The notes under the pieces are model-generated. The model did not search any database, was not told the DNA's origin, and worked only from the letters and a program-made list of their open reading frames with translations. Shown here one piece after another: positions 1-64,000 of a stretch of DNA of 64,000 nucleotides (positions within the stretch are counted from its first letter, which is position 1; each line of letters opens with the position of its first letter). This stretch comes from Lysinibacillus macroides (GTDB taxonomy: Bacteria; Bacillota; Bacilli; Bacillales_A; Planococcaceae): the NCBI RefSeq assembly GCF_001281525.1, contig NZ_LGCI01000010.1, positions 610,869 to 674,868 on the forward strand, written 5' to 3'. The position numbers were made by a program, and so were the translations under genes.

Positions 1-708
1 AAAAATACTTAAAAAGATAACGGCCGTGCCAAACATGAGTAGTGACTGGCTCGATAACCAAGCCTGTGTTTTACTGTTATCAATAATGACATATAAGAGT
101 GCCACCATACCAATAGTGAATAATGTCGCACCTAAATAATCAATTTTACGCTTCACTGCCTCTAACTGTTCCTGGTAATGCTTAACAATTAAATAAATTG
201 AAGCTAAGCCAAATGGTACATTAATAAAGAAGATAAAGTGCCATGACACTTGGTCAACAATAAAGCCACCAAATAATGGACCGACAACGCCCGATACACC
301 CCATACCATACTTAAATAGCTTTGTCCTTTAGCTCGTGCTTTTTCAGTCTTAAATAGCTCACCAACCATCGTTAATGTAATCGGTAAAATAGAGCCTGCC
401 CCAATCCCTTGAATCGCACGAAAGACAATTAATTGCTCCATTGATTGGGCTAAACCACATAACATAGAGCCAATTAAAAAAATAATAATACCAATAATAA
501 TCATCCGCTTACGTCCAAATAAATCGGCTAGCTTACCAAAAATAATCGCTGCAATCGCAGAAGCTAATAAATAAGCAGAATAAATCCAGCTTATTAAGTC
601 CACGCCTAATAAGTCAGCCGTAATACTTGGAATAGCGGTACTCACAATCGTTCCTTCAATTGCTGCTAATGCTGTTACAAGTAATAGTGCAATAAATACT
701 TTATTCAT
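1..708 (-). CDS. MFS multidrug exporter, DHA2 (14-TM) type, C-terminus cut by window edge
   Basis: This is a proton-driven major facilitator membrane exporter, probably for drugs or other toxic compounds. The gene starts at the ATG at 706-708, preceded by AAAAGGTGA seven bases upstream, and runs off the left edge. The visible protein begins MNKVFIALLLVTALAAIEGT, followed by the loop GKLADLFGRKR between TM2 and TM3 (the MFS signature G-x-L-a-D-r-x-G-r-k) and IFFINVPFG near TM6, which is typical of EmrB/QacA-like DHA2 proteins. The substrate cannot be read from the sequence. It has no visible operon partner; the TPR gene downstream (898-1557) is separated by its own terminator. Confidence 0.88.
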   Translation of the reverse strand, partial: MNKVFIALLLVTALAAIEGTIVSTAIPSITADLLGVDLISWIYSAYLLASAIAAIIFGKLADLFGRKRMIIIGIIIFLIGSMLCGLAQSMEQLIVFRAIQGIGAGSILPITLTMVGELFKTEKARAKGQSYLSMVWGVSGVVGPLFGGFIVDQVSWHFIFFINVPFGLASIYLIVKHYQEQLEAVKRKIDYLGATLFTIGMVALLYVIIDNSKTQAWLSSQSLLMFGTAVIFLSIF

Positions 709-846
709 GTTGTCACCTTTTCTTTTCCTTTCCTGCATGACATACCTTAACAAGTTTGAATCAAAAATAAAAGAGGAAAGAATAAATTTTATAAAAAATC
801 GTGGCCCTTCACCATCATCAGAGTTAGCCTTCTACTTTTTTAATAT

Positions 847-885
847 ATAAACAAAAAGCAGCAAGTTTATAACACTTGCTACTTT
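847..885 (-). terminator. Rho-independent terminator after the TPR gene
   Basis: On the minus strand the arms AGCAAGT and ACTTGCT (859-880) form a hairpin followed by a T-rich stretch, just past the stop of the TPR gene. Confidence 0.7.
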
Positions 886-897
886 TATAAGCATGTA

Positions 898-1557
898 TTA
901 GTTAAAACGCTGGGCAATCATATCGTAAATATAACGTGCTTGGTCGTATTCAGGTTGTAGTGTAAAGGCTTGTTTTAAATGATACATTGCGTTCTCTGTT
1001 TGCTCTGTGGATACTGCATAAAGAACACCTAAATTATAGTGTGCATCTGCATTATTCCAATCCTGCTCAATTAATAAATCCAGCTCCCTCTTCCCTTCCT
1101 GAAACATTTCAAGTGCACATAGCACAATGGCGTAGGCTAAACGAATTTGTGTATCCTCAGGAGCAAGCTCTACTGCACGTTGTAAATAGGGCAGTGCTAA
1201 TTTCGGATTTTCCATGCGCTCAAAGCATTTTCCCATCATGTAATAGACATCTGCACCCTCAATTTGATGTGTTAATGCTTGTTCATAAAGCTTTGCAGCC
1301 TCAGCATAGCGCTCCGCATTATAGTACAGATTAGCTAAGCCATAATAAGCAGTAGCTGCTGTTGCATCAACTGTAATCGCCTTTTGGAAGAAACGCTCTG
1401 CACGCTCAGTATCCTCTAATACAGCTAATAAATTTCCAAAATTAATATAGCCAATCGCATTATTAGGCTCTGCTTCTATCGCTTTTGTAAATAGTTGGGC
1501 AGCATCCTCATAGCGCTTGTCTTGAAATGCTTGAATACCCTGTTCATTATAATTCAT
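898..1557 (-). CDS. TPR-repeat protein, YrrB-like
   Basis: The 219-residue protein is made almost entirely of tetratricopeptide repeats. At least five 34-residue units are visible, for example AIGYINFGNLLAVLEDTERA and TAYYGLANLYYNAERYAEAA. TPR arrays are protein-binding scaffolds; no catalytic domain, signal peptide or membrane segment is seen. It is the last gene of the cymR-desulfurase-mnmA-TPR run, the position of yrrB in B. subtilis, so a scaffold role near tRNA thiolation is possible but only inferred. The 73-base gap to mnmA holds an imperfect hairpin (GACTGCT/AGCAGTC around 1583-1620). Confidence 0.85.
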   Translation of the reverse strand: MNYNEQGIQAFQDKRYEDAAQLFTKAIEAEPNNAIGYINFGNLLAVLEDTERAERFFQKAITVDATAATAYYGLANLYYNAERYAEAAKLYEQALTHQIEGADVYYMMGKCFERMENPKLALPYLQRAVELAPEDTQIRLAYAIVLCALEMFQEGKRELDLLIEQDWNNADAHYNLGVLYAVSTEQTENAMYHLKQAFTLQPEYDQARYIYDMIAQRFN

Positions 1558-1630
1558 TAATCTTCACCTCTATGTAGCGAAAGACTGCTCTTATAAAGCC
1601 AAAAGGCAGTAAAAGCAGTCTAAACGCAAA

Positions 1631-2776
<1,146 letters not shown>

Positions 2777-2799
2777 CTAATTGCTATAATGCTTTACGA

Positions 2800-3948
2800 T
2801 TATTTTTTAGCTAGTCTTTGCACAATTTTAGCTGTTTTTTCAGCTGCATCTTGAATATCTTTTTCCGTTAAATCCTGTCCAAAGCTAAAGCGAATGGAAT
2901 TGCGTAGCTCCTCTGCCCCCTGACCAAACATCGCAACAAGCACATGTGATGGATCAATGGAACCTGCTGTACATGCTGAACCACTGGATGCACAAATACC
3001 AGCCATATCGAGATTCACTAAAAAGGATTCCACTTCCATCCCTTTAAAGCTAATATTTAAAATATGAGGCAATGCATGCTCCCTATCCCCATTTAGATGG
3101 AACATTAACTTTTCTTGTGCAAAAATATTAAGCATCATCTGCTTAAAGTGATTGTATAGTGAACGCTTTTCTTCACGCAACTTATTTGCCACTTGCACAG
3201 CAGTCGCAAAGCCAATAATGGCAGGAATATTTTCAGTACCTGCACGACGTTTCTTCTCTTGTGCGCCCCCTAATGCATAGCTTGCCAGAGGTGTTCCTGC
3301 CTTTTGATAAAGGAAGCCAATGCCTTTAGGACCATTCATTTTATGAGCAGTCACACTCAATAAATCTACCTGTAATGTGGCTACATCAATCGCCTCTAAA
3401 CCATAAGCCTGCACTGCATCTGTATGGAATGTGGCTGTATGCTCACGCAATAGCTCCCCGATTTCAGCAATAGGCTGAAGGGTGCCAACCTCATTATTCC
3501 CATACATAATTGTCACTAAAATCGTATCTTCGCGCAGCGCTTTTTGTACTTCCTCCACTGCTACACGTCCCGTTTGATCTACTGGTAAATAAGTTACCTC
3601 AAAGCCATCACGCTCAAGCTTTTCACAAGTATGCAATACTGCATGATGCTCGATTTGTGTTGTAATGATATGTTTGCCTTCTTTAGCCCGAGCATAGGCA
3701 GTTCCTATAATCGCTGTATTATCAGCCTCTGTGCCACCACTTGTCAAGATAATTTCTCCTGATTTGGCCCCAATAGACTGAGCTAATACTTCACGAGCAT
3801 CATCTAAATATTTCCGTGCCTCTCGACCAGCCCCATGAATACTTGATGCATTGCCAAATACTTGATGCATCGCTGTCGTCATCGCTGCTATTACTTGGTC
3901 ATTCATTGGGGATGTAGCTGCATGATCGAGATAAATATGTGAATTCAT
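2800..3948 (-). CDS. Cysteine desulfurase, YrvO type
   Basis: This PLP-dependent enzyme takes sulfur from L-cysteine and carries it as a persulfide, here most likely for MnmA encoded 44 bases downstream. The protein starts MNSHIYLDHAATSPMND after AAAAGGAG. Visible features are the PLP-stacking IEHHAVLHT segment, the Schiff-base lysine in TAHKMNGPKGIGF, and the mobile-loop catalytic cysteine in ASSGSACTAGS. At 382 residues it is full length for class I NifS/IscS enzymes. Position between cymR and mnmA matches yrvO of B. subtilis, where CymR controls cysteine metabolism. A NifS-like role in NAD synthesis is unlikely because no nad genes are nearby. Confidence 0.95.
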   Translation of the reverse strand: MNSHIYLDHAATSPMNDQVIAAMTTAMHQVFGNASSIHGAGREARKYLDDAREVLAQSIGAKSGEIILTSGGTEADNTAIIGTAYARAKEGKHIITTQIEHHAVLHTCEKLERDGFEVTYLPVDQTGRVAVEEVQKALREDTILVTIMYGNNEVGTLQPIAEIGELLREHTATFHTDAVQAYGLEAIDVATLQVDLLSVTAHKMNGPKGIGFLYQKAGTPLASYALGGAQEKKRRAGTENIPAIIGFATAVQVANKLREEKRSLYNHFKQMMLNIFAQEKLMFHLNGDREHALPHILNISFKGMEVESFLVNLDMAGICASSGSACTAGSIDPSHVLVAMFGQGAEELRNSIRFSFGQDLTEKDIQDAAEKTAKIVQRLAKK

Positions 3949-4042
3949 ATTGAAAACTCCTTTTGATAAAAAGCGCTGAAGCTATCGTGCTCATTGTAAA
4001 TTTAATGCAAAGAATAAAGCTATGAGCAGCGCCTTGAACATT

Positions 4043-4462
4043 TTAAATATAGAACATATAGCCGTCAACAACATTCTCTTCTGTGTATTGTGCTAAATCT
4101 TCAATCGTTGTTGTATCTAACACATTTTTTACAGCATCACGAATGCGTAGCCATAGTTCTCGTTGTGGTGCTTCCTCATTTTCAATACCTTCTACTGGTT
4201 GAATTGGTCCCTCTAATACGCTAATCACATGTGCTGCAGAAATTTCACTAGGTGGATTCGCAAGCATATAACCACCATAAGCACCACGTACGCTTTTTAC
4301 TAAGCCCGAGTTACGAAGCGGTGATACCAATTGCTCTAAATATGCCTCAGAAAGCTCCTTTTCAGCCGCAATTTTACGCAAAGGAATAGGACCTTCCCCG
4401 TAATGCTTTGCTAATTCAATCATAATTGTTAGCCCATAACGGCCCTTTGTTGAAATCTTCAT
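4043..4462 (-). CDS. cymR: Rrf2-family transcriptional regulator CymR
   Basis: CymR is the master repressor of cysteine and sulfur uptake genes in Bacillaceae, acting with CysK. The 139-residue protein starts at ATG 4462 after GAGGGTGATAAA, giving the standard Rrf2 start MKISTKGRYGLTIMIELA; an open frame upstream of this (to 4615) has no matching family sequence. The winged helix covers roughly residues 1-80 (LRKIAAEKELSEAYLEQLV, SVRGAYGGY). There is no cysteine in the protein, so it cannot be an iron-sulfur IscR-type sensor, which supports CymR. It is divergent from rarA and heads the desulfurase-mnmA run. Confidence 0.93.
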   Translation of the reverse strand: MKISTKGRYGLTIMIELAKHYGEGPIPLRKIAAEKELSEAYLEQLVSPLRNSGLVKSVRGAYGGYMLANPPSEISAAHVISVLEGPIQPVEGIENEEAPQRELWLRIRDAVKNVLDTTTIEDLAQYTEENVVDGYMFYI

Positions 4463-4644
4463 TTTATCACCCTCAATTAGTCTAGTCAAAAATACTACCA
4501 ACAGTATATCATAATCTCCTCTTGAATAACTCGGAAATACACTTCGAAGGATATGATATACTAATAAATGCCGTTTAGCTATCAACACGAATGTTTTATT
4601 TTCGCACAGAAGCATTTTATAATCGGCTGAAAGGAGGAATGATT

Positions 4645-5934
4645 ATGCACAATGAACCACTTGCTTTTCGTATGCGTCCTTTAACCCTTGATGAAGTAGT
4701 AGGTCATCAGGATTTTATTGGACCTACTACAGCGCTTTATAAAATGATTCACAATGGACATGTACCTTCTATGCTCCTTTACGGGGAACCTGGCATCGGT
4801 AAAACATCGATTGCCAATGCGATAGCAGGTAGCTCAAAGCTCCCTTTCTTTGCTCTGAATGCAACGCGAGCAGGTAAAAAAGATGTTGAAGATATTGTAC
4901 AGGAAGCTAGAATCTCAGGGAAAGTCCTTCTTTTTTTAGATGAAATTCACCGCTTCAATAAACTTCAGCAAGATACTTTACTACCCCATGTTGAAAATGG
5001 TTCGATTGTGTTAATTGGCGCCACAACAGAAAATCCTTATCATGATGTGAACCCCGCTATCCGTTCGCGCTGTGGAGAAATCTATCAACTTAAACGGTTA
5101 ACAATAGAAAATATTATAGCGCTTATTCAAAAGGCCCTTGCTGATGACAAACGTGGGCTAGGTAAATATCATTTTGCCTTAACAGAGAAGCAAATCGAGT
5201 TGATTGCTGGAGCTGCGAATGGAGATGCACGAAAGGCATTGACTTTACTAGAATCCATTTATTATGCGAGTGACGAAGTGGATGGTCAAACCATTGCAGC
5301 AGATCATATTATTGAACACCTTAGTAGTCGGATTGGGGTTTATGGTGATAAGAAAGGCTCGCATTTTTATAACTTACTATCTGCATTGCAAAAATCTGTA
5401 CGTGGCAGTGATACCAATGCTGCCCTATATTATTTAGCCCATTTATTAGAAATAGGTGACTTAGTCGCTGTTAGCAGACGTTTACTTGTGATGGCATACG
5501 AGGATATTGGTCTTGCCAACCCTGCTACTGGTCCTCATGTGTTAGCTGCGGTACAAGCAGCAGAGCGCTTAGGATTACCAGAGGCACGTATACCGCTTGC
5601 CAATGCCGTTATTGAAATGTGCCTTGCCTCAAAATCGAATTCAGCGATTGTAGCAATTGATGCAGCGATTGCAGCGATTCACGAAGGCAAAACAGGTGAT
5701 ATTCCTCATCATTTGCGAGATGCGCATTATGGGGGTGCAAAAGATTTAGGACATGTTGGCTATCAGTATCCACATCACACACCGATTGGCACGTTTGGTG
5801 GTTGGGTAGACCAGCAATACTTACCAGACGAACTTGTAGGAACAGAATTCTATCAACCTGTTATTGCTGGTGAGGAAAAACGTATGGCAGGCATCTACGA
5901 AAAGCTTAAATCCTTTCATCAACATAAAAAGTAA
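4645..5934 (+). CDS. rarA: Replication-associated recombination ATPase RarA (MgsA)
   Basis: RarA is a clamp-loader-like AAA+ ATPase that acts at stalled replication forks. The start at ATG 4645 (MHNEPLAFRMRP) has AAAGGAGG seven bases upstream; another ATG lies two codons earlier. Walker A is LLYGEPGIGKTSIANA, Walker B is LLFLDEIHRFNK, and an arginine-finger region follows at AIRSRCGEIY. The C-terminal part holds the tetramerisation and MgsA C-domain (HHLRDAHYGGAKDLGHVGYQ). The 429-residue length is normal. It is divergent from cymR, as yrvN is in B. subtilis, and ends in a strong hairpin terminator. Confidence 0.96.
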   Translation: MHNEPLAFRMRPLTLDEVVGHQDFIGPTTALYKMIHNGHVPSMLLYGEPGIGKTSIANAIAGSSKLPFFALNATRAGKKDVEDIVQEARISGKVLLFLDEIHRFNKLQQDTLLPHVENGSIVLIGATTENPYHDVNPAIRSRCGEIYQLKRLTIENIIALIQKALADDKRGLGKYHFALTEKQIELIAGAANGDARKALTLLESIYYASDEVDGQTIAADHIIEHLSSRIGVYGDKKGSHFYNLLSALQKSVRGSDTNAALYYLAHLLEIGDLVAVSRRLLVMAYEDIGLANPATGPHVLAAVQAAERLGLPEARIPLANAVIEMCLASKSNSAIVAIDAAIAAIHEGKTGDIPHHLRDAHYGGAKDLGHVGYQYPHHTPIGTFGGWVDQQYLPDELVGTEFYQPVIAGEEKRMAGIYEKLKSFHQHKK

Positions 5935-5965
5935 CATCACTTAAAGAAAGTGATGTTACTTTTTA
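5926..5965 (+). terminator. Bidirectional terminator between rarA and the unknown gene at 5979
   Basis: The perfect arms AAAAAGTAACATCACTT and AAGTGATGTTACTTTTT form a hairpin with A and T flanks, so it can end transcription from both sides. It overlaps the rarA stop codon. Confidence 0.85.
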
Positions 5966-5978
5966 TCAAAGAAACCGT

Positions 5979-6695
5979 TTATCCTGTAAAGCTTGGGTTA
6001 TGTGTTGTGTAGCGGTCTTTATAAAATCGATTTAATGTCTCTGCTATATTGCGAAGTGATGGCAAAATTGCTGCTTCTCCACCTTCGTCACGTAGCTTAC
6101 TATGCAAAAATGCAATTAATTTATACGATTGAGACAATAGACTTGTAAATTCTTGCGTATGTTCCCGCACTTCAAAGCGAATAGCTTTAACCGCTACAGC
6201 CTGTGCCACCTTTTGCTCTCTTGTCTCAAAACAGGGCTCTTGACGTACTTCATCATCGCTCACTCGATATAGTAATCTTAATGTGCTATAGACCTCTCGA
6301 TTATCACGAAAACGTTCCTTCAGCCACTGCAACACAAATTGTAAAAGAATAACTGCATACATAAAGGAAAGGCATTCATCACCACGCGATTTTTTCGCTA
6401 AACGCTGGAAATACTCGGCTTGCGTCACTAGTTCAAATAAAATTAAGCGAATAGGATATAACATGGCGTGACCGCTATTAATATATAAATTTTCTCGATC
6501 TCTGTACATAGCCAGCCAAACATCCTTGACCAATGAAATGGATTTTCTTGTAGAGAGTGCTAATTGACATTGAATAAGCTGATGCTCAATCGTCGGTTGT
6601 AGTAGTCGTTGAAATAAAAGCTCATCTTCCTCACTCACAAGTAATAGTGGTTTTTCTAAATTTGCTATATCTATTTCTATACCGTTTACAAACAT
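5979..6695 (-). CDS. Protein of unknown function, 238 aa
   Basis: I do not recognise a family. The start ATG at 6695 follows GAAGGAGG. The protein begins MFVNGIEIDIANLEKPLLLV and is rich in predicted helix with many charged residues; it has no signal peptide, no clear transmembrane span and no nucleotide-binding motif. The middle (about 80-140) contains two hydrophobic helices (PIRLILFELVTQAEYF, LSFMYAVILLQFVLQWL) that look like buried core helices. It is the last of three minus-strand unknown genes between rarA and tcdA, a gap that is smaller in B. subtilis, so it may be lineage-specific. Confidence 0.7.
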   Translation of the reverse strand: MFVNGIEIDIANLEKPLLLVSEEDELLFQRLLQPTIEHQLIQCQLALSTRKSISLVKDVWLAMYRDRENLYINSGHAMLYPIRLILFELVTQAEYFQRLAKKSRGDECLSFMYAVILLQFVLQWLKERFRDNREVYSTLRLLYRVSDDEVRQEPCFETREQKVAQAVAVKAIRFEVREHTQEFTSLLSQSYKLIAFLHSKLRDEGGEAAILPSLRNIAETLNRFYKDRYTTHNPSFTG

Positions 6696-6796
6696 TGTCT
6701 AGCCTCCTTCACACTTAATCCGATAAATTACCTGTTTTTAACTATAATTCGACAAAAAATCATAAATACCTTTTGGCTTTTTACTTTTTACACCAT

Positions 6797-6890
6797 AAAA
6801 AGAATCTATGAAGCTTCAGCAATCAAATTTTTCAACAGCAAAACGTGTAGAAAAATAAAATTTAATCTCAGAAGTCACATAGATTCTTAT
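6797..6890. repeat. Imperfect inverted repeat in the 229-bp gap between two unknown genes
   Basis: The arms AGAATCTATG (6801-6810) and CATAGATTCT (6878-6887) are perfect and extend with mismatches into flanking AAGCTTC/GAAGTCA. The inside is A/T rich and has no gene. It could be a small degenerate mobile repeat or an RNA structure between the genes at 5979 and 6925; nothing else is seen in this gap. Confidence 0.4.
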
Positions 6891-6924
6891 AGGCTACAGG
6901 CAAAAATAAATCGTCCTTTATTGG

Positions 6925-7446
6925 TTAAGCAAATGTTAATTCATGGTCAACAAACACTTTAAGCTGAAGAAGACATTGCTTCGTATCACCCTTTTGGGCA
7001 AGAACTTCATGGCGTATTGTTGCCACTTTTTCTTCATCCTCCATTACTTCCTTCAAAAGAGCAAAAATAGTTGTTACTAACTGGTCATTCTCTTCCTGAT
7101 CAATATTTGGGAGCGAATAGGCTGCTACTTTTAATAACTGCTCCACTTGTTCAGGCGTTTTTTGCAAGGCATTGGATGAATAATACATTGATATAGCTAA
7201 AAAATAGCATAGCTTTGCATAGCAGTCGATAAACAAATGCCAATACGTATTCGCACTTGGTAACTCTCCTGCCTGCTTCTCAACATAGTCCTTATAAAAA
7301 GTTGTCGCTTGTTTATATAAAGGATTTAATTCTCTCATCGCTTTTGGATAATTATTAGAGGTATCCAAATAATCAAATACAATGGTATTCATTTTCTCTT
7401 GAAGTTTCACAATATCTAAATGGTCACGAATTACTTGAATTTCCAT
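6925..7446 (-). CDS. Protein of unknown function, 173 aa
   Basis: No family is recognised. The ATG at 7446 has GGGAGAGTGG six bases upstream. The protein (MEIQVIRDHLDIVKLQEKMN at the start) is acidic and almost wholly helical in appearance, with aromatic-rich stretches such as NTYWHLFIDCYAKLCYFLA and a C-terminal leucine-rich segment KQCLLQLKVFVDHELTFA. No membrane anchor or catalytic motif is clear. It stands 229 bases upstream of the unknown gene at 5979 and about 210 bases downstream of the one at 7657, all in the same direction. Confidence 0.7.
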   Translation of the reverse strand: MEIQVIRDHLDIVKLQEKMNTIVFDYLDTSNNYPKAMRELNPLYKQATTFYKDYVEKQAGELPSANTYWHLFIDCYAKLCYFLAISMYYSSNALQKTPEQVEQLLKVAAYSLPNIDQEENDQLVTTIFALLKEVMEDEEKVATIRHEVLAQKGDTKQCLLQLKVFVDHELTFA

Positions 7447-7656
7447 TTTTCCACTCTCCCATAGAATATTTGTTATTTAACGTCATGGCTATTCACTGAG
7501 TAGCTTTGCGCATCCAAAACAAATTGATCGATTATCCATCGGCATCACTCAAATTATAGCAATAAACTAAATAAATAAGGGTAGACATGAAAAAAATAAG
7601 ACAATTTCGTGAATTAATAGCATTTTATATACATGAGGCGAACTATTTTGATAGAA

Positions 7657-8043
7657 TTATATTCTTTGTACATAATCATCGAAAAGATCTAAATCCTTTG
7701 TTCGATCAATTATTTCTAAAATGCTCCCCTGTGCATATTTTTTTATACGTTGCTTTGGACTATAAAAATAAGCACAATTTTGGATGAGCCATTCACTAAG
7801 TGTTATATCACTAGCTGTTTGTTGATTTGTTAATATTCGTTTATGTCGAAGTATATCTGCCATTTGATAAAAGCCATCTGATAATTCATAGGCAGATACA
7901 TCAAAGTTAAAAATAGGGCTGACAACCTGTCCAACATCGAAAATATGTATCGTTTGCTGTGCTTCATCTATCGCCAGCTCTACTGTACTAATTTCATCGA
8001 AAAGATTTAAGCCTTTATATTCCATTTGATAGATTTTCTCCAT
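7657..8043 (-). CDS. Protein of unknown function, 128 aa
   Basis: The start ATG at 8043 lies behind a strong site (AAAGGGGGCA), which supports expression. The sequence MEKIYQMEYKGLNLFDEIST is followed by alternating strand-like segments and then a helical C-terminal half ending in LDLFDDYVQRI. No family is recognised, and no signal peptide, membrane span or catalytic motif is seen. It is the first of three co-directional unknown genes (7657, 6925, 5979) but the gaps of about 200 bases argue against a tightly coupled operon. A competing plus-strand frame at 7587-7787 has no ribosome binding site. Confidence 0.68.
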   Translation of the reverse strand: MEKIYQMEYKGLNLFDEISTVELAIDEAQQTIHIFDVGQVVSPIFNFDVSAYELSDGFYQMADILRHKRILTNQQTASDITLSEWLIQNCAYFYSPKQRIKKYAQGSILEIIDRTKDLDLFDDYVQRI

Positions 8044-8084
8044 TTACAAATGCCCCCTTTTTACAATGCTTTTATTGTAGCATA

Positions 8085-8127
8085 CAAAAAATAGCTGCCT
8101 AAAGATAGGAAAGGCAGCTATTTTTTC
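8085..8127. terminator. Bidirectional terminator between tcdA and the unknown gene at 7657
   Basis: Arms AAAAAATAGCTGCCT and AGGCAGCTATTTTTT with a ten-base loop give a strong hairpin with T-runs on both strands; it closes the tcdA transcript. Confidence 0.85.
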
Positions 8128-8134
8128 GACACGA

Positions 8135-8896
8135 TTAACCTTGTACACGTGTAATTTTTATCTCTTTTAAAATCGTGTTCACAACCCAACTAGCAGCGAT
8201 TAAACCTGCCACTGATGGCACAAAGGCGTTGGAAGAGGGCGGCATCTTTGCTTTACGAATCGCCGCATCAGGCTTCCCTACATGCTCAACAACATCTGGA
8301 CGCACAACAATTGGACTTTCATCTGAAAATACAACTGTTACACCTTTATGAATCCCTTCTTTGCGTAGCTTTGTACGAATAATTTTCGCTAAAGGGTCTG
8401 TATGCGTTTTCGATATATCAGCAATTTGGAAGCGTGTAGGGTCCATTTTATTTGCTGCACCCATGCTAGAGATGATGGGAATATTACGCTTTAAACATTC
8501 TTTCATAATATGAATTTTATACATCACTGTATCACTAGCATCGATCACATAATCAATGCCCTGTGCAAAAAATTCCTCATATGTTTCCTCTGTATAAAAC
8601 ATATGCATATCAATGACTTCACATGCTGGGTTAATGTCAGCAATACGTTCTTTCATAATCGCTGATTTAGATTGGCCGATTGTAGAAAGATACGCTACTA
8701 ATTGTCTATTAACATTCGTAATATCTACATTATCCTTATCCACTAAAATAATGCGACCAATGCCACTTCTTGCGCATGCTTCTGCAGCAAATGAGCCCAC
8801 ACCCCCTATACCAAGAACGGCTACTGTAGTATTTTTTAATTTCTCGAGACCCTCTGTTCCTATAGCGAGCTCGTTACGTGAAAACTGATGTAACAT
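8135..8896 (-). CDS. tcdA: tRNA threonylcarbamoyladenosine dehydratase TcdA (YrvM)
   Basis: TcdA cyclises t6A at position 37 of ANN-decoding tRNAs to ct6A, using ATP to activate the carboxylate. The protein is an E1-like ThiF/MoeB/HesA fold. The nucleotide-binding site is GIGGVGSFAAEACARSGIGR, followed by LVDKDNVDITNVNRQ, which holds the conserved Asp and Arg residues for ATP. It lacks the zinc-binding Cys pairs of MoeB/ThiF, which separates it from those. At 253 residues it is full length. It lies between rarA and the 6S RNA/aspS, as yrvM does in B. subtilis. Confidence 0.93.
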   Translation of the reverse strand: MLHQFSRNELAIGTEGLEKLKNTTVAVLGIGGVGSFAAEACARSGIGRIILVDKDNVDITNVNRQLVAYLSTIGQSKSAIMKERIADINPACEVIDMHMFYTEETYEEFFAQGIDYVIDASDTVMYKIHIMKECLKRNIPIISSMGAANKMDPTRFQIADISKTHTDPLAKIIRTKLRKEGIHKGVTVVFSDESPIVVRPDVVEHVGKPDAAIRKAKMPPSSNAFVPSVAGLIAASWVVNTILKEIKITRVQG

Positions 8897-9003
8897 TCTG
8901 ACACACTCTCCATCTATGAAATGTTATGATTAAACCTAGTTAGGCACTAAGATAAAGCAAGCCTATCTTACATTTTATCACGTTATTTATCAAGTAAAAA
9001 TTT

Positions 9004-9051
9004 AAAAGGAGATAAATGGATTCGTGTTTACATCCATCTATCCCCTTTCAG
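9004..9051 (-). terminator. Terminator after the HPr-like gene
   Basis: On the minus strand GGGGATAGATGGATG pairs with CATCCATTTATCTCC-like bases, followed by TTTTAAATTTTT. It ends the GntR-SIS-HPr operon. Confidence 0.75.
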
Positions 9052-9084
9052 CTTGTACGCTTTCCCTCTATTTTAAAAGGATTT

Positions 9085-9354
9085 TTAACATTCTTCCCCT
9101 ATTTTCTTAGACACCATTAGCTCTGTCACAGTTTGCAATAACGTTTCAGCATCTGCTCCATCCACAGCAATTTCTACTATGCTACCTGGTGTTACCCCTA
9201 ATGACATCACACCCATAATGGACTTTAGATTGACTGTCCTATTATTATGCGTTCAATCAACATTACTTTCAAACGGCGTTACAGCAGCCACAAGCAATGC
9301 CGCAGGTCTTGCATGAACTCCCTCTGATGTAGTAATTTTGTACATTCTTTTCAT
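9085..9354 (-). pseudogene. HPr-family phosphocarrier paralogue with an in-frame UGA codon
   Basis: Reading the minus strand from ATG 9354 gives MKRMYKITTSEGVHARPAA, a normal HPr start with the phosphorylated histidine (His14 here), up to residue 33. Codon 34 (9253-9255) is TGA. The frame then continues with NNRTVNLKSIMGVMSLGV, including the serine that HPr kinase modifies, to a TAA at 9085; 89 codons in all, the length of HPr. GGAG precedes the start and the upstream SIS gene ends 17 bases away, so it is the third gene of that operon. In B. subtilis HPr the stop position is a leucine; TTA to TGA is one base change. It is either a broken gene, a sequencing error, or a read-through gene. Confidence 0.85.
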
Positions 9355-9371
9355 TCATAATGTCTCCATTG

Positions 9372-10091
9372 TCATGTGAATTTGATGCGATGCTGATAAC
9401 TTGCCATCATTGTCTCATTATGCGAGCCATCTGTGTCCACATTATTACTAGTAAAAATAGGTAATGTTGTTGAAGTTGTCGCGATTTTCTCAATAACTTC
9501 ACTAAACAGTGCATTTAAGAGGAGTGACCCAATCACCGTTGAGGCTGGCGCATATTGCAGATTATATCTATGTAATATACCATCACCAATTGGGATATGT
9601 GTATTGATCACAAGATCGACTACCTCTTCTAGTCGTTGTCCGCTATGATGACGTGTTGGCTGCTCTCTATAGGCCAGCGACTGGAGAGATAGCACAAATA
9701 CCCCTGCATCCTTTGCAAGCAATGCCGCATCGATAGGGGCTGCATTTCTGCCAGAGGTTGAAATCACTAAACACACATCATTTTCATGAAAGTCAAATTG
9801 TTCCCTATACCGTTCAATAATGGTTGGGTCCTGTTCATTTTTAGATGAGGTTAATGCTCCCGCTTGCAATGTTAAAGGTTCAATAAAAATCGGACGTACA
9901 GGCACTAAACCTCCTGCACGATAAAATGCCTCCTGTGCTAACAGATAAGAATGCCCACAGCCAAATAATTGAAGAATGCCTCCCTTTTGCAGACGGTGTG
10001 CAATAATTTGAGCCGCTTCATGAAGACAAGCTGCCTCCTGCTTCTTGACAATCTGGATTAACTTTTCAATTTCAGAAAAATATGCATGCAT
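9372..10091 (-). CDS. SIS-domain sugar isomerase-like protein (UPF0309 type)
   Basis: SIS domains bind phosphosugars. The protein (239 residues) begins MHAYFSEIEKLIQIVKKQ; the start at 10091 has AAAAGGTGATAAG before it. Phosphosugar-binding features are LQLFGCGHSYLLAQEAFYRA and LVISTSGRNAAPIDAALLA. The family resembles the phosphosugar isomerase/etherase proteins next to amino-sugar regulators, so a role in N-acetyl-amino-sugar or similar phosphosugar handling is likely, but the substrate is not visible. It follows the GntR/UTRA gene by four bases and precedes an HPr-like gene by 17, so the three form an operon. Confidence 0.85.
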   Translation of the reverse strand: MHAYFSEIEKLIQIVKKQEAACLHEAAQIIAHRLQKGGILQLFGCGHSYLLAQEAFYRAGGLVPVRPIFIEPLTLQAGALTSSKNEQDPTIIERYREQFDFHENDVCLVISTSGRNAAPIDAALLAKDAGVFVLSLQSLAYREQPTRHHSGQRLEEVVDLVINTHIPIGDGILHRYNLQYAPASTVIGSLLLNALFSEVIEKIATTSTTLPIFTSNNVDTDGSHNETMMASYQHRIKFT

Positions 10092-10095
10092 CTTA

Positions 10096-10830
10096 TCACC
10101 TTTTAATTTCACTTGTAAATTTATAGCGATCTGCTCGATACGTACTACGCACAAGCTCAAAAGGCTTACCATCCGATAAATAGCTTGTACGCTTAATAAT
10201 TAACACAGGCGCTGTTTGATGAATCTGTAATAGCTTACTATCCTCTTTAGAGACAATCGCCGCCTCCATTTGTTGAATGGCATTCCCAATCCTTTGATGA
10301 GATGTTGTTTCAATTAATGCATAAAGTGAACCCATTAATTGCTGCTCATCTAGCTCTGGATATATTTTGACAGGAATATACGTTCTTTCAATAGCCATCG
10401 GTTGTGCATCCGCATTTCTAATTCGCACGACAAAAAATACCTCTTCTTCAGGTGATATCATTAAGTCTCTTGCGATATCCACTGGCGGGGTTATTTTTTC
10501 AAAACGCAATACTTGGCTACTTGGCTCCAGACCTCTTGCACGCATATCCTCTGTAAAGCTTGTTAGCCCTTGTAAAGGTTGCTCTAATTTAGGATTCGCT
10601 ACATAGGTACCTTTTCCTTTTTCTCGGTACAATAAACCACTATTCACAAGGTTCGTAATCGCTTGGCGAACAGTCATTCTACTTACATTAAATTGTAGGG
10701 ATAGCTCTCGTTCTGAAGGAATGGTTTCACCAATTCTGTATTCTTCTAAATCAATTCGTTGTTTAATAATCTCTTCTATTTGTATATAAATAGGTATAGG
10801 AGAATTCTTCTCTACCAACACTTGCACCAT
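10096..10830 (-). CDS. GntR/HutC-family regulator with UTRA sensor domain
   Basis: An N-terminal winged helix (about residues 12-75: IPIYIQIEEIIKQRID, ERELSLQFNVSRMTVRQAI) is followed by a UTRA ligand-binding domain (about 95-235), the NagR/DasR architecture that senses phosphorylated amino sugars. The ATG at 10830 (MVQVLVEKNSPIPIY) is chosen because NagR-type proteins start close to NSPIPIY; the frame is open up to 10881. It heads the operon with the SIS and HPr-like genes and probably controls it. A 12-bp palindrome lies about 90 bases upstream and is a candidate operator. Confidence 0.85.
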   Translation of the reverse strand: MVQVLVEKNSPIPIYIQIEEIIKQRIDLEEYRIGETIPSERELSLQFNVSRMTVRQAITNLVNSGLLYREKGKGTYVANPKLEQPLQGLTSFTEDMRARGLEPSSQVLRFEKITPPVDIARDLMISPEEEVFFVVRIRNADAQPMAIERTYIPVKIYPELDEQQLMGSLYALIETTSHQRIGNAIQQMEAAIVSKEDSKLLQIHQTAPVLIIKRTSYLSDGKPFELVRSTYRADRYKFTSEIKR

Positions 10831-10922
10831 CCTTATTGCCCTGTATGTCATATCTGATACCCTGTTATTTCCACGGAACATGTCGATCCATTATTCTTTT
10901 AATTTTGTTTAACGCTTTATAA

Positions 10923-10934
10923 TTAGCGCGCTAA
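10923..10934. promoter_or_regulatory. Candidate operator palindrome upstream of the GntR operon
   Basis: TTAGCGCGCTAA is a perfect 12-bp palindrome. On the minus strand it sits just before TATAAA (a likely -10) and is flanked by repeated AACGCT motifs. It could be the autoregulatory site of the GntR protein; this is inference. Confidence 0.4.
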
Positions 10935-11058
10935 AACGCTATGAAACAAGTATTCTTTCTCTATTCCAATTATAGGTTACTTTCATAAAAATAAAAAGGA
11001 ATCCCCATATATTCTTAACATTTTTCTACTAGGTTAGCGAATGGTTTTCAAAGAAGCA

Positions 11059-11089
11059 TAAAAAAGGAGCTTGAACATAGCTCCTTTTA
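11059..11089 (-). terminator. Terminator of the 6S RNA gene
   Basis: AAAAGGAGC and GCTCCTTTTTT arms with a T-run directly follow the 3' closing strand of the 6S RNA. Confidence 0.8.
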
Positions 11090-11100
11090 CATTGTATGTA

Positions 11101-11307
11101 TAGGACGAATCCCGATTGTGCCGTAATGCCAAGAAACATTTGTTTTGAACCCGCAATTTGCAGGTGGGTGCCCGCTTTATCGTCTTAAACGTCCCCATGC
11201 ACTGGGGCATGTTTGCCACCATAAAATATAGGCTCCCAATTTAATAATGTTCGGTCAAAACTGTGAAGTAGTGTTAGCAGTTAGACAAACACATCAGGAT
11301 TCGTATT
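11101..11307 (-). ncRNA. ssrS: 6S RNA (bsrB-like position)
   Basis: 6S RNA mimics an open promoter and sequesters the housekeeping RNA polymerase. The minus-strand RNA starts near 11307 and its ends pair perfectly: ACGAATCC (11297-11304) with GGATTCGT (11105-11112), forming the long closing stem. Internally the GC-rich pairs TGCCCC/GGGGAC and GCGGGC/GCCCGC-like arms form the upper rod. A promoter fits: TTGAAT (11337-11342), 17-bp spacer, TATGAT (11314-11319). B. subtilis bsrB lies in the same aspS-yrvM gap. No ORF here has coding support. The identification rests on position, length and folding, not on a covariance search. Confidence 0.85.
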
Positions 11308-11313
11308 ACAGTT

Positions 11314-11342
11314 ATCATAACATCTCTTTTCTGATAATTCAA
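11314..11342 (-). promoter_or_regulatory. Sigma-A type promoter of the 6S RNA
   Basis: TTGAAT and TATGAT are separated by 17 bases; the predicted start is about seven bases downstream at 11307, exactly where the closing stem begins. Confidence 0.7.
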
Positions 11343-11381
11343 ACGATTTTCTCTAATAAGCTCTCTTTTTTTAAAAAACAC

Positions 11382-11432
11382 AAAAAATACCTAGATTCCC
11401 AACAATTTTTGCTAGAAAATCCAGGTATTTTG
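11382..11432. terminator. Terminator after aspS
   Basis: AAAATACCTAGATT pairs with AATCCAGGTATTTT (one wobble) around a loop of about 18 bases, with A and T flanks. Confidence 0.75.
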
Positions 11433-11441
11433 TAATAACGC

Positions 11442-13211
11442 TTATTTTTTAAATGATTTGATAGCTAAGCTTAATTCGCTTAATTGGTCAGGTGATACTT
11501 CACTTGGCGCTTCTGTCAGTAAGCAGCTAGCACTAGCTGTTTTCGGGAATGCAATCGTATCGCGTAAATTCGTACGTCCTGCTAATAGCATAACGAAGCG
11601 ATCGAGACCAAAGGCAAGACCAGCATGTGGCGGCACGCCATATTCAAATGCTTCTAATAAAAAGCCAAATTGGGCTTGTGCTTCTTCGTCTGAGAAGCCA
11701 AGTAATTCAAACATTTTCTCTTGTAGGTCACGTTCGTAAATACGTAATGAACCACCACCAAGTTCGTAGCCGTTTAAAACGATATCATATGCTTGTGCCC
11801 GTACTGCTGCAGGGTCTGTGTCCATTAATGCTATATCTTCATCAAACGGACGTGTGAATGGATGGTGTGCTGCATAGTAGCGTCCATCTTCCTCAGAGTA
11901 TTCGAATAATGGCCAGTCAGTAATCCAAAGGAAGGCAAATTGTGATTCATCGATTAGGTTTAAATCTTGTCCTAATTTCGTACGTAGTGCCCCTAAGGAA
12001 GCGGCTACAACGGACGCTTTATCCGCTACAAACACTAGAATATCGCCAACTTCTGCTCCCATGCGTTCGATCAAAGCTGCTGCTAGCGCTTCATCAAAGA
12101 ATTTTGCGATCGGGCCATTTAACCCTTCTTCTGTCACCTTTAACCAAGCAAGACCTTTTGCGCCGTAAATACCCACAAATTTTGTTAACTCGTCCATATC
12201 TTTACGAGAATAGTTGTCAGCTGCACCTTTAATATTGATACTTTTTACTTGTTTCCCTTGTGCAACCGTATCGGCAAATACTTTGAAGTTACAGCCTTCA
12301 AAAATATCATTTAATGCCACTAGTTCTAAGCCAAAGCGTACGTCTGGCTTATCTGAACCATAACGATCCATTGCTTCTTGGTACTTCATGCGTTGAAATG
12401 GTGCAGGGATATCGATGCCTTTTACCTCTTTCATAACCGCTTGGATTAAGCGCTCGTTCATTTCTAATACTTCTTCCTGTGTTAAGAAGCTTGTTTCAAT
12501 ATCCACCTGTGTAAACTCTGGCTGACGATCTGCACGTAAGTCCTCATCACGGAAGCAGCGCGCAATTTGGAAGTACTTTTCAAAGCCAGCAACCATTAAT
12601 AATTGTTTAAATAATTGAGGGGATTGTGGTAATGCATAAAATTCACCCTCATGGACACGTGATGGCACTAAATAGTCACGCGCACCCTCTGGTGTTGATT
12701 TTGTTAAAATTGGCGTTTCTACTTCTAAAAAGCCCTCATGTTGCAGGAAGTTTCGAATTGTGCGTGTAACATCCGAACGCATTTTAAATGTATCAAACAT
12801 CACTGGACGACGCAGATCAAGATAACGATATTTTAAACGTAGATCTTCTGATACATCCGTACGATCCTCAATTTGGAATGGCGTTGTTTTTGCTGTATTA
12901 ATCACAACTAATTTTGTTGCCTCAACCTCAATTTTTCCGTTTGGAACATTTGGATTAATTTGGTCCTCAGCACGAAGGAGCACTGTTCCCTCGACTTCAA
13001 TCACATATTCATTACGCACCTTATCTGCTAATGCATGGGCTTCTGCAACATCAGGACTAAAAACGACCTGTGTAATACCCGTACGATCACGTAAATCAAT
13101 AAAAATCAAACCACCAAGGTCACGACGACGCTGTACCCATCCTTTTAATACGACTTTTTCACCTTGTAACGCTTCTGATAGCTCGTTACTAGCATGTGTT
13201 CTTGTAGCCAT
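11442..13211 (-). CDS. aspS: Aspartyl-tRNA synthetase
   Basis: AspS charges tRNA-Asp. The 589-residue protein starts at ATG 13211 behind TTTGGAGG. An N-terminal OB fold for anticodon binding (residues about 1-105, [20 protein letters not shown]) is followed by the class II core: motif 2 in [20 protein letters not shown] and motif 3 in [16 protein letters not shown], with the bacterial GAD insertion between them. It is the second gene of the hisS-aspS operon (36-base gap) under the T-box at 14704-14988. Confidence 0.98.
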
Positions 13212-13247
13212 GTTTATATTCCTCCAAAATATCTTTCATTCTGTTTT

Positions 13248-14516
13248 TTATGATTGTTGCAATAAATAGTTCACTAATTCTGAAAACGCCACTTTGTGCT
13301 GCTCTCCAGATTCCATATGCTTCACTGCCGCTGCTTGCTCTTCAAGCTCTGTTTCACCAAGAACAATTGTATATTTTGCTCCCAGACGATCCGCTGATTT
13401 CATTTGTGCCTTCATTTTACGATCTAAATAATCCATCTCTGTTGCCAGACCCTTTGCACGGAATGTGCTTGTCAATTCTACAGCCTTCTGCTTCGCCTCA
13501 TCACCCATTGCAATAAGATAAACATCTAGTCCTGATGCTGTATCTAATTCAACACCCTCTGCTTCAAGTGCTAATAGCAGACGTTCGATGCTTAAGGCAA
13601 AACCAATCCCTGGTACATCTGGACCACCAATTTCTTGCACTAAACCATTATAGCGTCCCCCACCACAAAGCGTCGTAATCGCACCGAAGCCAGACGCTGT
13701 GGACATAATTTCAAATGTCGTATGATTATAATAATCAAGGCCTCTTACAAGATTTGGATCAACCTCATATGTAATGCCAAGTGTATCTAAATACGTTTTC
13801 ACTTGAGCAAAATACGTAGCTGATTCTTCAGTAAGGAAATCGGTTAATGCTGGAGCTGTTTGCATTAATGGATGCTCACGGTCCACCTTACAATCTAAAA
13901 TACGTAATGGATTTTTTTGCAAACGATTTTGGCAATCTGTGCAGAACTCATGAATATGTGGCTCAAAATGTTGTAATAGAGCTGTGCGGTGTGTATCACG
14001 CGTAACTTTATCACCAAGCGAATTGATCACTAATTTTAAATCCTTTAAGCCCGTTGATTCATAAATATCCATCGCAAGAGCGATGACTTCTGCATCAATC
14101 GCAGGATCTGCTGAACCAATAGCTTCTACACCAAATTGAACAAATTGGCGATAACGTCCAGCTTGTTGACGCTCATAGCGGAACATAGGTCCTAAATAAG
14201 AAAGTTTAACAGGCTGGTCTGGAGCACCAAACATTTTATGTTCGACATAAGCACGTACAACACCAGCCGTATTTTCAGGTCGTAATGTTAATGAACGGCC
14301 GCCACGATCCTCGAATGTATACATTTCTTTTTGCACAACATCTGTTGTTTCACCAACACCACGTGCAAATAACTCCGTTTGCTCAAAAATTGGTGTACGG
14401 ATTTCGTTATAGCGATAAACACGACAAATATCACGAATAATCGCTTCAACCTTTTGCCATTTCTCCGATTGACCTGGCAAAATATCTTGTGTCCCTCGTG
14501 GCACTTTAAAACTCAT
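13248..14516 (-). CDS. hisS: Histidyl-tRNA synthetase
   Basis: HisS charges tRNA-His. It starts at ATG 14516 behind ATAGGAGGG. Class II features are [14 protein letters not shown] and [19 protein letters not shown] (motif 2), the histidine-specific signatures [13 protein letters not shown] and [11 protein letters not shown], and motif 3 in [16 protein letters not shown]; the C-terminal anticodon-binding domain follows from about residue 330. At 422 residues it is full length. Expression is controlled by an upstream T-box leader, and an unusual 21-nt repeat array lies between that leader and the start codon. Confidence 0.98.
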
Positions 14517-14567
14517 GTAATTCCCTCCTATATAGATTGCTTATGATGCAGCAGGGGTTCCTTGGAA

Positions 14568-14705
14568 TTAAGCAACTCTTTACTACTTTTGAGCGAGCTT
14601 CCTCTTGGATTGAGCGGTTCTCCACTGCTTTTGAGCAAATTCTCCCTTGAATTGAGCGGTTTTCCATTGCCTTTGAGCGTACTCTCCTCCAAATTGAGCA
14701 AATCA
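14568..14705. repeat. 21-nt periodic repeat array in the hisS 5' leader
   Basis: The motif TTGAGC (first copy TTAAGC) begins at 14568, 14589, 14610, 14631, 14652, 14673 and 14694, exactly 21 bases apart each time. Alternate units are more alike, giving a 42-base super-unit (for example TTGAGCGGTT at 14610 and 14652). On the mRNA strand each unit reads GCTCAA plus a purine-rich stretch with GGAG-like bases. It lies between the T-box terminator and the hisS ribosome binding site. No coding function is supported. Confidence 0.85.
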
Positions 14706-14988
14706 AAAAAGCTCTCGTCCCTTGCACTATTGCAAGGGACGAGAGCTAATAAGCTTCCGCGGTTCCACCCTAGTTGACACAAATAATAGCATGTGTCCTC
14801 CTCGTAATCGGATAACGGCCGATTCCGTTTTTTCCTACTAAGCCGTACTTTTCAGAAAAAAGCCTCTCAAGTGTTGTTCGCATTATACATTTTTGTAGGA
14901 AAGATTGCAGCCTAAGTCTTTCCCTCTCTTTTCCAATAGAGGTATACGCTACTTGCTTGGTCATAAGCGATTAATCATTTTTCGATTA
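14704..14988 (-). promoter_or_regulatory. T-box leader (probably tRNA-His) controlling hisS-aspS
   Basis: On the minus strand the T-box motif AGGGTGGAACCGCGGAAG (14755-14771 region) is followed by a strong terminator: GCTCTCGTCCCTTGCA pairs with TGCAAGGGACGAGAGC and then T6 (14704-14746). Uncharged tRNA would pair with the TGGA bulge to favour antitermination. A possible specifier CAC (His, 14871-14873) lies in AACAACACTTGAGAG, by analogy with the trp leader; this assignment is tentative. Confidence 0.92.
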
Positions 14989-14994
14989 CCCTTT

Positions 14995-15023
14995 ATGTTA
15001 GTCACTAGGCTGGCCAATGTCAA
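14995..15023 (-). promoter_or_regulatory. Sigma-A promoter of the hisS T-box transcript
   Basis: TTGACA (15018-15023) and TAACAT (14995-15000) are separated by 17 bases, placing the transcript start near 14988. Confidence 0.7.
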
Positions 15024-15137
15024 CCATTTTTGTATTTTTCATAAAACAGCTACGAAAATAACAATTTCCATTACCTTTTTACCACGAATTCTTTTACTCA
15101 AGCATGATAAAATAACACTAGGAATAGGAGGAATCTG

Positions 15138-16715
15138 ATGAGGAAAAAAATTTTACATAGTATTATTATTTTCATACTAATGGTAACGATTGTGTTTCCA
15201 AATAAGAGCTATATGCAAAGTGCATTTGCTGATACTAGCGATCTGAAAGTAGCTGGTACGATTCTTCATTTACGCGAGGGACCTGGATTGTCCTACCCTA
15301 TTATTACGACATTGGAAGAAGGTGATCCCTTAACCTCTATTGGTCGTGAGGGTGATTGGATTCAAGTAAAAGCTGGAAATTATGAAGGATGGGTTGCCTC
15401 CTGGCTAACAACTTCTACAGATGCTACACAACGCATTGATAAAACGGTTATCTCACAGGTTGATCGTTTAAATATTCGAACAGAGCCAGATATCTCTTCA
15501 GCTGTTCTTGGTCAGCTTTCTACAGGTAATCAAGCAAATCTCCTAAAAGAAAATGACGCATGGGCTAAAATTGATTGGAATGGGCTAACTGGCTGGGTTT
15601 CCAAAGATTATGTAACCATTAACGACAGTCCTGAAAAAGAACAAAAGCCAGACTCAAAAGAAAATACTGTGGAAGTATCAACACCAACTGTTAACAAAGA
15701 TACCACCTTTACGATTTTAGTGGACACGCTGAATGTGCGTAAAAAACCAGACTTAAATGCAAAAAAAGTTGGCACTGCGACAAAAGGTCAAGCCTTTAAA
15801 GTACTTGCACATGAGCATAATTGGGTACAAATTCAGTACAACAACAAAAAAACAGGATGGGTCTATAGCTTTTATGGCACATTTTCAAATAAGGTCAAGA
15901 GTACATCTAAAACCTCCTCCTCCAAGGATTTGGAGTCAGTCACAATCATTTATAATGGGACAAACTTACGAACGGATGCCTCGACAGCAGCTGATGTGTT
16001 GGAACGTGTAGAAGCAGGTAAAACGTATCCAATTGTAGGTGTTAAAAATGAGTTCTACGAAATACAATTAGACAATGGCACTGCCTTTGTTGCCAATTGG
16101 GTTGTAACAACAAGTGCCAATAAAGCAACCGCCTCCCAAAAAGAACAGGCGGAGCCTCGTAAAAATGGCACACTTAATGGCTTAACCATTGTGGTGGATG
16201 CTGGTCATGGTGGAAATGACCACGGTACAACAAGTCAACGAGGCACAGAGGAAAAGGACATTACCTTAAAAACAGCTACACTTCTTGCTTCCAAGTTAAG
16301 TGCTGCTGGTGCAAATGTTGTGATGACGAGGGAATCTGACGAATATGTGGCACTGCGGAAACGTGTATCCATTGCCCATCAATATGAAGCAGATGCCTTT
16401 ATTAGTCTTCATTATGATGCAACTGACGATAGCTCTATTAATGGTTTTACCTCCTATTATATGAATAGCAACCAAAAAGGGCTTGCAGAGGCGATTCACG
16501 GAGGACTTGCTAGTAAGCTTGATTTAAGGGATCGTGGCACACAGCAAGGGAATTTTTTAGTGCTACGTGAAAATCGACAAAAAGCTGTACTCGTTGAATT
16601 AGGCTTTTTAAGCAATTCCAGCGAGGAACGAGTTATTACAACTGCTAAATTCCGTGAGCAAGCGACACTTGGCATTTATCAGGGGATTCTAAATTACTTT
16701 GATCATGAAGAATAA
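15138..16715 (+). CDS. N-acetylmuramoyl-L-alanine amidase with four SH3b domains, YrvJ-like
   Basis: This secreted enzyme cleaves the bond between MurNAc and the stem peptide. Start ATG 15138 follows AATAGGAGG. Residues 1-32 form a signal peptide ending near SAFADTSD. Four bacterial SH3 domains follow (about 35-90, 97-150, 185-235 and 265-322), each with a LNIRTEP/LHLREGP-like motif and a GWV/NWV strand. The amidase_3 catalytic domain spans about 345-522, with zinc ligands in VVDAGHGGNDHG and FISLHYDA and the catalytic Glu in LVELGFLSN. It is convergent with nothing of its own pathway, but the position beside dtd-relA and hisS matches yrvJ of B. subtilis. Confidence 0.93.
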   Translation: MRKKILHSIIIFILMVTIVFPNKSYMQSAFADTSDLKVAGTILHLREGPGLSYPIITTLEEGDPLTSIGREGDWIQVKAGNYEGWVASWLTTSTDATQRIDKTVISQVDRLNIRTEPDISSAVLGQLSTGNQANLLKENDAWAKIDWNGLTGWVSKDYVTINDSPEKEQKPDSKENTVEVSTPTVNKDTTFTILVDTLNVRKKPDLNAKKVGTATKGQAFKVLAHEHNWVQIQYNNKKTGWVYSFYGTFSNKVKSTSKTSSSKDLESVTIIYNGTNLRTDASTAADVLERVEAGKTYPIVGVKNEFYEIQLDNGTAFVANWVVTTSANKATASQKEQAEPRKNGTLNGLTIVVDAGHGGNDHGTTSQRGTEEKDITLKTATLLASKLSAAGANVVMTRESDEYVALRKRVSIAHQYEADAFISLHYDATDDSSINGFTSYYMNSNQKGLAEAIHGGLASKLDLRDRGTQQGNFLVLRENRQKAVLVELGFLSNSSEERVITTAKFREQATLGIYQGILNYFDHEE

Positions 16716-16798
16716 TTAACAGAGGATGCCCAATCACTTAAAAAGCAAAATTTTAGATAATAGCATTCTCTGAAAAAAGGGGAATTTTAACACTTATT

Positions 16799-17196
16799 TT
16801 GTTGCTGTCGCTTCGCTTTCGCACAGAAAAAAAGAAGTGTTGCTGTCGCTTCGCTTTCGCACAGAAAAAAAGAAGTGTTGCTGTCGCTTCGCTTTCGCAC
16901 AGAAAAAAAGAAGTGTTGCTGTCGCTTCGCTTTCGCACAGAAAAAAAGAAGTGTTGCTGTCGCTTCGCTTTCGCACAGAAAAAAAGAAGTGTTGCTGTCG
17001 CTTCGCTTTCGCACAGAAAAAAAGAAGTGTTGCTGTCGCTTCGCTTTCGCACAGAAAAAAAGAAGTGTTGCTGTCGCTTCGCTTTCGCACAGAAAAAAAG
17101 AAGTGTTGCTGTCGCTTCGCTTTCGCACAGAAAAAAAGAAGTGTTGCTGTCGCTTCGCTTTCGCACAGAAAAAAGAAGTGTTGCTATCGTGCTGTC
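16799..17196. repeat. 38-bp tandem repeat array, ten near-identical copies
   Basis: The unit (core TGCTGTCGCTTCGCTTTCG, then CACAG and an A7 run) recurs every 38 bases from 16799 to about 17178, with a degenerate eleventh copy one base shorter. Because 38 is not a multiple of three and the unit has no stop in several frames, long meaningless frames appear on both strands. Each unit can fold into a small CTGTCG/CG-ACAG hairpin. A related sequence (TGCTGCCGCTTCGCTTTCG) occurs once near 35918-35937. Confidence 0.95.
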
Positions 17197-17205
17197 GCAC
17201 AGGAA

Positions 17206-17241
17206 AGGGGCGTTCAAATAGCTTTTGAACGCCCCTTTTTT
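17206..17241. terminator. Terminator at the end of the YfcC-type gene
   Basis: GGGGCGTTCAAA and TTTGAACGCCCC form a strong hairpin with a T-run on the plus strand and A/T-rich flank on the minus side; it abuts the stop of the gene at 17242. Confidence 0.75.
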
Positions 17242-18647
17242 CTATGAAATTCCTAATGCTACTGCAACAACTAACGCAATACATGCGATAATGGCCCAGC
17301 CCAAAATCATTTTCCAAACAAATTTTATCCACTTTTCATAAGGGATACCTGCGACAGCTAAATAAGCCATCAATGCAGATGAAGTAGGAATAATAGAATT
17401 TGTTAACGAATCTCCATACTGAAAGGCTAAGACAGCCACTTGTCGCTCTAACCCTAATAGATCTGTAATCGGAATCATAATCGGCATTGTCGCCGCTGCT
17501 TGTCCACTACCCGATGAAATAAATAAATTTAAGATTGCTTGAATAACTAACATACCAATTGCGCTAATTGCATGTGGTAAATGACCAATTGTTTCTGACG
17601 CCGCATAGACAATTGTATCAATAATTTTTCCTTGCTCTAATACAACCGTAATAGCACGTGCAAATCCAACAATTAACGCGCCAAATGTAACAGCCTTTGC
17701 CCCCTCAATAAAGGAATCAAAAATAGTTCCAGGCTTTAAACCACCAATCAGCCCAGCAATTAATCCCATTATTAAAAATGATGCTGTTAATTGTGTTAAA
17801 AACCAGCCCCAATTAAATACACCATAAATATTAAAGCCGATTCCACAAGCCATTACAAGAAATACTAGTTTATGTTTTCCTGTTAATAAAGGCATTTCAA
17901 TCGCAGTTACATTTGATTTAGCCTTTTGCTCAATATCATAAATAACACTAGCCTGTGGGTTCTTTTTTACCTTAAAAGCATAGCGAGATACATAGAAAAT
18001 AGCGAAGGCTAATACAAAAATATACACAACGGCGCGGAAGCCAATTCCTGAAAATAACGGTACATCTGCTAATGATTGTGCCACACCCACTGTAAAGGGA
18101 TTTAACATTCCGCCAAAGAACCCACTGGCAGCACCAAGTGTGATCATGGCAGTCCCTGTAACAGCATCAAAGCCCATAGCACGAGCAATTGCGACACCAA
18201 TTGGTACGAAAATAATCGTTTCCTCAGCCATTCCCATCGTAAAGCCACCAACAGAAAATAGAATCATTGATAAAGGGATTAATAACTTTTCTCTACCCTC
18301 TAAAGCTTTTACACCTTTATAGACACCCGCTTCAATGGCACCTGTGGAACGAATAATCCCAAATACACCACTTACTAAGAAAATATAGAAATAATTTGAG
18401 CTCCTTTTTCAAGCCCCATTGGAATCGCTGTAAACATTTCGAAAAATGATACAGGATCACTTTCAATCTGATGGTAGCTACCATCGACAACGAGCATGCG
18501 CCCTTCTTCATCCTCTACACGCTCAAACTCACCTGCTGGAATAATATAGCTCGCAATACCTGCTAGAAAAATAATAGCAAAAATAATCGTATAGGTATGT
18601 GGTACCTTCAACCAGCTTCTCTTCTTTACCACTTGTTTTTCTTCCAT
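17242..18647 (-). pseudogene. YfcC-family (C4-dicarboxylate/basic amino acid type) carrier, single-base frameshift
   Basis: Two adjacent frames together make one YfcC/DcuC-superfamily membrane carrier. The N-terminal part starts MEEKQVVKKRSWLKVPHTYT (ATG 18647 after GGTGAAAGA; upstream ATGs at 18677 and 18683 are also possible) and ends IPMGLEKGAQII at about 18392. The second frame resumes as FLVSGVFGIIRSTGAIEAGV and runs through many TM helices (GTAMITLGAASGFFGGMLNP, SGSGQAAATMPIMIPITDL). One T is missing from a run on the coding strand at 18389-18391: ATTATTTTCTAT would restore the frame. It is either a true pseudogene or a homopolymer sequencing error. The substrate is not known. Confidence 0.85.
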
Positions 18648-18832
18648 TCTTTCACCAACTTTACTTGATATAGACATTAGCATCTAACCACTTATTATTG
18701 TCCCTCCTTTTTCTTATGTCGTTAATAGAAAATAAATATACAGTAGTTTAAATTTATTGCAAAGTATTAATTTTCTATTATTTCGAAAATCCCGCTTTAG
18801 AAAATTTTCTTCGCCATCTTCGTTGCATCCGT

Positions 18833-18870
18833 AAAAAAAGAACCTTTGATCACTAAGGATTAAAAGGTTC
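18833..18870 (-). terminator. Terminator after the DUF2642 gene
   Basis: GAACCTTTTAATCC and GATCAAAGGTTC arms (18840-18870) are followed on the minus strand by T7. Confidence 0.8.
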
Positions 18871-18878
18871 ATAGCCAC

Positions 18879-19094
18879 TTATTTTTTGCTTGCGTCCAAT
18901 GTCACCCAGACAATTTCCTCCATGGAAATAAAGAATGGAGTTCGACTTCTAGCTAAGACAATATGGTCAGGTAATATAGATATTAAAACACCTTGCTGAA
19001 TATTTTTCTCCGTTTGCACAACAATCGCTTGACCAATCATCATTTTAAGCGTTTCGTATAAATACGGATTTGATATACTTTCCATCTGCGTCAT
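18879..19094 (-). CDS. Small DUF2642 (YuzF-like) protein
   Basis: The 71-residue protein begins MTQMESISNPYLYETLKMMI; ATG 19094 follows GGAAGGAGTG, while the longer open frame to 19166 lacks a site. The pattern GQAIVVQTEKNIQQGVLISI followed by LPDHIVLARSRTPFFISMEE is that of the short Sm-like beta domain of DUF2642 proteins such as YuzF. These are common in spore formers and their function is not established. It lies just downstream of dtd. Confidence 0.75.
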   Translation of the reverse strand: MTQMESISNPYLYETLKMMIGQAIVVQTEKNIQQGVLISILPDHIVLARSRTPFFISMEEIVWVTLDASKK

Positions 19095-19165
19095 ATTTAA
19101 GACACTCCTTCCTACAAAACTAACCATACTCTTTAGTATATGAAGGAATGATAGGAAATGTACCA

Positions 19166-19606
19166 TTATTTTGATTCTAATAATATTGTCACTGGACCAT
19201 CATTGATGAGTGCAACCTCCATCATTGCACCAAAAATACCTGTCTCCACCTGTAAACCATACTCACGTAATGTTTGATTAAAGGCTTCCCACAGTGGTTT
19301 TGCCACTTCTGGTCTTGCTGCACCTGTAAAGCTTGGTCGATTCCCCTTTTTGACATCCCCATATAACGTAAATTGTGAAACAGATAAAATAGCGCCCCCA
19401 TGCTCTAAAATAGAATGATTCATTTTCCCTTCAGCATCTTCCCAAAGGCGTAAATTTGCTACTTTTCTGGCTAAATAGGCGATATCCTCCTGTGTATCCT
19501 CTTGTGTGATGCCCACTAAAAGTACATAGCCTTGATCAATCGCTCCTGTCACAGCTCCATCCACTGTTACAGAAGCAGCCTTACTACGCTGTAATACTAT
19601 TTTCAT
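19166..19606 (-). CDS. dtd: D-aminoacyl-tRNA deacylase
   Basis: Dtd hydrolyses D-amino acids mischarged on tRNA, including D-Tyr, and glycine on tRNA-Ala. The ATG at 19606 ([17 protein letters not shown]) with GGAG nine bases upstream is preferred to an in-frame start seven codons earlier. The two signature motifs are present: [19 protein letters not shown] and the cis-Gly-Pro motif [11 protein letters not shown] at the C-terminus. The 146-residue length is standard. It follows relA by 36 bases, as in B. subtilis (yrvI). Confidence 0.96.
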
Positions 19607-19642
19607 GCATTCAAGCTCCAATCCCATCTATGTTGCTTGCGA

Positions 19643-21838
19643 TTAATTGATCACTCGCTGGACCGAATAAATATCGGGTGTTTGCTTAATCCGTTCAACA
19701 ACTTTATGCAAATGCGAAATATTTGAAATAGATATTGTTAAATGAATTGTAGCGATCTTATCATGGTCGGCACGCCCACTTACCGCTAAAATATTTGTTT
19801 TCGTTTCGCTGACAATTTGCATGACCTCGTTTAAAATACCTGGTCGATCAAATGCCGACACTTCAATATCAACAGGGTATTCTTTTTTCTCAGGCGTCAC
19901 GCCATGCTCCCATTCCACTGCGATTAAACGTTCCTGCTCATCCTCGACTTGAATATTTGGACAGTCGGCACGGTGCACAGAGACACCTCTCCCCTTTGTA
20001 ATAAAGCCAACAATCTCATCGCCAGGCACAGGCGTACAGCAGCGTGAAAGCCGAATCAGCATATTATCGATGCCTTTGACAATCACACCTGATTCTGTAC
20101 GTTTTTGTGGAACCGGATTTTTCATTTTTTGTTCGATTTTCTCTAGGGCTTCTTCCTGCTCACGCTCTTTACGACGTTTTTCTGCTAAACGATTCACGAC
20201 TTGCTGTGCCGTAATACCATTCATACCAACTGCCGCATACAAATCCTCTTCATTTGTATAGTTAAATTTATCACAAACACGCTTTAAATTATCTGCTGAC
20301 ATCGTTTCTTTTACATCAAAATCTTGTGCGCGAATTTCTTTTTCAATCATGTCTTTTCCTTTGACAATATTTTCTTCGCGCAGATGACGTTTAAAGAATT
20401 GTTTTATTTTATTTTTTGCCTGTGAGGATTGAGCGATCTTCAACCAATCACGGCTTGGTCCAAAGGATTGCTTAGATGTTAAAATCTCAATAATATCGCC
20501 TGTTTTTAATGGCGTATCAAGCGGCACCATTTTACTGTTGACCTTCGCACCAATTGTACGATTGCCAACTTCTGAATGGACACGATAAGCAAAGTCAATC
20601 GGGACAGAGCCTGCTGGTAGCTCAATGACATCCCCTTCAGGTGTAAAGACATAAACCATATCAGAGAATAAATCAAATTTTAAAGATTCCATAAATTCTT
20701 CAGCATTGGATGATTCATTTTGGAATTCTAAAATTTCACGGAACCATGTTAATTTTTGATCAACATTTTGTTTTTGGTGATCAACCTTTCTACCCTCTTT
20801 ATATGCCCAGTGCGCCGCGATCCCATACTCAGCAATTTTGTGCATTTCCTTCGTACGAATTTGTACCTCTAATGGATCACCATAAGGTCCAATGACGGTT
20901 GTATGCAAGGATTGATACAGGTTTTGCTTAGGCATCGCTATATAGTCTTTAAAGCGACCTGGCATTGGCTTCCACAACGTATGAACAATGCCTAAAACGG
21001 CATAGCAATCTTTAATGCTATCGACAAGAACACGAATGGCTAATAAATCATAAATCTCATTAAACTGCTTTTTTTGCAGGACCATTTTGCGATAAATACT
21101 ATAAATATGCTTGGGGCGACCATACACATCTGCATCAATTTCTACTTCTGCCAGTTGTGACTTCATCTCAGCCATAACATTTTCTAAATAAGCCTCACGT
21201 TCTTCCCGCTTTTTCTTCATCAAACTAACAATACGGTAATATTGCTGTGGATTTAAATAGCGAAGTGCTGTATCTTCCAGCTCCCATTTGACAGCTGAAA
21301 TTCCAAGACGATGTGCAAGTGGTGCAAAGATTTCTAGTGTTTCTTTCGAAATACGTCGTTGTTTTTCAGCAGGTAAATGCTTTAATGTACGCATATTATG
21401 GAGACGGTCTGCTAGCTTAATTAAAATAACGCGGATATCCTGTGCCATCGCTACAAACATTTTTCGATGATTTTCCGCCTGCTGGGCCTCTTTTGATAAA
21501 TATTTAATTTTCCCTAATTTTGTTACACCATCAACAAGTACTGCTACTTCTTCACCAAATTCCCGTACCAAATCATCCCGCGTAACATCCGTATCTTCGA
21601 CAACATCATGTAAAAAACCTGCTGCCACAGTTGCTGGGTCCATTTGTAATTCAGCGAGAATACCTGCTACTTGTACTGGGTGAATAATATACGGTTCACC
21701 AGAGCTACGGAATTGCTCAATATGGGCATCCCTTGCTAATTCATATGCTTTTTTCACGAATGCGACATTTTCATCATTCATGTAGGATTTGACTAACTCA
21801 AAAACGTCCTCAGGAGTCAAAATTTGCTCTTTCGCCAT
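19643..21838 (-). CDS. relA: Bifunctional (p)ppGpp synthetase/hydrolase Rel
   Basis: Rel makes and degrades the alarmone (p)ppGpp in response to uncharged tRNA on the ribosome. The 731-residue protein has all domains: an HD hydrolase near the N-terminus ([33 protein letters not shown]), the synthetase ([34 protein letters not shown]), TGS ([17 protein letters not shown]), a zinc-finger/helical region with [20 protein letters not shown], and a C-terminal ACT domain ([20 protein letters not shown]). Start ATG 21838 follows AGGTGGA. It is upstream of dtd. In B. subtilis apt is directly upstream; here the psu/MFS/marR insertion separates them. Confidence 0.98.
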
Positions 21839-21990
21839 AACATGTCCACCTTGCTCGTCAAATTTTTCAGATTAGATATAAAGTTAATTGTATAAAACAT
21901 TATAGTCGATTGTAAAGAGACTGTATCATTTAGTTGCGTTAATCTCGTGAACAGTTTGAAAAATAGAAAAAATATTCTTCTTTTTAATAA

Positions 21991-22025
21991 AAAAGACCCT
22001 CTGCGACTTCACGTCACAAAGAGTC
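21991..22025 (-). terminator. Terminator after psuG
   Basis: On the minus strand GACTCTTTGTGACG pairs with GTCGCAGAGGGTC around TGAA, followed by a T-run. Confidence 0.8.
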
Positions 22026-22043
22026 CTTGTTTCGACAAATGGA

Positions 22044-22958
22044 TTAATGTAATTGATTGTAAGCTACAGCAATTTTCGCGCCCACTACTGCATTGTTTTT
22101 CACTAATGCAATATTCGCATCGAGACTTTTACCTTCTGTTAATTCTTTCACTTTGCCAAGTAAAAATGGTGTAACGTTTTTACCTTGAATACCATTTTCT
22201 TCAGCTTCTGTTAAAGCTTTTTCAATAATGTTTGTAATAAAGGCATGTTCTAGTGCATCCGCTTCTGGAATTGGGTTTGCGATCACAGCGCCACCTTTTA
22301 AGCCTAATTGCCATTTCGAACGTAGCATTTCCGCCACTTCCTCTGGTGTATCAAGCTGGAAGTTGACATTGAAGCCACTTTGACGTGTATAGAATGCTGG
22401 TAATTCAGCCGTACCATAGCCAGCTACTGGTACACCTTTTGTTTCAAGGTATTCTAATGTAAGACCGATGTCTAAAATAGATTTTGCACCCGCACAGATA
22501 ACGGCAACATTTGTTTGTGCTAATTCTTCTAAATCAGCAGAGACATCCATTGTTGTTTCCGCACCACGGTGTACACCACCAATACCACCTGTAACAAAGA
22601 TTTCAATACCTGCAAGCTCTGCACAGATCATTGTCGCTGCAACTGTTGTAGCACCTAATTTTTTTGTTGCTAGTAAGTAGCCTAAATCACGACGAGAAGC
22701 TTTTGCTACATCCTCCGCATTTCCAAACATTTCAAGCTCTTCATCTGATAAACCAATTTTAATTTTGCCATCAATTAATGCAATGGTTGCTGGGACTGCA
22801 CCATGATCTCGAATAATTTGTTCAACTTCACGCGCAGTTTGCACATTTTGAGGGTATGGCATACCGTGTGAAATAATTGTTGATTCTAATGCAACAATTG
22901 GTAGACCTTTTTCTTGTCCTGCTTTTACTTCTTCTGATAATACGATGAATTCTTTCAT
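22044..22958 (-). CDS. psuG: Pseudouridine-5'-phosphate glycosidase
   Basis: PsuG splits pseudouridine 5'-phosphate into uracil and ribose 5-phosphate, breaking a C-C glycosidic bond. The start ATG 22958 ([18 protein letters not shown]) has GGAGG nine bases upstream. Family hallmarks are [16 protein letters not shown] near the N-terminus, [28 protein letters not shown] in pieces, and [20 protein letters not shown]. At 304 residues it is full length. The preceding kinase gene ends four bases upstream, so pseudouridine is phosphorylated and then cleaved by the products of one operon. Confidence 0.96.
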
Positions 22959-22962
22959 GTTG

Positions 22963-24054
22963 TTATTCCTCCATTTCATTTTTCAACAAATCCACTGATA
23001 ATTCAGGTCTTACTGTATAAGGAGATGCCAATGTATTTTTTGCATTGGTTAATCCAGCATCAATACATGTCTCAAAAGCTTGTCCAGTCAGCCAGCTGTG
23101 AATGACAGCGCTGACAAAGGCATCTCCTGCTCCTGTCACATCTTCAATTTTGTCAATCACTTTTGCAGCAAAATGACCAGGTGCAATCGTTGTAGATGCT
23201 GCATATACGCCCTTGCTGCCAGCCGTGATAATGACATGCTCCGCACCTAGTTGTAGAAGCTGTTGTAAAGCTTTTTCATAATGGGTAGCGTTTTCAATTT
23301 TATGTCCAACAATCGTTTCCGCTTCATCTGTGTTACAAATAAACCAAGTTACGCCTTGTAATGTTTCAGGTAGTCGATTCATTTTTGGCGAGGATACGGG
23401 CACAATAACAAGTGGAGTAGCACGTGCAATGGCTACCTGCTGGATATACGCCACTGTTTCTTTTGGACAGTTTAAATCCAAAATAAAGCAGCCTGCGTTC
23501 ACAAGCATTGTTTCATGTTTCTTCAACAAGCTAGGTAACAGAAGGTCATAAACCTCCATATTCGCTACAGCTAGTGCTAGTTCACCCTGTTCATCCATAA
23601 TGGCAGTATAAGAACCCGTAGAAGCCTCTGCTAGCTGCTCTACATAACGTAGATTCATAAAGGATTCCGAAGCTTCTTGAATCACTTGCCAATCAGCATC
23701 TTTACCTGCCGTTGTTAGCAACGTCACTTGGTGGTTTAATCTGCCTAAGTTTTCAGCAATATTTCGACCAACGCCACCTACACTAAAGGAAGAACTGGCA
23801 GGGTTAGATGTTCCAAATTGAACATTGCCCTTTACATGGAATTTGCGGTCTAAATTAGCGCCACCGATGCAAATAATTTCATTTTCCTCGGGTAAAATAT
23901 AAGCACGACCTACAATTTTTCCTTGCTTCGTTAAACTAGACACTAAATTAGCAAGCACGGGACGTGACAGATTCATTGTATCTGCCATTTCTTGCTGAGA
24001 CATAAACGGATTCTGGCGAATTAAAGCAAGCACCGCCTGTTCTCTTTCATTCAT
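22963..24054 (-). CDS. psuK: Pseudouridine kinase with N-terminal helix-turn-helix
   Basis: The 363-residue protein fuses a winged helix (about 1-55, [20 protein letters not shown]) to a PfkB-type sugar kinase (about 60-355). Kinase motifs are [10 protein letters not shown] near its start and the DTGAGD-type anion hole [17 protein letters not shown]. With psuG next, the substrate is pseudouridine. The HTH suggests that the kinase is also the regulator of its own operon; a perfect palindrome over the -10 box upstream fits. Start ATG 24054 follows AAAAGGTGA. Related HTH-PfkB proteins are known in other bacteria next to psuG. Confidence 0.93.
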
Positions 24055-24076
24055 AGCATCACCTTTTATTATATTT

Positions 24077-24111
24077 GTTTATATTATAAACTTTTGTTTG
24101 ATATAAGTCAA
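24077..24111 (-). promoter_or_regulatory. psuK promoter with palindromic operator over the -10
   Basis: TTGACT (24106-24111) and TATAAT (24083-24088) are separated by 17 bases. The 15-bp palindrome GTTTATAATATAAAC (24077-24091) covers the -10 box, so a bound protein would block polymerase. Confidence 0.65.
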
Positions 24112-24147
24112 AAAAAGTTGAACCCATTTATTGGTGTTCAACTTTTT
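24110..24147 (-). terminator. Terminator after the MFS gene at 24153
   Basis: GTTGAACACC and GGGTTCAAC arms around AATAAAT, followed on the minus strand by T7; it touches the psuK -35 box. Confidence 0.75.
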
Positions 24148-24152
24148 CATTA

Positions 24153-25400
24153 TTAATACGCTTTTGGTTGCTTTTTAATAATAATCACACATAAACTCGC
24201 TATAGCACAAAATAGTCCTGCTAGAAAAAAAGCCCATGTGTAGGCATTGAAAAACTTATAGATAAGTCCTCCCCCATATGCAGCAACGGCAGCTCCTACT
24301 TGATGTGCTGCAAATATCCAGCCGTAGATAACACTACTTTGCTGCATACCAAATGTTTGACGTGTAATGCTAATGGTTGGCGGCACTGTGGCAATCCAAT
24401 CCAGCCCATAAAAAATTGTAAAAATCGTTAATAACACAAGTGACCCTTGGGCAAGCGCATAAGGCAGTAATAATAAAGAAGCCCCTCTTAATAAATAATA
24501 CCAAAACAATAGCCAACGATTATCAAAACGATCAGATAGCCAGCCTGAGATCGTTGTCCCAAGTAAATTAAAGACTCCCATAAATGACAGCAATGACGCA
24601 GCAGTCACTAAAGGAATACCAAAGCTAATACAATAGGAAACAAAATGCGTACCAATTAATCCACTTGTCGATAGCCCGCAAATAAAAAAGCTACCTGCTA
24701 ATAGCCAAAACGCTTTTACTTTAACTGCCACTAACAAACCATTAAAGGCAATCGTAATTGGATTTTTATTTAGTTGAATTGCTTGCTTCTCTACCACATC
24801 TTCCTGCCCATAAGGCGTGGTACCGATATCCTGAGGTTTATTTTTAATGACGAGAGCAATCAATATAAACATCATGACACTAAGAATAAGAATTAAACTG
24901 ATAGCGCCTCTCCAAGAATAGTGTTCAATCATCATAGCTAGCACTGGCAGTAAAATTAATTGACCTGTTGCTGTACTAGCCGTTAGAATACCAACCGCTA
25001 ATCCTCTTCGTTTTACAAACCAATGATTGGCTACATAGGGGCTAAGTACTGTTAAAAAGAGACTTGCACCAAGACCAATAATGCCTCCCCAAATAATAAT
25101 TAATTGCCATGCTTGGCTCATAAAAAATGTAAAAGTCATCCCTACAGCTAAAGTAGCCATTGCGCCTAACATCATTTTCTTTAAGCCTATAATTTCAAGT
25201 AGTGCTGCCATAAACGGTCCTGATATACCATATAAAAATAAGCTGAGTGCAAATGCTAAGGCAATTGTTGAACGTTCCCATTGAAACTCTTTTTCGAGAG
25301 GAGCAATAAAAACACCAGATGAAGAAATGGTAATCCCTGCTACAATAATCGAAAAAAATGTCACCACCAAAATAAACCAGCTATAATGAATACGTTTCAT
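24153..25400 (-). CDS. MFS transporter, monocarboxylate/oxalate-formate (OFA-like) type
   Basis: The protein of about 415 residues has twelve hydrophobic helices and begins MKRIHYSWFILVVTFFSIIV; ATG 25400 follows AGGTGG. The N-terminal half contains GVFIAPLEKEFQWERSTIAL and the central loop carries charged residues, the pattern of the MCT/OFA-like MFS group. The cargo cannot be deduced. It is divergent from a MarR regulator (25547), which likely controls it; a 12-bp palindrome sits in the shared region. Together with psuKG it forms an insertion between relA and apt. Confidence 0.82.
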   Translation of the reverse strand: MKRIHYSWFILVVTFFSIIVAGITISSSGVFIAPLEKEFQWERSTIALAFALSLFLYGISGPFMAALLEIIGLKKMMLGAMATLAVGMTFTFFMSQAWQLIIIWGGIIGLGASLFLTVLSPYVANHWFVKRRGLAVGILTASTATGQLILLPVLAMMIEHYSWRGAISLILILSVMMFILIALVIKNKPQDIGTTPYGQEDVVEKQAIQLNKNPITIAFNGLLVAVKVKAFWLLAGSFFICGLSTSGLIGTHFVSYCISFGIPLVTAASLLSFMGVFNLLGTTISGWLSDRFDNRWLLFWYYLLRGASLLLLPYALAQGSLVLLTIFTIFYGLDWIATVPPTISITRQTFGMQQSSVIYGWIFAAHQVGAAVAAYGGGLIYKFFNAYTWAFFLAGLFCAIASLCVIIIKKQPKAY

Positions 25401-25437
25401 AAAACCACCTACTTTCTCTCTGTCTATTGTAAAAAGC

Positions 25438-25449
25438 ATGTATATACAT
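25438..25449. promoter_or_regulatory. Candidate MarR operator in the divergent intergenic region
   Basis: ATGTATATACAT is a perfect 12-bp palindrome. A second inverted pair, TGTCAAG (about 25475) and CTTGACA (about 25510), lies closer to the marR start. Both are plausible sites for the MarR dimer; this is inference. Confidence 0.35.
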
Positions 25450-25546
25450 ATATAATGATTGGAACGATAATAGTTGTCAAGAAGTGATTTCTAGCTCTTC
25501 GGTGTATACTTGACATAAGTTGATTTTTTTAAAGGAGTGTAAAGCT

Positions 25547-26002
25547 ATGAAAGACATAGATTATACACAAATATGTGTTTGTGCAAACCTTCGTAAAAAA
25601 ACGAGAGTGGTCACGCAATTATATGATAAGCTGCTTCAGCCCACAGGTTTAAAAATTACGCAATATTCTATGCTTGCCAATATCGCTCATCAGCAAGCTG
25701 TCTCTATTAGCCGCTTAGGTGAAATATTGCTGCTTGATCAAACAACAATCACACGCAATATTCGTTTATTAAAAGAGCAAGGTTATGTGGAATTAACGAA
25801 AGACGCACAAGATGCTCGTAGCAAAAATATTACTCTTACTGATAAGGGCATAGCAAAACTCGATGAAGCAAGGCCAATTTGGCAAACTCTTCAAAAGAGA
25901 GTAATTGATGATATTGGCATCGAGAAATACGCAGATTTCTATAATACCTTGCGAACACTGCAAAAAATTATCAAGTCTTATGATGACGAAGATAACACAT
26001 AA
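25547..26002 (+). CDS. MarR-family transcriptional regulator
   Basis: The 151-residue protein begins MKDIDYTQICVCANLRKKTR, with AAAGGAGTG before ATG 25547. The winged helix is clear (SISRLGEILLLDQTTITRNI for the recognition region, then LTKDAQDARSKNITLTDKG for the wing). The two cysteines at ICVC near the N-terminus could sense oxidation, but this is only a possibility. It is divergent from the MFS gene at 24153 and probably represses it. A strong bidirectional terminator follows. Confidence 0.9.
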   Translation: MKDIDYTQICVCANLRKKTRVVTQLYDKLLQPTGLKITQYSMLANIAHQQAVSISRLGEILLLDQTTITRNIRLLKEQGYVELTKDAQDARSKNITLTDKGIAKLDEARPIWQTLQKRVIDDIGIEKYADFYNTLRTLQKIIKSYDDEDNT

Positions 26003-26004
26003 GA

Positions 26005-26051
26005 AAAACCGCCTAACATCAAGTGAAAAAACTTGATGTTAAGCGGTTTCT
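26005..26051. terminator. Bidirectional terminator between marR and apt
   Basis: AAACCGCCTAACATCAAG and CTTGATGTTAAGCGGTTT pair around TGAAAAAA; both genes end into it. Confidence 0.85.
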
Positions 26052-26060
26052 TTAACTCTT

Positions 26061-26573
26061 TTAATATTGAATAAGCGCTTTAATAGCTAAGTCGCCAAGC
26101 TTCTCACGACCATTTAATTCTACAAGCTCGATTAGGAAGGCACAGCCCACTACTTGACCACCTAATTGCTCGACTAAACGAACAGTTGCCTCCACTGTAC
26201 CACCAGTTGCTAGTAAATCATCACAAATTAATACTTTTTGTCCCGGTTTAATAGCATCTTTATGCATTGTTAATGTATCTTTACCATATTCAAGACCATA
26301 ATCCACACTAATCACTTCTCGTGGTAATTTACCAGGCTTACGAACAGGGGCAAAGCCAATTTGCAACGCATAGGCAACGGGACAGCCAATAATAAAGCCA
26401 CGAGCTTCAGGGCCTACGACAATTTCAGCACCTAATTCCTTTGCATATTTAACAATTTCGTCTGTTGCATATTTATAGGCAGGGCCGTTATCCATAATTG
26501 TCGTGATATCTCTGAAGGTAATGCCCTCTTTCGGCCAGTTTTCAACCGTTGTCACATATTGCTTTAAATCCAT
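26061..26573 (-). CDS. apt: Adenine phosphoribosyltransferase
   Basis: Apt salvages adenine to AMP with PRPP. The start at ATG 26573 ([20 protein letters not shown]) follows GTAGGAGG; the open frame upstream overlaps the end of recJ and is not used. The PRPP-binding motif is [18 protein letters not shown], and [14 protein letters not shown] is the N-terminal family signature. At 170 residues it is full length. It follows recJ by 31 bases, the recJ-apt order of B. subtilis. Confidence 0.97.
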
Positions 26574-26604
26574 GTAATTGTTCCTCCTACGAAACGTTTT
26601 TCGT

Positions 26605-29600
26605 CTAGTTCTGTAATCGTTCATCAAACCATTGTTTTAATTCAATATAAGGGGCATACACTAATTTTTGCTCCATTTCAATCTGCTGTGAACGTTGTTT
26701 GTAAGACGGTGCCTCTGTTAGTGCTTGTTTTGGAGCATTTACGTTGACAGTCGTCAGTCCATTCTCCATTTTAACAAAACCAAGCTCAAAAAACACCTTT
26801 GTCATAAACTTTAATATTTCTAATGGCCATCCCGTATGCTTGGCTAAATCTGCAATATGCATGTCGAGTGGAAACGCTGGTCGATTTTTCAAAAATTTAT
26901 AATACCACGCAAATTGCTCTCTTGTTGGCAAGCCATTAAAATATTGTGAGTCAGGCATATAAAAATGCGCATAAATACGTGAGGGTGCTGTTTGCTGTAG
27001 AATTGCTTCTAGTCTTTCAATGTTTTGTGGTAAATCTAACAGCACAATATAATCACATTGATCAATATTGGATAAGGTCGAATCAACTACCATAATGGAA
27101 ACACCAATTAATGACTGATAATAGGTCATCGTTTCAGGGCGAAAGGCAATAAACAGTGCCTCGTCCTTCGGTATCGTATGGAGCCAACGAGCGGTTTGAC
27201 GAATACCTCGAATATCAAATAGTTGCCATTCTGTTGTTTGTACATCCTCAATCATAAATTGAGCCTTTTTACGTCCCTGCCATTCATTAATTTGTAAATC
27301 ACCTATAAAGGACACTTTAATACCGTATGTTAGCTCATCCTGTAAATGCCCTTTATTAAAGCCCACACTATCTAATTTTTCATAGCCATCGGTTAATTCC
27401 ATTTTTATATGATTTTCAGCCGCTCCAATTTTACGCATGGATGCGATTTCTACATTCTCTAGCACATAAACAGGCTTTGGAAAATCCGTACCAAACGGCC
27501 CAAGTGTGGCGATTTCCTCAATGGCTTCTGCTGAAATTTCATCGAGACGTAGCGGAATATCAATATGGACAACAGGTGTTAATTGCTCCTCTGTTAAACA
27601 AGCCCTTGCTTGAGCATCCAAACGTGTGCGTAATTCGTCCACATGCTCCATTGGCAGGGTCATACCTGCTGCCATAGGATGTCCACCGAAATGCGGTAAA
27701 ATATCTCGATTTTTCGCAAGCTCATTATATAAATGAAAGCCCGCAATACTACGAGCAGAGCCCTTTGCTGTCCCTTTGTCCGCATCAAGTGATAACACAA
27801 TGGTTGGGCGATAATATAGCTCCACTAAACGCGAGGCAACAATACCGACAACCCCTGCATTCCAGCCTTCACCTGCCACAACAAGCACTAAGGAATCGCC
27901 AATTTTTTTATCTGCTTCAATCAGTGCAATGGCCTCATCTGTAATGCTTTTGACAAGATTTTTGCGCTCTATATTGCAGGCATTGAGCTGCTTGGCTAAG
28001 GCCGCTGCTTTTGTACTATCCTCAGCCATTAATAGCTCGACGCCCGGAGCCGCTTCCCCAAGTCGCCCTACAGCATTTAAGCGTGGACCAAAATAAAAGC
28101 CAATCGTTTCTTCAGTAATTTTCGCCTGCTCTGTGCTCGCTACATCACACAGCGCCTGTACCCAAGGACTAAGTGAACGCTGCATTTCCTGTATACCGCG
28201 CTTCACAAGATAACGATTTTCATCCACTAACGGTACTAAATCCGCTACCGTCCCAATCGCCACAAACTCCAGCAAATGTATTGGCAGCTCCCCATAAAGA
28301 GCGTGTGCCAACTTAAAGGCTACCCCAACGCCCGCCAGCTCACCAAATGGATAATGTCCCTCTGGTAAACGGGGATGTAAAATAATATCTGCTGGCGGTA
28401 GCTCGTCACCTGGCTCATGGTGGTCTGTCACAATGACATCCATGCCAAGCTCCTTCGCCACTCGAATAGGCTCAATGCCCGATATTCCATTATCCACTGT
28501 AATGATTAACTGTACACCCTCTTCAGAGGCCTCACGAAATAGTGCTTCGTGCGGACCATAACCATGGATAAAACGATTCGGGATCTTAAACGTTACATCC
28601 GCTCCAAGGTCCAGCAAAACATTGAGTATAACGGTTGTGCTTGTGATTCCATATAGTGATAGGTAAGCCTTTGAAGTCATCTCCAGCTTTTCCCCCACTT
28701 CACACCGTGCGTGAGATTTTCACCTCACACGGCGTTCCATCGAAAACATTCAAAACTTTTGTAATCTCATAACTTAACAAAATTCACCTATGATTTGTTA
28801 TGCATTTATAAGTATTTGAAAGTTCCGACTAGAGCCTATCCCTCCACCGCTTATTATCACGGTTTCAACGGTACTGTGACTCCACTCTCACGGAAAGTTA
28901 ATCAGTTTTAATAGGTTGCCCTTTTATATACTGAACTGCTTCATAGGTAGGTTAATACCTCCACATCCTCCGCTTTCCACGTTCCGATTCCTTTATCCTT
29001 ACATATATCCGTAGGTTTCTCCTATAGTCCTGTATGCTGGAACTTGCCTGTAACAAGCTATGGGCTTTCATAACGCCAGATTCTTACTCCCCCACACATA
29101 CGATGGCACTGCCACCCATTGCATTTCTACAATGTCTACGTCTAGACCTGTACATTCAGAGATTTGTCAGTGCTTATGCAGCACATTCTAACCATAGATA
29201 TTTTTTGGACTCCCGGCATATAGGATACACCGTCTACCGCTAGACAGCTTTCGTGATTTACAATTATCGTAAACTTACGGTATCTCTCTGCCGACTTCAC
29301 CGAGCTTCATACTTTGCTATTTAACCTTAGTCAAAGCATGTCGGAGTATCAGAGTAGGCGTTTCAGGGCGTTACTCCGTCATTCCACCTATCAAGAAATC
29401 AGTTCTCCTAGAAAATCTAGTATCTAAGCTTTTCACTTAGAAACGTGTCGCACCCGCATCATAATCGCCGTAAATCAAGATTTTCTCACCCTTCTCTAAT
29501 GCTTGCTCAATTCGTGCGACAGCTTCAGTCATGCCGGGCATTAGAAATGGATCATGGATACTTGCTTCAGTCATATTTAATAGACTCTCTGCATCTGCTG

Positions 29601-29727
29601 GTGTTTCACAGCCTCTTGCCGCTAAAATTTTCGCTGCAATCGCAGAAAGTTGTAAGTCATTTTGCAATGCCTGGACAAGTGTGGCATCTGGACGCTCCAC
29701 CTGCCATCTTTTTTTCGATAAAATCAT
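26605..29727 (-). CDS. recJ: Single-strand DNA exonuclease RecJ, interrupted by a group II intron (exons 29727-29454 and 28652-26605)
   Basis: RecJ degrades single-stranded DNA 5'-to-3' in recombination and repair. Exon 1 (start ATG 29727 after AGGAAGTGAG) ends in LIYGDYDA plus the first base of the next codon; exon 2 supplies the other two bases and continues [20 protein letters not shown]. The junction therefore rebuilds DHH motif I (DYDADG), whose aspartates bind metal. Later motifs are [29 protein letters not shown] and, in the DHHA1 domain, [15 protein letters not shown]. The spliced frame is 2,322 nt, 773 residues, a normal RecJ length, with no stop. Without splicing, exon 1 reads into a TAA shortly after the junction. 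Confidence 0.92.
28653..29453 (-). mobile_element. ORF-less group II intron inside recJ, 801 nt
   Basis: The intron begins GTGCGAC (29453 leftwards; consensus GUGYG) and ends CACTAT (28653; consensus AY). Domain V lies at about 28702-28737: CGCCGTGTGAG and CTCACGCACGG pair around GTGAAAAT, the usual 34-nt catalytic hairpin. Domain VI follows (28653-28697) with a candidate branch adenosine 7-8 nt from the 3' end. The loop sequence CTGCAT (29176-29181), in a hairpin closed by GTGCT/AGCAC, pairs with the last six bases of exon 1 (ATGCGG, one G-U), which fits an EBS1-IBS1 contact. No reverse transcriptase or maturase frame is present, so splicing and mobility would need help in trans. Confidence 0.9.
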
Positions 29728-29831
29728 CTTCTCACTTCCTTACGAAGGCTATTATACCGAAATTCTATACGCTTCGCACTACTCGTTAGATGAATAGATC
29801 TATGCCCCTCCTAAAGTTTGCCGCAGCCTCT

Positions 29832-29894
29832 CTCGATCCAGCAATTCATATCTGCCATCCATCACTTTGCTCCTTCTATCTGTCATTTTGCCCC
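29832..29894. repeat. Degenerate 21-nt repeats between recJ and trpA
   Basis: Three successive 21-base blocks (29832-29852, 29853-29873, 29874-29894) are related; on the minus strand two read GGGGCAAAATGACAGATAGAA-like and GGAGCAAAGTGATGGATGGC, and a fourth weaker block precedes. The period equals that of the hisS leader array. No gene lies in 29728-29943. Confidence 0.5.
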
Positions 29895-29929
29895 AGCCAC
29901 TCACTATTTTTAGCGTTCTCTCTATCAAA

Positions 29930-29958
29930 AAAAGCCTACTCTTCTATTGAGTAGACTT
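29930..29958 (-). terminator. Terminator of the trp operon
   Basis: AGTCTACTC and GAGTAGGCT arms followed by T7; the first arm overlaps the last trpA codons and its stop. Confidence 0.8.
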
Positions 29959-30735
29959 TGTTCGTATATCTTTTGAGGCAGCTATCAGCGCTTCAACTGT
30001 TGTCATATCCCCTTTATGCAGAGCCGTTACAATGGCGCTGCCGACGATGACGCCATCCCCTAATGCGCCCATTTTTTTGACTTGCTCAGGTGTGGAGATG
30101 CCAAAGCCTGCCAGTACAGGAATCGGACTTGCTTGACGCAAGCGTGCAAAGTGATGCTCTAAATTATCCGCAAAATTAGCACGTGCCCCCGTAATGCCGT
30201 TTACCGTTACCGCATATACAAAGCCTTGGCTAGCTGCTGCAATGCGAGTGATACGCTCTGGTGGGCTTGTTAACGATACCAATTGTACAATATCGATAGC
30301 GTATGGATTTAAAGCTTCACGCAAAATCTCACTTTCCTCTAAAGGCACATCAGGTACAATTAATCCTTTAACGCCCGCTGCTACACAGGCTTGGGCAAAA
30401 TTATCTAAGCCATAAGCTAACACAGGATTAAAATAGGTCATCACCACTAGAGGAACCTTGATATCTTCGCGAAAGGAAGCTAATGTTTGCAGCACCTTTC
30501 TCAAGGTCACACCTGCTGCAAGAGCGCGTTCCCCTGCCTGCTCAATCGTTGGTCCATCTGCTACAGGGTCTGTAAAAGGAATCCCCACTTCAATAGCCGT
30601 AACACCTAGCTGCTGCAAGTTTAAAATCGTTGGTTGAATGGTTTCAAGCCCCCCATCGCCAGCCATAATATAGGGTATAAAAGCTTTATGCCCCGCGCTT
30701 TGCGCCTGCTCAATTGCCTGTTGTAAAGTTGTCAT
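29944..30735 (-). CDS. trpA: Tryptophan synthase alpha subunit
   Basis: TrpA cleaves indole-3-glycerol phosphate to indole and glyceraldehyde 3-phosphate and channels indole to TrpB. Motifs are [17 protein letters not shown] (catalytic Glu region), [18 protein letters not shown] (catalytic Asp) and [13 protein letters not shown] with the phosphate-binding glycine. The 263-residue length is standard. The start overlaps the trpB stop by four bases (ATGA). It is the last gene of trpEDCFBA. Confidence 0.98.
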
Positions 30736-31937
30736 TTGTCATCCCCTCCTAATGCCGCTCGCACCGTATGGACATCCTTATCGCCTCGGCCTGATAAACA
30801 TACAACAATGACCTGATCTTGCTGCATTGTTTTCGCAAGCTTTGCTGTATAAGCAATAGCATGGGAACTTTCAAGCGCTGGAAGAATGCCCTCTGTTCGA
30901 CATAATAATTGCAAGCCCTCTAATGCTTCATCATCTGTTATCGCATCAAATTGGGCACGACCGATATCGTGTAAATAACAATGCTCTGGGCCTTTTCCTG
31001 GATAATCTAATCCAGCTGAAATAGAGTGCGCCTCCTGTACAAAGCCATTGTCGTCCTGCAATAAATACATATAGGCCCCGTGTAATACGCCTAATTGTCC
31101 ACCTGCAATCGCTGCTGCATGTTTGCCTGTTTCAAGTCCTGCGCCTGCTGCCTCTACGCCATATAAAGCTACTTCCTCATCATCAACAAATGGATGGAAC
31201 ATACCAATTGCATTACTGCCGCCTCCTATACAGGCAACAACTGCATTTGGTAAACGTCCTTCCTTCTCTAAAATTTGCTTTCTTGTTTCAACACCAATAA
31301 CACGCTGAAAATCGCGTACAATTTTTGGGAATGGATGTGGACCTAATGCAGAGCCTAAAATATAATGGGTATCCTCCACATTCGTCACCCAATAGCGTAG
31401 CGCCGCATTAACAGCATCCTTTAATGTTTTAGAACCACTCTCTACAGATTCAACCTTTGTGCCAAGCAGCTCCATTCGAAAAACATTTAACTGCTGGCGC
31501 TTAATATCTTCCGCCCCCATAAACACTACACACTCAAGGTTTAATAATGCACAGGCTGTAGCTGTTGCCACGCCATGCTGTCCTGCACCTGTTTCGGCAA
31601 CAATTTTCTTTTTGCCCATACGTTTTGCCAACAGTGCCTGCCCAATTGCATTGTTAATTTTATGTGCACCTGTATGGTTTAAATCTTCACGCTTTAAATA
31701 GATTTTTGCACCGCCAAGCTCCTTTGTCAGATTGGCTGCATAATAAAGAGGCGTTTCACGTCCTACGTAGTCCTTTAAATAATAGGAAAGCTCCTCTGTA
31801 AATGTTGGATCATTTAATGCTTCATCATAGGCTGTTTCTAGCTCTAATAAGGCTGTCATCAATGTTTCTGGTACAAACTGCCCACCAAATTGTCCGAAAC
31901 GTCCTTCCTTTGTTGGTACACTATTTGCGATTGACAT
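30732..31937 (-). CDS. trpB: Tryptophan synthase beta subunit
   Basis: TrpB joins indole and serine to make tryptophan with PLP. The PLP lysine is in [17 protein letters not shown], the phosphate-binding glycine loop in [12 protein letters not shown], and [16 protein letters not shown] lines the active site. The start ATG 31937 ([19 protein letters not shown]) lies 17 bases inside the end of trpF and has GGGGGAAA before it. The 401-residue length is typical of the TrpB1 type that pairs with TrpA. Confidence 0.98.
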
Positions 31938-32550
31938 GATGCGTTTCCCCCTTTACTGCTTGTAAAAATGCTTGTATTTTTGTAGGGTCCTTTACCCCAT
32001 CTGTTTCCACACCACTTGACACATCTAGCATAAAGGGTGTAACGCTTGCGATGGCTTCGTTACTATTAGCAGCATGAAGCCCACCCGCTACTATTAATTT
32101 CTCTCGTGGAATCCCTACTTCCTCTAACAGTGTCCAGTCAAAGGTGTGACCGCTGCCTCCTTTAAAATCAGTGCCTGGTGCATCAAATAAATAATAGTCT
32201 ACCTGATAAGCAGCCGCAGCTTGCACATCCTCTTTTCCACGCACCGATAATGCCTTAATGGCTGGATAGCCCTGCTCCTGAATAAATGCTGGCGTTTCCT
32301 CACCATGGTATTGCACATAATCTAAGGGTACACGTTCCACTGCTTCCTTTAATTCAGCAGGCGTTGGATTGACAAACACACCAATTTTTAAAACGCCCTC
32401 TGGTATTTGCTGCGCTAACTGCTGTGCCTGCTCAATGGATATACGGCGCTTGCTTGGCGCAAAGACAAAACCGATGGCATCTGCACCTGCCTGCACAGCC
32501 GTCACAACATGCTCTGGCTCACGCAAGCCACAAATTTTCACCTTTGTCAT
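31921..32550 (-). CDS. trpF: Phosphoribosylanthranilate isomerase
   Basis: TrpF performs the Amadori rearrangement of phosphoribosylanthranilate. The 209-residue TIM barrel begins [19 protein letters not shown] with the catalytic cysteine in KICGL. The general acid Asp lies in [21 protein letters not shown], and [19 protein letters not shown] is the C-terminal phosphate-binding signature. The start overlaps the trpC stop by four bases. Confidence 0.97.
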
Positions 32551-33338
32551 ACAGATGCCTCCTCTTTCAGCACCTGTAATTGCTGTAAGGCTGCGCCTGC
32601 ATCCCCACTACGCATTAAAGCCTCACCGACAAGCACACCACTTGCACCCATCGCTGCCACCTGCTGGGCATCTTCCTGTGACCAAATACCACTTTCACTA
32701 ATTAACACACGCTCCTCACCAAATGGGAAGACCTCTGCAATTTCTTGTGTATGTGCTAGACTAACCTCAAAGGTGCGTAAATCGCGATTATTGATACCAA
32801 TTAACTTGGCATCTACTGCAAGCGCACGTTGAAGCTCTTCTTGATCATGTACCTCTACCAGTACCTCCAAACCTAAGCTTGTTGCATAGCTATATAAGTC
32901 ACGTAATGCTTCATCTGTTAAGGCAGCTACAATTAATAGAATAATAGAGGCACCTGCTGCCTTGGCAAATCGGATCTGCACTCTATCCACCATAAAATCC
33001 TTGCACAGTAGCGGTGTATCAACCACATTGGCAACGTCGGTTAAATCCTGAAACGAGCCTTTAAAAAATTCTTTATCTGTTAAAACAGAGATCGCCGCAG
33101 CGCCTGCCTGTGCATAGATCTGTGCTTGTGCAACTGGATTCGCGCCCTCTGCAATTAAGCCTTTAGAAGGAGAGGCACGCTTCATTTCTGCAATAACCTG
33201 TAGCTTACTTGCCTTGTACAATGATTCAAATAAGGATGGACGTGGTTTTGCTATAAAATCGGCTAACGGATCAGGTTGCTCCAATAAAGCACCTACCTCC
33301 ACCTTTTTTTGCTGAAGAATTTTATTTAAGATATTCAT
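32547..33338 (-). CDS. trpC: Indole-3-glycerol phosphate synthase
   Basis: TrpC closes the indole ring. Motifs are VIAEMKRASPSKGLI (catalytic lysine and substrate phosphate), PLLCKDFMVD (catalytic lysine), GINNRDLRTFEV and LISESGIWSQEDAQQV. The 263-residue TIM barrel is a stand-alone enzyme, not fused to TrpF. ATGA overlap with trpD upstream indicates translational coupling. Confidence 0.97.
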   Translation of the reverse strand: MNILNKILQQKKVEVGALLEQPDPLADFIAKPRPSLFESLYKASKLQVIAEMKRASPSKGLIAEGANPVAQAQIYAQAGAAAISVLTDKEFFKGSFQDLTDVANVVDTPLLCKDFMVDRVQIRFAKAAGASIILLIVAALTDEALRDLYSYATSLGLEVLVEVHDQEELQRALAVDAKLIGINNRDLRTFEVSLAHTQEIAEVFPFGEERVLISESGIWSQEDAQQVAAMGASGVLVGEALMRSGDAGAALQQLQVLKEEASV

Positions 33339-34366
33339 GGTCCTACCTCCACTTCTTTTATCTGCTGGCTATAGGTAACAACCGCTTCTAGTTTTTGCAG
33401 TGCTCGCCCACTAAAAATACTGTCCTTCGCCATCTCAACACCCTCTTTTACTGTTTCTGCTTGACCATAGCCAAACAACCCAATACCAGCATTTAATAAC
33501 ACTGTATCTAAATAGGGACTTTGCTCACCAGCCAATAATTTTTTCATAATCACGGCATTTTCCTCTGCATTGCCTCCTCGAATCGCCTCTAATGGCGTAA
33601 CAGGAAGGCCAACATCCTCTGCTGTTAATGAAAAAGGAATTAAATCGCCTTTATCAACTAAAACGAATGTATTTTGCCCTGCTAAGGAGGCCTCATCCAG
33701 TCCTTGTGCGCCTGACACAACAATCGCCCGCTCCCGTCCAAGCATTTGGAGCACAGACGCATATTCCATCACAAAATTTGGTCGGTTAATGCCTGTAAAT
33801 TGTGTGGATAACGGCACTGGATTTGTTAGGGGCCCCACAAGATTAAAAATAGTTGGTTTGCCAAGTGCACGGCGCACCTCACCAATGCGCTTTAATTTTG
33901 GATGAACATTGGGTGCATATAAAAATGCAATTCCTTCCTTTTCCAATAACTCCACTGTCTGCGTTATTGTAATATCTGTATGAATCCCTAACGCCTCTAA
34001 AACATCAGAACTGCCAGACGAGGAGGAAATTTTTCGATTGCCATGCTTGGCTATTTTGACACCTGCGCCCGCTAAGACAAAAGCAGAGGCTGTGCTGATA
34101 TTAAATGTATGAAGTCCATCTCCCCCTGTACCACAATTATCCATATAGCCATTTTCTTGAACAGGTACCTTTCGTGCAAATGAGCGCATAGTTGTCGCTA
34201 ATGCGGCTACTTCATGGGCAGTCTCTCCCTTACTCGATAAAGCTGTTAAAAAGCTGGCAATTTCATCTTTCGGTGTATCATCCTGAAATATCCATTGCGC
34301 GGCCTCTAACATTTCCTCATACATTAAGTGTTCACCTTGTAAAACTTTTTGTTGGTAATGTTTCAT
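33335..34366 (-). CDS. trpD: Anthranilate phosphoribosyltransferase
   Basis: TrpD transfers phosphoribose from PRPP to anthranilate. The signature DNCGTGGDGLHTFNISTA binds PRPP, KHGNRKISSSSGSSDVLEAL lines the active site, and NPVPLSTQFTGI continues the family pattern (first Pro of the usual GPL-x-NP). The 343-residue protein starts at ATG 34366, overlapping the trpE stop (ATGA). It is not fused to a TrpG amidotransferase. Confidence 0.97.
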   Translation of the reverse strand: MKHYQQKVLQGEHLMYEEMLEAAQWIFQDDTPKDEIASFLTALSSKGETAHEVAALATTMRSFARKVPVQENGYMDNCGTGGDGLHTFNISTASAFVLAGAGVKIAKHGNRKISSSSGSSDVLEALGIHTDITITQTVELLEKEGIAFLYAPNVHPKLKRIGEVRRALGKPTIFNLVGPLTNPVPLSTQFTGINRPNFVMEYASVLQMLGRERAIVVSGAQGLDEASLAGQNTFVLVDKGDLIPFSLTAEDVGLPVTPLEAIRGGNAEENAVIMKKLLAGEQSPYLDTVLLNAGIGLFGYGQAETVKEGVEMAKDSIFSGRALQKLEAVVTYSQQIKEVEVGP

Positions 34367-35733
34367 TCGCTTTGACCTCCATTACGAGCAAGTAACTGCA
34401 AAAATGTCTGTTCTTCCTCTTGCACTTGTTGTAAAGCAGTGAATACATCTGTATATTTTGTTACTGTGATCATTGACTGCATATGCATCGTTTCATTTTT
34501 AACAACAATGGACTGCCCTGTTAAAGCGAAATCCAAATGCCCATTAAAACCAATAAAGCCAAGTGCACCGCCAAAAATGCCAGCAGTATAAGGCCATTTT
34601 TCTAAATACTGTGCCACCTGCTCCTTCGGTATTCCTGTAACAGAAAATGGTGGCATTGTTACCGCTAGTACATCGAGAGCATGAAGCATTGGTAAAAGCT
34701 GTCCTTCTATCCTTGTTGTCATATGTAATGCATGCTTGGACCGTACAATGCGCATCGCATCCATCACCTGCACAGAATCTCGGAAACAAACAGACTGCAA
34801 CTCTTGCTGCATAGCACTAACAAGCACAGCATGCGATTTTCTAACCTCTGTATGCTCAGATAATTTTCGTTCATTTGCCAAATCTTCCCCCTTGGTAGCG
34901 CCTCTTGGATATATGCCCTCTGTAGGGGTAGCAATCACTTGCTCACCTTTTACCTGTATAAAACTTTCAGGAGAAGTTCCTAACACTACATGATCATCAA
35001 ATTCAACATAATACATATAGGCAGCAGGTTTTTTCTTGCGTAGCTGTCTATATAAAGAAAAAGCATCTCCCTGAAGATTTGCTACATAATGCTTTGGTAA
35101 CACGATTCTCGTTATTTCTTCATTTAAGGAAGCTTGGATCGTTTGAAAAGCTGTTGTAAACTGCTGATGGACTGGCGTGTCAAGTAATTGATAGTGGCAA
35201 TCTGCTTCATCACAGACATCTCCATTTACTAATTGCTGTGCTAATTCTTCTAAATCAGGCTCTTGTTTTTCTGCATCAATATTTGTATAAATCAATGTCA
35301 CTTCATCTGTTACATGATCAAAAACAATAATCGTTTCATAGACATGAAAATACGCATCAGGAAGCGCTACTGTATCATCCGCTAACATGGTCGTACTGCC
35401 ATGTCCAATATACCCAACAGCCCCTCCGGAGAATGGAAATTGTGTTGTATTAGATATACGTGGCATTAGTCGCTTAAGGAGAACAAAGAGATCGCCGCTA
35501 TGTGTATACATTTTTCCTGTTTTATGGGCATATTCCTGAATTTGCTGACCAATCCCTTTATATGTTTTTCTTGGATTCACCCCAATAAACGAAAATCTTC
35601 CTGCTTCTTCGTGCTGCGCTGAGCTCTCAAGCAAAAATTTATGTTTCCCCTGTAAACGTCTAAAAATTAAAATAGGTGTTAATGAATCACCATTTAGCCT
35701 TTTTATTTTTGTTCTTGGACTCGTTGTTTGCAT
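34363..35733 (-). CDS. trpE: Anthranilate synthase component I
   Basis: TrpE makes anthranilate from chorismate with ammonia from a glutamine amidotransferase. ATG 35733 (MQTTSPRTKIKRLNGDSLTP) follows AAAAGGAG by ten bases; a TTG seven codons upstream is less likely. LLESSAQHEEAGRFSFIG is the N-terminal feedback-site region; PESFIQVKGEQVIATPTEGI and the C-terminal VTMPPFSVTGIPKEQV with GIFGGALGFIGF form the chorismate site. No trpG lies in this operon, so the amidotransferase is probably the shared PabA elsewhere, as in B. subtilis. It is first in trpEDCFBA under a T-box. Confidence 0.96.
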   Translation of the reverse strand: MQTTSPRTKIKRLNGDSLTPILIFRRLQGKHKFLLESSAQHEEAGRFSFIGVNPRKTYKGIGQQIQEYAHKTGKMYTHSGDLFVLLKRLMPRISNTTQFPFSGGAVGYIGHGSTTMLADDTVALPDAYFHVYETIIVFDHVTDEVTLIYTNIDAEKQEPDLEELAQQLVNGDVCDEADCHYQLLDTPVHQQFTTAFQTIQASLNEEITRIVLPKHYVANLQGDAFSLYRQLRKKKPAAYMYYVEFDDHVVLGTSPESFIQVKGEQVIATPTEGIYPRGATKGEDLANERKLSEHTEVRKSHAVLVSAMQQELQSVCFRDSVQVMDAMRIVRSKHALHMTTRIEGQLLPMLHALDVLAVTMPPFSVTGIPKEQVAQYLEKWPYTAGIFGGALGFIGFNGHLDFALTGQSIVVKNETMHMQSMITVTKYTDVFTALQQVQEEEQTFLQLLARNGGQSE

Positions 35734-35963
35734 AACTATCAAACTCCTTTTCAAAATTCCTTTCGCTACATCAATTATGCCTTAGCTTCCTTACAGCCAG
35801 ATTTTTCGAGTTCACGAGGGCAATCTGTGACACCTGTTGAGGCTTTCTATTGCTTTAGCAGGCGCTTGGACACCCGCTGAATAGTATCGCTCTGCCGAGG
35901 TGGGAGCCTTCTGCACTTGCTGCCGCTTCGCTTTCGAGACGAAAACAATTGCTAAAACAAGAT

Positions 35964-36323
35964 AAAAAAAGCCCCTGCAAAAAGGACTGTTCCTAATTGC
36001 AGAGGACGATTATGACCGCGTTGCCACCTCATATTAGAGCATAATGCTCTCACCTTTATGCCTGCTCTATAATGGCTTTTAGCCGTCTAAAGCAAGCTTC
36101 CCTATAACGTGGGAAATCCCGTTCGCTTTTTAGGAGCGACTCTCATAAGTCCATTCACATAAGCTACAAATCAGTTCACACCAACCACTGACTCTCTAAA
36201 TTGCACACTTACGTTACTATTCTTATTCAACAATTTTTTAGCTATTCTCATCTAAACTCAGCTCATCTGTTCTAAGGCTGACCTCGCTCCCGAGGCCTTC
36301 TCCCTTGACCGAACAAAAAGTTA
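35964..36323 (-). promoter_or_regulatory. Tryptophan T-box leader of the trp operon
   Basis: On the minus strand the T-box motif AGGTGGCAACGCGGTC (36014-36029) precedes a terminator: CCTCTGCAA pairs with TTGCAGGGG and is followed by T7 (35964-36005). Stem I contains GTGAATGGACTTATGAGAG, where UGG followed by A is the tryptophan specifier. Uncharged tRNA-Trp would switch the leader to antitermination. About 230 bases lie between the terminator and trpE; they contain one copy of a motif like the 38-bp repeat (35918-35945) and no gene. Confidence 0.93.
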
Positions 36324-36329
36324 GCCTTA

Positions 36330-36358
36330 ATTCTATGTCAAACCCTTATAATTGTCAA
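36330..36358 (-). promoter_or_regulatory. Sigma-A promoter of the trp operon
   Basis: TTGACA (36353-36358), 17-bp spacer, TAGAAT (36330-36335); the predicted start is about 36323. Confidence 0.75.
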
Positions 36359-36425
36359 TAAATTCTGAAGAAAAAGTTAAAATCTATATCTCTAAAAAGA
36401 AAATAAATTCCTTTTTTCTACAGTA

Positions 36426-36454
36426 TTGACCAGGTAAAAGTATCAAGTTATAGT
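36426..36454 (+). promoter_or_regulatory. Promoter of the chemoreceptor gene
   Basis: TTGACC (36426-36431) and TATAGT (36449-36454) are 17 bases apart, giving a 5' UTR of about 130 bases before the start at 36591. Confidence 0.6.
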
Positions 36455-36590
36455 AACCTCAAAATATGTATGTTGGTTGATGGCAAAATACTCTATTTAG
36501 TAGGTATATATGTCTGTTGTACAAAAATAAAACCTCTGGCAAACATCATCCATTTTTCCATACAATCAAAGAAAGAAAGTGGGAGTCAAT

Positions 36591-38279
36591 ATGTCCATTC
36601 GTAAAAAACTAAATCTAGGTTTTATTTTCTTAATAGGTCTCTTGTTTATTGCCAGTATTGTGTCCTTTCTTCAATTCAAAGCTACACAAAATGATTTAGA
36701 GGAAGTACTTAATCATCGCATCGTTCAAATCGAATTAACAGAGAAAATACGACAGCAGCTTGCCTCTCAAGGTCTATTTTTACGATCCTACATTTTAAAT
36801 AGAAAGGATGCAACCGCTAAAGAAAATTTAGAGCGTTATGAAAAGCAGTTACCCGAAACAGTTGAGGAGCTTTCTGCGATTGTACGCTCTGATTATACAA
36901 AAAATATTATGCAGCAAATAACAGAGCTGCAAAACGAGCTGCTCACTCATTCAACAAAAGCACGCCAAGCATTTGAGAATGGTCAGACAGATTTAGCCCT
37001 CACCCACATTAATGAAGATGTAACACATTATAATAAAGAAATTTTTGCGTTAACAGCTGATTTATTAAATTATCAGCAGGAGGCACTTCAAAAAACAGAT
37101 CAGAAAGTAAATCAAACCGTTTCACGCGCTCTTATAATTTCTATTAGTTTACTGATTGCCAGCATTGTTATTGGGCTGTATTTTATACGATTTGTGAGAA
37201 AATCCATTGTTCAGCCATTACGCCAGGTGATAGGTGCAGCGGATACTTTAGCGCAAGGGGATTTATCCATTGCCCAGCTTGATCATCACTCAAAGGATGA
37301 AATTGGTACACTAGCAGGTGCCATCAATACATTAAAACAAAATTTAGCAGGATTAATCACCAATATTCAAGATAGTGCCTCACATCTATCAGCGGTTTCA
37401 GAGGAACTTTCTGCCAGTACAGAAGAGGTAACAACGGCTTCCGATGATATTGCACAGCGAATTCAAGAGAATGTTACCTATATTACTTCATCTGCTAGTA
37501 GCTCACAACAAAGTGCTATCGCAATGGATGAAACAGCCACTGGTGTCCAACGTATAGCTGAAGCTACACAAAGCTTACACCATAACGCTACGAGTATGAC
37601 ACAGCTTGCCCAGACAGGTGGCACAACTATTTTAACAGCACAACAACAAATGGATACGATCTCAACGGCTACCTCTGAAGTTGCTACATTAACCCATAAG
37701 TTAACGAAGCAATCAAAAGAAATTGAACAAATTACAGCCGTGATCACAGCCATTTCAGCACAAACAAACTTACTCGCGCTTAATGCAGCAATTGAAGCAG
37801 CAAGAGCGGGAGAGCATGGTAAAGGCTTTGCGGTGGTGGCTGATGAAGTACGTAAACTTGCTGAGGAATCCAATCAATCAGCTAGTCAAATAGTTGCGAT
37901 TACAAAGGAAATTCTTGTAGATACAGAAAATGTAGCCACCGCTGTGGATAATGGCTTAGCTTCTGTACAGGATGGCGTTGCCAAGATTCATGAGGCAGGC
38001 GATGCTTTCTATGCAATTACATCGGCAGTCACAGCATTTACCGAGCAAATTGAAGAAATCTCTGCCACATCTGAGGAAATCTCTGCAAGCGCTGAACAAG
38101 TCGCAGCCTCTGTCACAGAAATTGCCAATGTCTCCAATCAATCGGCCAGTAACTCACAAATCATTGGGGATGCTGTGGACGAGCAGGTTGTCACAATGCA
38201 GCAAGTGAATGCGGTTGCTGAGGAATTAAGCAAAAATGCCCAACAGTTACAAGCTTTACTACAGCAATTTAAGTTATAG
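36591..38279 (+). CDS. Methyl-accepting chemotaxis protein
   Basis: The 562-residue receptor has TM1 at about 9-29, an extracellular four-helix-bundle type sensor of about 150 residues ([20 protein letters not shown]), TM2 at about 183-203, a HAMP domain ([20 protein letters not shown]) and a long cytoplasmic coiled coil. The CheA/CheW-binding hairpin tip is [20 protein letters not shown] followed by [22 protein letters not shown] 36591 follows GGGAG; a GTG four codons earlier is in frame but worse. The ligand is unknown. It has its own promoter and terminator. Confidence 0.95.
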
Positions 38280-38281
38280 AT

Positions 38282-38321
38282 AAAAAAATCTGCTAGCTTT
38301 TAAAAGCTAGCAGATTTTTTT
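38282..38321. terminator. Terminator after the chemoreceptor gene
   Basis: AAATCTGCTAGCTTTT and AAAAGCTAGCAGATTT form a perfect hairpin flanked by A and T runs; probably used from both sides. Confidence 0.85.
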
Positions 38322-38966
38322 ACGAAATGGAAATGGCTAAAAGAATTTTAATAGCGCAATTCCGCAAATTATCAAAATGACAGCAATCACTCTTCTTTGA
38401 TCAATTGAATATTTTGGCAGCCCCATCATGCCAAAGTGATCAATGAAAAGCCCCATTAAAATTTGCCCTAGCATAACAGTCATTAACGTCAGTGTCACAC
38501 CTAAATGGGGCATTAAAATAATATTTGTTGCAATATAAATAGCGCCTAATAAACCACCTATAAAATGCCAAGGCTTTAATCGGAAGTTATCGATATAAAA
38601 TAGCAGCTTGATTCCCCTATTAATGATCATTGCTAGAATCAATAAAATAATCGTACCGACTGTAAATGAAATAAAGGCAGCATATAAAAAAGAATCTACC
38701 TTATATCGAAGCGCACTGTTAATCGCTGTTTGCAATGGAGGCATCATTCCTGTACATAACCCGAATAATAGCCATAATCGAGAAGAACTTTGAGAAACGC
38801 TTGGACTTTTCTTCGCATTCATATAAATGATCCCGCTTATCAAAAGAAGAACCCCCACGATATGTAAAACTAAAATGTACCCTATACGATAGACACTTTG
38901 AAAAAAGACTATCGTATAGGGTATTTTTCTTTATAATGAGAAAAAAGATGTTGGAGCGGATGAGAG

Positions 38967-39404
38967 ATGACCAAACAATTATTTACAAAAGAAGAACAGA
39001 AACAGCTAAAACGTAATCCAAATGTACAAGCAGTTAGCGAGAAAGCGATTACGTATACAGATGAATTCAAACGTCATTTCATCGCTGAAAATGACAAAGG
39101 AAAATTACCAAGAGAAATTTTCGAAGAGGCAGGTCTAAATGTAGAATTAATTGGTTTACAACGAATTAGCTCTGCCGGAAAACGTTGGCGTGCAGCTTAT
39201 CGACAAACCGGTGTGGAAGGCTTACAAGATACACGAAAGACAAATTCGGGACGTCCCTCACAAAAAGAGGGAAGTTTGGAGGAAAAGATTGCCCGCTTAG
39301 AAGCCAAAAACCAGCTATTACGTGCAGAAAATGAATGTCTAAAAAAGCTCGATCTACTCGAAAGGCAGATGTTGAAGAAGAAATCACAATCGAAGCGAAA
39401 CTAA
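38967..39404 (+). CDS. IS3-family transposase OrfA (helix-turn-helix protein)
   Basis: The 145-residue protein begins MTKQLFTKEEQKQLKRNPNV and contains a DNA-binding HTH (YTDEFKRHFIAENDKGKLPR, then RWRAAYRQTGVEGLQD) and a C-terminal leucine-zipper-like segment (EEKIARLEAKNQLLRAENEC). OrfA binds the IS ends and, alone, usually limits transposition. GGAG precedes the ATG. The slippery heptamer A AAA AAG (39341-39347) near the end allows a -1 shift into orfB, giving the OrfAB transposase. Confidence 0.92.
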   Translation: MTKQLFTKEEQKQLKRNPNVQAVSEKAITYTDEFKRHFIAENDKGKLPREIFEEAGLNVELIGLQRISSAGKRWRAAYRQTGVEGLQDTRKTNSGRPSQKEGSLEEKIARLEAKNQLLRAENECLKKLDLLERQMLKKKSQSKRN

Positions 39405-40297
39405 AATTCGAATTAATTGAACAGACACTTCAAAAGTATAAATTAAAGCGCATGGTGAGCTATTTATGTGAAGTAATGGGCGTATCTCGTTCAGGGTTCT
39501 ACAATTATTTTAACGAAAAATCAGCGCAAAATCGTGCAAACCAAGATGAAGCAGATGAAGTAGTGAAAGCCATTATTTTAAAGGCGTATCACTTCCGTGG
39601 ACGTAAAAAAGGGGCACGCCAAATTAAAATGACGCTCCAAAATCAATATGGGATTACCTATAACTTAAAGCGAATTCGCCGCATTATGAAGAAGTTCGAC
39701 ATCATTTGTCCGATTCGCAAGGCCAATCCAGCCCGACGTATGGCGAAAGCGACGAAAGAACATCGCACTTGCGCGAACGAACTACAACGCAACTTTAAAC
39801 AAGGTGTAGCAGGGAAAGTGTTATTAACAGATATCACGTATTTAACATATAAAAACGGCAAGCGTGCTTATTTATCAACGATTAAAGACGCTGAGACGAA
39901 CGAAATTCTAGCATATGAGGTGTCGCCTTCTTTACACCTGGACATCGCTCTGACCACATTGAAGCAATTAAAAAAACATGCACATTTAGCAGAAGATGCC
40001 TTTATCCATTCCGATCAAGGATTTCATTATACAAGCCCGATTTACCAAGCATTGGTGAAGAAAATGGGCTTAGGACAGTCCATGTCACGTCGAGGAAATT
40101 GTTGGGATAACGCGCCACAAGAATCTTTCTTTGGGCATTTTAAAGATGAAACAAACATCAAAGCGTGTGAAACGCTAGAAGAAGTAAAACGAGAAATTAA
40201 AAATTATATGACGTACTACAATCATTATCGTGGGCAATGGAACTTAAAGAAGCTGCCGCCTGCAAAATACAGACAGCAACTTCAACAAGTTGCCTAG
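39335..40297 (+). CDS. IS3-family transposase OrfB (DDE integrase domain)
   Basis: OrfB is made mainly as the C-terminal part of OrfAB after -1 frameshifting. It has an HTH_21 region (YHFRGRKKGARQIKMTLQNQ) and an rve catalytic core with the DDE triad in KVLLTDITYLTYKNGK, FIHSDQGFHYTSP and NAPQESFFGHFKDE. The 320-residue frame starts at ATG 39335 and is intact, so the element may still be active. Confidence 0.94.
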   Translation: MSKKARSTRKADVEEEITIEAKLKFELIEQTLQKYKLKRMVSYLCEVMGVSRSGFYNYFNEKSAQNRANQDEADEVVKAIILKAYHFRGRKKGARQIKMTLQNQYGITYNLKRIRRIMKKFDIICPIRKANPARRMAKATKEHRTCANELQRNFKQGVAGKVLLTDITYLTYKNGKRAYLSTIKDAETNEILAYEVSPSLHLDIALTTLKQLKKHAHLAEDAFIHSDQGFHYTSPIYQALVKKMGLGQSMSRRGNCWDNAPQESFFGHFKDETNIKACETLEEVKREIKNYMTYYNHYRGQWNLKKLPPAKYRQQLQQVA

Positions 40298-40850
40298 CTC
40301 TTTTTCAAAATGTCCTTTACAAAGGGTACACTTTAAACATGTAATGGTTTTTCTTCTACACCAAACCACCCAAATGTATCGATCATTATGCCAATCACCA
40401 TTTGTCCAGTAACGGTAATAATTACCGTTAGTGCTGCACCGATTTTTGGCAATAAAATAATATTCCCCGTAAGAAAAATAACCCCTAGTGCACCACCCGT
40501 CACCCACACATACGAGAAGGATTGAGCTGCAAAGAAAGTTAATGTAAACTTACTAGGATCTATTATAAGATTAGCTATCAATAGTAAAATAGCTCCCGTT
40601 AAAAAAGAATAAAATGACGTCGTAAATACCGACCTCGTAAACAAATTTAAACGATTGTTCACGGCTGTCTGCATCGGAATCATCATGCCTGCGATTATCC
40701 CTAGAACAATTAATATGTACAAAAAAACCCTTCTTTCTACAAAACGTAATGATTTTTATTTTAAGTAAAGAATTTATGAAATACAATATTCCTGCTTTTA
40801 CTCATTGAAATAGGAAATACAATTATTACACTCACCCACTAAAAATGAAA

Positions 40851-40889
40851 AAGGGCTGTGCAAAAAGATTTTCACTTTTTGCACAGCCT
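40851..40889 (-). terminator. Terminator of secDF
   Basis: AAGGCTGTGCAAAAAGTG and CTTTTTGCACAGCCC arms followed by T5 on the minus strand, about 90 bases past the secDF stop. Confidence 0.8.
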
Positions 40890-40979
40890 TCTTCTATCTA
40901 TTAGTGAGAATATACGAGACAAGCTTGCTTCTATAATGATCATAGAAGCAACGTTTTGGATAAACCCTTTTAACATTGT

Positions 40980-43247
40980 TTACACAACAGGCTCGTCTGT
41001 ACCCCATTGTTTTTTCTCTTTTTTCTGTAGCTGTCCATTTGATTTTTTCATTTCACGTATTTTTAATGAATACCAAATTTGAGCTGCAATACAGACGGAA
41101 GAATACATACCTGTAATTAAACCAATCAATAAAGCAATGGAGAAGTTTTGAATAGACGGTGCACCAAACATTAATAACGCTACAACTACAATAATAACAG
41201 TTAATACTGTATTAACAGAACGTCCCATTGTTTGACGTAGCGATTTATTCACGATATTTGCCAATACTTCTCGGTCATTAATTGTATCATATCGCTCTAG
41301 GTTTTCACGCATACGGTCAAATGTAACGATGGTATCATTAATGGAGTAACCAACAATCGTTAACACAGCCGCAATAAACGTTATATCGACCTCTAAACGC
41401 ATAAAACTAAAGACTGCGATAATTAAAAATACATCGTGTAGAAGCGAAACAATTGCCCCGATTCCCATGCGCCATTCAAAACGAATCGCCACATAAATGA
41501 TGATCCCTATTGCTGCAAGTGACAATGCTTTAATAGCATTTTTCACAAGTTCCTTACCAACTGTAGGTGATACGGTACTTACAGTAGGGTTATGACCATA
41601 TTTCTCCGTTGTTTCTTTTTGGAATTTCAAAATATCAGCTTGTGATAAATCGGTTTTATAGCGTACAACTGCTGAACTGCTCTTTTCTCCTGACAGCACA
41701 ATATCATCAGAAGGGAAACCGATGCTATCAACATATTGTTCCACTTCTTCCTTTGTTAACGTTTGATCAGCTTCAATTTGCACACGTGTACCACTAGAGA
41801 AATCGATACCTAGGTTTAGACGGAAAATACCCAAAACAACTAAACCAGCCACTAAAATAGCTAATGAGAACGTATAGAATTTCTTACGATTATGCACAAA
41901 ATCAAAACGATCAAATTTCGTTGATAAATCTAATGCCCCCATATTTTCATCCAGGCTATGTTGCTTCGATTTGGCAATACCAAACCATGCTGGATTATTG
42001 AAATAACCACTATTTACAAGCAAGCCTAATAGTACACGTGAACCCCATACCGCTGTTAGGAAGCTTAGTAAAATACTAATGATTAAGGTTGTCGCAAAAC
42101 CTTGTACAGAGCTTGTCCCAAAGTAAAATAGCACTGCTGCTGCTAATAACGTTGTTAATTGTGCATCGACAATCGCTGATAGGGATTGCTTAGAGCCAAG
42201 CTGGAATGCTTTTTTAACAGGATGCCCTACACGCAACTCCTCTCGAATACGCTCTGCCGCTAAAATATTTGCGTCAACTGCCATTCCAATACCAAGTACA
42301 ATAGCTGCGATACCAGGAAGCGTTAATACCGCATTAATCCAATCGAAAATAACCAACACTAGGAATGTGAAAACAACAAGTGTAATAATTGAAACAAAGC
42401 CAGGTAAACGGTAGTAGAATAACATAAATAAGAAAATGATTACTACGCCGACAATACCTGCAAAGATTGTATCATTTAAGGCATCTGCGCCAAACTGTGC
42501 ACCGACAGAAGTTGAATAAATTTCATCCAGTTTGACAGGCAATGCGCCTGCATTTAAAATATCTGCTAAATTTTTAGTTTCTTCAACAGTAAAGTTACCG
42601 CTAATCATAACATCTGTTGTATTTAATGTTTTGTCAACAGTGGCTGCCGATGCATAGCGAGGTTTCGCCTTTTGTGATTCCGCTTTATAAGAATCTACAC
42701 CTTCTTCAAAGTCTAACCATACAACAAGTAAATTTTCCCCTACAGGCTTTGCAGCAATTTTACTTGTGATATCAGCAAATTTTTCCGCATCTTTTAATGT
42801 TAAAGAAACGATTGGACGATTTTGTTGGTCAAAGGAATCCTTAGCTCCATTTGCTTTTAAATCATCTCCATCTAATAATAAATTATCATCAACATCACGG
42901 AATGTTAAATTTGCCGAAGTAGACAATAATTTACGTGCTGATTCCTGATCGTCAACACCTGCTAATTGCACACGGATACGGTTTTTGTCCTCCACCTGAA
43001 TGCTTGGTTCACTTACCCCAATCGCATTGACACGTTCACCAAGTGCCGTGGAAGTCGCCGTTACAATCTCCGGTGTGATTTTTTGCCCTTCTTTTAATTC
43101 TTTTACCTCATAAAGCACTTCAAACCCGCCTTGTAAGTCAAGACCAAGCTTGATGTCCTTTAAGACGCCGTTTACAGTCGTGCTAATTCCTGCTGCCAAA
43201 AGCACCAAGATCAGTACGAATGCCCCTATACGACTTTTTAGTTTCAT
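40980..43247 (-). CDS. secDF: Protein translocase subunit SecDF (fused)
   Basis: SecDF uses the proton gradient to pull secreted proteins out of SecYEG. The 755-residue protein is the natural SecD-SecF fusion of Bacillaceae. SecD starts MKLKSRIGAFVLILVLLAAG and shows GLDLQGGFEVLYEV, the P1 region and the TM4-type motif GIGMAVDANILAAERIREEL. SecF begins near FDFVHNRKKFYTFSLAILV and includes GLVVLGIFRLNLGIDFSSGT and TIVGYSINDTIVTFDRMREN. The ATG at 43247 overlaps the TGA of a short leader ORF (TGATG), so translation is probably coupled. The SD GAGGAGG lies inside the end of that leader ORF. Confidence 0.97.
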   Translation of the reverse strand: MKLKSRIGAFVLILVLLAAGISTTVNGVLKDIKLGLDLQGGFEVLYEVKELKEGQKITPEIVTATSTALGERVNAIGVSEPSIQVEDKNRIRVQLAGVDDQESARKLLSTSANLTFRDVDDNLLLDGDDLKANGAKDSFDQQNRPIVSLTLKDAEKFADITSKIAAKPVGENLLVVWLDFEEGVDSYKAESQKAKPRYASAATVDKTLNTTDVMISGNFTVEETKNLADILNAGALPVKLDEIYSTSVGAQFGADALNDTIFAGIVGVVIIFLFMLFYYRLPGFVSIITLVVFTFLVLVIFDWINAVLTLPGIAAIVLGIGMAVDANILAAERIREELRVGHPVKKAFQLGSKQSLSAIVDAQLTTLLAAAVLFYFGTSSVQGFATTLIISILLSFLTAVWGSRVLLGLLVNSGYFNNPAWFGIAKSKQHSLDENMGALDLSTKFDRFDFVHNRKKFYTFSLAILVAGLVVLGIFRLNLGIDFSSGTRVQIEADQTLTKEEVEQYVDSIGFPSDDIVLSGEKSSSAVVRYKTDLSQADILKFQKETTEKYGHNPTVSTVSPTVGKELVKNAIKALSLAAIGIIIYVAIRFEWRMGIGAIVSLLHDVFLIIAVFSFMRLEVDITFIAAVLTIVGYSINDTIVTFDRMRENLERYDTINDREVLANIVNKSLRQTMGRSVNTVLTVIIVVVALLMFGAPSIQNFSIALLIGLITGMYSSVCIAAQIWYSLKIREMKKSNGQLQKKEKKQWGTDEPVV

Positions 43248-43324
43248 CAATAAATCCTCCTCGAATTGGTGTAAGGGCGATCCTTACACGCCAAACAAGT
43301 AACTAACAATACCTTTCGAAACAC
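43247..43324 (-). CDS. Short leader ORF (25 codons) overlapping the secDF start
   Basis: A GTG start at 43324 has a strong AAAGGAGG site five bases upstream. The frame encodes MFRKVLLVTCLACKDRPYTN and five more residues (SRRIY), then TGA, whose last A is the first base of the secDF ATG. The N-terminal half is basic then hydrophobic, like a tiny signal peptide with two cysteines. A perfect hairpin (GTGTAAGG/CCTTACAC, 43269-43289) lies within it just before the secDF ribosome binding site. Translation would melt the hairpin and feed ribosomes to secDF. It is too short to work as a classical tunnel-arrest secretion monitor, so a simple coupling role is the safer reading. Confidence 0.55.
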   Translation of the reverse strand: MFRKVLLVTCLACKDRPYTNSRRIY

Positions 43325-43509
43325 CTTATCCTCCTTTTCCTTTAGAATCATGTTACCTGTGCTTCAAAAAGGCTGCCCTACTTATTTCAATCGTTCATAA
43401 CGCGCAAGTTTATCTTTGTATTATTAGGTACTCACCTTCTATATTCAAATCATTCAGGATATAGAAGATTTATGTAAGTAAAAACTTATGCAAAATAAAG
43501 TGAACCTTC

Positions 43510-43567
43510 AATCAGTGGGGGTTTTCTTCATCCCCACTGATTAATAGTTTCACCAATCAGTTTTTTT
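43510..43567 (+). promoter_or_regulatory. Two mutually exclusive hairpins, attenuator-like, in the 405-bp gap between secDF leader and comN
   Basis: AATCAGTGGGG (43510-43520) pairs perfectly with CCCCACTGATT (43532-43542). The segment ACTGATT (43536-43542) can pair instead with AATCAGT (43555-43561), which runs into T7, a terminator on the plus strand. No plus-strand gene precedes or follows closely. It may be a dispersed intergenic repeat or an unknown RNA. The rest of the gap 43325-43729 holds an inverted repeat CTTCTATAT/ATATAGAAG (about 43436-43467) and the comN terminator. Confidence 0.5.
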
Positions 43568-43631
43568 ACAGACTGCCCGTCCCCTACTTAAACCTTTTGA
43601 AGTGGGATCCTACAGCTTGGTAATACGGGAT

Positions 43632-43675
43632 AAAAAAAGCGCAACACACTTATTATGAAACAGGTTGCGCTTGGT
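43632..43675 (-). terminator. Terminator of comN
   Basis: AAGCGCAAC and GTTGCGCTT arms around an 18-base loop, followed on the minus strand by T7. Confidence 0.75.
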
Positions 43676-43729
43676 GTCAATTCAACACCGTTAGGATTCT
43701 TTAATTTCTTGAAAAATTTAACACTTTCC

Positions 43730-44041
43730 TTATGATGTCTTGACTGGACCAAGCAGTATTTTTAATTCTTCTGTATTGCCTTCTTCAAACCAATTATCAC
43801 CTTGTAAAAACTCTACTTGATTAAATGATACAATATCCGAGGGTGAGACCGCAAAAACGGTAGCGATGACCTCATGTAGACGCAACTGCTCTACATTTTT
43901 TTTACGCCATTTTTTCTCCACACAATAGCGCCAAAGTTCTTCAGCCGTAATCGCATCATATTGATAATACTTGAACTCTGCTATCTTACTATCAATTGCC
44001 GGACGAATTTTTTCAAATAGTTGCTGATGCTGCACACTCAT
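43730..44041 (-). CDS. comN: ComN-type post-transcriptional regulator
   Basis: The 103-residue protein (MSVQHQQLFEKIRPAIDSKI) has the pattern of the ComN family (YrzD): a helical N-terminus with KYYQYDAITAEELWRYCVEK and LRLHEVIATVFAVSPSDIVS. ComN regulates comE mRNA localisation and interacts with DivIVA in B. subtilis. The position between spoVB (divergent) and secDF is the same as in B. subtilis. No membrane segment is present. Confidence 0.85.
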   Translation of the reverse strand: MSVQHQQLFEKIRPAIDSKIAEFKYYQYDAITAEELWRYCVEKKWRKKNVEQLRLHEVIATVFAVSPSDIVSFNQVEFLQGDNWFEEGNTEELKILLGPVKTS

Positions 44042-44134
44042 TTTGAATCATCTCCAATCAAAGTCGTAACGTAAGACATGCTTGCATACAAATAGTGTAA
44101 ATGAATTTTTGCGGCTTGAGAAGGGACGGATGGC

Positions 44135-45652
44135 ATGAGTTCTTTTGTACGAGGTACGTTATTTTTAATGTTTGTGATTTTTTTATCGAAACTTTTTGGC
44201 TTCTTTTATAGAATGCAGTTTATGCGGATCGCTGGTGAGGAAGCTGTCGGCATTTATATGACGGTCTATCCAGCATTTATTTTCTTTATCTCCCTTATTC
44301 AACTAGGACTACCAATTGCTGTGGCAAAAATTGTCGCTGAGTTACTAGCAAAAAATAAACGGGATAACATCTTTGGGGTTATGCGTACAGCCATTGTTTG
44401 GTCATTAATTGGCATGATCATTTTTATGCCCCTTGTAGCACTAACAATACCATATATTTCAACAACACTTTTACATAATGAACATACCACATTTACACTA
44501 TGGATCGCCCTTTTTGCTGTACCTGTGTCTGTGGGCTCAGGTTTATTACGTGCTTATTTACAAGGTGTAGCGAAAATTACACCAACAGCTTGGGCACAAA
44601 TGATTGAGCAAGTGGTGCGTATTAGCTTTATTACACTGATGCTTCCGTATGTGGCGAACTATAATAATGCAGCTGTAACTGCTGCGGCTGCAATGGGTAT
44701 TACGCTTCTTGCAGAAGTCGTCGCATTCTTCTATTTAGGGTTGCATTATATCGTCTCAAAAAAGAAATTACTAGCACGTAAGACGAAAGTTGAAGGTTAT
44801 CCAGCATCACCTATGCTACGTATTGCCCTGCCATCAGCAGGTAGTAAACTATTTGGATCGTTCACTTGGTTTTTAGAGCCAATTATCTTTTTAAAAGCCT
44901 TAACAATGGCTGGCTTAACAGCATCTGCTGCTACCATCTTATATGGTGTTATTTCAGGTGTTTTAGTGCCATTGCTATTATTTCCTGCGTTTGTATCGAC
45001 AGCTCTGTCTATTGTGCTTATTCCAGCTGTTAGTGATGCGGTTGCTCGCCAGCACATCCCATTGTTACAGGAGCGCATTTCTGTCTCCCTACGCTTATCT
45101 TCTTTAGTGGGCTGCTTCGCTGCTACATATTTTTTTGTACATGGTGATGAATTAGCCATGAAGCTTTTCCATTTAGAAGAAAATCGCGGCTATGTCAAAA
45201 TTTTAGCACCTATTTTTTATTTTTATTATATTCAAAGCCCGTTGCACTCCATCTTACAAGCGATAGGTGAGGCACGAGCAGCCATGATGAATTCTATCTA
45301 TGGCGGACTAGGCAAATTATTTGTGATGTTTGTACTAGCCTCGCAGCCTGGTATACAGGAAAAAGGGGCTGTTGTAGCCATTGGCTTTGGTGTCTTGCTC
45401 ACATCTTTCTTGCATATTGCCACTGTAAGACAGCGAAAAAACTTGCGAGCAGGCTTTCGTATGTTTGTTGTCCCTTATAGCTGCTTTATTGCCGTTTGTG
45501 TAGCACAGTATTTTTTATTACCGATGCTATCACTCCCCTTTATATTAAGTAGCTGTGTAACATTATTTTTACTGTTTACATTTTTATTATTTACAAATCA
45601 GTTGCGTATGACCGATTTCCGCTATATCCGTAAATTAGCGAAAAAGGTTTAA
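44135..45652 (+). CDS. spoVB: Stage V sporulation protein B, MOP-superfamily flippase
   Basis: SpoVB is a polysaccharide/lipid flippase-like membrane protein needed for spore cortex. The 505-residue protein begins MSSFVRGTLFLMFVIFLSKL and has about 14 TM helices, with the family motif FGFFYRMQFMRIAGEEAVGI in the first loop. It is the only plus-strand gene in the secDF-tgt stretch, divergent from comN, and its stop overlaps the end of the DUF421 gene by four bases (convergent), as in B. subtilis. Confidence 0.92.
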   Translation: MSSFVRGTLFLMFVIFLSKLFGFFYRMQFMRIAGEEAVGIYMTVYPAFIFFISLIQLGLPIAVAKIVAELLAKNKRDNIFGVMRTAIVWSLIGMIIFMPLVALTIPYISTTLLHNEHTTFTLWIALFAVPVSVGSGLLRAYLQGVAKITPTAWAQMIEQVVRISFITLMLPYVANYNNAAVTAAAAMGITLLAEVVAFFYLGLHYIVSKKKLLARKTKVEGYPASPMLRIALPSAGSKLFGSFTWFLEPIIFLKALTMAGLTASAATILYGVISGVLVPLLLFPAFVSTALSIVLIPAVSDAVARQHIPLLQERISVSLRLSSLVGCFAATYFFVHGDELAMKLFHLEENRGYVKILAPIFYFYYIQSPLHSILQAIGEARAAMMNSIYGGLGKLFVMFVLASQPGIQEKGAVVAIGFGVLLTSFLHIATVRQRKNLRAGFRMFVVPYSCFIAVCVAQYFLLPMLSLPFILSSCVTLFLLFTFLLFTNQLRMTDFRYIRKLAKKV

Positions 45653-46284
45653 GTTTCTTTTAATTGAATATGCAGTCGACTGTCTTCCCAAATACAAAAA
45701 AATACCACACTGCTGTCTGTAATATTATTTTTCGCCAACTCAGCCATTAGCCATTCCACATCTTTATGCATCGTAGCTAAATGCCTTTCTTGAATATCAC
45801 CATCAATAATTAATGGGTAGATAAAGGACTTTTCATCATTTTTGTAAACAGAAAGATTACCAGAAGGCTCTAAATAAGCAAATGCAACATCTGTGACAGA
45901 TGCAATGCCATTTTCCCGTAGTTGCTGACATAAATCGTCTAAATTATAGCGATGCTTACGCATTTCACTCTCTAAAATCACACCGTCTTTCACTAATAAT
46001 GCTGGATCACCATCCACTAAATCACGGATTTTCTTGAACTTTAAGGATAAATAGGCGCTTATTATTTGAATCACTAACAAAATAATAATGGGTAATATGG
46101 CATTCAATAAAGGGTTTTTATAATCATCCAGTGCAAATGCAGCTACTTCTGCAATTAATACAAAGACAACCAAATCAATAACAGATAATTCACCTACTTC
46201 TCGTTTACCCATTAATCGAAAAACAATGATAATAAAAACATATAAAAAACATGTTCTAAAAATAATATGGAAATATTCTTCCAT
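45649..46284 (-). CDS. DUF421 membrane protein, YrbG-like
   Basis: The 211-residue protein has three N-terminal TM helices (about 10-85) with the family motif RLMGKREVGELSVIDLVVFV and a soluble C-terminal DUF421/DUF3290-type domain (PALLVKDGVILESEMRKHRY, then GNLSVYKNDEKS). B. subtilis paralogues YetF-like proteins include germinant/spore-linked members, but the function of YrbG is not settled. It lies between yajC and spoVB as in B. subtilis. Confidence 0.88.
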   Translation of the reverse strand: MEEYFHIIFRTCFLYVFIIIVFRLMGKREVGELSVIDLVVFVLIAEVAAFALDDYKNPLLNAILPIIILLVIQIISAYLSLKFKKIRDLVDGDPALLVKDGVILESEMRKHRYNLDDLCQQLRENGIASVTDVAFAYLEPSGNLSVYKNDEKSFIYPLIIDGDIQERHLATMHKDVEWLMAELAKNNITDSSVVFFCIWEDSRLHIQLKET

Positions 46285-46409
46285 TTAAACACCCCCATAT
46301 TATCAAGGTGACCCTCCTATTTGTTTTTTATACAAAACGGTTGCACGAAAATATAAGCACTGTTCACATGCACTAGTTATGTTTACTACTTTCAAGGTAT
46401 GAACGCGTA

Positions 46410-46455
46410 AAAAAAGACTTACAATCAAGCGTTTGCTCACTGTAAGTCTTTTTTC
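46410..46455. terminator. Terminator of yajC
   Basis: AAAAAGACTTACA and TGTAAGTCTTTTTT arms around an 18-base loop, T-rich on both sides. Confidence 0.8.
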
Positions 46456-46460
46456 TTTAT

Positions 46461-46733
46461 TTACTTCACGCTATCATCGTTTACCACACGTCCAATTGCT
46501 TGACGATCAAACTTTACACGCACATTTTCAGCGATTTTTAACGTCACTGCCGTGTCCTCGATTGCATCAATCACACCATGTAGACCACCGATTGTAATGA
46601 CTTTATCTCCACGCTGCAAACTGCTTTGCATATTTTGCGTTTCCTGCTGTCTTTTTTTAGCTGGACGAATTAAGATAAACCACATAGCAACGAACATTAA
46701 TAGTATTGGTGCTAGCCCTAATAGTTGATCCAT
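46461..46733 (-). CDS. yajC: Preprotein translocase subunit YajC
   Basis: YajC is a small membrane partner of SecDF. The 90-residue protein starts MDQLLGLAPILLMFVAMWFI (single TM, residues about 5-22), followed by the conserved RPAKKRQQETQNMQSSLQRG and the beta domain DKVITIGGLHGVIDAIEDTA. ATG 46733 follows GGGGGC. The 313-bp gap upstream (46734-47046, to tgt) is very A/T rich and shows no gene or clear RNA. Confidence 0.94.
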   Translation of the reverse strand: MDQLLGLAPILLMFVAMWFILIRPAKKRQQETQNMQSSLQRGDKVITIGGLHGVIDAIEDTAVTLKIAENVRVKFDRQAIGRVVNDDSVK

Positions 46734-47046
46734 AATACTTCTTGCCCCCTTTCCAAATATCACTTTTTTAGTATAGACTATTCCACTGACAAAAAGCGAT
46801 GGACAAGCCCAAAAATTTTCTCTATTACTAATATTTTTTCTATGATTGACAATATTTTGCTAGAAATATTCACTTTTTACAAAGTTTTGTATACTTATGC
46901 ATAAAATCTCACAGGACCTGAACCCTAAACAATTATTTCCATTCCATTAACAGAGCTAGGCTCTAGTAGATTCCTTATCAACGTCTTATATTACTGCTAC
47001 AAATTTTTACTTCTTATATAAAATAGAGTAATCATTATTTTCTTCA

Positions 47047-48195
<1,149 letters not shown>

Positions 48196-48318
48196 CTAAA
48201 AAATCCTCTCTTATCTAAAGTAAAAACAGTACTCCGATTTTATCCCGTAATCACAGGCTGTAAGACCCCCATAAGATGAAGCCAAGATGGTTGAAGATAG
48301 CCTGGAAAATGACCTACA

Positions 48319-49359
48319 TTAACGCTTTGGACGAATAAACATCGCATCTCCAAAGCTAAAGAAACGATATTTTTCCTCTACTGCTTGCTGATAGGCGCTT
48401 AAAATAGTTTCTCTTGTAGCTAGTGTACTAACAAGCATCACAAGTGTTGATTTTGGTAAATGGAAGTTTGTAATTAGACCATCTACCACCGTAAAGTTGT
48501 AGCCTGGATAAATAAAAATAGATGTCCAGCCCTGCTCTGCTCGTACCTCACCACTATATTTAGAGCCAATTGTTTCTAATGTCCGTGTGGAGGTTGTCCC
48601 AACAGCAATTACCTTGCCACCATTCCGTTTTACTTGATTAATCGTAGCTGCAGCTTCCTCCGTTACACTATAAAATTCGGCATGCATTTCATGATTTTCA
48701 ATCGAATCAACACTAACAGGACGGAAAGTGCCTAATCCCACATGTAATGTAATAAAGGCAACTTCTACTCCTTTTGCCTTTACCTGCGCTAGCAATTGCT
48801 CTGTAAAATGTAAGCCTGCTGTTGGGGCTGCGGCGGAACCACGCTCTTTGGCATAAACGGTTTGGTAGCGATCCTTGTCCTCTAGTTTCTCACGAATATA
48901 TGGAGGCAGCGGCATTTCACCAAGCTGCTCTAATATTTCATAAAAGATACCCTCATACTGAAATTCAAATGTACGTCCGCCATGCTCAAGCTCACCTGTA
49001 CAAGTGGCTGTTAATAAACCGTCACCAAATGTGATGACTGTTCCTACCTTTACACGCTTTGCTGGTTTGACAAGTGTTTCCCACTCATCTGTGCCAGCTA
49101 GTTGCTTGAGTAACAATACTTCTATATGTGCCCCTGTCCCCTCTTTCACACCCATTAGACGCGCCGGTAATACTTTTGTATCGTTTAATACAAGGCAATC
49201 ACCAGCTTGTAGCTCATCTACAATATGAGCAAAATGGTGATGCTCTACTTTATGGGAGCCAGGTGTTACGACCATTAATCGACTCGCTGTACGATCCACT
49301 AATGGCGTTTGGGCAATAAGCTCCTCTGGTAATGCAAAATCAAAATCTTCTACACGCAT
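48319..49359 (-). CDS. queA: S-adenosylmethionine:tRNA ribosyltransferase-isomerase
   Basis: QueA transfers the ribosyl group of SAM to preQ1 in tRNA to give epoxyqueuosine. The 346-residue protein begins [20 protein letters not shown]; family motifs include [39 protein letters not shown] and [23 protein letters not shown] 49359 follows AAGGAAG. The product acts just after Tgt, encoded next. Confidence 0.98.
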
Positions 49360-49376
49360 GAAAAAAACTTCCTTTT

Positions 49377-50381
49377 TTATGTTTGTTGGGGATATTCGTA
49401 TCCAAAATGTTCGTAGGCTAACTGTGTTGCAACTCTTCCTCTTGGCGTACGCTGGATAAGGCCTATTTGCATCAAATAAGGCTCGTATACATCCTCTATC
49501 GTCACCCGTTCCTCACCAATTGATGCGGCAAGCGTATCTAAGCCCACAGGACCTCCTCGAAAGCGCTCAATCATATTGGTTACAAGTTTATGGTCAATAT
49601 GATCAAGTCCTCGAGGATCGACTTGTAATAGCTCTAAGGCCTGCTTCGCAAGACCCTCCGTTATCATACCATCTCCAAGCACTTGTGCATAATCTCGCAC
49701 TCGCTTTAATAAACGATTGGCAATGCGTGGTGTGCCACGTGAGCGTCTAGCCATTTCCATTGCTGCGACTGATTCAATTTCCACATCAAATAAGTGCGCA
49801 CTGCGTACAACAATTTCACCCAGTGAACGATCATCATAATATTCGAGGCGTAGCAATACACCGAAACGATCTCGTAAAGGAGCTGATAAGGCACCAGCTC
49901 TGGTTGTAGCCCCTACAAGGGTAAAGGGAGGTAAATCAAGGCGAACAGAACGTGCTTCCGGCCCTTTGCCCACGACAATATCGAGGCAAAAGTCCTCCAT
50001 TGCTGGGTAAAGCACCTCTTCAATTGCGCGCGGCAGCCGATGAATTTCATCAATAAATAGCACATCGCCAGGCTCCAGTGAGCTTAAAATAGCTGCTAAA
50101 TCCCCAGGACGCTCAATAGCAGGGCCACTCGTCATCCGCACATTGACATTCATCTCATTTGCGATAACAGCCGCTAATGTTGTTTTACCAAGCCCTGGAG
50201 GTCCATATAACAACACATGGTCTAAACTTTCCTGACGAAGCTTTGCGGCTTCAATAAATATTTGTAAATTTTCCTTTACTTTATGCTGCCCAATATATTG
50301 TGATAGCCTTTGCGGGCGTAATGATAATTCAAACTGCTCATCATAGCTTCCTGCCTCACTAGCCATTATCCGTTCAGACAT
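49377..50381 (-). CDS. ruvB: Holliday junction branch migration helicase RuvB
   Basis: RuvB is the AAA+ motor that drives Holliday junctions through RuvA. Walker A is [18 protein letters not shown], Walker B with sensor region is [18 protein letters not shown], and the arginine finger lies in [18 protein letters not shown]. The winged helix at the C-terminus ends [16 protein letters not shown]. At 334 residues it is full length. It follows ruvA by 18 bases. Confidence 0.98.
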
Positions 50382-50399
50382 GCCTTTCCTCTCCTTTCC

Positions 50400-51020
50400 T
50401 TACTTTAATTTTAAGAGTAGCTGTAATGCTTGCTTCATATAAGCATCTGTTGTCTCAAGCTTATCATTATCCTCAAGCTGCGAACGAATTTTTTCAAGCT
50501 CTTTTTCAGAATACCCAAGTGCCATTAATGCCAGTATTGCTTCTTCTAGCTCATGCTTATTCGGATGAACCCCAAACAATGGCAGCTCCTCTTCTGTACT
50601 TGGCAACTCAAGTGTTTCTAATAAAGCGCCTAGCTTGCCTTTTAAGTCGAGGATCATTTGGCGCGCTGTTTTTTTCCCGACGCCTGGGAATTTCACTAAA
50701 AACGTTTCATCCTCACGTTCAATCGCACTAATCACCTGCTGCGGATTGCCCGTAGCTAAAATAGCTAGCGCCCCCTTCGGCCCTATACCTGATACTAAAA
50801 TAAGCTTACGGAAGAGCTCACGCTGATCTAAATTTGGAAAACCATATAATACTTGTGCATCCTCACGTACATGCAAATGGACATAAATTTGTTGTTCAAG
50901 TGCCGATAGTCGAAAAGCAAATGGATTGGGTGTATTAAGCTGCCAACCAATGCCCTGTTGTTCAAGTACAATATATTCAGGTGTAACACGAGTAATTTGT
51001 CCTTTTAAATAATCATACAT
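50400..51020 (-). CDS. ruvA: Holliday junction DNA helicase subunit RuvA
   Basis: RuvA binds four-way junctions and loads RuvB. The 206-residue protein has the OB domain (MYDYLKGQITRVTPEYIVLE), two helix-hairpin-helix motifs (LVSGIGPKGALAILATG, FPGVGKKTARQMILDLKGKL) and the C-terminal RuvB-binding three-helix domain (EEAILALMALGYSEKELEKI). Confidence 0.97.
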   Translation of the reverse strand: MYDYLKGQITRVTPEYIVLEQQGIGWQLNTPNPFAFRLSALEQQIYVHLHVREDAQVLYGFPNLDQRELFRKLILVSGIGPKGALAILATGNPQQVISAIEREDETFLVKFPGVGKKTARQMILDLKGKLGALLETLELPSTEEELPLFGVHPNKHELEEAILALMALGYSEKELEKIRSQLEDNDKLETTDAYMKQALQLLLKLK

Positions 51021-51105
51021 CTACAATCCCTCACAATCATCGTCTTCGATTATAGCATATAGCGAACGAATGCTCGACAAAAAGTAAAAAGTGCTGTGCA
51101 CAGAC

Positions 51106-51135
51106 AAAAATGACCGCCAAATGACGGTCATTTTT
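51106..51135 (-). terminator. Terminator after the kinase-like gene
   Basis: AATGACCGTCA and TGGCGGTCATT arms with T-runs; it overlaps the stop codon at 51128. Confidence 0.8.
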
Positions 51136-52002
51136 TCACGAATCTATCAATATCGTACCACAGTTTTGGCCAATAGGTGAGGGCTCGTTTTGTAAATGGC
51201 ACTAAATAATCTAAAAATACTAGCTGCTGCTCCAGTGGTAAGTCCACCGCAAACAACCACTCACGCAAAAGCTCATTTGGATATTTCAAGCGATGAAGCT
51301 TTCTTTTATCTAAGCGCTTCAGCTCAGGCAACTCTGCAAATATCTTGCCAAGGTCATAGTCAACAGCTGGCAATACACGATGTAGCCATAAAATATACTC
51401 ATCATCCGCTTCTCCAAGATGTGCTAAATCAAAATCAATTAAGCGTAATTGTCCATCAGAGCACCATAGAAAATTATGATGAACAACATCTCCATGTAAA
51501 AGCGTAATGTCTTTTTCAGGTGTATCCTCCATCGATATTAGCTGTAGCGACTGATCACTATAATGTAAAATTTGATCGATTTCTTCTCCTGTTAAAAAAG
51601 CACGAAAGTCATTTCTCCTACTTTTAAAACGCATATAACGCATTTGCCATTTTAAAAGCTGCGAGTAGGTATGCAAGCCAGGCACACGTTGCCAGGCAAT
51701 TTTTTTATGTGTATCATGTAAAGCTATTAAGAGCTTTAAAGATTCCTTACGATCTTTTGCATAAGCAAAGTTTGCACCATGACTTCCCTCTTGCCATGCT
51801 TGCACAATTAATTGCTCATCATCGCTTTGCACGATTGGTAAAATAAGAGAAGGCTCCATACATCCTAGCTGGCGATGAATAGACCTGACCTTCTCCGCAA
51901 TTTCTACTTGCTTTGCCCGTTTAACAAAATAAGTCTTTGATTGATATTTATATTTCCAAATATTCGGCTTTACCTCTTCAACAATATACGCTTTTTTACC
52001 AT
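51128..52002 (-). pseudogene. Aminoglycoside phosphotransferase-fold (spore-coat kinase-like) gene with apparent -1 frameshift near its start
   Basis: The body (51859 down) shows the APH/choline-kinase catalytic motif LLHGDVVHHNFLW and RLIDFDLAH. The frame stays open and protein-like upstream of ATG 51859 for about 50 codons (AYIVEEVKPNIWKYKYQSKT, then YFVKRAKQVEIAEKVRSIHR) but has no ATG, GTG or TTG there. An ATG at 52002 overlaps the safA stop and reads MVKK; it joins the main frame only by a -1 shift at the slippery A AAA AAG (51991-51997 region). One extra A would give MVKKAYIVEEVKP and 291 residues in all. It may be a sequencing loss in the A-run, a real mutation, or recoding. Coupled to safA, a spore-coat role is likely. 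Confidence 0.75.
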
Positions 52003-53078
52003 CGATAAGGCGTCATCCCGCCTGGGAAATAATGCGGTGGCATCCAAGGGCCACCTGACGGGCATGGAGGCGGCGGACAGTGACTAGGATCCATATACCA
52101 AGTAGGCATCATTGCTGGTTGTGAACCACAGCCACAAGATTGACCCATATTCATATCAGGCATCATCATTGGTGGTGACTGTGGACCGCAGCCACAAGAT
52201 TGACCCATATTCATATCAGGCATCATCATTGGTGGTGACTGTGGACCGCAGCTACAGGATTGACCCATGTTCATATCAAATTGTGGTTGCATTTGTGGCT
52301 CATGTTTCGGGAAAAATGGTGTAGATTCTAAGAAATCATCCATCCCCCCTATCTTATGCTTTGGCATATCACAGGGCATTGGCTGTTGTTGCATCATATA
52401 AGGCTCAACATGTGGTTGCATCGGCATCGGCCACCACATTTGATGATATACAGGCTGATGGCAGCTCGGACAATGTGGAACAGCTGGCATTTGTGGCATC
52501 ATCTGCACAGGCGGTGGCGGCGGTGCTGGCTGTGGCTTTGGTGGTGGCGGTGGTGTAGGCTGTGGTTTAGGTACAGGTGGTGGCGGTGTTGGCTTCGGTG
52601 CTGGCTGTATTTGCACAGGAGGCGGCATGACATTTTGCTCCATTTGCGGCATCACTACCTGTTGATGCCAATTCATTTCAACAGGCTGCGGTACCCACAT
52701 CGGCTGTTGAGGCATCGGCATTGGCATTGGTATGGGTATCGGTATCATATGTGGCTCTGGCATCGGCATCGGTGCTGGTGGCGGTGGTACAATTGGTGGC
52801 GGTGGTGGCATCGGTTTCTGCACCTCTTTTTTAGGAGCTTCCTTCGTAATAGGTGTCTCCTTCGGCACATGTGTTTCCTTTCTTGGCATTTCTTTATGGG
52901 CATCTCGATGCGGCTGCTCTTTATTTATTTTTTCAGGCAAAATAATTTCCATACCTGGGACAATATAATCTGGGTTGGCAAGATGGACATTGAGCCGCTT
53001 CAAATCTTCAAACGAAATGCCGTACTCTTTCGCAATCTTCCACAGTGTGTCTCCCTTTTGAACAATATGAATACGCAA
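51996..53078 (-). CDS. safA: Spore coat/morphogenetic protein SafA
   Basis: SafA works with SpoVID in coat assembly at the cortex surface. I choose the TTG at 53078, with GGGAGG six bases upstream, because it gives the standard start MRIHIVQKGDTLWKIAKEYG; upstream ATGs lie in sequence unlike the family. One LysM domain (about 3-47) binds peptidoglycan. The rest is low complexity: Pro/Met-rich stretches (IPIPMPMPMPQQP), a Cys-containing segment CPSCHQPVYHQMWW, and three 20-residue repeats with SCGCGPQSPPMMMP (60-nt DNA repeats at about 52125-52275). The 360-residue length is near the B. subtilis protein. It is divergent from nadR. Confidence 0.9.
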   Translation of the reverse strand: MRIHIVQKGDTLWKIAKEYGISFEDLKRLNVHLANPDYIVPGMEIILPEKINKEQPHRDAHKEMPRKETHVPKETPITKEAPKKEVQKPMPPPPPIVPPPPAPMPMPEPHMIPIPIPMPMPMPQQPMWVPQPVEMNWHQQVVMPQMEQNVMPPPVQIQPAPKPTPPPPVPKPQPTPPPPPKPQPAPPPPPVQMMPQMPAVPHCPSCHQPVYHQMWWPMPMQPHVEPYMMQQQPMPCDMPKHKIGGMDDFLESTPFFPKHEPQMQPQFDMNMGQSCSCGPQSPPMMMPDMNMGQSCGCGPQSPPMMMPDMNMGQSCGCGSQPAMMPTWYMDPSHCPPPPCPSGGPWMPPHYFPGGMTPYRW

Positions 53079-53219
53079 TTTTTTCCTCCCTTCCTCTCTA
53101 CGTATCATATGTTCAATGTTGCATTTGGATACAAAAATTTCAGCAAGTTCGAAATGCTTCATGGTACACTATTGCTTAAGGAATACAGTTTCCTATATTA
53201 CGAGCAGAGGTGACCTCTT

Positions 53220-53759
53220 GTGAAAAAAATGTTAGGCGAAGAACGCCGACTGCAACTACTAGCGCAATTAAAAAAAAGTAAAACACCGATTACAGGAACT
53301 GATTTGGCTAAATTCGCAAATGTTTCGAGACAAGTTATCGTCAATGATATGACTTTATTAAAAGCTAGAAATGAGCCCATTATTGCTACAAGTCAAGGCT
53401 ATCTTTATATGCAGCAGGAACAGCTTCAGCATACAGTTGAGCGTACACTTGCATGTTCACATACTTCCGAACAAGCAGAGGATGAATTACTAACGATTGT
53501 TGATTGTGGAGGAACGGTTAAAAATGTTATTGTTGAACATCCCATCTATGGCGAACTAACAGCTTCCATTATGGTCTCTAATCGGCATGAGGTAAAACAA
53601 TTTATCGAGCGCATTAATGCAACACAGGCGAATTACTTGTCCGCTCTCACAGGTGGCATTCATCTGCATGTAATTGCTGCCCCTTCTGTGGAAGTGTTAA
53701 CATTAATTGAGCAAACTTTACAAAAAAAAGGGTATTTAATAACAGAAAACACAGTATGA
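53220..53759 (+). CDS. nadR: Niacin-responsive transcriptional repressor NadR (NiaR/YrxA)
   Basis: NiaR represses NAD biosynthesis or niacin uptake genes when nicotinate is present. The 179-residue protein has an N-terminal HTH_11 (about 5-60, ITGTDLAKFANVSRQVIVND) and a C-terminal 3H domain with the metal-binding histidines in VEHPIYGEL, SNRHEVKQF and GGIHLHVIA. The GTG at 53220 with AGAGGTG upstream is preferred, though an ATG three codons later is possible. In B. subtilis it lies divergent to nifS-nadBCA-safA; here only safA remains beside it. Its target would be elsewhere. Confidence 0.92.
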   Translation: MKKMLGEERRLQLLAQLKKSKTPITGTDLAKFANVSRQVIVNDMTLLKARNEPIIATSQGYLYMQQEQLQHTVERTLACSHTSEQAEDELLTIVDCGGTVKNVIVEHPIYGELTASIMVSNRHEVKQFIERINATQANYLSALTGGIHLHVIAAPSVEVLTLIEQTLQKKGYLITENTV

Positions 53760-53785
53760 GTATATCGTCATACTGTGTTTTTGCT
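53751..53785 (+). terminator. Terminator of nadR
   Basis: ACACAGTATGA and TCATACTGTGT arms with an eight-base loop and T5; the first arm overlaps the stop codon. Confidence 0.85.
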
Positions 53786-53857
53786 AATCTTATGTTCTTA
53801 AGCGTGAGTATTTTATCTTTCTCCGCAGATCGTACTTTCTCATACGCGGATGGATAT

Positions 53858-54250
53858 TTAGGAGAGAAATCGTTGTCGCTGTGCAGGTGTAGGCAGCAGA
53901 CATGCTTGCTTTCTTCCAAATAAACGATAACGGTGTTTAGCGAATAGTTTATATAATGCATTACGCATTCGGCTCGGTATAGGAGTAAAAAGATAATAGA
54001 ACGGCCATACTTTATCTAATTTTTTACATATTTTTAAGGCTGCTGTAGATTCCATATACACTTTGCCATGCTCAATGAGTACAACGCTATCTATATTTTT
54101 GGATATATTGAACTGTGTAAGAAGTGCTTGGCCGACATCACTTTGTAACGCTGCAAACTGAAAATAGCCAGCTTGATCATGCTTCATAATAAATTGAACA
54201 GTGCTATCACAAAAATTACAAACGCCATCAAATAAAATAATCCCGCCCAT
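53858..54250 (-). CDS. DCC-family (DUF393) thiol-disulfide oxidoreductase-like protein
   Basis: The 130-residue protein starts MGGIILFDGVCNFCDSTVQF, with the hallmark DxxCxxC (DGVCNFC) of the DCC family, a thioredoxin-like fold. YuxK of B. subtilis is a relative. The rest includes FAALQSDVGQALL and a C-terminal RNALYKLFAKHRYRLFGR typical of the family. The redox partner and function are unknown. It follows pheA in the same direction after 21 bases. Confidence 0.87.
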   Translation of the reverse strand: MGGIILFDGVCNFCDSTVQFIMKHDQAGYFQFAALQSDVGQALLTQFNISKNIDSVVLIEHGKVYMESTAALKICKKLDKVWPFYYLFTPIPSRMRNALYKLFAKHRYRLFGRKQACLLPTPAQRQRFLS

Positions 54251-54271
54251 TCTAAACCCTCCTTATCGTTA

Positions 54272-55150
54272 TTATACCTTATCTGAAGTGACATACGTAA
54301 AATATGTACCGAGCGACTTGACCTTACAGCCTAGTGCCGCTAACTCCTCCATGGCACCGCGCATCATTGGCTCTTTTTCATCTGCTAATACATCAACCAT
54401 AAAGAAATAGTCACCTAGCCCTGTTTTCAACGGACGTGATTCAATTTTACTTAAATTCAGCTGACGCCATGCAAAAACTGATAATACCTGATGTAAAGCT
54501 CCTGAGCGATCCGTCGGCAAGGTAATCATACATGTTGTTTTCGCTTGTCCATCCGATAATTCTTGGGGCAATCGCTTATTTTGCTTGGATAGTACAAAGA
54601 AACGTGTATGGTTAAAATGAAAATCATGGATATTAGACTCTACGATTTCAAGACCATATTTTTCGGCTGCTGCTGCATTGCCCACTGCCGCTATACACTC
54701 TTGTGGATTTTCTGATACAAATTTTGCTGCGGCTGCTGTTGAGGTCGTTTGGTGTAAGGGCACATGGCTAAAACGGTAAAATAAATATTTATGACATTGT
54801 GCCAAGGCATGTGGATGCGAATAAACGCCTTTTATGGACTGCCAATGATCCTTTTGTGCTTTATTGACCATTAAATGCTGCTGGATTTTTAGCAGGAGCT
54901 CGCCTGTTACATACAGTGTCGCCTCGTGGAATAAATAATCTAGTGTAAGCGGTACAGAGCCTTCTAAAGCATTTTCTAACGGCACAACTGCCAAATCTAC
55001 CTTGCCCTCTGCTACCGCCTCAATACATTCTGGAATTGTTGCACATGGTACAAGCCATTCATTTGGAAAAGTAGCCTTTGTTGCTAAGTATGTAAATGAT
55101 GCCTCTGGTCCTAAATAGGCGATTCGATTTTCCCATTGTTGCTTTGTCAT
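54272..55150 (-). CDS. pheA: Prephenate dehydratase
   Basis: PheA converts prephenate to phenylpyruvate, the committed step to phenylalanine. Start ATG 55150 follows AAAGGAGG. The periplasmic-binding-like catalytic domain shows AYLGPEASFTYLATKA and the active-site Thr in NHTRFFVLSK; the C-terminal ACT domain binds phenylalanine through LSKIESRPLKTGLGDYFF. At 292 residues it is full length and not fused to chorismate mutase. It follows pheB. Confidence 0.97.
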   Translation of the reverse strand: MTKQQWENRIAYLGPEASFTYLATKATFPNEWLVPCATIPECIEAVAEGKVDLAVVPLENALEGSVPLTLDYLFHEATLYVTGELLLKIQQHLMVNKAQKDHWQSIKGVYSHPHALAQCHKYLFYRFSHVPLHQTTSTAAAAKFVSENPQECIAAVGNAAAAEKYGLEIVESNIHDFHFNHTRFFVLSKQNKRLPQELSDGQAKTTCMITLPTDRSGALHQVLSVFAWRQLNLSKIESRPLKTGLGDYFFMVDVLADEKEPMMRGAMEELAALGCKVKSLGTYFTYVTSDKV

Positions 55151-55175
55151 TGCAAATACCTCCTTTATGGCACAA

Positions 55176-55220
55176 TAAGGAGCAGTCCCTTATGAGTGAT
55201 CACTACGGGACAGCTCCTTA
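55176..55220. promoter_or_regulatory. Long hairpin between pheB and pheA
   Basis: TAAGGAGCAGTCCC (55176-55189) pairs with GGGACAGCTCCTTA (55207-55220) with one mismatch and a 17-nt loop. There is no T-run, so it is not a clear terminator; it lies about 25 bases before the pheA ribosome binding site and could process or regulate the pheB-pheA mRNA. The rest of the 184-bp gap is unremarkable. Confidence 0.45.
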
Positions 55221-55334
55221 TGTGAGCTTTAGTATCGTATTGTTGCTCCAATGCACCCTAGGCATTTGGATTAATAAACACGATCATTGTCATTTTTGTC
55301 AAACATTACAGAACTGAACACTATGCTTTAATTA

Positions 55335-55790
55335 TTATAATGCACCAGAGCTAATGACTTCCGCTGATTCGACAAAATCTAAGCGCTTTAACTGTTGAAT
55401 CAAGTCATCCAGCTCACATGTCATGCTTGTAACATCCAGTGACAATGTCACATTGGCACGTCCTTGAATAGGGATTGTTTGGTGGATGGTTAATACATTA
55501 CAATGTGTCATAGTCACCGTTTCTAAAAGCTTGGCAAGTGTTCCTTTTCTGTCTTGAAGCTGTAAAAAGACTGTTAAAATGCGTTCCTGGACAATTGAAT
55601 GAAACGGAAATACAGCATCACGATATTTGTAAAACGCACTTCGCGATAAATCCACCTGCTTTACCGCATCCCAAATGGAGGATACTGAACCACTTGATAA
55701 TAAGTGCTTCGCCTCCAATGTTTTTTGCATTGCATCCGTTAAAACATCTTCACGAACTAAATAATATCGCTGATTCGCAACATTCTTCAT
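55335..55790 (-). CDS. pheB: ACT-domain protein PheB
   Basis: The 151-residue protein (MKNVANQRYYLVREDVLTDA) has an N-terminal HTH-like region (LSSGSVSSIWDAVKQVDLSR) and a C-terminal ACT domain (LLETVTMTHCNVLTIHQTIP). It is the PheB family found beside pheA and obg in Bacillaceae. It was once called chorismate mutase but lacks that active site and more likely senses an aromatic amino acid. Confidence 0.9.
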   Translation of the reverse strand: MKNVANQRYYLVREDVLTDAMQKTLEAKHLLSSGSVSSIWDAVKQVDLSRSAFYKYRDAVFPFHSIVQERILTVFLQLQDRKGTLAKLLETVTMTHCNVLTIHQTIPIQGRANVTLSLDVTSMTCELDDLIQQLKRLDFVESAEVISSGAL

Positions 55791-55814
55791 ACGCTTCCCC
55801 CTAAAACTACTGTC

Positions 55815-57104
55815 TTAATCGACAAATTCAAATTCAAACTCTTGTAAACGTACAGTATCGCCATCCTGAGCGCCACGTTCACGCAGAGCCTCGTCCACGC
55901 CCATTGCACGCAATTGACGAGCAAAGCGGCGAACACCATCCTCACGGCTAAAGTCTGTCATTTTAAATAGACGTTCAATAGCATAACCACTAATAATAAA
56001 TGCCCCATCATCATCACGCGTGATTTCGAATGCTTCACCTTTTGCCTCATGCTTGTACATTACGGTTGCGTCTGATTGCTCCTCTATATCATCATATAGT
56101 GGGAATTCAGGCGTTACCTCAAGTAAATCTGCAATCGCAAACAATAGCTCTTTTAACCCTTGGCGTGAAATAGCAGAGATCGGGAAAATTTGAACATCCT
56201 CTCCAACCTTTTGGCGGAATGTTACTAAATTTTCCTCTGCATCTGGCATATCCATTTTATTGGCTACAATGATTTGTGGACGCTCTGTTAAACGAAGATT
56301 ATATTGTTTAAGCTCTGCATTGATCGTTAAATAGTCTTCATATGGATCGCGGCCTTCCATTCCTGACATATCAATAACATGGACAATAACACGTGTACGT
56401 TCAATATGTCGTAAAAATTGATGACCTAATCCAACCCCTTCATGTGCTCCCTCAATAAGCCCAGGTAAATCTGCCATCGCAAAGCTTCGATGATCATCCG
56501 TTTCAATCATGCCTAAGTTCGGTACAATTGTCGTAAAATGATAAGCACCAATTTTTGGCTTAGCAGCAGAAACAACAGATAAAAGCGTTGATTTACCAAC
56601 ACTTGGGAAACCAACTAACCCTACATCTGCTAAAACTTTTAACTCTAATATAACATTTAATTCTTGTCCTGGCTCACCTTTTTCAGAAAGTTCTGGCGCT
56701 GGATTGGCAGGTGTTGCAAATCTTGAATTTCCCCGTCCACCGCGTCCTGCTTTTGCAATGACAGCTCTTTGCCCATGCTCGACTAAGTCAGCAATAACGG
56801 CTTCTGTTTCTTCATTAATCACAACTGTTCCAGGTGGCACTTTTATAATTAAATCATCCGCATTTTTACCATGCATCCCTTTACTCATACCATGCTCACC
56901 ACGTGGTGCCTTGAAATGACGCTTGTAGCGGAAGTCCATTAATGTACGTAAACCCTCATCTACCTCAAATACGACATTCCCACCGTGTCCACCATCGCCA
57001 CCAGCTGGACCACCATTTGGTACATATTTTTCACGGCGAAAGGCTACCATACCATCTCCGCCGTCGCCACCTTTTACATAAATCTTTACGTGATCGACAA
57101 ACAT
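55815..57104 (-). CDS. obg: GTPase Obg (CgtA)
   Basis: Obg is an essential GTPase in 50S ribosome assembly and stress/sporulation control. The N-terminal glycine-rich Obg fold ([38 protein letters not shown]) is followed by the G domain: G1 [13 protein letters not shown]3 [20 protein letters not shown]4 NKMD, and the C-terminal OCT domain ([19 protein letters not shown]). The 429-residue length is normal. spo0B ends five bases upstream, so the two are one operon. Confidence 0.98.
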
Positions 57105-57109
57105 TTATT

Positions 57110-57637
57110 TCACTCCCTATTTGCACTCAAGACATATTGCCAGCGTCTATTTGTCTGTTCAACTGTTTGAATATCGAATTGTGTCAAACCTTTTTCGGTG
57201 AAGGCATCAGCACTCCATAACCCATTTAGCGTGAATGTCACGGCAAATGTATGATCGTCAACACGTACATCAAGCGTTAAGACCTGCTCTGTAAATGGAT
57301 CTAATGTATCATAAATATGCATAACTGTTTTGTTTAAATAATCTACTACAGCCTGATCAATATCATTGGTTACTGGCTTATTGATCTCCCCATTTAGCTG
57401 CCAGGCTAATGAAGGATAACGCCATCCTGCTGTTTGTAACCATTCAATTGTTTGTGGCATTTGTAGTCGATTCAGGATAGAGAGCATGCGTAATTGCTCC
57501 GAATAGCGCTGGATAAGCTTCTTTGATTCATCAATTTTACCTAAATCTAAATTCATGCGAATCAGTTGTAGTTGATTCACATAGTCATGATTTGCAAAAC
57601 GTAATACTTCACTAATGGTTAGTGATTGATTGTCCAT
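57110..57637 (-). CDS. spo0B: Sporulation initiation phosphotransferase Spo0B
   Basis: Spo0B passes phosphate from Spo0F to Spo0A. The phosphorylated histidine lies in LRFANHDYVNQLQLIRMNLD at the start of the helical-hairpin dimer domain; the C-terminal part is a degenerate ATPase-like fold. ATG 57637 (MDNQSLTISEVL) has TTGGAG eight bases upstream; a GTG three codons earlier overlaps that site. At about 175 residues it matches the family. In B. subtilis rpmA is directly upstream; here a MATE/DUF4303 insertion separates them. Confidence 0.9.
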   Translation of the reverse strand: MDNQSLTISEVLRFANHDYVNQLQLIRMNLDLGKIDESKKLIQRYSEQLRMLSILNRLQMPQTIEWLQTAGWRYPSLAWQLNGEINKPVTNDIDQAVVDYLNKTVMHIYDTLDPFTEQVLTLDVRVDDHTFAVTFTLNGLWSADAFTEKGLTQFDIQTVEQTNRRWQYVLSANRE

Positions 57638-57817
57638 CCCATTCACTCCAATAAAGTTATCCTTACTAGTATAACAAGTTTTATTGTATTTTTCCCCTTA
57701 ATTCTTCTTTGATTTTTACGAATGTTTTCTCAAAAAGTTTCACAAAATTTTCTAAATCTTTCCCATTCATATATCGACAGCTCTTTTCCCCTTATGATAG
57801 TATGTTACCAAATTTGA

Positions 57818-58054
57818 TATTCATTTATAGAAGGTAAAGAGAGACTCTACCACAATATAAAGTCACTGATTCACTCAGGAAGTTATCAAAGAAGAATCGT
57901 ATATGACCTATTTATTGCTCAGGATTTACAAACTATTCCTTATCTATATGATCGATTATTTTTATATAAAGAGCAAAACGTAAAGCAAATAACGTGCAAA
58001 GACTTAGTATATGCTCAAAAACTTTTACAACCTATTATACCTTTTTCTGTATAA
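57818..58054 (+). pseudogene. Possible gene remnant (78-codon open frame without a start)
   Basis: From 57818 to the TAA at 58052 the plus strand reads IEGKERLYHNIKSLIHSGSY, QRRIVYDLFIAQDLQTIPYL and YDRLFLYKEQNVKQITCKDL, then ends PIIPFSV. There is no ATG, GTG or TTG in the frame and a TGA precedes it. The mix of residues looks like real protein, so it may be the end of a decayed gene, perhaps a regulator, in the insertion between rpmA and spo0B. No family is recognised. It could be chance. Confidence 0.3.
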
Positions 58055-58078
58055 ACATTTATAATAATAAAGGACATT

Positions 58079-59389
58079 TTGACAATCATGATTACTTGGA
58101 AAACCTATATTTTAATCGCCATTCCGTTAATATTATCAACCATTACAACACCTATATTGGGTGTTGTTGATACGATGGTTATTGGCCATTTATTAAATCC
58201 TGCTTTTATTGGCGGTGTAGCCATTAGTGTAACAATTTTTAATACATTGTATTGGTTATTTGGCTTTTTACGCGTTAGTACAACGGGAATGGTAGCCCAA
58301 GCATTTGGCCGAGACAATTCACATGATCAAAAGCTAGCCTTTTGGCGACCATTGTTACTCGCCGTTGTGATGGGCTTTATTTTTATTATTTTACAGCAAG
58401 TAATATTGATGGTAGCAACCATAATCATGAAGGCAGACGCCACGGTTTGGCTATATGCTAAGCAATATTTTTCAATTCGTATATGGGTAGCGCCATTTGC
58501 CTTAGCGATGTATGTAATTATTGGTTGGCTGATCGGTGCAAAGCAGGTAAGGGCAACACTATTGCTTCAATTATATATGAATATTTTAAATATTATTCTC
58601 TGTATTGTATTTGTTATCATATGCCATATGGAAATACGTGGCGTAGCTTTGGCTACAGTTGTCGCGGAAATAACAGCGCCATTGATCGGGCTTTACCTTT
58701 TAAAGTCACAGCAGCTTCTTACAGGCTGGCAAAAGCTGCGAGCAGAGGTATTTGATAGACAGGTTGTGCAAACGATGTTGCGTCTCAATAGTGACTTTTT
58801 TATTCGTACAGCTTGTTTACTCACAGCCTTCACTCTTTTTACATCCATCGGCTCCTCAATGAGTGTGGATATTTTAGCAGCAAATACAATTCTATTTCAG
58901 CTTCATTTTGTTTTTGCTTACTTTTTTGATGGGCTTGCCAATGCATCCAGTATCTATATTGGCAATGCAGTGGGCAGTAATAATAAAAAGCTCTACGAAC
59001 AAACGATTCGTATTTCATTCTGGTGGTCATTTGGACTTGCCATTGTTCTATCCGCCCTATTTTATTTCTTAGGGCCTGTTATTTTAGCAAGCTTTACAAA
59101 TATTGAGGCCATCTACCAGCTAACATTGCAATATCAAATGTGGCTTGTGCTATTCCCACTTGTAGGCTTCTGGGCATTAATGCTAAGTGGGATTTTCTCA
59201 GGCGCAACGATGATTGCCCCTATTCGTAATTCGCATATTTGGTCATTGATAAGCTATCTGTTAGCACTGGTAATTTGTCTGCCTCTGTGGGGTAATGATG
59301 GACTATGGTTTGCATTTATCCTATTTACATTCGGAAGAAGTCTCTTTTTAGCCATCTATCAGCCTCGGCTAAAAAAACTTTTTATCTAA
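58079..59389 (+). CDS. MATE-family multidrug/cation antiporter
   Basis: The 436-residue membrane protein has twelve helices arranged as two MatE repeats. The first begins IAIPLILSTITTPILGVVDT with VDTMVIGHL, the usual MATE loop motif; the second starts near FDRQVVQTMLRLNSDFFIRT. It resembles the DinF-like branch. A TTG at 58079 follows AAAGGA; an ATG three codons later (58088) is the alternative. It is on the plus strand, against spo0B-obg, within an insertion relative to B. subtilis. The substrate is unknown. Confidence 0.9.
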   Translation: MTIMITWKTYILIAIPLILSTITTPILGVVDTMVIGHLLNPAFIGGVAISVTIFNTLYWLFGFLRVSTTGMVAQAFGRDNSHDQKLAFWRPLLLAVVMGFIFIILQQVILMVATIIMKADATVWLYAKQYFSIRIWVAPFALAMYVIIGWLIGAKQVRATLLLQLYMNILNIILCIVFVIICHMEIRGVALATVVAEITAPLIGLYLLKSQQLLTGWQKLRAEVFDRQVVQTMLRLNSDFFIRTACLLTAFTLFTSIGSSMSVDILAANTILFQLHFVFAYFFDGLANASSIYIGNAVGSNNKKLYEQTIRISFWWSFGLAIVLSALFYFLGPVILASFTNIEAIYQLTLQYQMWLVLFPLVGFWALMLSGIFSGATMIAPIRNSHIWSLISYLLALVICLPLWGNDGLWFAFILFTFGRSLFLAIYQPRLKKLFI

Positions 59390-59395
59390 CACAAA

Positions 59396-59433
59396 GCCTT
59401 CAGTATGTTATAGCTATAACATACTGAAGGCTG
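59396..59433. terminator. Terminator between the MATE gene and the DUF4303 gene
   Basis: GCCTTCAGTATGTTATA and TATAACATACTGAAGGC form a perfect hairpin with a two-base loop and T-rich flank. Confidence 0.85.
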
Positions 59434-59440
59434 CTTTATT

Positions 59441-59967
59441 TTATATACATCCCTTAATATGTTCCGCATATTCTTGTGCTTTTACGGCTCCGTTTAATTG
59501 CTCAAATACAGCGATTCGCTCTTCTTGCTCTAAATATTCCCTTACATTGAAGGCTAATAAAATATCTGTATATGCCTGATAAAAAGGTGATGTAACAAGC
59601 TGACAAAGCACTTTTTTACAGGTAGCGATTAGGGCTCAAAGCGCTCTGGATCATCGGTAGTATCATGGAGCTTTTTCATATACTGATACATCTCTGCTGA
59701 CAGCTTGTCAAACGTTTCAAAAATGCACCATTCTTCTTCACAATATTTATAGTACCAATAATCTTCTGCATTCCTATCAGCTTGCTCTGCCAAATAAGCC
59801 TTTGTATTTGCCACTAAGCCAATTGACCACAGATCGCTGCTACAATCCAATGATACAATGTACAAATCTGCATACATAGCTCTATATGTTTTCAATGCTT
59901 GTTCCATCGCAAGTACAATAGCAGCTTCCAGTTTTTCATAATCAAACAAAGCCTGTGCCTCCTGCAT
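59441..59967 (-). pseudogene. DUF4303-like protein gene with apparent one-base deletion
   Basis: The first frame (59967-59629) gives 112 residues: MQEAQALFDYEKLEAAIVLA, a DLYIVSLDCSSDLWSIGLVA strand pair and DYWYYKYCEEEWCIFETFDK, the look of DUF4303 proteins. It stops at DPERFEP. A second frame then reads ALIATCKKVLCQLVTSPFYQ, AYTDILLAFNVREYLEQEER and VFEQLNGAVKAQEYAEHIKG to 59441, which resembles the missing C-terminus. One extra G at about 59638 (GAGGCCC for GAGCCC) would give FEALIATCKK and 175 residues. DUF4303 proteins have no known activity. It may be a sequencing error or a true loss. Confidence 0.7.
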
Positions 59968-60008
59968 ATGCGCTCACCTTTCTACCTAATTATCATACCT
60001 CTATAAAC

Positions 60009-60039
60009 AAAAAAGGACTGCCTCAATAGCAGCCCTTTC
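60009..60039 (-). terminator. Terminator of the rplU-prp-rpmA operon
   Basis: AAGGGCTGC and GCAGTCCTT arms around seven bases, followed by T6 on the minus strand. It separates rpmA from the spo0B region. Confidence 0.8.
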
Positions 60040-60042
60040 ATA

Positions 60043-60342
60043 TTAAGCTTCTTGTGTTTCTGGGTATACAGATACTTGTTTGCGATCGCGACCTAAACGT
60101 TCAAATTTAACAACGCCATCAACTTTAGCAAATAGTGTATCGTCACCGCCACGACCTACGTTTGTACCTGGGTAAATTTTTGTACCGCGTTGACGGTAAA
60201 GAATTGAACCACCAGTTACAAATTGGCCATCAGCACGTTTAGCACCAAGTCGTTTAGACTCAGAGTCACGTCCGTTTTTAGTAGAACCTACCCCTTTTTT
60301 CGATGCGAAAAATTGAAGGTCTAATGCTAATAATAATTTCAT
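60043..60342 (-). CDS. rpmA: 50S ribosomal protein L27 with Firmicutes N-terminal extension
   Basis: L27 reaches the peptidyl-transferase centre. The 99-residue precursor begins [19 protein letters not shown]; the LDLQFFA stretch is the extension that the Prp protease removes so that the mature N-terminus enters the ribosome. The body ([20 protein letters not shown]) is typical. The protease gene lies 13 bases upstream. Confidence 0.98.
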
Positions 60343-60355
60343 CGTGTTCCACCTC

Positions 60356-60694
60356 CTACAGCATTTTATACTTTAGTTCGATAAATTCTCCATAACTTGC
60401 GACCATCGTATAATACTGTGTCACCATTGTTTGAAGAATAACTTGTAATTTTGCGTCTATTTCAGGGTCTATATCTTTTGAAACGATACAGGATAAAAAG
60501 CCACCTTGCTCGTCCTGCTCAATTATTGGCTGTAATTGTAAAATATGACCAATTGCATTTACCGTACCAAAAGCGATAGCAGATGCACCTGCACATACTA
60601 AATCACGACCATATTCATCTGAGTAAGCATGACCTGAAATTTCAAAGCCGTATGACTTTCTGTTTTCATCACTATGAATTGTAACAGTAATCAT
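60356..60694 (-). CDS. prp: L27-processing cysteine protease Prp (YsxB)
   Basis: Prp cleaves the N-terminal extension of L27. The 112-residue protein starts [20 protein letters not shown] (ATG 60694 after GAGGTG). The catalytic His is in [16 protein letters not shown] and the catalytic Cys in [18 protein letters not shown]. It always sits between rplU and rpmA in Firmicutes. Confidence 0.95.
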
Positions 60695-60710
60695 ATTGTT
60701 CACCTCACAA

Positions 60711-61019
60711 TTAAGCGTTGATCGCTTCAACAACTAATTTTGTGTAAGGTTGACGGTGACCTTGTTTGCGACGGTAGTTCTTTTTAGCTTTCAATTTGAA
60801 AACAACGATTTTTTTCGCACGGCCTTCTTTCACAACTTTCGCTGTTACAGTAGCGCCTTCTACGAATGGAGCGCCAACTTTTACGTTTTCGCCACCTACG
60901 AATAATACTTTATCAAAAGTAACAACTTCGTCAGCTTCTTTACCTAGTTTTTCAACATAGATTTCTTGACCAGCTTCTACTTTGACTTGTTTACCACCAG
61001 TTTCAATAATTGCGTACAT
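60711..61019 (-). CDS. rplU: 50S ribosomal protein L21
   Basis: The 102-residue protein begins [20 protein letters not shown], and the C-terminal [20 protein letters not shown] is the rRNA-binding signature. ATG 61019 follows GAGGAGGTG. It heads the rplU-prp-rpmA operon and has an L21 leader upstream. Confidence 0.98.
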
Positions 61020-61022
61020 TTT

Positions 61023-61130
61023 ACTGCACCTCCTCATAGACTCAGACTCGCCTGTTTATAAAGGTGATCCCTAAAGATACTTAAACCTTTCCAGTGCGGT
61101 TGTAGTAGCACAGGTGCTACAAACAATAAC
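61023..61130 (-). promoter_or_regulatory. L21 leader (autoregulatory mRNA element)
   Basis: Between the promoter and rplU the RNA contains TTTGTAGCACC..., a GTAGCACAGGTGCTAC-type hairpin (about 61101-61120) and AGGCGAGTCTGAGTCTATGA just before the SD, as in the Firmicutes L21 leader. It is thought to bind L21 and adjust ribosomal protein synthesis. Recognised by position and sequence style, not by a covariance model. Confidence 0.6.
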
Positions 61131-61136
61131 ATTAAA

Positions 61137-61165
61137 ATATTACCATACAAAAACTTTCAAGTCAA
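61137..61165 (-). promoter_or_regulatory. Sigma-A promoter of rplU
   Basis: TTGACT (61160-61165) and TAATAT (61137-61142) are 17 bases apart. The -35 box lies within the end of spoIVFB. Confidence 0.7.
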
Positions 61166-61768
61166 TCGCTTCGTCACATATTTTTCAAAGGCTAAACGAT
61201 ATTTTCGATAATGCCATTCCTTCAATGCTTGAAGCCAAATAAATAACATAATAATTGCTAAAAAAATGGCCTGTGGGAGAAAACATAAAGTAACTAAGAA
61301 TAATAGGGTTGCCACTATAAAAGACAACCAGTAATAGTTTTCTACCACAAGGGTACTTGGATAATTTAAAAATAACCACGCTAAAAATATTCTCCCACCA
61401 TCTAACGGGATAATGGGCATTATATTGATAGCTAATAAGACAAGCTGCACACCCATCAGCTTAGCAGCAAGCAACTCAGGCATAAAAAAAGCGAGGCCAA
61501 TCCCAATAATTGTCGCGATTGGTCCTCCTAATGCAATCCATAGGAGTGACGAAGCTTGCACAACCGCTGGATTTTCAAATTGAATTTCTCCCCCATAGGG
61601 TGTAATCACACATGATTTCACCTTGACCTTGCAAAGCAACGCTGCTATTAGATGACCGGCTTCATGCCACAAGAGCGATAATAAGATAATAGCATAATAA
61701 GCGAATTGCCCACTAAAAATCATCACAAGTACAAGAGGAATACAGAGAAGATGTAATTTAATTTTCAT
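61157..61768 (-). CDS. spoIVFB: Stage IV sporulation intramembrane metalloprotease SpoIVFB
   Basis: SpoIVFB is the site-2-type protease in the outer forespore membrane that cleaves pro-sigma-K. The zinc motif HEAGH is in LLSLLWHEAGHLIAALLCKV and the third ligand in NIMPIIPLDGGRIFLAWLF. About six TM helices are present. The 203-residue form lacks the C-terminal CBS domain found in some relatives and in B. subtilis (288 aa). It overlaps spoIVFA by eleven bases. Confidence 0.93.
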   Translation of the reverse strand: MKIKLHLLCIPLVLVMIFSGQFAYYAIILLSLLWHEAGHLIAALLCKVKVKSCVITPYGGEIQFENPAVVQASSLLWIALGGPIATIIGIGLAFFMPELLAAKLMGVQLVLLAINIMPIIPLDGGRIFLAWLFLNYPSTLVVENYYWLSFIVATLLFLVTLCFLPQAIFLAIIMLFIWLQALKEWHYRKYRLAFEKYVTKRLT

Positions 61769-62312
61769 TTGTCTCCGTCATCTCAAGCCATTGTACCATC
61801 TGCTCTAAATCATAATGCGTATCTCCCTTTTTAATCGCTAAATAAAGTTGCCCCGCTTCTTTCATGCCGATTAAATCATTGGTCTGAATGGGTGTATAGG
61901 GTAGCTGTGCTAAACTATCCAGCATACCATACGAGACCGTTGTACCATCCTCATAGTTAATTGTCATTGTTTTACCTGTATATTTCGTATGGCCTGTAAA
62001 AACAACTAAACCGTTCTGCCCAGCATATACTGGTAAGCCTACATCATACTGCAATAAAAACCCTTCTTTAAAAGCTTTTGCATTCGCAAAGGTTAAAAGC
62101 TCTGTTTGCCCTACATCACTTGAGACCATAATCGTCTCTTTTTCTTGATTGAGCCAGCTTTGCCCAAGCTCACTTAAATACGTTAAATCTGCTGAAGTGG
62201 TCACTAGCTTGCGCACAGGCGTATCTACAACTCCTTGATCTTCTAAACGAATTACAAGCATTACTGCCGCCACTAGCAGTATTGTGATAAACCATTTCCA
62301 TTTTTTAAACAA
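61758..62312 (-). CDS. spoIVFA: SpoIVFA, inhibitor/anchor of SpoIVFB (M23-like)
   Basis: SpoIVFA holds and inhibits SpoIVFB until a mother-cell signal. The 184-residue protein has one TM helix (about 7-24, KWFITILLVAAVMLVIRLED) and a C-terminal LytM/M23-like domain (VYAGQNGLVVFTGHTKYTGK, NYEDGTTVSYGMLDSLAQL) without the full metal site, as expected for SpoIVFA. It is shorter than in B. subtilis (264 aa). Confidence 0.9.
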   Translation of the reverse strand: MFKKWKWFITILLVAAVMLVIRLEDQGVVDTPVRKLVTTSADLTYLSELGQSWLNQEKETIMVSSDVGQTELLTFANAKAFKEGFLLQYDVGLPVYAGQNGLVVFTGHTKYTGKTMTINYEDGTTVSYGMLDSLAQLPYTPIQTNDLIGMKEAGQLYLAIKKGDTHYDLEQMVQWLEMTETNEN

Positions 62313-62361
62313 GCCCTCATCCTTTTTTCCACACTATATGAGATTGCATGTCCAAACATGC

Positions 62362-62399
62362 AAAAAAACCTTCTCGCACATATGCACGAAAAGGTTTTA
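62362..62399 (-). terminator. Terminator after minD
   Basis: AACCTTTTCGTGCAT and ATGTGCGAGAAGGTT arms followed by T7; separates minCD from spoIVFAB. Confidence 0.85.
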
Positions 62400-62435
62400 C
62401 TTCATCCTGTAGGAACAACCTATCTATCACTGACT

Positions 62436-63233
62436 TTATTTTGAAAACAGCGCTTTCAGTTTTGAAAACACTCCTCTTTGCTCGTCTTGAATAGCCATTA
62501 ATGGCACAGACTCACCAAGAATACGACGTGCAATATTGCGATAGCCTAATGATGCTTTATTGGAAGGGTCCATCACTACAGGCTCACCTTTATTGGAGGA
62601 TACAATGACATCTTCGTTATCGATAATAATGCCTAATAGATCGATCGCCAAATGTGTTGTAATTTCATTGACATCCAATGTATCGCCGTTTTTCATCATA
62701 TGCTGACGTATACGATTAATAATTAATTTAGGTGCTGTAATGTCTTCCTGCTCAAGCAAGCCAATAATACGGTCAGCATCACGGACAGCAGATATTTCAG
62801 GTGTTGTCACAACAATGGCATGATCTGCACCAGCAACAGCATTGCGATAGCCTTGCTCAATGCCAGCAGGACAATCAATTAAGACATAATCATAGTCCCT
62901 TTTTAATTCCTCTATTAAGCTCTTCATTTGCTCAGGGGTAACAGCGTTTTTATCTGTTGTTTGAGCAGCAGGTAATAAAAATAGTTTCTCATCTACACGC
63001 TTATCTTTAATCAACGCTTGATGAATTTTACAACGCCCCTCTACAACATCAACGAGGTCATAAATAATACGGTTTTCTAAGCCTAAAATTACATCTAAAT
63101 TACGTAGGCCAATATCTGTATCAACTAAACATACTTTTTTACCCTGTAGAGCCAATGCAGTCCCAAGGTTAGCCGCTGTCGTTGTTTTTCCGACACCGCC
63201 TTTACCTGAAGTTATGACGATCGCTTCTCCCAC
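62436..63233 (-). CDS. minD: Septum-site-determining ATPase MinD
   Basis: MinD dimerises on the membrane with ATP and recruits MinC to block polar FtsZ rings. The GTG at 63233 (MGEAIVITSGKGGVGKTTTA) has GGAGG eight bases upstream and directly follows the minC stop. The deviant Walker A is SGKGGVGKTTTAANLG, Walker B is DYVLIDCPAGIEQG, and the C-terminal amphipathic membrane helix is VFSKLKALFSK. The 265-residue length is normal. Confidence 0.97.
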   Translation of the reverse strand: MGEAIVITSGKGGVGKTTTAANLGTALALQGKKVCLVDTDIGLRNLDVILGLENRIIYDLVDVVEGRCKIHQALIKDKRVDEKLFLLPAAQTTDKNAVTPEQMKSLIEELKRDYDYVLIDCPAGIEQGYRNAVAGADHAIVVTTPEISAVRDADRIIGLLEQEDITAPKLIINRIRQHMMKNGDTLDVNEITTHLAIDLLGIIIDNEDVIVSSNKGEPVVMDPSNKASLGYRNIARRILGESVPLMAIQDEQRGVFSKLKALFSK

Positions 63234-63234
63234 A

Positions 63235-63903
63235 CTAGCTTCCTCCCTTAGACACATTTAACAATGGTCGAATATTTTTTAAGGCATGAATTTGATCGTA
63301 CGTAATGCGTCCATCATAGCCAATAAAGGCACAAGTCATTTCTGCTTGATTAATTGCTTTTACATGCTCGTCTGACATTGCCTGAACCTGATCGGCAATC
63401 ATAATATGTGTAGCCTCAAAACGTGATGCAGCAATAATTGCCTCTTTATTGCCTAGCACACCTGCATGTGCAATGCCTTTTAGCCTACCAAGAACATAGA
63501 CATTACCTCCAGCCTCTACACGACCATTGGGATTGACATTACCAATAATAATAATATCTCCTGACGAGCGCAGAATTTGTCCTGATCTGACCACACCTAC
63601 ATATGTATCTTGTTGGCTTTCAATCATTTTCTGGTTGCTTTCATGGACAGTCAGTACTTCACTTTGCACCTTAGATACAATAAGCTGCTCGGTTTCTTGC
63701 ACAATATTAATCAGCTCATTCATTTGTTTTTCCGTACAGTAGCGATAGCCTAAATATAATTGTACATCTACTTTGCCTTCGATACCGCCCTCTAACACCT
63801 TTTTCTTTAATTCTTCCACCAAATCGCCATATGCACATTGGTCATCTAGTCGTAATACAAAGCCGTCTTTCGTCCCCTTCATATGAACTAGCTGTTTTTT
63901 CAT
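63235..63903 (-). CDS. minC: Septum-site-determining protein MinC
   Basis: MinC inhibits FtsZ polymerisation. The 222-residue protein has the N-terminal FtsZ-binding domain (about 1-100) and the C-terminal beta-helix with GQILRSSGDIIIIGNVNPNG and NVYVLGRLKGIAHAGVLGN, which binds MinD. ATG 63903 follows GTGAGGTGAGG. It precedes minD with no gap. Confidence 0.96.
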   Translation of the reverse strand: MKKQLVHMKGTKDGFVLRLDDQCAYGDLVEELKKKVLEGGIEGKVDVQLYLGYRYCTEKQMNELINIVQETEQLIVSKVQSEVLTVHESNQKMIESQQDTYVGVVRSGQILRSSGDIIIIGNVNPNGRVEAGGNVYVLGRLKGIAHAGVLGNKEAIIAASRFEATHIMIADQVQAMSDEHVKAINQAEMTCAFIGYDGRITYDQIHALKNIRPLLNVSKGGS

Positions 63904-63930
63904 GAATGCCTCACCTCACGTTGTTCTTTG

Positions 63931-64000
63931 TTAAGAAACCTCACGTGCTCTCTGTAAGACACGCGCATTAATTAGATACTTGAAGGCCCAGCCAAGAATC
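63931..64000 (-). CDS. C-terminus of an upstream gene, probably mreD
   Basis: From the window edge the minus strand reads ILGWAFKYLINARVLQRARE then VS and TAA at 63931. The mreBCD-minCD order in Bacillaceae makes the end of MreD, a membrane shape protein, the best guess. Only 22 residues are visible. Confidence 0.5.
   Translation of the reverse strand, partial: ILGWAFKYLINARVLQRAREVS

Follow-up and report, generated by a model that had tools for sequence, protein, structure and literature searches.

The stretch of Lysinibacillus macroides DNA analysed here (the window, 64 000 nucleotides) carries on its minus strand a recJ gene interrupted by an ORF-less group II intron. Exon 1 (29727..29454) is 274 nt long and comprises codons 1–91 and the first base of codon 92; the intron (29453..28653) has 801 nt, from GTGCGAC to CACTAT; exon 2 (28652..26605) extends from the last two bases of codon 92 to the stop codon. 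Because exon 1 is 274 nt long, codon 92, which specifies the last aspartate of DYDAD, is split as G/AT. We take this residue, in motif I of RecJ, to be a metal ligand. The joined coding sequence has 2322 nt and a single frame of 773 amino acids containing GDYDADGITST. The joined protein matches the RecJ equivalog model TIGR00644 with 584.8 bits (cut-off 396.9), its residues 1–771 align with the solved RecJ 8y30, and Pfam recognizes DHH, DHHA1 and RecJ_OB plus C-terminal domains in exon 2 (26605–28650). An earlier note on this DNA had placed an 801-nt minus-strand group II intron here and proposed that its removal rebuilds DYDADGITST in a 773-residue RecJ; coordinates and open joined frame were both reproduced. 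In the unspliced gene, exon 1 reads on for five codons into the intron and then meets a stop, giving a 96-aa product, and the exon 2 ORF begins within domains V/VI.

The intron satisfies the group II boundary rule GUGYG...AY, its own ends being GTGCG...AT. In an Rfam covariance search, its domain I core (29407–29202, minus strand) matches RF02004, group-II-D1D4-5, with 184.6 bits (E 3.5e-42), and its domains V and VI (28737–28653, minus strand), recognized already in the first reading, match RF00029 with 58.3 bits (gathering 40). Domains II and III match no named model. The overall group II fold is supported by the domain I match and by a consensus fold over 21 cores (see below). The EBS1 hexamer CTGCAT (29176..29181, minus strand) lies in a hairpin loop and forms all six pairs, one of them G–U, with IBS1, the last six bases of exon 1 (ATGCGG, 29454..29459, minus strand), as had been suggested. 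The adenosine at 28660, which lies 8 nt before the intron's 3' end, is the presumed branch point. What remains of domain IV measures 82 nt between markers (28744..28825, minus strand) and includes the ORF deletion junction at 28788/28787, intron positions 666/667, as defined against congeners. No stop-free frame of at least 100 codons is found in the intron, in agreement with the earlier statement that it holds no maturase.

A group I intron or an intein was ruled out by the Rfam group II matches and by the absence of a protein frame across the insert. An assembly artefact, an objection raised at the outset, is very unlikely because the insert differs from its nearest relative (95.6–97.8% identity, not 100%) and shows a deletion junction of its own; inserts with the same ends at the same nucleotide in four other Lysinibacillus genomes and in other genera speak against both an artefact and a chance insertion. 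A phage or plasmid source was also considered: none of the 11 matching phage records covers 80% of the query, and one of the 375 matching plasmid records does.

Among 32 Lysinibacillus genomes, recJ is split at the same point in five and whole in 27. No second recJ was found in any of the 32, the window's genome included; two of them encode a distant DHH relative (23% and 27% identical). Between intron positions 666 and 667 the four congener introns carry about 0.94 to 1.97 kb that is absent from the window copy. A scan of named genomes for DYDA or DYDV codons followed by GTGCGAC gave 45 stretches, 30 without a RecJ match and 15 with one: four from Sporosarcina, three from Kurthia, three from Bacillus-named isolates and one each from Caryophanon, Metalysinibacillus, Lysinibacillus, Pisciglobus and a Firmicutes MAG. 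Within the family, 20 of 261 genomes have the recJ pattern and G071, with DYDT, adds one. In total 22 recJ introns were delimited, or 23 with that of G071, the window included; Metalysinibacillus, 522_BSPC and the Firmicutes MAG, whose introns extend past the fetched DNA, are omitted from the counts. All 23 begin with GTGCGAC, end with CTATC(A/G)CTAT and are inserted at the identical nucleotide. Joining the exons gives an open RecJ frame for every one of the 22 introns (that of Caryophanon ends with the contig) and for G071 over 428 codons.

When the EBS1 hexamer is picked as the best-pairing one in its hairpin, EBS1 and IBS1 form six of six pairs in two of the 22 recJ introns, five in 13 and four in seven; the last group comprises three reduced, three intact and one disrupted intron, those of G239 and G166 among them. 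There is one compensated change, in Caryophanon (ACGCGG with CTGCGT). Position −6 of IBS1 otherwise shows no covariation with EBS1 in these 22 introns, and for this reason EBS1–IBS1 covariation is given little weight. The introns of the window and of G025 are about 96% identical, yet the dS of recJ between the two genomes is 0.58; this suggests that one or both introns were probably acquired by transfer and that the two ORF losses may be recent. The recJ intron of G166 (L152) has about 280 nt extra near its 5' end and a domain IV of 16 nt between markers.

Twelve of the 23 recJ introns contain an intact RT/maturase-sized ORF (defined as a stop-free frame of at least 600 codons; observed range 637–640 codons), the G021 intron is full-length with a disrupted ORF, and ten, the window's among them, are deleted or eroded. 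The reduced introns are 801 (window), 771, 1657, 664, 1034, 1223, 1033, 993, 1741 and 778 nt long. Domain IV, with its 82 nt in the window, spans 2039–2049 nt in the 12 full-length relatives for which it was determined. The ten reduced introns have ten distinct domain IV lengths, from 9 to 1022 nt between markers, and the deletions therefore ended differently. The window copy has kept the CATAAC/GTTATG stem of domain IV and has lost the maturase ORF together with a hairpin, GATTC...GAATC, that is present in all 12 full-length introns; four of the ten reduced introns keep this hairpin and six have lost it. We infer that it is D4a, the usual landing site of the maturase. On the ribozyme tree of 22 introns, the reduced state takes seven changes, three of them forced by well-supported branches, counts in which gain and loss are indistinguishable; four of the 19 inner branches are well supported, and the reduced label is no more clustered than when shuffled. 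G071 was omitted from the trees, and G022, in which the frame was not found, from the recJ tree.

The IEP of the G008 recJ intron, the one IEP scanned, scores 343.9 bits with TIGR04416 (cut-off 300), which identifies it as a group II RT/maturase. Near its C terminus there is a weak match to the IscB family (19 bits) and what reads as a putative HNH-like motif. In G021 the IEPs are interrupted in recJ, polC and addA, and the joined polC frame (L173) stops 78 codons past the junction. This genome is doubtful because the polC frame also stops and IEPs are broken in three genes; its interruptions may be due to sequencing error.

With a probability that we put at about 0.7, the recJ intron, having lost the ORF of domain IV, acts as a ribozyme that splices with no cognate maturase. 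A mobile, maturase-encoding group II intron would have entered recJ by homing to the conserved sequence of motif I, and the whole domain IV ORF and the D4a-like hairpin would then have been lost. In the recJ mRNA, the bulged domain VI adenosine would attack the 5' splice site while EBS1–IBS1 pairing holds exon 1, and the exons would be ligated; the two transesterifications would excise the 801-nt ribozyme, rebuild the Asp92 codon and allow RecJ to be made, with general host RNA-binding proteins or helicases as helpers at most. The intron would no longer be able to move alone, and would persist without its ORF because only exact excision would spare recJ. The intron, its site, the exon frame, the conserved fold, purifying selection, the ORF loss and the failure to find a related maturase gene are observations; splicing in vivo, maturase independence and the order of events we infer.

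The window's genome contains a second ORF-less intron, L174 (G000:C1:453000-464000, about 6494–7414; 921 nt), which interrupts polC at PDIDL/NFSGEYQ and is also of the RF02004 class. It is conceivable, but in our judgement unlikely, that splicing of the recJ and polC introns requires a maturase supplied in trans. The genome encodes three RVT_1 proteins, L043, L044 and L045. The only clear group II maturase is L043 (G000:C8, about 971.4–972.7 kb), which scores 422.3 bits with TIGR04416, matches GIIM and aligns nearly full-length with the GsI-IIC RT and the 7uim maturase. Against the group II maturase model L044 reaches 197.9 bits, short of the 300-bit cut-off, and it matches UG17 about as well as the general RT model; L045 is nearest to RTs of the UG30/Drt4 type. 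The candidates for a helper in trans are thus the IIC-like L043 and the RT L044. That a TIGR04416/GIIM gene exists at all, 46% identical to the G008 recJ maturase over residues 42–265, counts in favour of such help, as does the remark in a review that bacterial ORF-less introns are nearly always accompanied by related IEPs, possibly acting in trans (PMC4424553). The host intron of L043, however, belongs to RF02001/RF01998 (D1D4-3/1) and not to RF02004 (D1D4-5), the class of the recJ and polC introns, and the D4a-like hairpin is deleted from the window intron. No close relative of the G008 recJ maturase was found in the window's genome, where that query retrieved just L043 and L044; the related RT-bearing intron for which the earlier note had hoped in the same genome was not found.

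The hosts of reduced recJ introns as a group also speak against help in trans. In five of the ten (K. senegalensis, Pisciglobus, the Caryophanon MAG, G089 and G239) RVT_1 was undetected, by one search tool on assemblies, two of them with a completeness figure that is missing or below full; completeness is 99% for K. senegalensis, 90% for the Caryophanon MAG and 100% for G089 and G239, the last a single contig. The sole RVT_1 protein of G098 (L241) is a retron-type RT-protease and that of G166 (L242) a Drt2-type antiviral RT. Other RVT_1 proteins are present in the remaining three hosts, the window's genome, K. huakuii and G025. RVT_1 and family searches together thus left seven of the ten hosts without a detected group II maturase. 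A missing GIIM match is no proof that a maturase is absent, because the G008 recJ maturase itself gives none. Beside an intact recJ intron, G038 (Bacillus massiliglaciei) has at least 50 RVT_1 matches; among the matches listed, most lie in 431-aa frames with equal scores, an expanded RT family.

The same intron clan was sought in 261 genomes with the intron 5' end alone as pattern, which carries no exon information. The search found 72 copies in 44 genomes, against one for the reversed-pattern control. Conserved motifs of RecJ, PolC, PcrA, AddA and RadC, which are presumably catalytic, hold 69 of them: 21 in recJ (DYDA/D), 21 in polC (PDIDL/N), nine in pcrA (DEYQD/TN), eight in addA (DEYQD/TN or VN) and ten in radC (HNH/PSG), L219 being one of the latter. 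Two copies lie elsewhere, in a hydrolase gene and in a leucine-rich-repeat gene, and one (G244:C9) was not fetched. Gene names were assigned by NCBIfam for one exon 1 each of pcrA, addA and radC and for both polC exons of the window's genome, and from the residues flanking the site for the remaining copies. The 64 delimited copies (23 in recJ, of which three come from outside the family, 20 in polC, nine in pcrA, eight in addA and four in radC) leave aside the polC copy of G227 and six of the ten radC copies. An intact ORF is present in 28, six are full-length without one and 30 are reduced, making 36 without an intact ORF.

The joined polC frame is open over 132 downstream codons in 19 of 20 copies, G021 being the exception. 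The joined pcrA and addA frames are open over 299 codons except in L161, L168, L209 and L220, in which a second insertion, beginning GTGCGCCC, follows about 30 codons after the first intron. This insertion, probably another group II lineage, interrupts addA or pcrA at a helicase motif, near GDVKQ or GDSDQSI. The radC frame of L225 and L226, once joined, is broken a second time, at LLDH with GTGCG..., which suggests another intron in this small gene.

K. huakuii (G062) has three ORF-less introns of 893 nt, in addA, a hydrolase gene and pcrA (L209, L210 and L211), that are 98–99% identical (877–886 of 893 positions). They look like the product of recent mobilization in trans, and ORF loss need therefore not end mobility where another RT exists. 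G052, a 100% complete genome, carries an ORF-less polC intron of 847 nt and no detected RVT_1, a further point against an obligatory helper in trans; the other nine genomes with reduced polC introns have RVT_1 matches. The hosts without a detected group II maturase accordingly number eight, seven with a recJ intron and one with a polC intron. PolC is essential in Bacillus, and cells with introns of this clan seem to need RNA self-excision. On the wider proposal, that a clan in Planococcaceae and neighbouring taxa homes into conserved motifs and repeatedly sheds its maturase, leaving resident self-sufficient ribozymes on which essential genes of the polC type would depend, we find the balance even. 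Selection may even favour maturase loss, because re-attack of the intron RNP on spliced mRNA could then end, as we deduce from PMC6003770.

The distribution over genes bears on a further alternative, in which splicing would be conditional and the intron a switch on the RecJ level, responding to temperature, Mg2+ or stress. A group II intron can reduce expression of its host gene (PMC6003770), but introns of one clan occupy polC, pcrA, addA and radC without obvious common regulation, and 27 of the 32 Lysinibacillus genomes manage without a recJ intron; we regard a switch as improbable.

The interrupted recJ remains under purifying selection. Its dN/dS lies between 0.033 and 0.103 in pairs of genomes with an interrupted gene, against 0.037–0.067 in three intron-free pairs. 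For the window and G025, neither with an intact maturase ORF, it is 0.070 at dS 0.58; it is 0.045 for G239 and G238, 0.037 for G089 and G098, 0.084 for K. senegalensis and K. massiliensis, whose dS of 1.8 approaches saturation, and 0.103 for K. huakuii and K. massiliensis. The comparison of Caryophanon with the window was left out on account of saturated dS.

The predicted ribozyme fold is conserved as well, including in the genomes without a detected group II maturase (seven of the ten reduced hosts). Over 21 aligned cores (G166, with its long insertion near the 5' end, was omitted), the consensus has 213 pairs; 98.3% of cells are paired, against 36.5–40.8% with slid partners, and two-sided changes occur in 83 of the 213 pairs, against 17–23. 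This structure is alignment-derived, and the compensatory changes may have arisen before the ORF was lost. A leave-one-out test on 13 of the 21 cores, in which each structure was predicted from the remaining sequences, found 93.7% of pairs kept in K. senegalensis (28 two-sided changes, 12 broken pairs) and 86.6% in Pisciglobus (39 two-sided changes, 27 broken pairs), against 38–41% in slid controls; the other eleven cores keep 97.7–99.5%, the window's 99.5%. K. senegalensis and Pisciglobus have the most diverged cores, and neither genome has an RVT_1 match.

The earlier note had left a choice between a cell that depends on splicing and one that lives without RecJ; dN/dS, the single RecJ and the conserved ribozyme fold favour splicing. 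That the intron no longer splices and recJ is dead is highly improbable: recJ is dispensable in many bacteria, and both the truncated 96-aa product and the exon 2 ORF starting in domains V/VI are readable from unspliced RNA, but selection on the gene is at intron-free levels, 22 of 22 joined frames are open, the fold is conserved and a related intron is in the same state in polC.

Self-splicing of the recJ intron without its maturase, the reading preferred here, would be unusual against what the literature reports. According to a review, group II introns of bacteria are for the most part found outside housekeeping genes, those lacking an ORF are uncommon, and non-mobile derivatives are seemingly short-lived in bacteria (PMC4424553); in vivo, bacterial group II introns usually require a maturase (PMC3919590). 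Introns in essential genes are mentioned in PMC8919778, citing Waldern et al. 2020. Housekeeping cases exist: recA of Geobacillus kaustophilus harbours an active group II intron (Chee and Takami 2005, cited in PMC3522654 and PMC4424553). This intron also interrupts a chromosomal recombination/repair gene of Bacillales, but a different one.

Mobile introns of the Ll.LtrB/LtrA type share with the window intron the GUGYG...AY ribozyme ends and the EBS/IBS pairing. They encode an RT/maturase, as does the same-site relative in G008 (TIGR04416), whereas the window intron has no IEP and lies in a conserved codon of a chromosomal repair gene instead of a mobile element. The Clostridium tetani intron C.te.I1 is likewise ORF-less and splices in vivo with no genomic IEP (PMC3919590, PMC4424553); it lies in a surface-layer gene, with alternative splicing and a shifted 5' site (PMC3919590), whereas the window intron has standard boundaries, one expected product and a clan in DNA-metabolism genes. 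In the 2015 review, C.te.I1 is the sole known bacterial ORF-less intron without a genomic IEP (PMC4424553), and the C. tetani study considers that other such introns were likely overlooked (PMC3919590). The window's genome, with L043, is not such a case; in seven of the ten reduced-recJ hosts and in G052 no IEP was detected.

Inteins and group I introns are found in DNA polymerases, helicases and ribonucleotide reductases, at conserved motifs. The window intron shares their ecology, that of self-splicing mobile elements lodged in codons for active-site residues of enzymes of DNA metabolism, and differs in being a group II ribozyme of retrohoming ancestry with no protein splicing. Organellar ORF-less group II introns resemble it in being splicing-only, in housekeeping genes and deprived of their IEP (PMC4424553); the window intron, unlike them, is on a bacterial chromosome and has no known dedicated splicing factors. 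Whether the clan as a whole behaves like inteins or organellar introns, as part of the homing-then-maturase-loss reading, we would leave at a toss-up.

Group II introns as such, their ORF-less forms and occasional examples in housekeeping genes are already known. A clan that occupies conserved motifs in five genes of DNA metabolism and has repeatedly lost its maturase appears to be new: no published recJ, polC, pcrA, addA or radC introns of this type were found in the literature searched, and an earlier description is possible. These introns would provide natural cases, several in named strains, of cells that rely on a ribozyme splicing autonomously, the stage that has been proposed to link mobile introns with the splicing-only introns of organelles.

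Rfam also recognizes other RNAs in the window: two T-box leaders, at 35999-36239 and 14732-14973 (minus strand), 6S RNA at 11105-11303 (minus strand) and an L21 leader at 61034-61111 (minus strand).
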